Source: a virus
DNA length: 30,474 bases
Reading direction: 5' to 3' (one strand)
Virus record (IMG/VR): IMGVR_UViG_3300020417_002407
Location: 1-30,474 of that record
In this document: positions 1 to 30,474 of the stretch, piece by piece
Layout: every line of letters starts with the position of its first letter
Position numbering within the stretch: position 1 is the stretch's first letter
The notes under the pieces: model-generated
Databases searched by the model: none
What the model was told of the DNA's origin: nothing
The model's input: the letters and a program-made list of their open reading frames with translations, nothing else
Made by a program: the position numbers and the translations under genes

Positions 1-232
1 CATCAGAAGAGCGACTCTTGCCAAACCAGTCACGCAAAGAACTATCACCACTTTTCGATTCACTTACATCACCTCCATTTTCACCATTATCATTGAGTGG
101 TTTATCAATACCAACTTCCTCTGGATCTTTACCACTACCAAAATATTTGGCAGTTACTTTCATGCCCTTAGAAATAGGTTTACACTTTTTATCAGTATAA
201 CAATAATAATAACCACTCTTACAGTTATTCAT
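1..232 (-). CDS. Partial N-terminus of a cysteine-containing conserved cyanophage protein
   Basis: Incomplete at the window's left edge; 77 codons are visible. The N-terminus reads MNNCKSGYYYCYTDKKCKPI, with Cys at residues 4, 11 and 17 (C-x6-C-x5-C), followed by an acidic, Gly/Asn/Ser-rich linker and then SLRDWFGKSRSSD at the edge. From memory, small cyanophage proteins carry the same YYYCYT..KC start and a DWFGKS block, the latter in a domain of unknown function (possibly DUF5872). It begins 10 bases after the gp16 stop and has an AAGGA upstream inside the end of gp16, so it is probably translated from the same late message. In T4 gene 17 directly follows gene 16; here this gene is interposed. 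The cysteines suggest metal binding or a disulphide, but no function can be assigned. Confidence 0.75.
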   Translation of the reverse strand, partial: MNNCKSGYYYCYTDKKCKPISKGMKVTAKYFGSGKDPEEVGIDKPLNDNGENGGDVSESKSGDSSLRDWFGKSRSSD

Positions 233-242
233 TTTTTTATAT

Positions 243-668
243 TTAATCCTTATTATTATTTAGAAAACCTTGCTTGAGCATTTTCTGAAGATCTGTTGTT
301 GACCCAACAAAGACGGCATTGTTTGTCACATTGTTTGTGGTTTTTGTTGTTTCATCTTCAACATCTTTTATTTTCTTTTGGAGATCTATTAATTTATCAG
401 TAGTGTCAGCAACACTCTTAATCAACTGGCCAGCGACCTCATATGCCCTTGGACTGGATCCTTCTTCAGCAACCTCCATGATACCATTAATTGCCTCCTG
501 ACCCTTCTCTATAAGGGAATACAGGTTTGCCCTAGTATATTCATAATCCTTTTGAATATCCCCATCTTTTTTCTTAGATACTTGAATCTCTTTGGGATTC
601 GGAGTAGCCTCCACGATACTACTCTCAGTATTAAGAGCTTCGTCTATAGAATCATAATTATCTGACAT
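243..668 (-). CDS. 16: Terminase small subunit gp16
   Basis: Small terminase subunit of the DNA packaging motor; in T4 it forms a ring that regulates the large subunit gp17 and recognises concatemeric DNA. The 141-residue product is slightly shorter than T4 gp16 (164 aa). The core from about residue 45 to 105 is helical (ANLYSLIEKGQEAINGIMEV, then SPRAYEVAGQLIKSVADTTD and a charged heptad-like helix), matching the coiled-coil centre of the family. The tail is rich in Asn/Thr and Lys. The start chosen is the ATG at 668 (MSDNYDS). A TTG at 674 would add two residues and overlap the gp15 stop, but an ATG is more likely; neither has a strong ribosome binding site. It follows gp15 directly, as in T4. 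Identification rests on sequence pattern and synteny. Confidence 0.88.
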   Translation of the reverse strand: MSDNYDSIDEALNTESSIVEATPNPKEIQVSKKKDGDIQKDYEYTRANLYSLIEKGQEAINGIMEVAEEGSSPRAYEVAGQLIKSVADTTDKLIDLQKKIKDVEDETTKTTNNVTNNAVFVGSTTDLQKMLKQGFLNNNKD

Positions 669-670
669 AA

Positions 671-1513
671 TCAAATATCTTTTTGTTGTGTTTGACTATA
701 GTTCTTAGAATCTTGGAAGAATTCCCAACTATCATTAAATCCAAAATCATCTCCAGGTTCAACTAAGGCATCATCGAGAGTGTTGATGACCTTATCATCA
801 TTATAATCTTTAAGTGCTTTTGGAGTTACTGTATATCTCATCTCCCTTGTAGAATTTACGGTATCTGTATTACTATAAGTATCGACCTGAACCTTACGAA
901 TAAGGCCATCGGAAGAATCTGCAATAGGTCCAAAGAGATAAGTCTTTGCTGTAAACCTTAAAGTATATATCAATGCTCTTCTAGTAGAAAAATCTCCCTC
1001 ATAATCATCTTGCATTGTAATACTATCCAAAACTATAGGTACATCTCTTTTTTCGCCTATTGAATTCACCAGATCTATAGTCAAATTGAAAGATGGTTGG
1101 AAAAAGGGAAGAATCTGTTCAATAATCTGCAGTGCATCATCATTCAACTTTGATAAAATATTCAGTTCAAATCCAATATTGTATGGAACTGGCATGAACA
1201 CTTTTTTCATGTTCTTTCCATCTACTGCCTTAAATGTCTGAGTAATACCAGATTTTCTAGTAGTATCATAACTAATATCAGTCATTTCAAATGACATTCT
1301 CGGAAGAGTTATTGCAATTGCTTTGGATAACTGTGCTTGTTCTTGGATCTTAGCCAAGAACTTTTGCATTGGGCCATAAGATAACCCTACCTTAGTATCG
1401 TCTAAAATTTTTCCATCACTATCAGTGTGTTTGATATGAATGGAATTAAAAAGCGTTCCGAAACCAATAATAGTTTTTCTTATAATTTCGTGATAAAAAT
1501 ATGTACCGAGCAT
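671..1513 (-). CDS. 15: Tail sheath stabiliser / tail completion protein gp15
   Basis: gp15 caps the head-proximal end of the contractile tail, stabilises the sheath and tube, and joins the tail to the neck. The 280-aa product is close to T4 gp15 (272 aa). Family-like features are the N-terminus MLGTYFYHEIIRKTIIGFGT, the block PRMSFEMTDISYD at residues 71-83, MPVPYNIGFELNIL at 107-120, and the hydrophobic segment IEQILPFFQPSFNLTI at 131-146. The start ATG shares one base with the gp14 stop (TGATG), so translation is probably coupled. Position between gp14 and gp16 matches T4 exactly. No truncation or unusual insertion is apparent. Confidence 0.95.
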   Translation of the reverse strand: MLGTYFYHEIIRKTIIGFGTLFNSIHIKHTDSDGKILDDTKVGLSYGPMQKFLAKIQEQAQLSKAIAITLPRMSFEMTDISYDTTRKSGITQTFKAVDGKNMKKVFMPVPYNIGFELNILSKLNDDALQIIEQILPFFQPSFNLTIDLVNSIGEKRDVPIVLDSITMQDDYEGDFSTRRALIYTLRFTAKTYLFGPIADSSDGLIRKVQVDTYSNTDTVNSTREMRYTVTPKALKDYNDDKVINTLDDALVEPGDDFGFNDSWEFFQDSKNYSQTQQKDI

Positions 1514-2934
1514 CAGTAGTCTCCAAATGGATTAGATTCTGTAAAATCTAATATGTTATCTGCTTCAAACTCAATTTCCTCATTTGTATCATATGGATCG
1601 TCAAAACTATCCAAATCGTGTGATTCTAGAGTAAATCTTGCTGAAGATATTCCTCCGACAATTGTTTCTCCCGGAGTGAACTTACCTGTATTTAGTGCTA
1701 CCCTAAGTTCTATTGGCGGATCAAATTGACTGATATCTGTTCTCCTCTTATAGTCTCTAACATATGCAGTAGTTCCAGAAGTTTCTCCGGTAACCATTTC
1801 ATTATATACATATGTACCAATTCCAACAAATACTGCAGTAGATATTCCTACAGTTGGTGCCTCAGTATATCCATAACCAGTATTTGATATTTGGATTTCT
1901 GAGATTACATTATTTGTTATTACAGGTTTTAATATTGCAGTTTGACCTACTCCTGGACCATCAACAGTTACAGTTGGTATGTCATAATAACCCTTTCCAG
2001 AATCAGTAATTTTTACTCTACCAACACCACCATTAGTTATGACTGAAGCAGTCGCAGCTGCGCCAACTCCACCACCCCCACTTATAGTTACTAAAGGAAT
2101 ATCAGTATAACCATCACCTGCTTCTGTTATAAGAATCTCTTTAATTGATGATCCATTCATCACGGCGACAGCCTTAGCAGGAACGCCATATGGCATATTT
2201 GGTGGATCTTCTACTGTTACCGTTGGTATAGATGTATATCCAGAACCATCATCATTTAATACAATCTGACCAACAAATCCACTATCATAAAATATTGCTT
2301 CTGCCGTTGCTTGTCTTGCAGTTGCTTTTAGCATTAATGTGGTGATATATCCTTCATCTTCTACAGTATTATCAACTTCTTCAATTGTGGTATCGACAAG
2401 TTCGTTCTCATATTCATAGAGTTCGCACTGCAATTCATAAACATAGTTTTTACCTAGTTGGTAAAATGGTTTTTCTGACTCTACTCTTTTGATCTCAAAT
2501 AATCTTTCTCCCAAAGGAAAATATACCAAATCACCTTCCTTTGGCCTACTCACCAATTCAAACGTATATGCTCCATCATCAGTTGCACCTTCTCTAATAC
2601 CAGTCGCAATACCTTCTAAAAACGGCGCAATAAACTCTTCATATCTTTCTCTAGAGATTGTTAATGATATTTCATTTTTTAATTGAAGGCCAAATTTGGT
2701 CATCAAATCACTACCAGGAGCATAACCCTCATAATTGTTGAGGTATGCTTCAATGAGAAAACTATCATCAAATTTCGAAGATTGGACTTCTTTTATGATA
2801 TCATCAGTTTTGAATATTTTTCTTGGCAAGTAGTATACTTCTACACCAAATATCTTTAGTTGCTCGTTTATTAAATCTTGAACAAGGTATTGTTCATTAT
2901 AAGTACCTTGCAAGAAAAATGGATTTAATGCCAT
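1513..2934 (-). CDS. 14: Neck protein gp14 with a repeat-containing insertion
   Basis: gp14 is a neck protein that, with gp13, closes the filled head and provides the tail attachment site. The N-terminal part (FFLQGTYNEQYLVQDLINEQ, LKIFGVEVYYLPRKIF, residues about 5-40) and the C-terminus (EADNILDFTESNPFGDY) are of the gp14 type. The protein is 473 aa against 256 in T4. Much of the extra length lies at residues about 218-372 and holds four repeats with Gly-Tyr at 232, 275, 315 and 355 (for example SGYTSIPTVTV, GDGYTDIPLVTI, GKGYYDIPTVTV, GYGYTEAPTVGI). The start lies 6 bases after the gp13 stop, with a weak GGGTGA upstream. The insertion is probably a surface beta-structure on the neck; its function is unknown. 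Confidence 0.93.
   Translation of the reverse strand: MALNPFFLQGTYNEQYLVQDLINEQLKIFGVEVYYLPRKIFKTDDIIKEVQSSKFDDSFLIEAYLNNYEGYAPGSDLMTKFGLQLKNEISLTISRERYEEFIAPFLEGIATGIREGATDDGAYTFELVSRPKEGDLVYFPLGERLFEIKRVESEKPFYQLGKNYVYELQCELYEYENELVDTTIEEVDNTVEDEGYITTLMLKATARQATAEAIFYDSGFVGQIVLNDDGSGYTSIPTVTVEDPPNMPYGVPAKAVAVMNGSSIKEILITEAGDGYTDIPLVTISGGGGVGAAATASVITNGGVGRVKITDSGKGYYDIPTVTVDGPGVGQTAILKPVITNNVISEIQISNTGYGYTEAPTVGISTAVFVGIGTYVYNEMVTGETSGTTAYVRDYKRRTDISQFDPPIELRVALNTGKFTPGETIVGGISSARFTLESHDLDSFDDPYDTNEEIEFEADNILDFTESNPFGDY
1819..2283 (-). repeat. Four tandem ~40-aa GxGYxxIPxVxI repeats inside gp14
   Basis: Seen directly in the gp14 translation: each unit carries a Gly-Tyr pair followed by Ile/Ala-Pro and a short hydrophobic strand, with Gly-Tyr spacing of 43, 40 and 40 residues. 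The nucleotide copies have diverged, so this is a protein-level repeat rather than a DNA repeat. Similar units occur in gp8, the 2374-aa protein and the 3884-aa protein of this window. Confidence 0.85.
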
Positions 2935-2940
2935 AATTAA

Positions 2941-3777
2941 TCACCCGATAAAGTCCAATGGAGGAAGTTCATACTCCATAGACATACTTTGTTTTATTTG
3001 TTCTAACTCCCTTTCTCCATCCTCATAATATTGTCTACCATTTAATTCGATTCCACCCGGAAGTCGTGTTCCACTAAATTTGATCATATTTGCACCCCAC
3101 TGCCTCTTGATCAAAGCTGTCAAATATTTTTTGAGGAAACTATCGTTGTATACTCCCGTAAATGTATCTGGATCTAAGATACGGTAGCAATCAATAACAA
3201 TATATTGATCTGGAGTCTGTGATGCCCAATCAATATCTAAATATAATCTATTTTGTCTCTTATTAAATCTTACTTGTTTATCTGTAGTTAATAAATGATC
3301 AATGTCTTCTAGATAAGACTTGACCATAGAATATTGTAGCAATTCTACAGAATTAAAATAGTAAAGATCATTCAAGAACAATTGATACTTTATACTAAAC
3401 ATTCCTCCAGAAATGGAACTAGTATCAAATTTAAATATTTTTTCTATCCCAATAACAGAATCTGGTACTTGAATAAAATTGGATGATTCGTAAAAATTAA
3501 ATGATGTTGACCCAACTCCTACAGAATTAGCTGTTGTTGTTACAATTCCAACACCATCAGTATTTGCTCCACGACCACGATCAATATCTTCTTGGGTTAT
3601 TTTGTACTTTAGGAACATTCTTTCGACACCATCAAAGTGTCTTTCTTGAAAGTACTGTAAGGCATCATCAACTAAATCATCAATTTGGTCGTCGTCTACG
3701 TTAATTTCTAATACCGGTGCCCCAAGTCTCCTAAGACAATAGTCAATTAATTCTTGTCTACTTGTTGGTTTTGCCAT
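2941..3777 (-). CDS. 13: Neck protein gp13
   Basis: gp13 is the head-completion (neck) protein that binds the portal-side opening after packaging and works with gp14. The 278-aa product is slightly shorter than T4 gp13 (309 aa). The N-terminus is typical: a helix ELIDYCLRRLGAPVLEINV followed by the acidic helix DDDQIDDLVDDALQYFQERH. The region after it holds a Gly/Ser/Thr/Val-rich segment of about 25 residues (near VGIVTTTANSVGVGSTSFNF), then the conserved alpha/beta body and a C-terminal helix ending ELPPLDFIG. Its ATG shares one base with the stop of the fibre-like gene upstream (TGATG). The order wac-position gene, 13, 14, 15, 16 is the same as in T4. Confidence 0.93.
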   Translation of the reverse strand: MAKPTSRQELIDYCLRRLGAPVLEINVDDDQIDDLVDDALQYFQERHFDGVERMFLKYKITQEDIDRGRGANTDGVGIVTTTANSVGVGSTSFNFYESSNFIQVPDSVIGIEKIFKFDTSSISGGMFSIKYQLFLNDLYYFNSVELLQYSMVKSYLEDIDHLLTTDKQVRFNKRQNRLYLDIDWASQTPDQYIVIDCYRILDPDTFTGVYNDSFLKKYLTALIKRQWGANMIKFSGTRLPGGIELNGRQYYEDGERELEQIKQSMSMEYELPPLDFIG

Positions 3778-4676
3778 CAGTACGCTCCTCCATCAATTGT
3801 CGATGTCCATGTGGGAATGCCAGATGCGTTGACAGTTAATATTGAATTGGAAGTAGTTATTCCTGCAGAAGTATTATTTCCACTAATCAACTTTCCTGTA
3901 TTATCGAAATATGCAACTCCATTTGGGCCATTATAATCTCCAACATCATAATAAATTCCTTCAGTTACAGTTGCGAATCCTGTAATGAATACATTATCTC
4001 TTAATGTAGAAACTCCGTTAACATCAAGAGTTCCTGTTGTTGTTAATCCAGAAAATCTAGCATTTCTCCATCTTTGGGTACTGATACCAATATCATAAGT
4101 TGCATCAGTATTTGGAACTAAATTTGATATAAATTCACCAGAAATATTAATGTCATCCGTATTCTGATCACCAATATTAATCGTGCCACCTCTAAAGGTG
4201 ACAACACCTACAAATTCTGAAGACCCACCAACATAGAAATTTTGCTCTACCCTTAAATCACCCTCAAATGTTACTCCAGAACCAACACGCAATGTTTGTT
4301 CAATATCTACACTGGAGTTTATGTCTACTGGGAGAGAAAATGTAGAAAATCCAGCAATACTTAGATTCCCACCAACATTCAAATTCTTAGCAAGACCAAC
4401 TCCGCCAGAAATTACTAAAGCACCAGTAGTTGTAGATGTGGACTGAGTTTCATTTGTAAAAGATACAATTCCAGATATCCTGAGTCCTGAACTATCCAGG
4501 ACATCTGTCATTACAAATTTTTCAGTATCTAAATCCCAGACAAGAAGCATTCCATCTTCCGTCTTTCGTGTAGACTCTACATCAGTAAGTCTAATTAATT
4601 TGGTTGGTGGAGAAGATGCGTTTGATAGTACGCGGACTACGTTTTGGGATCCAATCCTGTCGTTAATGCTAGGCAT
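3777..4676 (-). CDS. Fibre-like virion protein in the fibritin (wac) position
   Basis: A 299-aa protein with a short conserved head (MPSINDRIGSQNVVRVLSNA, then KLIRLTDVESTRKTEDGMLLVWD) followed by repetitive, low-charge beta-type sequence. Repeats such as TGALVISGGVGLAKNLNVGG, VGGSSEFVGVVTFRGGTINIG and ATYDIGISTQRWRNARFSG are typical of cyanophage fibres and suggest a trimeric beta-helical shaft. The C-terminus reads NGVAYFDNTGKLIS and ends TWTSTIDGGAY. In T4 the gene directly upstream of gene 13 is wac, encoding the neck whisker fibritin, so a whisker or collar fibre is one possible role; a short tail or baseplate fibre is the other. No sequence match to T4 fibritin's coiled coils is seen. 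It lies one base after the 113-aa gene. Confidence 0.7.
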   Translation of the reverse strand: MPSINDRIGSQNVVRVLSNASSPPTKLIRLTDVESTRKTEDGMLLVWDLDTEKFVMTDVLDSSGLRISGIVSFTNETQSTSTTTGALVISGGVGLAKNLNVGGNLSIAGFSTFSLPVDINSSVDIEQTLRVGSGVTFEGDLRVEQNFYVGGSSEFVGVVTFRGGTINIGDQNTDDINISGEFISNLVPNTDATYDIGISTQRWRNARFSGLTTTGTLDVNGVSTLRDNVFITGFATVTEGIYYDVGDYNGPNGVAYFDNTGKLISGNNTSAGITTSNSILTVNASGIPTWTSTIDGGAY

Positions 4677-4677
4677 T

Positions 4678-5019
4678 TTATCTAGTAACTCCTGCTCGTA
4701 CTAATACAGTTCCTTCTACAGCCTTATACTCTTTAACTGGATCTCCACTATACAACTTTACGTCGTATACATATCTACCAGGTTTTATCGCAGTCGTTTG
4801 TGCGGCTGTTAATGATATCTGGACCAAACCAAGCTCAGGACTAGTTATGGTTGAAGCAAATGAAACCGCATTCGAACTCGAATACGTTTTTCTCATCTTT
4901 GATTCAGGAATAACATCAGTCAAATCTAGCAATTCTTTAGTGCGAGTATCCTCCAGTTGAAAGGATGTGTCAAAATCAAATCCCTGCTCTATTACAATGT
5001 TGGATACATATATTGCCAT
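4678..5019 (-). CDS. Small virion-associated protein, BppU/Ig-like fold suspected
   Basis: A 113-aa protein made almost wholly of predicted beta strands: IVIEQGFDFDTSFQLED at the start, LGLVQISLTAAQTTAIKPGRYVYDVKLYSGD in two adjoining blocks in the middle, and EGTVLVRAGVTR at the end. This pattern (polar N-terminal strand, 'L.LTAA.T..I..GRYVYD..L' and a terminal 'GTV.V...VTR') recurs in small phage proteins encoded beside tail fibre and baseplate genes, resembling the N-terminal domain of BppU-like proteins. It has its own exact late promoter 23 bases upstream and is followed one base later by the fibre-like gene, so it may be an attachment or assembly partner of that fibre. That role is inferred. 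Confidence 0.65.
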   Translation of the reverse strand: MAIYVSNIVIEQGFDFDTSFQLEDTRTKELLDLTDVIPESKMRKTYSSSNAVSFASTITSPELGLVQISLTAAQTTAIKPGRYVYDVKLYSGDPVKEYKAVEGTVLVRAGVTR

Positions 5020-5042
5020 TATTTAAATAGATTACCTTTAGA

Positions 5043-5050
5043 TATTTATA
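5043..5050 (-). promoter_or_regulatory. T4-type late promoter (TATAAATA) for the 113-aa gene
   Basis: Reading the minus strand, an exact TATAAATA octamer lies in the short gap after the 66-aa gene, ending 23 bases before the ATG at 5019. This is the single-element late promoter consensus of T4 and T4-like cyanophages (NATAAATA). An AAAGG follows a few bases downstream and could act as a distant ribosome binding site. It probably starts the message for the fibre-like, neck and gp15/gp16 genes. Confidence 0.8.
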
Positions 5051-5056
5051 TTGTGA

Positions 5057-5257
5057 CTATTTTATTCTATTTGCTAAGTCTACTAAAAGAGACTTAATTT
5101 CAGTAATTTCATTTTTCATAATCTCAATTTCACTTTTTTGTAGTTTTCTTTGATTGCGAGACTTCACATAATTTTCATATTCTTTAGTGTCACAATTGAG
5201 AATTGCACCACTTTTTTCATCTCGATAAAGATGATTGTGACCTTCTACTCTTATCAT
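5057..5257 (-). CDS. Small conserved protein with a C-terminal coiled coil
   Basis: A 66-aa protein. The N-terminal part (MIRVEGHNHLYRDEKSGAIL, residues 1-20) resembles small proteins encoded in other T4-like cyanophages, from memory, and contains a His-x-His pair. Residues about 35-66 form a single charged helix with heptad spacing of Ile/Leu (EIEIMKNEITEIKSLLVDLA), a likely coiled coil. The start overlaps the stop of the 2374-aa gene by four bases (ATGA), which points to coupled translation and a related job, such as a tail-fibre assembly partner or chaperone. The function is unknown. Confidence 0.7.
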   Translation of the reverse strand: MIRVEGHNHLYRDEKSGAILNCDTKEYENYVKSRNQRKLQKSEIEIMKNEITEIKSLLVDLANRIK

Positions 5258-8200
5258 CTTGTTGCTATAGCTCTAAGGTTTTTAATTCTTGGTGGAGTTG
5301 CCTGACTTGTTCCAGACATAACTATCTTGATTATAAATCCATCAAAAAGATCTAAATCGTTTGCAGTGAATTCATATTCGAGGAATTCATCTCTCAAACT
5401 TGATCTTACAGCAGTATCTGGTCTTCCACTATTCTTAGAAGAATCAATGACGCCAAATCCTGCTTGATCAAAAATTTCAAGGTTGTCATATCCTGGGAAC
5501 AATTCATATTGCTGAGGAACCCCATCAGAATCTGCTCTGATTAAACTATACAGTACTCTAAAGTCTGCGGTATCATGTCTATATGCATCCAAGATAACCT
5601 TCAGAGAATCTGCCTGTTGCGTCAAATTGATTGGATTTGATACATAAATTGTTCTATGTGGATCAAAGTCTACTGATTTTACATCGGCATTAGTTGAATA
5701 GTCAGCAACTGGACTATTCAATCTACTACTAGTAAGAGATACGGAGGATAAGTCAGTAAAGATCATTGGAGAAAGATTTTGATCTTTTGTAGCTAACCGG
5801 AGAGCCATTGTTAATGATTTGTTTCTTGGCATTCCACTGAGTTTTGCATCTTCATTGACCTTAGATCCAACCATTCTTAGAGAAGATAATTGTGTGGTTG
5901 TTCCCAGTTCGACTGGTTCGAATCCTTGATCGACAAATGCGACTTCATTGCCATCAACACTTCTACCACTAACAGTTCTAATAGAACCACTAACTTCTGT
6001 AGCAGCACTTGGATTCAATATTCCAAAGTCCATCTCAATTTCACCAAACTGAATATTTTCACTAGCTATAATGCTAGATCCTCCACCAAAATCAGAAGAA
6101 TTGAATCTTAGTGCTGGTTTTCCTGCGGAAGAAGATGTCCTATCAATTGCATTTGTGGAACTGCCCATATCAACTTGAATTGTATAGTCATCGATAGTAT
6201 TTTCAGTAGATTGAACTTGATGAGTTTTATTAATTCTCATCAAAGATACGCCATTTAGTTCATATTTGTGTGCCAAAACATTACTATCATGTGGTTGCTC
6301 AAATCCAATTACACCTCTACTTTGAATCTTAAGGCCAGCATTTGTAACCTCACTATATGATATAACCTCTGGACCAATTTTTACATAACCCAAATTAGTT
6401 CCATCTACTGGAATACCTTCAAAGTTAGCAAAATTTGCAGTTTGTGCAATTCCAATAAATTGTCCAGTAGTTGCATCTTTAGAAATTGCTGAAGTAATTG
6501 GTTCTCCAGGTAAATTGCCTTCAACACCATCAATTTCTACAAAATCGAGACCACTATACATTCCGTGATCATATTGAAGTACGGAAATGTGCTTACCATC
6601 ATTAACACCGGTTCCAGATACATATGAATTAATAGTAGTATTTGCTAATCCAACAATAGTGGCAGTATTATCATAGTATCTTAATTGTGTACTTGGTGTG
6701 AATAGATCATTTTGACCTTGAATGAGATCAAGATAAAGAGTATCAATTCCTTCACAATTATCAATAGTAAATCTTCCACCACCTCCGGTAGAAATACCTG
6801 ATGCTATCTGAACAATATCACCTTTTCTATAACCATTACCACTTGCGTTTGCAGCAACTGTATTGACTCTTCCATTAGGATGAATTGTAACGTCAATAGT
6901 TAATCCTTGACCTTGACCGGTCAGTGCTGTTGTTGTAACATTGCTAAATGTTCCATTAGCGGGGTAATCATTTCCGGCAGAAGTGACAGTCAAACTTCCG
7001 GTGACAGAACTACCTGTCCCAATAATAGTCGCAAATCCTTCTTGTCCAGAAGTTGCCGCAATCTTTCTTCCTTCAGAAAGAACCGAAATCAGTCCATCAG
7101 AAGCTTCAATTGTTGTAATTCCAAGTCTTCCACCATGCGAAATTGGTTGCAACGAATTTTCAAATAAAGTTGGTTTATACCCATTACCTTCATCAAGAAC
7201 TGGATTATAATAGAAAGCAGTACCGGAATTAGCAGTAAACTTAGCTTTGTATAACTTAAACTTCATATCTTCATATTGATTTGCGGTCCAAATAGATCCG
7301 TTCTGTGATAAGAACAAACTACCCAGAGCAAATTGCTTAGTATATCTTACAGCTTCTGCATTTGGAAGAGACTTGGTATTTACCGTCTTTTCTCCCATTT
7401 CAGCAACCCAAACTTCATATTGGTCAGTATTTTCTGCGACAAGAGTGACAGCATATTCTTGACCTGGTTCTAACCAAATAGGATATTGGAATTTAACATG
7501 TGTTGGTGTTTCTCCTGTTCTAGAAACATTAACCTCTTCTGGAGTTAATGTTACTGGTTCTCCAACAATTGACAACGTAGGTGTACCCAATTCAAGTGTT
7601 CTAATTTCGACTCTAACTGCCTCATCACCTTCAGGTTTGTGTGCAAAGAATAAATCAACAGCAGTCAGGAATGCTCCACTAGTATCATCATTAACATCAT
7701 TTGGATTCACTGTTCCACTTGGAGCCTGGATTGTTTGTCCTACAGTGAATGACTGTGCAATAGGATCATATCTTCTCCAAATAATTGTTGTGGTAGTGAC
7801 AGTCCGTCTCATTTGCCACGTACCAGTTGCGGTATAAGTTGTTTCCGCAGAAGAAATTAACTTACTTCCTGGAAGAGGAGTTGCATTTGTTGGGCTTGTT
7901 GTCAACTTAAATGCCTTTGTTCCAGTGCTGATTCTTTCTGGTGGTGGTGTTGGGGTATGTGGATTTCTAATGAAAACTGATCCTATAAGATCTCCATAAT
8001 TATCACTAATAGATCTTAAATCTTTAATAAATGCTACTGCACCACTTGTCTGCCCAACTAGTTTGTGGTTCTTCTTAACATATCCCCAATAACTTCCTTG
8101 AGAATGTGCTGCCATTGAACGAACATCTACATTCAATACTTTAGTGGATTCACTATAAATTGAAGAGAGATTTTCGGTTTTAATGTATGGATTTATATTA

Positions 8201-11200
8201 TATGTCTTGGTTGGATTATTAAATGCACCTTTTTTATGATTTCCAGTACAAATTCTAAATCTACCTCTCTCTGCACCTGAATCATCGTAAGAAATAACGG
8301 TTTCTCCAACTTGGAATGTTCCTACAGAACCAGGATCTCCTTCTTTTGTTTTACAAATCTCTAATAATTTGGGAATAAAATCAAGATTACCATTATTATC
8401 TAAGAAATGATATGTTCTTGTTAATGGTTTAATATTTGCCGCATCAAAATAGATATTTCTTTGCCTCATAAATTGTTCTGCGCCAGTGCCCACAACTTGA
8501 TCGCGCCTGCGAGTTCTCACCACTCTTCTGATGACAGCACCGCGACCGCTAGTTCTAGTTCTAGTGCCACTAACACCTGGAAGTCTGATTACTCTTACCC
8601 AAGTATCAGCTTTTGGTTCAATGCTTACATAACCAACATATTCAACAACATGAAACTCGTTAACATTTTGTACCTTGGTAGCCAGTGGTTGCTCAATCCA
8701 ATCTACAGAGTCATATTTTAGTGTAACTGCATTTCCAGTTTTTTGGACATTTGGGTCCAATAACGCATAGTTTTCTGTTTCATCTCGTTCATTTTCTGGA
8801 ATTTCAACTGCAGAAGCTAAAACTGGATTAAATGAATTTGATGCTTGTACGGGAAGTAGACTATTATCTAAAATATCTACATTAGAAATACTGAGGTCTA
8901 TTAAATCATTATTTTTAAAATCATCTACAAAAACACCACTCTTAAATTTATCAAAACCTTCACTATCTCTGATTTGTAGTGTTTGAGTATCAAGTTCCAA
9001 TAAAGAAAGAGATGTGGTTTCTTCAAGATTCTCAACCCTATCTTCAATTCTACCAATATCTCTCATCGTATATCTTCTATTATCCTTCAATTCAATAACA
9101 GCATCTCTTGTATCATACAGATATGCAGGAAGATTTATTGTTGCAACTTCCATCATCAAATCTGGTTGAGTATTGGAAGGTTCTTTTGGATCGATGGAAG
9201 ATACTCCTTTTTGCACAAAGAATTCACCCAGTCTATCCAAATAAACTTTATCAATACGTGGAAGATAATGCTCGTAGGTAATTGCTGAAGATTCTTTTGG
9301 TTTTAAAATTAATTTTGGTGTGTCATCAGATCCAAACTCTCTTGCAGAGAAATCGAACGGTGATTTTGTAAAACTAGTTAATTCAGAAACTCTTGGTCTA
9401 AAATCTAAAGTGTCTGATGCTCTAATTGCACTTTGGCCAATTTCTGGAATATCCTCAGAGAATCTTTCTGAATCATAACTCAGGATAGTAAATACATCAC
9501 CATTGTCATTTGATGGTACAGTATAATAATCATAAATTATCATCAGTTGTCTAGAAGGTACTGAGGATCCTTCCGTTCTAAGAATACTGGAATAATCAGA
9601 ATACTGCTCTTTTTGGCCAGCATCGAAAACAAAAGATGTTGTTAAGTTAATGAATTTAGGTGGAGTAATGTTTTCTATAGTCGTTTTAATTCCAGACTCT
9701 TTAAACGTTACTGTTTCTCCGATTTGAAATACTTCACCATTCAGATATATAATTTTTAATGCATTTGCTGCTCCAGTCGCAACAATTCTACCTATTGCTC
9801 CATTCTCACCAACAATATTTTCTCCAACAATTGCAGAAGCATGAATATTCAATGTTCCTGAAAATACAAGTTCTTCAAGTACTGGAGCATTACTATCAGT
9901 GGATTCTAATACTGCCAGGACTTTGGTGACATCTGGGTTATTAAGACAAATTCTTTCATCTTGAACACGAAGACCATAGTATGAATTATATGTTAATCCA
10001 TCATTAATATTTCCATTTCCAGTAGTTCCGGACTTAGAAAATTTGGAACGATCAATGTTTACAACATGACTTCTATTAAATTGCTTAATTTTACTAGAAA
10101 TACTATTCTTCAATAGTGTGACGTTTATAACATTATCAGTTCCATCATTCAGATTTCCTATAGAAATCTCTTGACTACCATGAGAGAATGTATCTGACGT
10201 AACTGTTCCAATTCCACCACCATTGTAGTGAACGGAATATCTTTCATCATCAAATGTTTCAAATATGGATGATGAAATTCCTGTTACATCAGTTGTTTGT
10301 ACAGTTACTGTTCCACCACTAATGTTTGCTTCTGACCCAGTAATTTGTGCAGAAATTGATAATTGTGCCGATGATAAATCAACAAAAGAAATATCATCAT
10401 CTTCTATCTTGGCATAAAGGCCAGAGGAACTATTATTTTTGATTTCTCCAACACCAAGTGAAACTCGATATGTTCCGGCAGATCCAACTTGGCCAGTGTA
10501 AACACCAACAACACCAGTATTAATTGGATCAAGATGTATTGTTGATGCAGATGGATGTGGTCCAACTACATTATAAACCTCATCAGATTCTCCAGAAACT
10601 TTATATCTGACAATATCTCCTTCCTTAATTCCAGTAAATATTCCTCCAGGAATTGTCAGATTATTTGAACCATCAAGTATAGCTTCTGTTACTCCATTAA
10701 ATGGAATTTTTGTAAGAACTGAATTTGCAGAGAAATTTGGGAAACCAGCTTCAGACTGTGTTACAGATTTGATATCTCTAGAAGAATATACTACAATTGA
10801 TTCAACACTAAGAGGAGTATCGATACCATCAATAAAAACTTGCTCTCCAGGTGAAAAGGATCCGGAAGTTTGACGTACTGTTATTGTATTTCCACTTGTT
10901 ACTGCTGCAACTGAATGTCCATATGCACCACTATTCTTACCTTTAATAAAGGAAGATAAATTAATATTATCTGCAGATACGATAGTTCTATTTGTGGTCA
11001 ATACCGTATATGTTTGGATATCATATAGATAAAGATCCCATTTTGTAGAATCTCCTGTGTATGAATCTCCAGTAAGATTAAATGTATATACCCTTGCATC
11101 CCCTATCTTAGTGCTGGAATCTCCATGGGTCCCGTTCAAAACTTTATGGAGTTCAACATCTGATTTAATTTTTGGCGCACCAGATACAGCATTGACTCTC

Positions 11201-12378
11201 AGCAGATTGCCCATTTCAAATGGTACTGCAGAATTTTCTATCTTTCTTGTATCTCTAGGTTTCTCTACATCAATAATAGTTGTACCTGGTTTATCGATTT
11301 TTTGGCCATAAACATATGCAATTCCTGGAGAAAGTTTTACTCCCATCAATTCATCCGAAGGAACAGATCCCTGATCGGTTAATTGACCTTCTCTAAAAAG
11401 TCCATTATTTCCAAGACCATTATTTAAAGATTCATTTAGAGATACATCAAAATCTCTTATAGAGTAATGACCAGACTCATCATAAGTTCTTTCAGCAATA
11501 TAATCACCTAACCTATTGAGTTCAGTTTTTGTTTGAAGTTTCTTGATTTGACCATCAGTAAGTCTCAGTACTTCAATAAAGTCAGTATCTTCTGTATCTG
11601 TTAATTCTTTTTTGGTTAATGTTAGTGTGATTTTTAAACGATCTGCGCCTGGAGCTGCAAAATTTGAAAATCCTTTTGCATTATCGTATAGAGAAACATC
11701 ATCTTTGGCGTTGACAATTTCTTCCGTTACTCTAAAACCTACTCTGTATGATGGAGTATTTGCATACTCATCCAATATTAAAGTCTGCTTATATACCTTT
11801 ACAAAATATCCCCTAACAAAATATACACCTTCTCCAACAAATGCAGCTGATGCGATTGATGTTGCATTTAATGGAATGCATGACGCAAATTGGGTATTTG
11901 CAGAAATAGTGGTATTTCCATATACAATACTTTCAGTACATTGAAGACCTTCACCATCTCTAAAAGAAGTATCTTCAAAATTATTATCTGAATTTAAATA
12001 TCTTACATAAATTGTAGGATCATCAAATGTTGGTTCAATATGCTGAACATATGCAGAAACACCAGATATGCTACCAACAATTGTTTTGCCAACTAATTTG
12101 TCGAGATATAGTGAAATATCAATATTGAAATTAGATGCATTTAGTTTTACTGAAGCAAACTGATTATCATAAGAAACATTTCCCGGAATCACCATTGTAC
12201 CTTCTTTGAAGGTATAACTTCCAAAAGTCTCTACTTGATTTTGCAGTATAGACTGCAAAGTTGTCAATTCTCTAGCTTGAACAGGATATCCTGGTTTAAA
12301 TAGGACTTTATAAAAGTTATTATCAATATTAAAATCGTCGTAATATGGATTGACGTTTAGATCTCTTTTTTGTGCCAT
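5254..12378 (-). CDS. 2374-aa DUF4815-type baseplate/tail fibre structural protein
   Basis: A very large virion protein in the slot occupied in T4 by genes 9-12. The N-terminus (NPYYDDFNIDNNFYKVLFKP at 10-29, YPVQARELTTLQSILQNQVE at 31-50) is the signature of DUF4815 proteins of T4-like cyanophages. Further on are an Arg-rich stretch at about 1268-1297, RNIYFDAANIKPLTRTYHF just after it (a motif common in large phage tail proteins), and a domain at about 1540-1660 with DPIAQSFTVG and FLTAVDLFFAHK. Two GxGY-type units lie at about 1800-1860, a KIGPEVISYS...RGVIGF unit near 2000, and YVSNPINLTQQADSLKVILD with an acidic end near the C-terminus. Its likely role is a peripheral baseplate or tail-fibre component contacting the host; exact equivalence to gp9, gp10, gp11 or gp12 cannot be stated. 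Confidence 0.85.
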   Translation of the reverse strand: MAQKRDLNVNPYYDDFNIDNNFYKVLFKPGYPVQARELTTLQSILQNQVETFGSYTFKEGTMVIPGNVSYDNQFASVKLNASNFNIDISLYLDKLVGKTIVGSISGVSAYVQHIEPTFDDPTIYVRYLNSDNNFEDTSFRDGEGLQCTESIVYGNTTISANTQFASCIPLNATSIASAAFVGEGVYFVRGYFVKVYKQTLILDEYANTPSYRVGFRVTEEIVNAKDDVSLYDNAKGFSNFAAPGADRLKITLTLTKKELTDTEDTDFIEVLRLTDGQIKKLQTKTELNRLGDYIAERTYDESGHYSIRDFDVSLNESLNNGLGNNGLFREGQLTDQGSVPSDELMGVKLSPGIAYVYGQKIDKPGTTIIDVEKPRDTRKIENSAVPFEMGNLLRVNAVSGAPKIKSDVELHKVLNGTHGDSSTKIGDARVYTFNLTGDSYTGDSTKWDLYLYDIQTYTVLTTNRTIVSADNINLSSFIKGKNSGAYGHSVAAVTSGNTITVRQTSGSFSPGEQVFIDGIDTPLSVESIVVYSSRDIKSVTQSEAGFPNFSANSVLTKIPFNGVTEAILDGSNNLTIPGGIFTGIKEGDIVRYKVSGESDEVYNVVGPHPSASTIHLDPINTGVVGVYTGQVGSAGTYRVSLGVGEIKNNSSSGLYAKIEDDDISFVDLSSAQLSISAQITGSEANISGGTVTVQTTDVTGISSSIFETFDDERYSVHYNGGGIGTVTSDTFSHGSQEISIGNLNDGTDNVINVTLLKNSISSKIKQFNRSHVVNIDRSKFSKSGTTGNGNINDGLTYNSYYGLRVQDERICLNNPDVTKVLAVLESTDSNAPVLEELVFSGTLNIHASAIVGENIVGENGAIGRIVATGAANALKIIYLNGEVFQIGETVTFKESGIKTTIENITPPKFINLTTSFVFDAGQKEQYSDYSSILRTEGSSVPSRQLMIIYDYYTVPSNDNGDVFTILSYDSERFSEDIPEIGQSAIRASDTLDFRPRVSELTSFTKSPFDFSAREFGSDDTPKLILKPKESSAITYEHYLPRIDKVYLDRLGEFFVQKGVSSIDPKEPSNTQPDLMMEVATINLPAYLYDTRDAVIELKDNRRYTMRDIGRIEDRVENLEETTSLSLLELDTQTLQIRDSEGFDKFKSGVFVDDFKNNDLIDLSISNVDILDNSLLPVQASNSFNPVLASAVEIPENERDETENYALLDPNVQKTGNAVTLKYDSVDWIEQPLATKVQNVNEFHVVEYVGYVSIEPKADTWVRVIRLPGVSGTRTRTSGRGAVIRRVVRTRRRDQVVGTGAEQFMRQRNIYFDAANIKPLTRTYHFLDNNGNLDFIPKLLEICKTKEGDPGSVGTFQVGETVISYDDSGAERGRFRICTGNHKKGAFNNPTKTYNINPYIKTENLSSIYSESTKVLNVDVRSMAAHSQGSYWGYVKKNHKLVGQTSGAVAFIKDLRSISDNYGDLIGSVFIRNPHTPTPPPERISTGTKAFKLTTSPTNATPLPGSKLISSAETTYTATGTWQMRRTVTTTTIIWRRYDPIAQSFTVGQTIQAPSGTVNPNDVNDDTSGAFLTAVDLFFAHKPEGDEAVRVEIRTLELGTPTLSIVGEPVTLTPEEVNVSRTGETPTHVKFQYPIWLEPGQEYAVTLVAENTDQYEVWVAEMGEKTVNTKSLPNAEAVRYTKQFALGSLFLSQNGSIWTANQYEDMKFKLYKAKFTANSGTAFYYNPVLDEGNGYKPTLFENSLQPISHGGRLGITTIEASDGLISVLSEGRKIAATSGQEGFATIIGTGSSVTGSLTVTSAGNDYPANGTFSNVTTTALTGQGQGLTIDVTIHPNGRVNTVAANASGNGYRKGDIVQIASGISTGGGGRFTIDNCEGIDTLYLDLIQGQNDLFTPSTQLRYYDNTATIVGLANTTINSYVSGTGVNDGKHISVLQYDHGMYSGLDFVEIDGVEGNLPGEPITSAISKDATTGQFIGIAQTANFANFEGIPVDGTNLGYVKIGPEVISYSEVTNAGLKIQSRGVIGFEQPHDSNVLAHKYELNGVSLMRINKTHQVQSTENTIDDYTIQVDMGSSTNAIDRTSSSAGKPALRFNSSDFGGGSSIIASENIQFGEIEMDFGILNPSAATEVSGSIRTVSGRSVDGNEVAFVDQGFEPVELGTTTQLSSLRMVGSKVNEDAKLSGMPRNKSLTMALRLATKDQNLSPMIFTDLSSVSLTSSRLNSPVADYSTNADVKSVDFDPHRTIYVSNPINLTQQADSLKVILDAYRHDTADFRVLYSLIRADSDGVPQQYELFPGYDNLEIFDQAGFGVIDSSKNSGRPDTAVRSSLRDEFLEYEFTANDLDLFDGFIIKIVMSGTSQATPPRIKNLRAIATR
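8488..8575 (-). other. Arginine-rich segment within the DUF4815-type protein
   Basis: Codons in this stretch encode a segment of about 30 residues with roughly ten arginines, including GTRTRTSGRGAVIRRVV and RTRRRDQVV, in a protein that is otherwise Asp/Ser/Thr-rich. The local bases are visibly richer in G+C than the flanks because of the CGN arginine codons. It sits between two beta-rich regions and could be an exposed basic loop. Its role is unknown. Confidence 0.7.
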
Positions 12379-12384
12379 TTGTTT

Positions 12385-13950
12385 TTAAAATTCCAGGATA
12401 ATTTTAATGTCTTCTTTTTGTCTAATGTCTCTAGAAACTAAGGATCTGTTATCAATATAAACTACATCTCCTGTTCTTTTATTTATCTCTGGTAGAGAAA
12501 CCCCAGAATTAAAAGTGACGCTCAAATCAATTCTTTTATTGTCCACATCAACGACACTCCCATTAAAACCAGTATCAATGGTTGTCGTTGAACTACTACC
12601 GCCACCACCATCGATAGTTACAGTATTTGCTCCTCCAAATTCGAAAAATTTGGCCTGCGTTGCAACTGCATTGTGATCTTCTTGATCATTAACACCTGGT
12701 TTAAAATATAAAGATCTGTCTCTAAAGTACTTTAAAACGCCAGTAGTGCTATCATAAGATGCTACATATCCTCTTGCTGTTCCATTAACACCATTTACAG
12801 TTACGGGTTGCGTTATTGAGTCTCCTGGAGAAGGAGATCCAGTATATCCACTAGTCAATTTAAGAGCATGTAGTCCAGAAAATGTTGGGTTTGACCAATA
12901 TTCTTCTGTATATCCACTGTTTGCGGAATATGTTTCTGGATCTTTTATAATTGCTATTTGTGCAAATTTAGTATCAAGTGGAAAATCTTTCGTCGAATCA
13001 TCAAAACGTGCATAAATTAAAACTCTATCTGCAGAAAGTTCCTTGTAAATATCATATCCATGCCCTCTCGATGGAGGTATAATTGGGATTAACTTTGCCG
13101 GATCTAATATTGTACCACTCCTCTTCAAATCCACAATTCCATAGGTATATCCATAACCACCATCAACTATACTAGCACCCGTTATTTTTGTATTTGTCGT
13201 TGTTATTTGTACTTTAGCTCCTTGACCATCTCCTAGAATGTCATATAATCCATCAGAATATCCAGATCCACCATCTTCAATATATACTGTTCTAATTTGA
13301 TTGGGATTAGTTGATGAATTATTACCATAATTTCTTACACTCGCATAATCACTATTTGTTTTCCAATCATTGGGGAGAACAATATATTCAGTAGAATCAA
13401 ATTTTAAAATATCACTAGGAGAGATTGAAAAGAGATATTTCCACTTGTATCCATCTCCACTAGACCCAGTAATTAATTCATTCCCTCTACCAATGGGTTC
13501 ATCTTGAGATTTTTCTCCACCAGGTTTTGTACCCGAAGATCCATTTTCAATACAAATATAAACATCATAATTACTATTCATCACATAGTAATTAGAATCT
13601 CTAAGTGTTGGACTATTGGTAATTTGAGAAGGACTTGATATACTATAATCATGTCTATACATATCATAGTTTGTATTTGACTTCCAAGTGATTTTTCTAA
13701 TCACTCTTCTAGCATCAGTGGTTGACACCCTTTTTCCAAAAAGAATACTATCCCTATAATGAGACAAATACTGCAGATTATCTGTCGGATTTGGTGTATT
13801 AGCATCCCACCCATTTACTCTGCCGAATTTTGTGGTTGCAGAGTCGGGATTAGCCAACCCTAAGACAACATAATAGTTGCTAGAAGAAACACTATTTACA
13901 AAATTATCAGCATTCGATATTCTAAACTGATCTGTTATGACAGCGGCCAT
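12385..13950 (-). CDS. 8: Baseplate wedge protein gp8
   Basis: gp8 is a dimeric component of the baseplate wedge, binding gp7, gp10 and gp6 in T4. The family is recognised from AVITDQFRISNADNFVNS at the start, GDGYKWKYLFSISPSD at 165-180 (T4: GDGYVWEYLFEIPP), TEYIVLPNDW at 187-196, and the end DVVYIDNRSLVSRDIRQKED, which parallels the T4 gp8 C-terminus. At 521 aa it is much longer than T4 gp8 (334 aa). Part of the extra sequence is two GxGY-type units with Gly-Tyr at 230 and 267 (DGGSGYSDGLYDI, DGGYGYTYGIVDL), and a Gly/Ser-rich loop lies near residue 455. It has an exact late promoter 20 bases upstream; the next gene starts 6 bases after its stop. Confidence 0.93.
   Translation of the reverse strand: MAAVITDQFRISNADNFVNSVSSSNYYVVLGLANPDSATTKFGRVNGWDANTPNPTDNLQYLSHYRDSILFGKRVSTTDARRVIRKITWKSNTNYDMYRHDYSISSPSQITNSPTLRDSNYYVMNSNYDVYICIENGSSGTKPGGEKSQDEPIGRGNELITGSSGDGYKWKYLFSISPSDILKFDSTEYIVLPNDWKTNSDYASVRNYGNNSSTNPNQIRTVYIEDGGSGYSDGLYDILGDGQGAKVQITTTNTKITGASIVDGGYGYTYGIVDLKRSGTILDPAKLIPIIPPSRGHGYDIYKELSADRVLIYARFDDSTKDFPLDTKFAQIAIIKDPETYSANSGYTEEYWSNPTFSGLHALKLTSGYTGSPSPGDSITQPVTVNGVNGTARGYVASYDSTTGVLKYFRDRSLYFKPGVNDQEDHNAVATQAKFFEFGGANTVTIDGGGGSSSTTTIDTGFNGSVVDVDNKRIDLSVTFNSGVSLPEINKRTGDVVYIDNRSLVSRDIRQKEDIKIILEF
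13141..13278 (-). repeat. Two GxGY repeat units inside gp8
   Basis: Residues about 225-270 of gp8 contain two units with Gly-Tyr 37 residues apart, each preceded by Asp-Gly-Gly and followed by short hydrophobic strands; the intervening GDGQGAKVQITTTNTKITGA has the 'G.GA.....' strand seen between the units in gp14. They lie within the region by which this gp8 exceeds the T4 protein. Confidence 0.75.
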
Positions 13951-13970
13951 ATTAACTAAGACTTTCTAGA

Positions 13971-13978
13971 TATTTATA
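13971..13978 (-). promoter_or_regulatory. T4-type late promoter (TATAAATA) for gp8, containing the upstream stop codon
   Basis: Reading the minus strand, GTATAAATATCT: the TAA stop of the 3884-aa gene (bases 13974-13976) lies inside an exact TATAAATA late octamer. The octamer ends 20 bases before the gp8 ATG at 13950, leaving a leader of roughly a dozen bases with only a weak AGAAAG as a possible ribosome binding site. Confidence 0.82.
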
Positions 13979-16900
13979 CGTCAATAGCACCAGTTGCTCT
14001 AATTCCCAAACTTCTTCTTTGAATAATTGGGAATGTAGCCAATCCTACAGTATCGCCAAGATCATATCCTGAAATATCAATTGAGATTGGATTAGAACTT
14101 CTTGTAATTGATGGAACACCAATAATTCTTCCGTAAGACATATATCCAACAGGATTATTTACAGTTCCTGTAGTATCAATTCCACTCTCTGAAGCAGAAA
14201 TACTACACTTGACAGTAACTTCTTGATGAATTGAATCATATGTACCTATATTATGAATTTCGTAAATATTATCAATACAAGTACTTCCTACTGATATAGT
14301 ATTTGGAGTTCCAGCATCATCTACAGAAGTTGTTATGTCCCCAACAGTGGTATTGGAAACATATACAGGTATACCGGTCACCAATCCATCATATTCATCC
14401 TGTGAACATTTTATTCTGAAATCAATAGCGGGCTGAGCATTATAATTGGAACTTGCGATTTCCAAAATTTCATTTGTAAATCCAACGGCCGATGTAATTC
14501 CACTAATAATTTCATATTCTGGACTTGGGTCCGAAGTTTCATTTGCATAAGTATTGTCTACTGGTTTTGATACAATAATCGCAGAACATTGATTTCCTGC
14601 AAGATCATCATTGAATAATCTTGCATCATCAACATAAATTTCAGTACTTCCAGTACCAATGCTACGAATAATATGTGCAGTTGGATATATCTGAGGTTCT
14701 ATAGTTTCTCTAGACTTATAGACAATTTCTCCATTAACCTTGGAATCAGATTTTTGTTTTGTCCACACAACACCTTTGAATGTGTCATCCTCAGTATCTT
14801 CTTCAATACCCACTCCATTATACAGATTTGTTTCAACCTTATCGGAAAAACTAATATCATAGATTACTCTACTATCTTGATCAACAGAATTAGTATCTGA
14901 TGGATTCTTAAGAAGTTTTACACTATCTCCACGTTTTAGAGTATTAAATATTTCCTCTTGATTAGTATCGGATGAGGAAACTCCTCTATAGAAATAGATC
15001 GCAACATTATCTTCGGGTTTTGGTGCATCAGTAAAGATGAAAGAAGTTCCTCCCGCAAACTGATAAGATTCTCCTGGTTTTTGAAGAATTCCATTGATAA
15101 AAATTAAGAAACTATTTTGTAAAATTAATTGGGAATCTGCTTGACGTTCAAAACTAAGTCTTTCTCCATTATAGAATAATGGGAATCTTCTTCTAGTTCC
15201 ATTCTGATAATCTTTTATGGAATCAATATAATCCATTTCTCCAAACTCCCAAGATGCAAAAGAGTCTGTATATGTTCTTACAATAGAAATTTCAAATTCA
15301 TTATCTGGAGATGATAGTCCAAATCCAGTTACTAAACCAACCGGGCGTACAATATCTCCAGGTTTATAGTCATAACCCTTCGAATTGATTTCAAAATTAG
15401 ATACATGGAATAGTGTCGTTCCTGCACCAGCTGGTCCAACTTCTAAATTAACTGTCATTCCAGATCCCAACCCAGCTAAAGCATTTGAATCTACATCTCT
15501 TCTGAATACCAATTCTACGGGAAGATTTTGATATGATGGTGGTTCTATAATAGCAACTGGATTTGAATAATTGTTGCCACCAGTAATTGAGATATTTCCA
15601 ATACCTCCACCAGAAGTTAGGGAAGTAATAGTCAATTGACCACCAGAACCAGGCCCATCAGCATCTTCAATCCTTGCAGTCGGAATATTATAGTATCCGG
15701 ATCCAGGTTCTACAACATCGAAGGCATCAATAACTCCAGTATTTGGATCAGTTACACTCAATTCAATAACTGCTGGTACCAATGGAGCAAATCCCAGGCC
15801 TGATGTAGATCCGAATGAAACTGGAATTCCACCTCTTGGAAGACTATTTGCATTAACATCAGATTCATTAATAGAATTGATTCCACTAAATGTTATTGTA
15901 GTAATTCCTGGTAATGGAGAAGTTTCTTCCGTTATAACATAATTTCCTGTAGGATTATTCTGAGTAGATGGGTCTTGGAATATACTATTTACAAATACTA
16001 ATCCTTGACCACCATCTGTTCCCAACCCTGATGTATTCAGACCACTTCTAGTCAGCGTGAATGTTTTTCCAATGCCAGTAAAATCCTCAGAAATTGAATC
16101 GTATATTTTATTTGAAGTATAATTGGATTTCAAGAATACTCTTCCATCGAAAGATGATGTTGGGAAATTAAGATATCCATCTGTTCTTTCGATGGAACTA
16201 TTGCCTCTTGGAGGATCAGTAAAGTGAATTTTCTCCCCTACGATGTTATAAGAACCCTTATAAATGTAAACAATATCTCCAGATGAATGAGTTTCTGTTG
16301 ATGTTCCAATATATGATCTATCTACTTGAACTAATGCAGTAGTTCCAATACCCGTAATAGGGCCACCCGAAGATTCTCCATAACCTACGTCAATAACATT
16401 CATATATTCATCACCAACTTTTAAAATATCTCTATTTTGAACAGAAGAAATTCCACTAAGAGCAAAAATAGTATCTGCAATAGAAACATTATTAGTGAGT
16501 TGATGTGATATTCTTGTATATACTGGTGGGTACTGAACTAATCCATCAATTGTAATCAGTACTTTTTCATTTTTCTTAGCCATTTCAAATCCATGAATAT
16601 CACCAACACCATATCCATCCGATTGATGGAAAGTGATTCCAACCCCTGCTATTGCATTTGATTCAGTAAGTGCAAGTTTAAATTTATCTTCATTTACTTT
16701 TATAGCATAAACTGTAGAACTCAAAGTGGTTCCATCAGAAACTTTCATATCCACTGCATTTGCACCAAGATTTGATCCTGAGGTGTATATCAATTCTTCA
16801 CCAGATCTAAACCGATGTGATCCAATAGTAAATATTCCTGTAGTCTTATCTAATACCGATGATGGATTAAATATCTTCTTAAAGATAAGTTCTCCATCAT

Positions 16901-19900
16901 GGGTAAGATTAAATTCAGTTTTATTAAATCTACCCCCATTTGGCGAATCATAGAATTTATTTTCCACACTTTCGACCAAAGAATCAATCACCAAATCTTG
17001 AGTATCGATTCCATTTATATCAGAGTAGAAAATTTGATGGAAACCTTTGACAGAATATGAATCAGTACTTTCAGGATGGAATTTGAGAATTAAATTAGTT
17101 GGTCCTAAAGTTACGCTAAAGGTACCCAATCCAGTAAATCCACTATTAAGTTCATCATCCAAATCATCAATATCAGCCATCATGATGGGAGTTTGCTGAA
17201 TATATGCATTATTGGTGTCGTGTACCATCATGATTTGATGGAGAGATCTCTTATTTCCCTGCTCAACAACTACATATGATTTTAGTGCATTGAATGTGCC
17301 ATTATTCTTGGTTAATATGTTCTTAAAAGAATCTGTTGATGGTGCCTGATAAGAAGTTTCATAAAGAGCACTTCTTTCATTTCCATCCAATTGATCAGAA
17401 TTGACTTTAAATCTGTGTATGGACGTAGAGGTTCCTGTACCAAATTCCAATGTTTTGGTCTTAATGGACAGATTTCTAGATTCGGTGTTATTAATATCTA
17501 ATGATAATGTTCCAGAATCATAATTTCCACTTATAGTTGCTAGTTCAACTTGGGAGTAAGATCCAGTAGTAGTATCAGTATCCATATAATAATCGGAAAT
17601 AAATGCTGTATTTCCGATTCCAGTTGCATAAACTTCAATATAATTTTTCTCATCAGTGTCTTCATCAATAACTTGAACCATGGTAAATAATGATTCACAG
17701 TTTTCTGAAGATACAATAGTTGTAGATGCAGAAGAAACATTTGAAGTTACAAATCCAACAATGTTTGTATGACCAACATTAAATGTGGCAATTCCAGAAA
17801 ATGAAGGTAAGAACTTACTAGTAATCAATTTAATATCATAATTAGTATTATATGGGTCAGTTGGCCTAAATCTCAGGAAAGATTCTCCCAAAACGTTTTT
17901 CTCAATTTCAAATGTTCCAAAACGTTCTGATCCACTATGATAGTCTAAAGTGGATGCATTACTGATATTTCCTTTTTCCAAGATAACTTTATCATCATTT
18001 TGTCTGAGAATGTTCATCTCAGTCATTTGAATTTGTTGACCATCACCATCTTTAATGACAATAAGTAAATTGTCAAAATAATTTAGATCATCAAGTTTAT
18101 ATAAAGAAGAATATTCATTTACCTGTGATTCCACATTAGAGAACTTGTCAGACAAATCATCAATATCAAGCACCTCATTGCCAACACACTGAATATATGA
18201 TGAAAGCTTCAGATTCTTAAATTTCAAAAACTTGGATGATTCGGTTCCATTAGTTTCAATATCTTTTGCATAATCAACATTGTAAATAGAATCAACCCTT
18301 AAGTCATTAATCAAATTCATCGTCAACGATGATTCATCTACCGATCTAAGAGATAATCCAGCACCAACTTGAGCGGAAATAACCTCAGTGTCTGCAAAGT
18401 TCTTTAAACCACTAATATGAACAATATTATTAATAGGAGATTCTATGTCTTTATATTCTATAGGACTCTTAACAGAATATGATAAATTCTGATAATAATC
18501 ATTATCGGGCAAATATTGTCCACTATTATTGAGTTCTCCAGTATTGTCCGACCACCCTCTGTCAACCAATCTGGAAGAAGAAACATTTATACGGGAGAAG
18601 TTAGTATCAACTTTATAAACTGATGCAACAGATCCAGAGCTAGATCCAACCAAGATATCACCAACATTTGGGTTATATTGTCCAGTAATTCTCAAGATAT
18701 TTTCATTTGAAGAAACCACAAATGCGTCCAGATCATCTGTAGATGATTGGAGGTTGAGTTTTTCTCCAACATTGAATTCTGTCTTCTCAACAGAAATATC
18801 AAATTCTGGATAATCATCTTTTAGAATAATTGTGCCAAAAGAATCTTGAATTGTATTTGCAATACCAGTGTTCGTAGAAATATTATCCGTTTCAAGATCT
18901 ATTGTTACAGTATCACCAAAAACACTTCCTGCAATTTGGTAGTTTGAAACTTTGAAGAATTTAAAACCATAATCTTCAGAATTAAATCCAGAACCTGCTG
19001 TTCCTACTTTTGTAATTCCTTCAATAAAGACTTCTTGGCCAATGGCAAATGGATTTGTAGAAAATCCATTCAGTGGTGTTGTAATTATGCATGTAAATAT
19101 TCCTGTCGAATTTGAATCAACTCTAACAATACTTATTCCATTCGTATTATTAGTTGCGAATAGTTTTGCTCCTTCATCTGGAACTCCATTTGGATTTTGG
19201 AGAACATTTACTTCAGAAATTGAATTGCCGCCCAGTTTTGCTTCCAATAATCCATCATTGATTTTTAATCCAGTGCTTGTATCTACAATAACAATGTTTG
19301 GAATTTCAACATATCCCCTTCCGCCATTTGTAACAGAAACAATACCGACCGTATTATTATCAATTAAAGTAAGTGACTGTACTGATTTTCCTGTTGGAGA
19401 TAATGTCTCATCAGAAGGATACTCATTCTGACTAAGAATGAATTCATATTCTTTAACATTACCTATGACATCTGATTTTGGAATGACAGATAATCCACTA
19501 CCATTAGATGTTATAGTATCTACGTATGCAGGTAAAGATTTATACCCGATACCACCTGAAGTCAGTTTTACTTTGTGTACAGGACCCGATGCATTTTTAT
19601 TAGTAGTTCTATATTCTAAAGTATTGCATTGATCCTTTAGATATGAATTTCTTTCAGGCCTTCTATTGAGAGAGAATGTAAAAGTTGTTGATCCAATGCT
19701 AGATATGGAATAATTTTTGTTATATTCACTAGATTCAAATACTATTTGTGAATTATTTTTAGATTCCTTATCCGCTGTGCTTATTTGGCCACCATTCTCC
19801 AAATTATAGAAAATTACTGGTGGAAGATCCTTATCAAATTTTATTGTCTTTGTATTTGATGTTGAGGAGATTATATGTGTATTTGTAGTTCCCGTAGATA

Positions 19901-22900
19901 CAAACTCTCTATTAAATTCGGAATCGTAGAAAAACTTTAACTCATAGTTGCCCAGAGATGATGTATCAAATACAATATCATTACTATTGATAACTTTAAT
20001 CTGTGGATTAATTAATAATAATTTGTGACCAGATCCATCATTCGTAATATTTACTTTATTCGTATCAATATTAGATAATCCATTGATTGATTCGCAAAGA
20101 ATTATTTTATTAGAATCTTGAACATATATGAAATAAGATTCACCATCAGTTAATCCAGTAGCTGCTGATGTAGCTTTGTAGAGTACTCTATCTCCGGTTG
20201 TATATCCATGAGAATTAATTGTTATGGTATCATTGTCATTATTAATATCGCCAGGTGCAAATTCCAATGGGTTGATGGTCAACAATCCAGTCTGAGAATC
20301 TCTTTCAACTTTAATTGATGTTGATGTTCCAATACCAACAGAAAGATTTGAATCGACAAAAATTTCCACAGAATCTCCTTCACTCAAATTATGATCTTCT
20401 TCTGTAGTAACTGTAGTTGTTATTTTTTCGACCAAGCATTTCTTTTGATTGAACTTAGTTTCGAACAAATATTCATCAGAATCTAAACCAGAAGTATGGA
20501 AAAATACCTGATCACCCGAAATTGTTGTCTTAATACCAATATGATTTGAATTAATGTTAATTACATATACAGTATTGGGCATATCATAAGAATTTGTTCC
20601 ATCTGTAGAAACAGAAACTCCAGTACCAACATAATTAAGTTCTTGATTAGTCCTGAATGGATGATTTCTTAAATATATTGATTGTGTTGGGATAGAAAGC
20701 GATACATTACGTGATGCATAATCAAACGTAGTTTGATATTGTTCTCCGGGAATAGTTCCAATTCCAATAGATTCTGTTGGATTAAAATATACTTGTTGAT
20801 TCTGAGTGGAGTCAATAATATTCTTTACATTAGCTTTAATAGTAAATGAATCATTTACAAATGATATTGTACTACCTATAGAAATCTCTGGAGTAGTAGA
20901 CCTGCCTACTCTCAAAATATTTTCTGGTCTTGCAATATCTAATAATGTATAATAATCTGTACCAATAAGAACACTACTGCCAACACTTACATTTTCTGGT
21001 ATAGATGACACATATAATTCTGTAGTTCCAATTCCGGCAGCTATAGAAGATAATGCAACAGAATTTGGGGTAGTATCAATAGAAATTTTCCCAACTACAG
21101 AATCCTGTCCAAAAACTGTACTTAGTCCAGATAAAATTACATTGTCTCCTGATCTCAAACTTAAAATATTATTTGGATAAATTCTAAGATTTGATGAATT
21201 TTCTTTGACAATTAGACTATCAACATATGAATTTACTACTGTTTCCATTTTAGAAACAGTTTCTCCTTTAATAACTTCTACAGAAGCACTAATACCACCA
21301 CCAGATGTATCCTCATTATCAAATCGAAGAAGATCTCCAACTTTATAATTGTCACCATTATTAATAATTTCAAAAGATTTAACAGATCCACTAGTTACTG
21401 AAGAAACTTTTATGCCATCATTATTATAATCACCAATTTTTGTTAGGAAATCATAGCTCCCTTCTCTCGAAAATACTTTATATGGGAAACTATTTCTCAA
21501 AAGTTTATTTGATGCAAGATCATATGATTGATTCAATAATCTATTCTCAGAAATGAACTTGGATTCATAAGTATTTCCAATAAAATATGGGAATATTGGA
21601 TCTCCAGATGTTGATACTAAAGCAAAATATGCATATACTCCATTTGGAAATTCTGGTGTTTTTGTAAATCTACCATTATTTTTATCTAAAGTGCCATTTT
21701 GTGGTTGATACTCAAAATCTTCAAAGAAGAATCCAGATTCAAATCCAGAAGGTCTATCAATAATGTTACTACTTTGATTTACATAACCAGAAGACATTAA
21801 TACTTTATCAGAAGTTGAATCCATTGGATCAACAAAACCATATGGCCCATAAATTGGATTCCCATCATATGCCCATCCAATAATTGGAGAATGTTTTGGA
21901 TTTGGATCAACTGTAGAACTTTCACCAAAAGAATCTCTTATTTTTTGATTATAACCTAAAACTTTGTACTGTAGTCCATTATCAGTATCAGCAAATATTT
22001 CATTCCCAAATCTCAAATTATTATTTACTGTTAGTTCTCTTATAGAAGATTCGAGGACAACATTTTCTCCTGAAGCCTCTACTTTTATAGTAGTATTAAA
22101 TGGGTCATATCCAATACCACCATTAATAACTTTTGCTCCGGTTATGATTCCATTAGAAACAATGGCTCTAAGTTTAGCTCCAGATCCACTTCCAGTAGAA
22201 TCTACTGCACTTAATTTTGGAGTTGAGAAATATTCTTCTCCACCAAATCCAATATTGATTGATTTTATTATACCATTAGTAATATTTGCAGATAATTCAG
22301 CATTTTTTCCATTTTTTATCGCTATTGTGGGAGTTTTCTTCAAATTTAATATTGAAGATCCATACGAAGTTCCATTTTCGTAAATATAACAATCAATAAT
22401 GCTTCCACTTACCTCCGGAGTAACGATAAGGTTGCCTTGACCATTAGGAGATTCGTATGATACATTTACTTGAATGTCTGGATATTTGAAATATTGGTAT
22501 CCAGACCCAATAGACGTAAAACTAACATATTTTGACAATTCAAAATCTGTAGTATCCGTTCCCCCAACTCCAGCATTAGATAATCTAAAATAGTCCTTCG
22601 AATCAGCAGTCACATAATATTGATTAGTGGTATTTAATCCAGTAATTCCTGCAGTTTCATATGAATACTCAATAAGTTCTCCAGTTTTAAATCCATGATT
22701 TTCAAATGCAATAGTATTTTCCGTTAAAGATACATTTGATGGTTTTATTATCAACCTTCTATTAGTATAATTTTCTCCCCCAGATATTACTACAATATCA
22801 CTTATATTTCTTTTGAATTCTGCAGTTTTAAAATACTGAGTTCCTACAGATGCACTTGTAATATCGACCGTTCCAATACCAGAAATTGCTTCTGACGAAG

Positions 22901-25628
22901 AAAAATGAAGAGTAATTGAATTATTGTTAACATACCTCGCAAAATAATTTCCATTACTTGCCAATGTTGTAGATCCAGTACTAATCAAATTATTTGATTG
23001 GGGTTGATAAATTATTTCTTCCCCGGTAGTTAAATTGTGAGGTTCATCAAAAGTTACTACATTAGTAGTAATATTAATTCCTCCACCTGCAGTAGAGTCT
23101 TCAGAACTGAAAGATAATTCTCTGTGCCTATTTGCAAGTACTGCTTCAAAAGATGCCCCTTGCCCATTTCCCCCCGATACGGATATTGAGCTAACGGAAT
23201 CAATATCAAAATCTTGAGGGTCTACAAAAACGTCTGTAAAAGAACCTGAAATAACAGGTTGTACTTTACAAGTTGTTCCTGCACTAGCACTTACCTCCAA
23301 TTGTGGTGGATTTATTACGTCAAAATCATTTGTACTACTTAAAACTTCAATACTTTCTATTGGTCCAAAGTAAATCTTATCGTTCGACTTATAGTTTGAA
23401 ATTTCAACACCATTGATCAAAATTCCTGTCGATTCATTAGCATAAGTAGAATCTTTTTCTCTACTATCAATACTTCTTTGTAAGTTATTTTTGAGTGGAA
23501 ATTTTCTTAAAATATTTGTTGGTGATATCTTTCTCGATCTCTGACTGTATAAAGTGAAATCGTGCGATCCAAAATCTTGGGTATTTGGAGTAAATATCAA
23601 ATAATTTGAAGAACCAATAGTTTGTCTAGAAGAATAGAGTTTAATAGTTTTCTTTAAAGAATCTATTACTTCAACATAATAAGAGCCTGTTGATAGTCCA
23701 ACTAATCCCGAACCACTATACTCATAATAAACTTCATCACCTGTTATAAATTCCGAAGGAGTTGCAAATTTTATAACATTATACGTTCCCCTTTGAATAA
23801 CACCATCTGTACCAATTCCAGATATGCTAACTATGTTTTTAGATACCAATTCTTTATCGATATTATAACGATAAGTAAATGTAGTATTCGCTATCTCTCC
23901 AGAAGGTAAAGAATTTGATGCAACATATGCATATTCATCATCACCATCAACATAGAGATTTTGAATATCTGATAAAATATTCGTATATTCTAATGGTACT
24001 GTATTACTAATTGGATGATTTAACTTTCTTCTTAGTTTATACTCATCGAAGTTGCCAGTTTGAAAAGATCCAGAAAGGGTTGGTCTTTTATTATCAAAAC
24101 TTATACTTTGAATATAAACATCATCGGAAGTAATAGCTAAAACTTCCGACCCAATTCCAGATCTTTCTACTAATTCTACTCTATCCCCTACTTTGAAACT
24201 AGACCTATCAATCGTTCCCGACAAAGTATAGTTTGATAATATTTCTACATCATTAGAACTTGCACTGTTGTATATCCAAGAATTTGCAAATAAATTTTTA
24301 TAATTGGTTTTATCAATTGAAATATTATCACCAATACCTTTAATAGTAACTCTATCTCCAACACTGCTTAAACTTTTAATTTCGGAAGTTTCTACATCTG
24401 ATGTTACATTAGATACTCTAAGAAGAACTTTTGTTTCTTCAGATATTACTCCATTTTCATATCCAAAATATGTATTTGAAGAAACAACTAGATTTGTTTT
24501 TTTACTAAACTTTGTGATGTCAGAGGAATCAACAAAAAATTGATTTAAGTTCTTACTAGTGTAAGAAACTTGCATGGTTCCATTTGAATCATCCGGGTCA
24601 ATAATAGAAATTACTCCAGACTCTGGAAATCCAACTGTAGAATCAACGGTAATTAATGAGTCCCCAACATTAATACTTTCTATAATTTTTGTCGAAGATG
24701 TTGGCTCAAACGTTCCATTAATAGGATTGTCATTGCCATATCCAGTAAATAATGATAATCTATAATATTTTTTGCCTTGAATAGAAATTATTTCAATATC
24801 CGAAATTGAAGCATTTGTTTCCAAGTCTGATGACTTGTAAATTGTTTCTCCTTTTAATTTGAGTGGATTTTTTTGGTTAAGACACTCTGCTAAAGTTACT
24901 TCATTCCTATTAAATTTTGCATAAGATGGCTTTATCAGAAGATTTTCAAGATTAACTATAGTTGGGTCAATACCAAAAAGAACATTAAACAAAATTCTAT
25001 AGGATTCTTCTGTACCTTTAGACTGATATAAAGACTTTGAATACTTTAAAAATGTTCCTACATTAACTTCTTTGGAGAAACTAACTCCTTGAAGTCCTGG
25101 AGCAATTGAATATTTTACCTTATTATAAAATTCTTTTAAGAACAATGAACTGAGATTTTCAATTTTTGTTCCTGAAGGATGTGATGATGCATTGGAAGAT
25201 AAGAATACCAGTTCCTCTGGATTATCTTGGTCATGTAATTCAGAAACACCACTAAATCCGCGAATACATCCAGTAAAAGATGTTGCGGTTAATCCAGTAT
25301 ATGTGACTATCTCTTCACCAATTTTGATTAGGCCATATTTTTTAGGAAAACCTTTCGTATTTGAAACGAAAATATTTGTATCTGTGTCACTTATTTGTGC
25401 TGAGAGAGAAGATTCATCAACAATTACTTCAGAAACAAGATTATCTAGATCTAGATACTGATCTAGATTTTCTACAATATCAACAGAAGCACCTTGATTT
25501 TCTTGTGAAATATAATACTGCTTCAAAAACTCCGCAGTTTTTGGACTTTCATCCAAAATAAATTCAGGAAGTTGATTTTCAATAACTTCCTGAATCTGAA
25601 CTCTTTGTTCAAAGCCTGTCTGTATCAT
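13974..25628 (-). CDS. 3884-aa giant baseplate/virion structural protein in the gp7 position
   Basis: A single uninterrupted frame of 11.7 kb between gp6 and gp8, where T4 has gene 7 (wedge initiator, 1032 aa). The N-terminal 70 residues are helical and acidic (VIENQLPEFILDESPKTAEF, LKQYYISQENQG), in the style of cyanophage baseplate proteins. Then follow a KIGEEIVTYTG...RGFSG...H unit (102-132), six loose ~75-aa 'H..(F/L)..G(E/D).(I/V).Y...YYV' repeats, about ten GxGY-type repeats, a YHYH-like domain near 1240-1350, a pair of similar beta modules near 2520-2600 and 2765-2860, and a second KIG-type unit near 3065-3118. Large cyanophage proteins in this slot have been annotated as VrlC-like or structural. 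It starts one base after the gp6 stop (TAGAATG). A wedge role is inferred from position; host contact by the repeats is possible. Confidence 0.85.
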   Translation of the reverse strand: MIQTGFEQRVQIQEVIENQLPEFILDESPKTAEFLKQYYISQENQGASVDIVENLDQYLDLDNLVSEVIVDESSLSAQISDTDTNIFVSNTKGFPKKYGLIKIGEEIVTYTGLTATSFTGCIRGFSGVSELHDQDNPEELVFLSSNASSHPSGTKIENLSSLFLKEFYNKVKYSIAPGLQGVSFSKEVNVGTFLKYSKSLYQSKGTEESYRILFNVLFGIDPTIVNLENLLIKPSYAKFNRNEVTLAECLNQKNPLKLKGETIYKSSDLETNASISDIEIISIQGKKYYRLSLFTGYGNDNPINGTFEPTSSTKIIESINVGDSLITVDSTVGFPESGVISIIDPDDSNGTMQVSYTSKNLNQFFVDSSDITKFSKKTNLVVSSNTYFGYENGVISEETKVLLRVSNVTSDVETSEIKSLSSVGDRVTIKGIGDNISIDKTNYKNLFANSWIYNSASSNDVEILSNYTLSGTIDRSSFKVGDRVELVERSGIGSEVLAITSDDVYIQSISFDNKRPTLSGSFQTGNFDEYKLRRKLNHPISNTVPLEYTNILSDIQNLYVDGDDEYAYVASNSLPSGEIANTTFTYRYNIDKELVSKNIVSISGIGTDGVIQRGTYNVIKFATPSEFITGDEVYYEYSGSGLVGLSTGSYYVEVIDSLKKTIKLYSSRQTIGSSNYLIFTPNTQDFGSHDFTLYSQRSRKISPTNILRKFPLKNNLQRSIDSREKDSTYANESTGILINGVEISNYKSNDKIYFGPIESIEVLSSTNDFDVINPPQLEVSASAGTTCKVQPVISGSFTDVFVDPQDFDIDSVSSISVSGGNGQGASFEAVLANRHRELSFSSEDSTAGGGINITTNVVTFDEPHNLTTGEEIIYQPQSNNLISTGSTTLASNGNYFARYVNNNSITLHFSSSEAISGIGTVDITSASVGTQYFKTAEFKRNISDIVVISGGENYTNRRLIIKPSNVSLTENTIAFENHGFKTGELIEYSYETAGITGLNTTNQYYVTADSKDYFRLSNAGVGGTDTTDFELSKYVSFTSIGSGYQYFKYPDIQVNVSYESPNGQGNLIVTPEVSGSIIDCYIYENGTSYGSSILNLKKTPTIAIKNGKNAELSANITNGIIKSINIGFGGEEYFSTPKLSAVDSTGSGSGAKLRAIVSNGIITGAKVINGGIGYDPFNTTIKVEASGENVVLESSIRELTVNNNLRFGNEIFADTDNGLQYKVLGYNQKIRDSFGESSTVDPNPKHSPIIGWAYDGNPIYGPYGFVDPMDSTSDKVLMSSGYVNQSSNIIDRPSGFESGFFFEDFEYQPQNGTLDKNNGRFTKTPEFPNGVYAYFALVSTSGDPIFPYFIGNTYESKFISENRLLNQSYDLASNKLLRNSFPYKVFSREGSYDFLTKIGDYNNDGIKVSSVTSGSVKSFEIINNGDNYKVGDLLRFDNEDTSGGGISASVEVIKGETVSKMETVVNSYVDSLIVKENSSNLRIYPNNILSLRSGDNVILSGLSTVFGQDSVVGKISIDTTPNSVALSSIAAGIGTTELYVSSIPENVSVGSSVLIGTDYYTLLDIARPENILRVGRSTTPEISIGSTISFVNDSFTIKANVKNIIDSTQNQQVYFNPTESIGIGTIPGEQYQTTFDYASRNVSLSIPTQSIYLRNHPFRTNQELNYVGTGVSVSTDGTNSYDMPNTVYVININSNHIGIKTTISGDQVFFHTSGLDSDEYLFETKFNQKKCLVEKITTTVTTEEDHNLSEGDSVEIFVDSNLSVGIGTSTSIKVERDSQTGLLTINPLEFAPGDINNDNDTITINSHGYTTGDRVLYKATSAATGLTDGESYFIYVQDSNKIILCESINGLSNIDTNKVNITNDGSGHKLLLINPQIKVINSNDIVFDTSSLGNYELKFFYDSEFNREFVSTGTTNTHIISSTSNTKTIKFDKDLPPVIFYNLENGGQISTADKESKNNSQIVFESSEYNKNYSISSIGSTTFTFSLNRRPERNSYLKDQCNTLEYRTTNKNASGPVHKVKLTSGGIGYKSLPAYVDTITSNGSGLSVIPKSDVIGNVKEYEFILSQNEYPSDETLSPTGKSVQSLTLIDNNTVGIVSVTNGGRGYVEIPNIVIVDTSTGLKINDGLLEAKLGGNSISEVNVLQNPNGVPDEGAKLFATNNTNGISIVRVDSNSTGIFTCIITTPLNGFSTNPFAIGQEVFIEGITKVGTAGSGFNSEDYGFKFFKVSNYQIAGSVFGDTVTIDLETDNISTNTGIANTIQDSFGTIILKDDYPEFDISVEKTEFNVGEKLNLQSSTDDLDAFVVSSNENILRITGQYNPNVGDILVGSSSGSVASVYKVDTNFSRINVSSSRLVDRGWSDNTGELNNSGQYLPDNDYYQNLSYSVKSPIEYKDIESPINNIVHISGLKNFADTEVISAQVGAGLSLRSVDESSLTMNLINDLRVDSIYNVDYAKDIETNGTESSKFLKFKNLKLSSYIQCVGNEVLDIDDLSDKFSNVESQVNEYSSLYKLDDLNYFDNLLIVIKDGDGQQIQMTEMNILRQNDDKVILEKGNISNASTLDYHSGSERFGTFEIEKNVLGESFLRFRPTDPYNTNYDIKLITSKFLPSFSGIATFNVGHTNIVGFVTSNVSSASTTIVSSENCESLFTMVQVIDEDTDEKNYIEVYATGIGNTAFISDYYMDTDTTTGSYSQVELATISGNYDSGTLSLDINNTESRNLSIKTKTLEFGTGTSTSIHRFKVNSDQLDGNERSALYETSYQAPSTDSFKNILTKNNGTFNALKSYVVVEQGNKRSLHQIMMVHDTNNAYIQQTPIMMADIDDLDDELNSGFTGLGTFSVTLGPTNLILKFHPESTDSYSVKGFHQIFYSDINGIDTQDLVIDSLVESVENKFYDSPNGGRFNKTEFNLTHDGELIFKKIFNPSSVLDKTTGIFTIGSHRFRSGEELIYTSGSNLGANAVDMKVSDGTTLSSTVYAIKVNEDKFKLALTESNAIAGVGITFHQSDGYGVGDIHGFEMAKKNEKVLITIDGLVQYPPVYTRISHQLTNNVSIADTIFALSGISSVQNRDILKVGDEYMNVIDVGYGESSGGPITGIGTTALVQVDRSYIGTSTETHSSGDIVYIYKGSYNIVGEKIHFTDPPRGNSSIERTDGYLNFPTSSFDGRVFLKSNYTSNKIYDSISEDFTGIGKTFTLTRSGLNTSGLGTDGGQGLVFVNSIFQDPSTQNNPTGNYVITEETSPLPGITTITFSGINSINESDVNANSLPRGGIPVSFGSTSGLGFAPLVPAVIELSVTDPNTGVIDAFDVVEPGSGYYNIPTARIEDADGPGSGGQLTITSLTSGGGIGNISITGGNNYSNPVAIIEPPSYQNLPVELVFRRDVDSNALAGLGSGMTVNLEVGPAGAGTTLFHVSNFEINSKGYDYKPGDIVRPVGLVTGFGLSSPDNEFEISIVRTYTDSFASWEFGEMDYIDSIKDYQNGTRRRFPLFYNGERLSFERQADSQLILQNSFLIFINGILQKPGESYQFAGGTSFIFTDAPKPEDNVAIYFYRGVSSSDTNQEEIFNTLKRGDSVKLLKNPSDTNSVDQDSRVIYDISFSDKVETNLYNGVGIEEDTEDDTFKGVVWTKQKSDSKVNGEIVYKSRETIEPQIYPTAHIIRSIGTGSTEIYVDDARLFNDDLAGNQCSAIIVSKPVDNTYANETSDPSPEYEIISGITSAVGFTNEILEIASSNYNAQPAIDFRIKCSQDEYDGLVTGIPVYVSNTTVGDITTSVDDAGTPNTISVGSTCIDNIYEIHNIGTYDSIHQEVTVKCSISASESGIDTTGTVNNPVGYMSYGRIIGVPSITRSSNPISIDISGYDLGDTVGLATFPIIQRRSLGIRATGAIDV
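15340..22800 (-). repeat. Dispersed GxGY-type repeat units in the giant protein
   Basis: About ten units of the 'GG.(G/N)Y...P...I' type are scattered through this span, for example GGENYTNRRLIIKP (about 22.77 kb), GGIGYDPFNTTIKVE (22.1 kb), NNGDNYKVGDLLRF (21.35 kb), GGIGYKSLPAYVD (19.55 kb), GGRGYVEIPNIVIVD (19.31 kb), GSGYYNIPTARIED (15.69 kb), GGNNYSNPVAIIEP (15.57 kb) and KGYDYKPGDIVRPVG (15.36 kb). They are protein-level repeats of the same kind as in gp14 and gp8 and are not contiguous. Confidence 0.75.
21570..21910 (-). other. YHYH-like domain inside the giant protein
   Basis: Residues about 1240-1350 read HSPIIGWAYDGNPIYGPYGF, then NNGRFTKTPEFPNGVYAYFA. The WAYDGNPIYGPYG core and the following 'NGR...TPEFP.G.Y.Y' block are the hallmarks of the YHYH protein family (PF14240), whose function is not established. 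The family's namesake Tyr-His-Tyr-His position here reads Tyr-Ala-Tyr-Phe, so both histidines are missing. Recognition is by motif memory; a profile search would settle it. Confidence 0.75.
25443..25468. repeat. Palindromic ATCTAGAT cluster
   Basis: Three copies of the self-complementary octamer ATCTAGAT; the first two overlap to form a perfect 14-bp palindrome (25443-25456), and the third follows four bases later. It lies in codons for the Asp/Leu-rich DQYLDLDNL segment of the giant protein. It could simply reflect coding of that acidic stretch. Confidence 0.6.
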
Positions 25629-25629
25629 T

Positions 25630-27531
25630 CTACTCTCTTATAAGTTTTCCGTTTGAATAACTTGATGTATAATAATTTTTGATAAATTTGGTTCCGGAAA
25701 TTTCATCTCCGGAAGACATTACATCTCTAAGCATATTTATTGTGCTTTTATTAACACTAAACATCAAATAGAGATCCTTCAATCCGATAACATCATTGGA
25801 CTCTGGGAAAGCCTGCACTTCAATAATATTATTCTCTTTAACAGTACTAGTAATATTGACAGTACCTAGATTTATTTCACCTTTTAAGTAATCTATGGTT
25901 CCCGCAGATGTCACAACAACCTTAGCAGTATCAGATCCAGTTGGTTTTACTATTGATAACGTGCCAGTTTTTTTATCTGCATTTGGGACATCAGTCAGAT
26001 AAACCACATCACTTTCTCCGGAAATATAGAATCCGGTAGATTTAATATTATATCCATTTGCTTTAACATGGAATTGGTTACCAAAGCACAATTCATACTG
26101 TGCAAATTGATTGATTGCTGCTTTTAAATCCCTACGTATAATAACTTTAGTAATATTTGATGTGATAGAATTGTCTACCTTATCAATATTATGAAGAATC
26201 TTACTGTATCTAAATCTTCCACCAAACTTATTGATATCAATAGATTGTGAATACTTTTCAAGAGAATTCACTACTCTTGTTCTTAAAGTATCAATATCAC
26301 TTGTCTGCGAATAATCATAATATATTGAAGAATCAATCTCAACATATAGTATTTTGACATCAACAATTTTCTGATTGATACCAGATACAGAGTATTGCTT
26401 CAGTTTCGAAAGAATTAATTCTTTATTAAAATCAGAAACATATGTTCCATTTTTTGGTTTAATACTAATACTTACCGTACCAAACTCTGGAGGATCGAGT
26501 TCTTCACCACCAATTACTGTAACAGTTTCAGTATCAGGATAGATTCTTTTTATAATTGCCTCATAATCCCTAGCCGTAACCGCTCTGTACTGCGATGAAT
26601 ATAGTTGAGGAGCATAATACTTAATTGATTCAATAGACTCAATCTCAGCGCCATTCTGCGATTTTTGATCAAGTGCAACTGAAGTAGTTGTTGCTACAAA
26701 TAAATCACCACTCTTTAAAGTTCCAGTAAAGGAAAATGATCTTGCGCCATTTCCTTCTGGCCCGTCTGTTACAATATATTTTGCACGAATGACTGTACCG
26801 TCATCATTAAACGTCGTTCCTAATTTCTTTCCAAAAAATCCATCACCAAATATGATTTGGTATCTTTCATCCTGAATTTCTTGGATGAAATAAATTCTGG
26901 AATTTTTATCTACATTTAGAATATTACTGACCTGACTATACTCGATTCCAGTTCCAGAAGATCCTTCCTTATTGACATAGACAGAAAGTGTGGACGTATC
27001 TATGAAAGAATTATCTAAAATAAACTTTTGGTTCAGTGAGGAATCATATCTAAATTCTTGATTAATTAATGTTCCTTGATATATGTCAATCTCTTCAAAT
27101 ACTGCTTGACCATTCGTCACAGAAGTTTCTATATCATTCAGAATGGAAAAGACATATGAACTATCATTTATGACACCTACACATACGTTTCCTGCCTTCA
27201 GAGTAACCGATGTGATGTCTGGGTTATCAATTGCTGCCGTGATCGTTACTGTTGCCTTGGCCGCCGATCTGGAGCGAGGTAGATAACCAATATTTTTTGC
27301 GAGTGAGACTACATTCTCTCTTAGTGTGGCCGATTCCAAAAAGGATTCGTTCACAATCATGTTTGAATTGAATGCTGTTATATAAGTGTTATATGCCAGC
27401 GTATCAATTAAAACTGAAAAATTAGACCCCTCAAAGTCAAATCCCGTGAAATTAGAATTTGCACGAAGATAATCTTTGATAGAGGTCTTTATTTGATCAA
27501 AGTCTAGATTTGTATACTTAGTGAAAGGCAT
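25630..27531 (-). CDS. 6: Baseplate wedge protein gp6
   Basis: gp6 forms the continuous dimer ring of the baseplate around the hub, binding gp25, gp53 and gp7 in T4. The 633-aa product compares well with T4 gp6 (660 aa). The N-terminal region has the family pattern: MPFTKYTNLDFDQIKTSIKD, NTYITAFNSNMIVNESFL at 48-65 and RENVVSLAKNIGYLPRSRSA at 71-90, followed by beta-rich sequence and a baseplate-J-like region around YYAPQLYSSQYRAVTARDYE and IIKRIYPDTETVTVIGGEE. It starts one base after the gp25 stop and ends one base before the giant gene. The gp25-gp6 pairing is conserved in T4-like phages and in contractile injection systems. No oddities. Confidence 0.95.
   Translation of the reverse strand: MPFTKYTNLDFDQIKTSIKDYLRANSNFTGFDFEGSNFSVLIDTLAYNTYITAFNSNMIVNESFLESATLRENVVSLAKNIGYLPRSRSAAKATVTITAAIDNPDITSVTLKAGNVCVGVINDSSYVFSILNDIETSVTNGQAVFEEIDIYQGTLINQEFRYDSSLNQKFILDNSFIDTSTLSVYVNKEGSSGTGIEYSQVSNILNVDKNSRIYFIQEIQDERYQIIFGDGFFGKKLGTTFNDDGTVIRAKYIVTDGPEGNGARSFSFTGTLKSGDLFVATTTSVALDQKSQNGAEIESIESIKYYAPQLYSSQYRAVTARDYEAIIKRIYPDTETVTVIGGEELDPPEFGTVSISIKPKNGTYVSDFNKELILSKLKQYSVSGINQKIVDVKILYVEIDSSIYYDYSQTSDIDTLRTRVVNSLEKYSQSIDINKFGGRFRYSKILHNIDKVDNSITSNITKVIIRRDLKAAINQFAQYELCFGNQFHVKANGYNIKSTGFYISGESDVVYLTDVPNADKKTGTLSIVKPTGSDTAKVVVTSAGTIDYLKGEINLGTVNITSTVKENNIIEVQAFPESNDVIGLKDLYLMFSVNKSTINMLRDVMSSGDEISGTKFIKNYYTSSYSNGKLIRE
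25734..25741 (-). promoter_or_regulatory. Possible internal late promoter (AATAAATA) before the giant gene
   Basis: An NATAAATA match on the minus strand inside the 3' end of gp6, 105 bases before the giant gene's ATG. It fits the looser cyanophage late consensus, but chance occurrence in AT-rich coding DNA is quite possible. Confidence 0.3.
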
Positions 27532-27532
27532 T

Positions 27533-27934
27533 TTATCTTGTTGCCTCTAATAGGAAGTTATATTGTTGAGTTGGAAACTCTTGGCCTACAATGTCATAGA
27601 TCACATTTACATCAAATGCATTCAAATCCGGGTATGGATTGACAGTGACCTGAACATTTTCAATTCTCGGTTCAAAATTATCAAGTGCAACAAGAATTTG
27701 ATCTTGAACTACACTCGCCGTACCAAAATCAACTAATTCAAAGAGCAAATTTCGTACATCAGAACCAAAAATTGAATTGAAGAACTTTTCGGAGGGTATG
27801 GTTTCTACAATATTTCTTACAGAACGACGAATTGCATTCTCATTCTTAATAATAGGTAGATCGCCAGTAATTGGATGGGGTTCAAATGACAAACTTATGT
27901 CTTTAAACGCCCTTGATACCCTCTGAATTGCCAT
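27533..27934 (-). CDS. 25: Baseplate wedge protein gp25
   Basis: gp25 is the small sheath-initiating wedge subunit that nucleates sheath assembly on the baseplate; it belongs to the GPW/gp25 family (PF04965) common to contractile tails and type VI secretion. The 133-aa length equals the usual size (T4: 132 aa). Family features seen are PITGDLPIIKNENAIRRSVR at 21-40, IPSEKFF at 46-52, and the C-terminal FEPRIENVQV at 87-96. The gene has an exact late promoter 18 bases upstream and no clear Shine-Dalgarno sequence in its very short leader. gp6 follows one base after its stop, so the two are co-transcribed and probably coupled. Confidence 0.95.
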   Translation of the reverse strand: MAIQRVSRAFKDISLSFEPHPITGDLPIIKNENAIRRSVRNIVETIPSEKFFNSIFGSDVRNLLFELVDFGTASVVQDQILVALDNFEPRIENVQVTVNPYPDLNAFDVNVIYDIVGQEFPTQQYNFLLEATR

Positions 27935-27948
27935 CGGACAGGAGTTTT

Positions 27949-27960
27949 TATTTATTTATA
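27949..27960 (-). promoter_or_regulatory. Overlapping T4-type late promoters (TATAAATAAATA) for gp25
   Basis: On the minus strand TATAAATA (27960-27953) overlaps a second AATAAATA (27956-27949), giving TATAAATAAATA just before gp25, with 14-18 bases left to the ATG. It matches the T4 late consensus exactly and lies in the 39-bp gap after the 72-aa gene. It probably drives gp25, gp6 and possibly the giant gene. Confidence 0.85.
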
Positions 27961-27973
27961 CCCCCTATTTGAC

Positions 27974-28192
27974 TTATTCGTGCCATCTCTCTACAAAATC
28001 ATCAAATCCATTAGATCCACCACAGGGACGTTCTAGACGATCGTCTGGAATTGGGTAGAGTTCTTCATTTTCTTTGATTTTTCTGCGCTTAGATGCCAAA
28101 TTTAGATACTTATCACTCTCAACTTCCGTAATAAGGGTCATTCCACTCTCTATGAAAAGGTCTCCTTTATCAACCTGATGGTGATTTCCCAT
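27974..28192 (-). CDS. Small conserved hypothetical protein, 72 aa
   Basis: A 72-aa hydrophilic protein starting MGNHHQVDKGDLFIESGMTL and ending FDDFVERWHE. Residues about 33-47 are highly charged (SKRRKIKENEELYPI), and a GGSNGFDDF turn lies near the end. No membrane segment or known motif is seen. It has a strong ribosome binding site (AGGAG, 7 bases before ATG) and a 57-bp leader containing a hairpin. It lies between a conserved protein gene and gp25, but the gp25 promoter comes after it, so it may belong to a different unit. I do not recognise a function. Confidence 0.65.
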   Translation of the reverse strand: MGNHHQVDKGDLFIESGMTLITEVESDKYLNLASKRRKIKENEELYPIPDDRLERPCGGSNGFDDFVERWHE

Positions 28193-28201
28193 TTTTAGCT
28201 C

Positions 28202-28218
28202 CTGATTAGTAAAATCAG
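28202..28218 (-). promoter_or_regulatory. Hairpin next to the ribosome binding site of the 72-aa gene
   Basis: On the minus strand CTGATT-TTACT-AATCAG forms a perfect 6-bp stem with a 5-base loop, ending directly at the AGGAGC ribosome binding site of the 72-aa gene (the last AG of the stem belongs to the site). It could modulate access by the ribosome or protect the transcript end. No terminator-like U tract follows. Confidence 0.5.
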
Positions 28219-28249
28219 AACTTTTTGAGGGGTTACTATCCCTGAGTTG

Positions 28250-28948
28250 CTATTTATTTGGTTCTCCAAAGCGATGAGAGTACTGATCATCAATATCGGC
28301 CATCAATTCTTCGGATGTTTTCCAGAAATATTCATCAGTATCACCCAATCTACCCCACTTAATACCATTTTCAACCTGATAGTACTCAGTCGAAACCTTA
28401 AAATCAGGAATCTTTGGCTCTTCAGGTGTCAAACTAACGTCATAGATGCGACATCTGTTGTTTGGATACAGTGCAAATTGTCCATTATCAAGTTCAAGTA
28501 GGTTAAATGACTTGTGTTCTTCTGGTATTTCACTGGTTGAGTAGTCAATGATGTCACAATCGGCATGATAATTGTCTAGTGTACAAATATAACTACCAGT
28601 CATGGTACCAAAATGACGTGTACGAACCTCCCAACTCATAGAAGCAGTAAATTGCTTACAAATATTAATCACACCATAGTCCATACAGTTCCAAAACTGT
28701 AGGTTTGGTAGATCCATATCTGGATCAGGAGTCTCAGGAGATGATACAAAGGCACTGATAGGTAGTTTATCAAACATTGCCCCATATTCGGGTAGATAGG
28801 TCTCAAAATAGAAAGCACGTCCAGGAATCGATTTTGCCGATACCCAAACGCCCTCTACAAATTCGCCGTGACCATCCTTTAAATCGCGTAAGTACTCTTT
28901 GCGTACCCATACTTTTTGTGCGGGTAGATTAACGACTAATTGACTCAT
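28250..28948 (-). CDS. Conserved cyanophage protein of unknown function, 232 aa
   Basis: A soluble 232-aa protein with no signal peptide or membrane segment. It starts MSQLVVNLPAQKVWVRKEYL followed by RDLKDGHGEFVEGVWVS, and contains PGRAFYFETYLPEYGAMFDK, DLPNLQFWNCMDYGVINICK and an Asp/Glu-rich C-terminal part. From memory, closely similar proteins are conserved in T4-like cyanophages without a known function. Trp and Tyr are frequent, consistent with a compact beta-rich fold. Its ATG overlaps the stop of the 48-aa gene (ATGA), so translation is coupled. It is the first gene after the more G+C-rich right end. No T4 counterpart is evident. Confidence 0.75.
   Translation of the reverse strand: MSQLVVNLPAQKVWVRKEYLRDLKDGHGEFVEGVWVSAKSIPGRAFYFETYLPEYGAMFDKLPISAFVSSPETPDPDMDLPNLQFWNCMDYGVINICKQFTASMSWEVRTRHFGTMTGSYICTLDNYHADCDIIDYSTSEIPEEHKSFNLLELDNGQFALYPNNRCRIYDVSLTPEEPKIPDFKVSTEYYQVENGIKWGRLGDTDEYFWKTSEELMADIDDQYSHRFGEPNK
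28251..28258 (-). promoter_or_regulatory. Possible late promoter (AATAAATA) for the 72-aa gene
   Basis: On the minus strand AATAAATA overlaps the TAG stop of the 232-aa gene (28250-28252), 58 bases before the 72-aa start. It differs from the T4 consensus at one base but fits the cyanophage NATAAATA form. Its placement over a stop codon resembles the gp8 promoter. Confidence 0.5.
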
Positions 28949-29091
28949 CCTCTTCCTTGTCCCCGATAACGCTTACGAGCCGAGTTACGAGAACTTGGGG
29001 CATATTTCGTGTGCTTTCCTTGCCCTTGACGAGTCTTCTTTGGCCTTGCTTCAACATAGCAACCGCCTTTCATAAATCCGCCTTTTGCCAT
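28945..29091 (-). CDS. Very basic 48-aa conserved cyanophage protein
   Basis: A 48-residue protein, MAKGGFMKGGCYVEARPKKT at the start and SRNSARKRYRGQGRG at the end. I count 14 Lys/Arg and only one Glu, with many Gly, Ser and Gln, so it is strongly cationic and probably unstructured. It has a good ribosome binding site (AGGAG, 7 bases before ATG), lies two bases after the 53-aa gene and overlaps the 232-aa gene by four bases. This gene and its sequence are familiar from T4-like cyanophages as a hypothetical protein. Binding to nucleic acid is plausible from charge alone; this is inference. Confidence 0.8.
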   Translation of the reverse strand: MAKGGFMKGGCYVEARPKKTRQGQGKHTKYAPSSRNSARKRYRGQGRG

Positions 29092-29093
29092 AA

Positions 29094-29255
29094 TTATGCT
29101 CCTAATGATGTTTTAGTTTCGAGATCTTCCGGACGAGGAGCCCCGGTCTGATAGTATTCAATCGAGAGGTCCTCCATTCTCTCGAAGTACTCTGTCTCTG
29201 TAAGGTTCTTGTATAAGACCTTCCCCTTACAGAGGATCGTGTACTGTTCTTTCAT
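29094..29255 (-). CDS. Small hypothetical protein, 53 aa
   Basis: A 53-aa acidic protein: MKEQYTILCKGKVLYKNLTE, then YFERMEDLSIEYYQTGAPRP and a short polar end. It starts one base after the glycosyltransferase stop and ends two bases before the 48-aa gene, so it is clearly part of the same unit. The beginning looks like a two-strand hairpin (YTILCKGKVLYKNL) followed by one helix. Codons such as CTC, GAG and ATC match the glycosyltransferase and differ from the AT-rich structural genes. No function is recognised. Confidence 0.75.
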   Translation of the reverse strand: MKEQYTILCKGKVLYKNLTETEYFERMEDLSIEYYQTGAPRPEDLETKTSLGA

Positions 29256-29256
29256 A

Positions 29257-30045
29257 TTATATCACACGAGTCTTTTCGTGTCCCACACGTACCCGAGGAT
29301 CGCACCAGATCTCAAAACCTGCTTCGAGTGCATCGAGACAGAAAGAAACGTCCTCACCGCACATGTCTTGCACTTCTCCGGATTCGAAAACCTGCATCTT
29401 CGGTGCAAACCATGGATACTTCATTTTCTCGTGCTCGAAGACTCCGTTCTTGATCAGAATCCATCCGAATCCGGCATAGTCTACCGTGAAGGGTTTGCGA
29501 CGTTTGGAGATACTCTCAAGTGTTTCGTGGTTCATCACACCACCATTGTTACGGAAGTCATCCTCCTCCATCCAATGAGCTACTGATGTGGTACGACCAT
29601 CTTCTGTACAATACCACCCACTCGCAATATCTTTGTCCATCAGAACCAGTTGCAGAAGTTTCTCAGTATTAAAAACAATATCACTGTCAATCCATAACTG
29701 ATAATCATATTCCAACTTGCCATCCCAGGGAATTTGATCCGGTCCACGCAGTACATTTGCTCCAAGACACTTGCACCTTGCAAAGTTTACCATGGAACTA
29801 TAATCTTGTGAGATCTGGATGCTTGCACCCATCTGCACCAAATCAAAACAAAGTTGTACAAAATTTTTCAGATATGTGTACGATACTCCGCGTCCTGGAA
29901 GGCAAAAGACGATGCTCTTGCCCTTTAGCATTTCCTTTGCCTTATCGTAGTCCCATTCCGGTTCTTTCGGCGCACCCTTACCCGGTGCTGCAGCTTTTAC
30001 TGTAAATCCTTTAGTCATAATAGAAGTCAGGTACTTTCGAATCAT
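29257..30045 (-). CDS. GT-A-fold glycosyltransferase-like protein
   Basis: A 262-aa protein resembling family 2-type glycosyltransferases, which move a sugar from a nucleotide-sugar to an acceptor. It has KGKSIVFCLPGRGVSYTYLK at 41-60 (start of the nucleotide-binding fold), QISQDYSSMVNFARCKCLGA at 77-96, the metal-binding DxD in YQLWIDSDIVF (Asp120, Asp122), GEDVSFCLDA at 230-239 as the likely catalytic acid region, and a C-terminal RVGHEKTRVI whose His256 may complete the metal site. No membrane segment is seen. The ATG at 30018 (MTKGFTVKAAA) is an alternative start and agrees better with related cyanophage proteins I recall. It may glycosylate a virion or host surface molecule; the substrate is unknown. 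Confidence 0.78.
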   Translation of the reverse strand: MIRKYLTSIMTKGFTVKAAAPGKGAPKEPEWDYDKAKEMLKGKSIVFCLPGRGVSYTYLKNFVQLCFDLVQMGASIQISQDYSSMVNFARCKCLGANVLRGPDQIPWDGKLEYDYQLWIDSDIVFNTEKLLQLVLMDKDIASGWYCTEDGRTTSVAHWMEEDDFRNNGGVMNHETLESISKRRKPFTVDYAGFGWILIKNGVFEHEKMKYPWFAPKMQVFESGEVQDMCGEDVSFCLDALEAGFEIWCDPRVRVGHEKTRVI

Positions 30046-30071
30046 ACTTCACTATGTATACCTTGTCAAGA

Positions 30072-30242
30072 TCACGTAATGTCGGTTATTACGATATAAT
30101 CATTCTCGACTTCGATGTTTACTTCTACTCCCTCGTACCAGCCCTTCTCATCACAGATCCACTCAGGGATTATTACATAGTGCTCCCCTGATACTGGATC
30201 AATCTCTATGGTCGTAAAATTTCTACGCGGATTTTTTTGCAT
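30072..30242 (-). CDS. Small AbrB/SpoVT-like swapped-hairpin protein
   Basis: A 56-aa protein: MQKNPRRNFTTIEIDPVSGE, HYVIIPEWICDEKGWYEGVE, and an end VNIEVENDYIVITDIT. The order 'strand - IPEW - short helix GWYEG - V.IEV.ND.IVI' fits the AbrB/MazE swapped-hairpin barrel seen in small DNA-binding proteins, with 'G...G..V.I....' as the typical core. It might be a transcription regulator or an antitoxin-like protein, though the surface residues needed for DNA contact cannot be judged. An AAAGGA lies only two bases before the ATG, which is closer than usual; an earlier AAGG is about 10 bases away. The glycosyltransferase gene follows 26 bases downstream. Confidence 0.68.
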   Translation of the reverse strand: MQKNPRRNFTTIEIDPVSGEHYVIIPEWICDEKGWYEGVEVNIEVENDYIVITDIT

Positions 30243-30263
30243 TTCCTTTAAACCTTGGCTTGC

Positions 30264-30272
30264 TTTTATATA
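30264..30272 (-). promoter_or_regulatory. Possible promoter -10 element (TATATAAAA)
   Basis: On the minus strand TATATAAAA lies about 22 bases before the ATG of the AbrB-like gene, downstream of a run of eight T. It resembles a sigma70-type -10 or a weak late element. No convincing -35 box is seen, so the call is tentative. Confidence 0.3.
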
Positions 30273-30338
30273 GCGAAAAAAAATTTTTGAGACCCTCGAA
30301 ATTTAGCTGGGTTTCGTAACACTTTGTAGACTAGGGAA

Positions 30339-30369
30339 GTTAGGCGTTTTTAAACCACGCGCCGCTAAC
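30339..30369 (-). terminator. Imperfect hairpin in the right-hand spacer
   Basis: On the minus strand GTTA-GC-GGCG ... CGCC-TAAC can fold with an 8-bp stem, a two-base bulge and a 13-base loop. It follows the GC-rich hairpin just upstream; the two may act together in ending or protecting the message of the gene at the right edge. No U tract follows the stem closely. Confidence 0.35.
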
Positions 30370-30375
30370 ACCGAA

Positions 30376-30392
30376 GGGGGCCAAACGCCCCC
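30376..30392 (-). terminator. GC-rich hairpin, probable weak terminator of the right-edge gene
   Basis: A perfect six-base-pair stem GGGGGC/GCCCCC with a five-base loop, 30 bases after the stop of the right-edge gene. Reading the minus strand it is followed only by TTCGG, so it lacks a proper U tract and may be a transcript-stabilising hairpin rather than a strong intrinsic terminator. The rest of the 179-bp spacer between this gene and the AbrB-like gene holds a second hairpin and an AT-rich promoter-like stretch. Confidence 0.55.
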
Positions 30393-30421
30393 AACTGCTG
30401 TTAACGAACGAATGCTAGCTA

Positions 30422-30474
30422 TCAGACTGTTGCATACTTAGGGTTGTTGAAGTTAGCAACACTGAAGGACCGAC
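30422..30474 (-). CDS. C-terminal end of an unidentified gene (partial)
   Basis: The last 16 codons and TGA stop of a gene entering from the right edge: RSFSVANFNNPKYATV. The frame is chosen because it reads as plausible protein and is followed by a hairpin; a second frame is also open over this short stretch, so the call is tentative. The product cannot be identified from so few residues. Confidence 0.45.
   Translation of the reverse strand, partial: RSFSVANFNNPKYATV

Follow-up and report, generated by a model that had tools for sequence, protein, structure and literature searches.

A YHYH-family core without the namesake histidines in a gp7-position baseplate wedge protein

In the window (the whole stretch of viral DNA analysed, 30,474 bases) the baseplate operon encodes, at its gp7 position, a protein that carries the core half of a YHYH domain (PF14240), and the site aligned to the Tyr-His-Tyr-His after which the family is named has no histidine (Table 1). 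The explanation that we favour, and consider fairly probable, is that this is a YHYH-derived wedge module whose presumed metal site was lost and which has been retained for a role in structure or ligand binding. Such a module would have become part of the wedge protein at the gp7 position; the Y-H-x-H pair and a preceding His, putative metal ligands, have, as the alignment shows, been lost in the class to which the window copy belongs; and what is left would now act as a fixed component of the baseplate, in structure or in ligand binding, rather than as a metal enzyme. The sequence-only reading had already suggested that the domain is kept for structure or binding and not for a metal-dependent activity, and that suggestion is supported here. 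The domain matches 462 phage records with cyanophage or marine names, and the copy at the gp7 position is without the predicted ligands.

Table 1. Features discussed in the text, with nucleotide positions in the window and residue numbers (aa) of the gp7-position protein
Feature	Position	Strand	Details
gp8-like baseplate wedge protein	12385..13950	minus	PF09215 E = 1.3e-12; phrog_438
gp7-position baseplate wedge protein	13974..25628	minus	3884 aa; phrog_2885 'baseplate wedge subunit' E = 0
YHYH (PF14240) core half	21621..21911	minus	aa 1240-1336; profile 87-180 of 193; E = 1.3e-23
YAYF, second variable site	21624..21635	minus	aa 1332-1335
Core motif GWAYDGNPIYG	21846..21878	minus	aa 1251-1261; invariant in 81/81 gp7-type rows (partly built in, see text)
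H1246	21891..21893	minus	in K-H-S-P before core; no other His in aa 1151-1381
True namesake position	21957..21968	minus	aa 1221-1224; Tyr-Lys-Val-Leu for Tyr-His-Tyr-His; 3/3 MAFFT modes
gp6-like baseplate wedge protein	25630..27531	minus	PF21379 E = 1.7e-17; phrog_219
gp25	27533-27934		neighbour in baseplate operon

Both profile and gene order place the 3884-residue protein in the cyanophage gp7 class (phrog_2885): its best PHROGs stretch covers residues 2-3320, and gp25, gp6 and gp8 are its neighbours. WAYDGNPIYGPYG and NNGRFTKTPEFPNGVYAYF both lie on the minus strand within this frame. In P-SSM2 the gene order is the same and the equivalent gene is annotated as gp7, the baseplate wedge initiator; the gp7-annotated proteins of P-SSM2 and P-SSM4 likewise occur in the order gp25-gp6-gp7, and in these cyanomyovirus proteins the YHYH match starts at about residue 1230-1390. 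Since T4 Gp7 is, according to PMC7029224, missing from pelagimyophages and cyanomyophages, where it is seemingly replaced by VrlC, "gp7" is used here as a name derived from annotation and gene order. Megablast of positions 20000-24000 against 50,697 phage records returned nothing; at the protein level the domain found matches in 463 of the 50,697 records, with the best place in each below 60% identity, and 462 of these have names that begin with Synechococcus, Cyanophage, Prochlorococcus or Marine. Among cyanomyovirus gp7 proteins, the top-ranked copy in GenBank shares 47.5% identity with the window domain over 99%, and shorter stretches reach up to 53%.

A YHYH-family layout inside a baseplate protein had been proposed from the sequence, and profile searches bear this out. 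The PF14240 match of the full-length protein is highly significant (84.4 bits, against a curated cut-off of 25); a DNA-level search places it at 21618-21911 as the sole PF14240 match in the 30,474-base fragment, and profile-profile comparison by hhalign of 81 gp7-type with 36 canonical copies gave a probability of 100 (E = 6.3e-43 over 107 columns). These matches indicate that the protein carries a real YHYH domain as far as the core half is concerned. Residues 1077-1247 gave no match to the N-terminal half (profile positions 1-86) at E <= 10, a threshold at which HMMER filters discard most very weak matches. Bacterial PF14240 proteins, such as WP_239051980.1 from Deinococcus sp. KNUC1210 and a protein of Kiloniella litopenaei (L150), share with the window the core half, with its motifs GxxxDGxPIY, DYEY, GxLDxxNGR and TPEFPxGxYxY. 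They differ in having the N-terminal half of the profile with its D, H and YHYH, which is unmatched in the window protein, and in being only a few hundred residues long, whereas the window domain sits in a giant structural protein.

The position of the namesake motif was established by cutting a bacterial protein. WP_239051980.1 matches PF14240 over profile positions 2-193; when it is cut directly after YHYH, the first piece maps to positions 2-77 and the second to 78-193. Because the fragment that ends in YHYH maps to 2-77, the namesake motif occupies positions 74-77 of the profile. The PF14240 match in the window begins only at profile position 87-90, i.e. ten or more positions past the motif. 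As the profile itself stops short of the site, it was assigned by MAFFT with intermediate sequences, and the Tyr-Lys-Val-Leu (YKVL) thus identified falls outside the interval 21570-21910 in which the sequence-only reading had placed the domain.

That reading had taken Tyr-Ala-Tyr-Phe (YAYF) to be the altered namesake. YAYF is instead a second variable site, located about 80 residues past the DGxPIY core, where the 48 anchored bacterial copies read YHYH (22), YYYV (9), YAYF (5), YHYY (4), YGYY (3), YRYY (2) and YHYF, YSYF or RAYF (one each). YHYH at this second site is found in bacteria only in the short copies L170-L193 (the 22 mentioned), mostly from Bacteroidota, which have YHYH at both sites; L175 and L179, which have no core anchor and are counted outside the 48, also read YHYH. 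All five bacterial copies with YAYF at the second site keep the upstream YHYH intact, and YAYF, FAYF or FAYY is also what stands there in viral proteins whose upstream motif is intact. YAYF as a decayed form of the namesake was therefore rejected: because it, or something like it, coexists with intact YHYH in both bacterial and viral proteins, it is not a sign of loss. The statement that the histidines are lost thus holds for the true site, where YKVL has none, though not for the motif that was originally pointed to.

The histidines in question are strongly conserved in bacteria. In the numbering of L150 the motif consists of D42, H47 and Y54-H55-Y56-H57. The bacterial anchor set numbered 49, from which one false anchor (L169, position 997) was removed, and in the remaining 48 copies both Y-H-x-H (47 YHYH and one YHHH) and H47 are present without exception. 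A second set was obtained by searching with the Pfam profile 296 genomes of the phylum to which G009, the genome of L165 (a Flavobacteriales), belongs. Matches occurred in 32 genomes, giving 30 loci, of which L309, L327 and L329 had no anchor; one duplicate anchor was dropped, and L325 and L165 are the same gene. In this Bacteroidota set H-x-H is present in all 27 anchored copies (15 YHYH, 10 YHHH, one YHSH and one YHNH), and the third His did not align in four of the 27. Since these three are the histidines conserved in bacteria, they are the likely metal ligands, metal binding being predicted from this co-conservation and in PMC7824862. That paper predicts that the phage YHYH protein is a metal-dependent hydrolase associated with the tail, in which three His and one Asp would form a Zn site. 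We infer that the His triad meant there is H47, H55 and H57.

Among gp7-type copies the pattern is the opposite of that in bacteria. An alignment-free count found H-x-H within up to 130 residues before the core in none of 161 copies (the window, 80 short-type and 80 long-type, the most query-like among the matches listed), these having been collected with probes that cover part of the core, and with the gp7-position gene context checked for part of the loci. Neither was it found in 14 further gp7-type copies chosen from GenBank, or in the 90 residues examined in the copies of P-SSM2, P-SSM4, ACG-2014d and S-RIM14. Long-type copies mostly have YAHL or YAHI at the site (intact in 0 of 80), so that one His of the motif is kept, together with another before the core; short-type copies, the class of the window, mostly have YSVx, YTVx or the like. 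For the short type, a profile of canonical copies left the motif segment unaligned in the window as well as in 72 of the 80 loci. The alignments point to a graded decay from long-type YAHL/YAHI to short-type YSVx/YTVx/YKVL. In the window no conserved His triad is present, H1246 being the single His of residues 1151-1381, with none at the aligned motif. H1246 was considered as a remnant of the ligands and set aside, as 33 of 49 bacterial anchors lack an H-S ahead of the core (it is present in 16, and in 49 of 81 short-type and all 80 long-type copies); it may still matter, because H-S is usual in the Bacteroidota sister branch.

Whether the His pair is always lost in cyanophage copies has a divided answer: it is for the gp7-type copies collected, while some of these phages also encode a separate YHYH protein that retains it. 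Such proteins (AOO13203.1 and AOO14286.1 of S-RIM14, and Syn7803C73_72 of ACG-2014d) are encoded directly after the gp7-position gene and have the same core as the window domain, but those of 573 and 587 residues have near full-length Pfam matches and an intact YHYH, which the window copy does not. Their viral kin, in frames of about 285-1150 residues (some of them cut), have the motif either intact or decayed. In the 25 distinct viral non-gp7 proteins that could be aligned (one fragment was not alignable and is left out of the count), H47 and H57 are both present in six and both absent in 19, and in no case is one found alone; i.e. H47 and the last His of YHYH are present or absent together in 25 of 25, so that the loss is correlated. 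Six of the 19 keep H55, as YHYR. The domain is dispensable as a separate protein: P-SSM2, whose record is complete, matches PF14240 only once, in gp7.

The core is conserved in the gp7-position protein. Over the 81 gp7-type rows, which are 47-61% identical to the window, 27 columns are invariant, some of them with a bias from the probes; the invariance of GWAYDGNPIYG in particular is partly built in, because IGWAYDGN was one of the six probes by which 80 of the 81 rows were collected. In each of the 12 phage records searched, all of them chosen for having a YHYH match, one copy lies within a frame of 3834-9243 residues. Since the core is conserved, the module presumably still does something that needs the fold.

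An AlphaFold2 model of the window domain, built from the 81 gp7-type sequences, had a mean pLDDT of 81.6, and that of the Kiloniella domain 68.1, with values under 50 at residues 1-44 and 46-63. In Foldseek searches of BFVD the window model matched viral proteins, several of them named YHYH, including the 573-residue S-RIM14 YHYH protein A0A1D7SKQ1 (E = 1.1e-9). The 11 matches of the bacterial model at E <= 0.001 all recur among the window model's 14, so that the predicted folds may be alike, bearing in mind that Foldseek scores include sequence and that the bacterial model has low confidence towards its N-terminus. Of the two outcomes that the sequence-only reading had named as refuting it, a lack of any significant PF14240 match and a fold unlike the bacterial one, neither came about. 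Against the PDB, neither Foldseek nor VIA-align found a convincing match for the window model, and searching solved structures by sequence with the domain and both alignments gave only weak matches (best E 1.9 and 0.84). The YKVL site overlaps a predicted strand (model residues 18-23, i.e. 1218-1223 of the protein). Probably, then, the strand that bore YHYH is still present and now reads YKVL, although, because confidence in the bacterial model is low at the motif, the claim that it is the same strand rests on sequence alignment.

One may also consider that the domain in the gp7-position protein works as a metal-dependent hydrolase, carried on the tail and active in breaching the host cell wall, as has been published as a proposal for phage YHYH domains at large. 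This would agree with the Zn site predicted in PMC7824862, where AOO14285.1 is named as an example of the domain, and with the six of 25 distinct viral non-gp7 YHYH proteins in which all three histidines are kept. However, AOO14285.1 (from S-RIM14 isolate Sn_11_0110) is itself the protein after gp6, with the separate YHYH protein on its other side, and none of its 6198 residues form an H-x-H; its site reads EYAHL, and the intact motif (RYHYH) is in the adjoining AOO14286. Given also the absence of H-x-H before the core from all 161 gp7-type copies (again, the most query-like among the matches listed) and the lone His in the window protein, we regard an active hydrolase at this position as very improbable. 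The published prediction may apply to the intact YHYH proteins but is at odds with the gp7-position protein. Some routes to a metal would be conceivable even so: long-type copies may have rebuilt a metal site from the His of YAHL and the one before the core, and a second chain could supply a ligand, or a different metal could be bound by H1246 together with conserved Asp. In the literature on YHYH we found no report of His loss in gp7-type copies, and for any YHYH protein no tested function and no metal-binding experiment; PMC11992049 lists the family in diatoms.

At the other extreme, the domain could be leftover filler that drifts without a role, as the missing namesake motif in the gp7-type copies collected might imply. 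The 27 invariant columns, even with their partial probe bias, speak against this, as does the finding that the N-terminus of the protein and the domain match equal numbers of cyanophage-named records (372 Synechococcus, 61 Cyanophage, 24 Prochlorococcus and 5 Marine), these being counts by name and not a record-by-record identity; drift of this kind is hardly to be expected. A more serious contender, though in our judgement still unlikely, is that D1255, D1304, D1315 and N1318 form a His-independent site that binds either a sugar or a hard cation like calcium, a site which would be family-wide and retained in the baseplate. The DG-P, D, LD and G residues of the core are invariant or nearly so in both the 81 gp7-type and the 36 canonical copies, and it is the histidines that vary in viruses, but the same residues may be conserved for folding only, and the searches of the PDB by sequence and by fold found no solved relative. 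If one goes further, the YHYH domains of marine myophage tails might often be no metal hydrolases at all, with the Asp/Asn core as the working site, retained in the gp7-position protein as a module of the baseplate that binds a receptor or a cation, and the His site as an optional catalytic extra lost repeatedly in viruses; this is speculative, and we consider it doubtful. In the reading preferred here, that of a YHYH-derived wedge module with a role in structure or ligand binding, the domain would have kept its core and lost its presumed site. The site assignment corrects the earlier placement of the motif, and the sequence of AOO14285.1 corrects the example given in PMC7824862. Two questions are separated in this way, namely what the intact YHYH proteins do and what a baseplate protein needs the bare core for.

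In both phylogenetic trees the gp7-type copies form one clade (96/86 in the first, 97/84 in the second), and because they do, a single origin would be the simplest reading. Rows more than 85% alike were dropped beforehand; of the 63 short-type loci kept, 30 entered the first tree together with the window, as did 25 of the 27 long-type loci, and the second contained 14 short-type (including the window) and 10 long-type copies; the false-anchor row (L169, position 997) was present in the first and not in the second, and both were built without the short bacterial copies L170-L193 (excluded by a length filter) and the split third YHYH class. The separate viral proteins and a branch of Bacteroidota and Verrucomicrobiota fall into one group with the gp7-type clade (99/89 and 100/99, respectively). 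A division with all bacteria on one side received 90/75 in the first tree and 28/50 in the second, which held more bacteria. The idea that the domain was taken from the host found no support here: the nearest cellular copies are those of Bacteroidota and Verrucomicrobiota (cyanobacteria were not searched as a group), and the titles of the 49 genome loci from a scan by two peptide patterns name no cyanobacterium.

Several minor observations concern other YHYH proteins. The separate S-RIM14 YHYH protein at L084:31938-33659 has a C-terminal half weakly similar to alpha/beta hydrolases (PF02230, E = 0.0025, below the cut-off). A third cyanophage YHYH protein follows the gp9-type gene (L083:33762-37226, L084:34943-38497 and L085:40346-44677), with PF14240 in two stretches; in L083 it has an insert of about 150 residues, for which neither Pfam at E <= 10 nor a sequence search of the PDB gave a match, and which ends in FSYFCRYHGLMGS, an end that resembles a type I copper loop. 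In an Akkermansiaceae protein (L169:2096-5500) the YHYH domain is joined to a sulfatase (PF00884, E = 1.1e-36). Elsewhere in the window, a mechanical listing of open frames includes one of 139 residues on the plus strand (21964-22383), opposite the gp7-position gene and adjoining the domain, which is probably due to chance, and 28250-28948 encodes a 232-residue protein with a match to phrog_3704 (annotated as ferredoxin). Finally, the gp14-type neck protein (1513-2934) has an extension, at about residues 200-385, that matches baseplate, tail-fibre and other structural PHROGs including phrog_2885, a sign of a common module.
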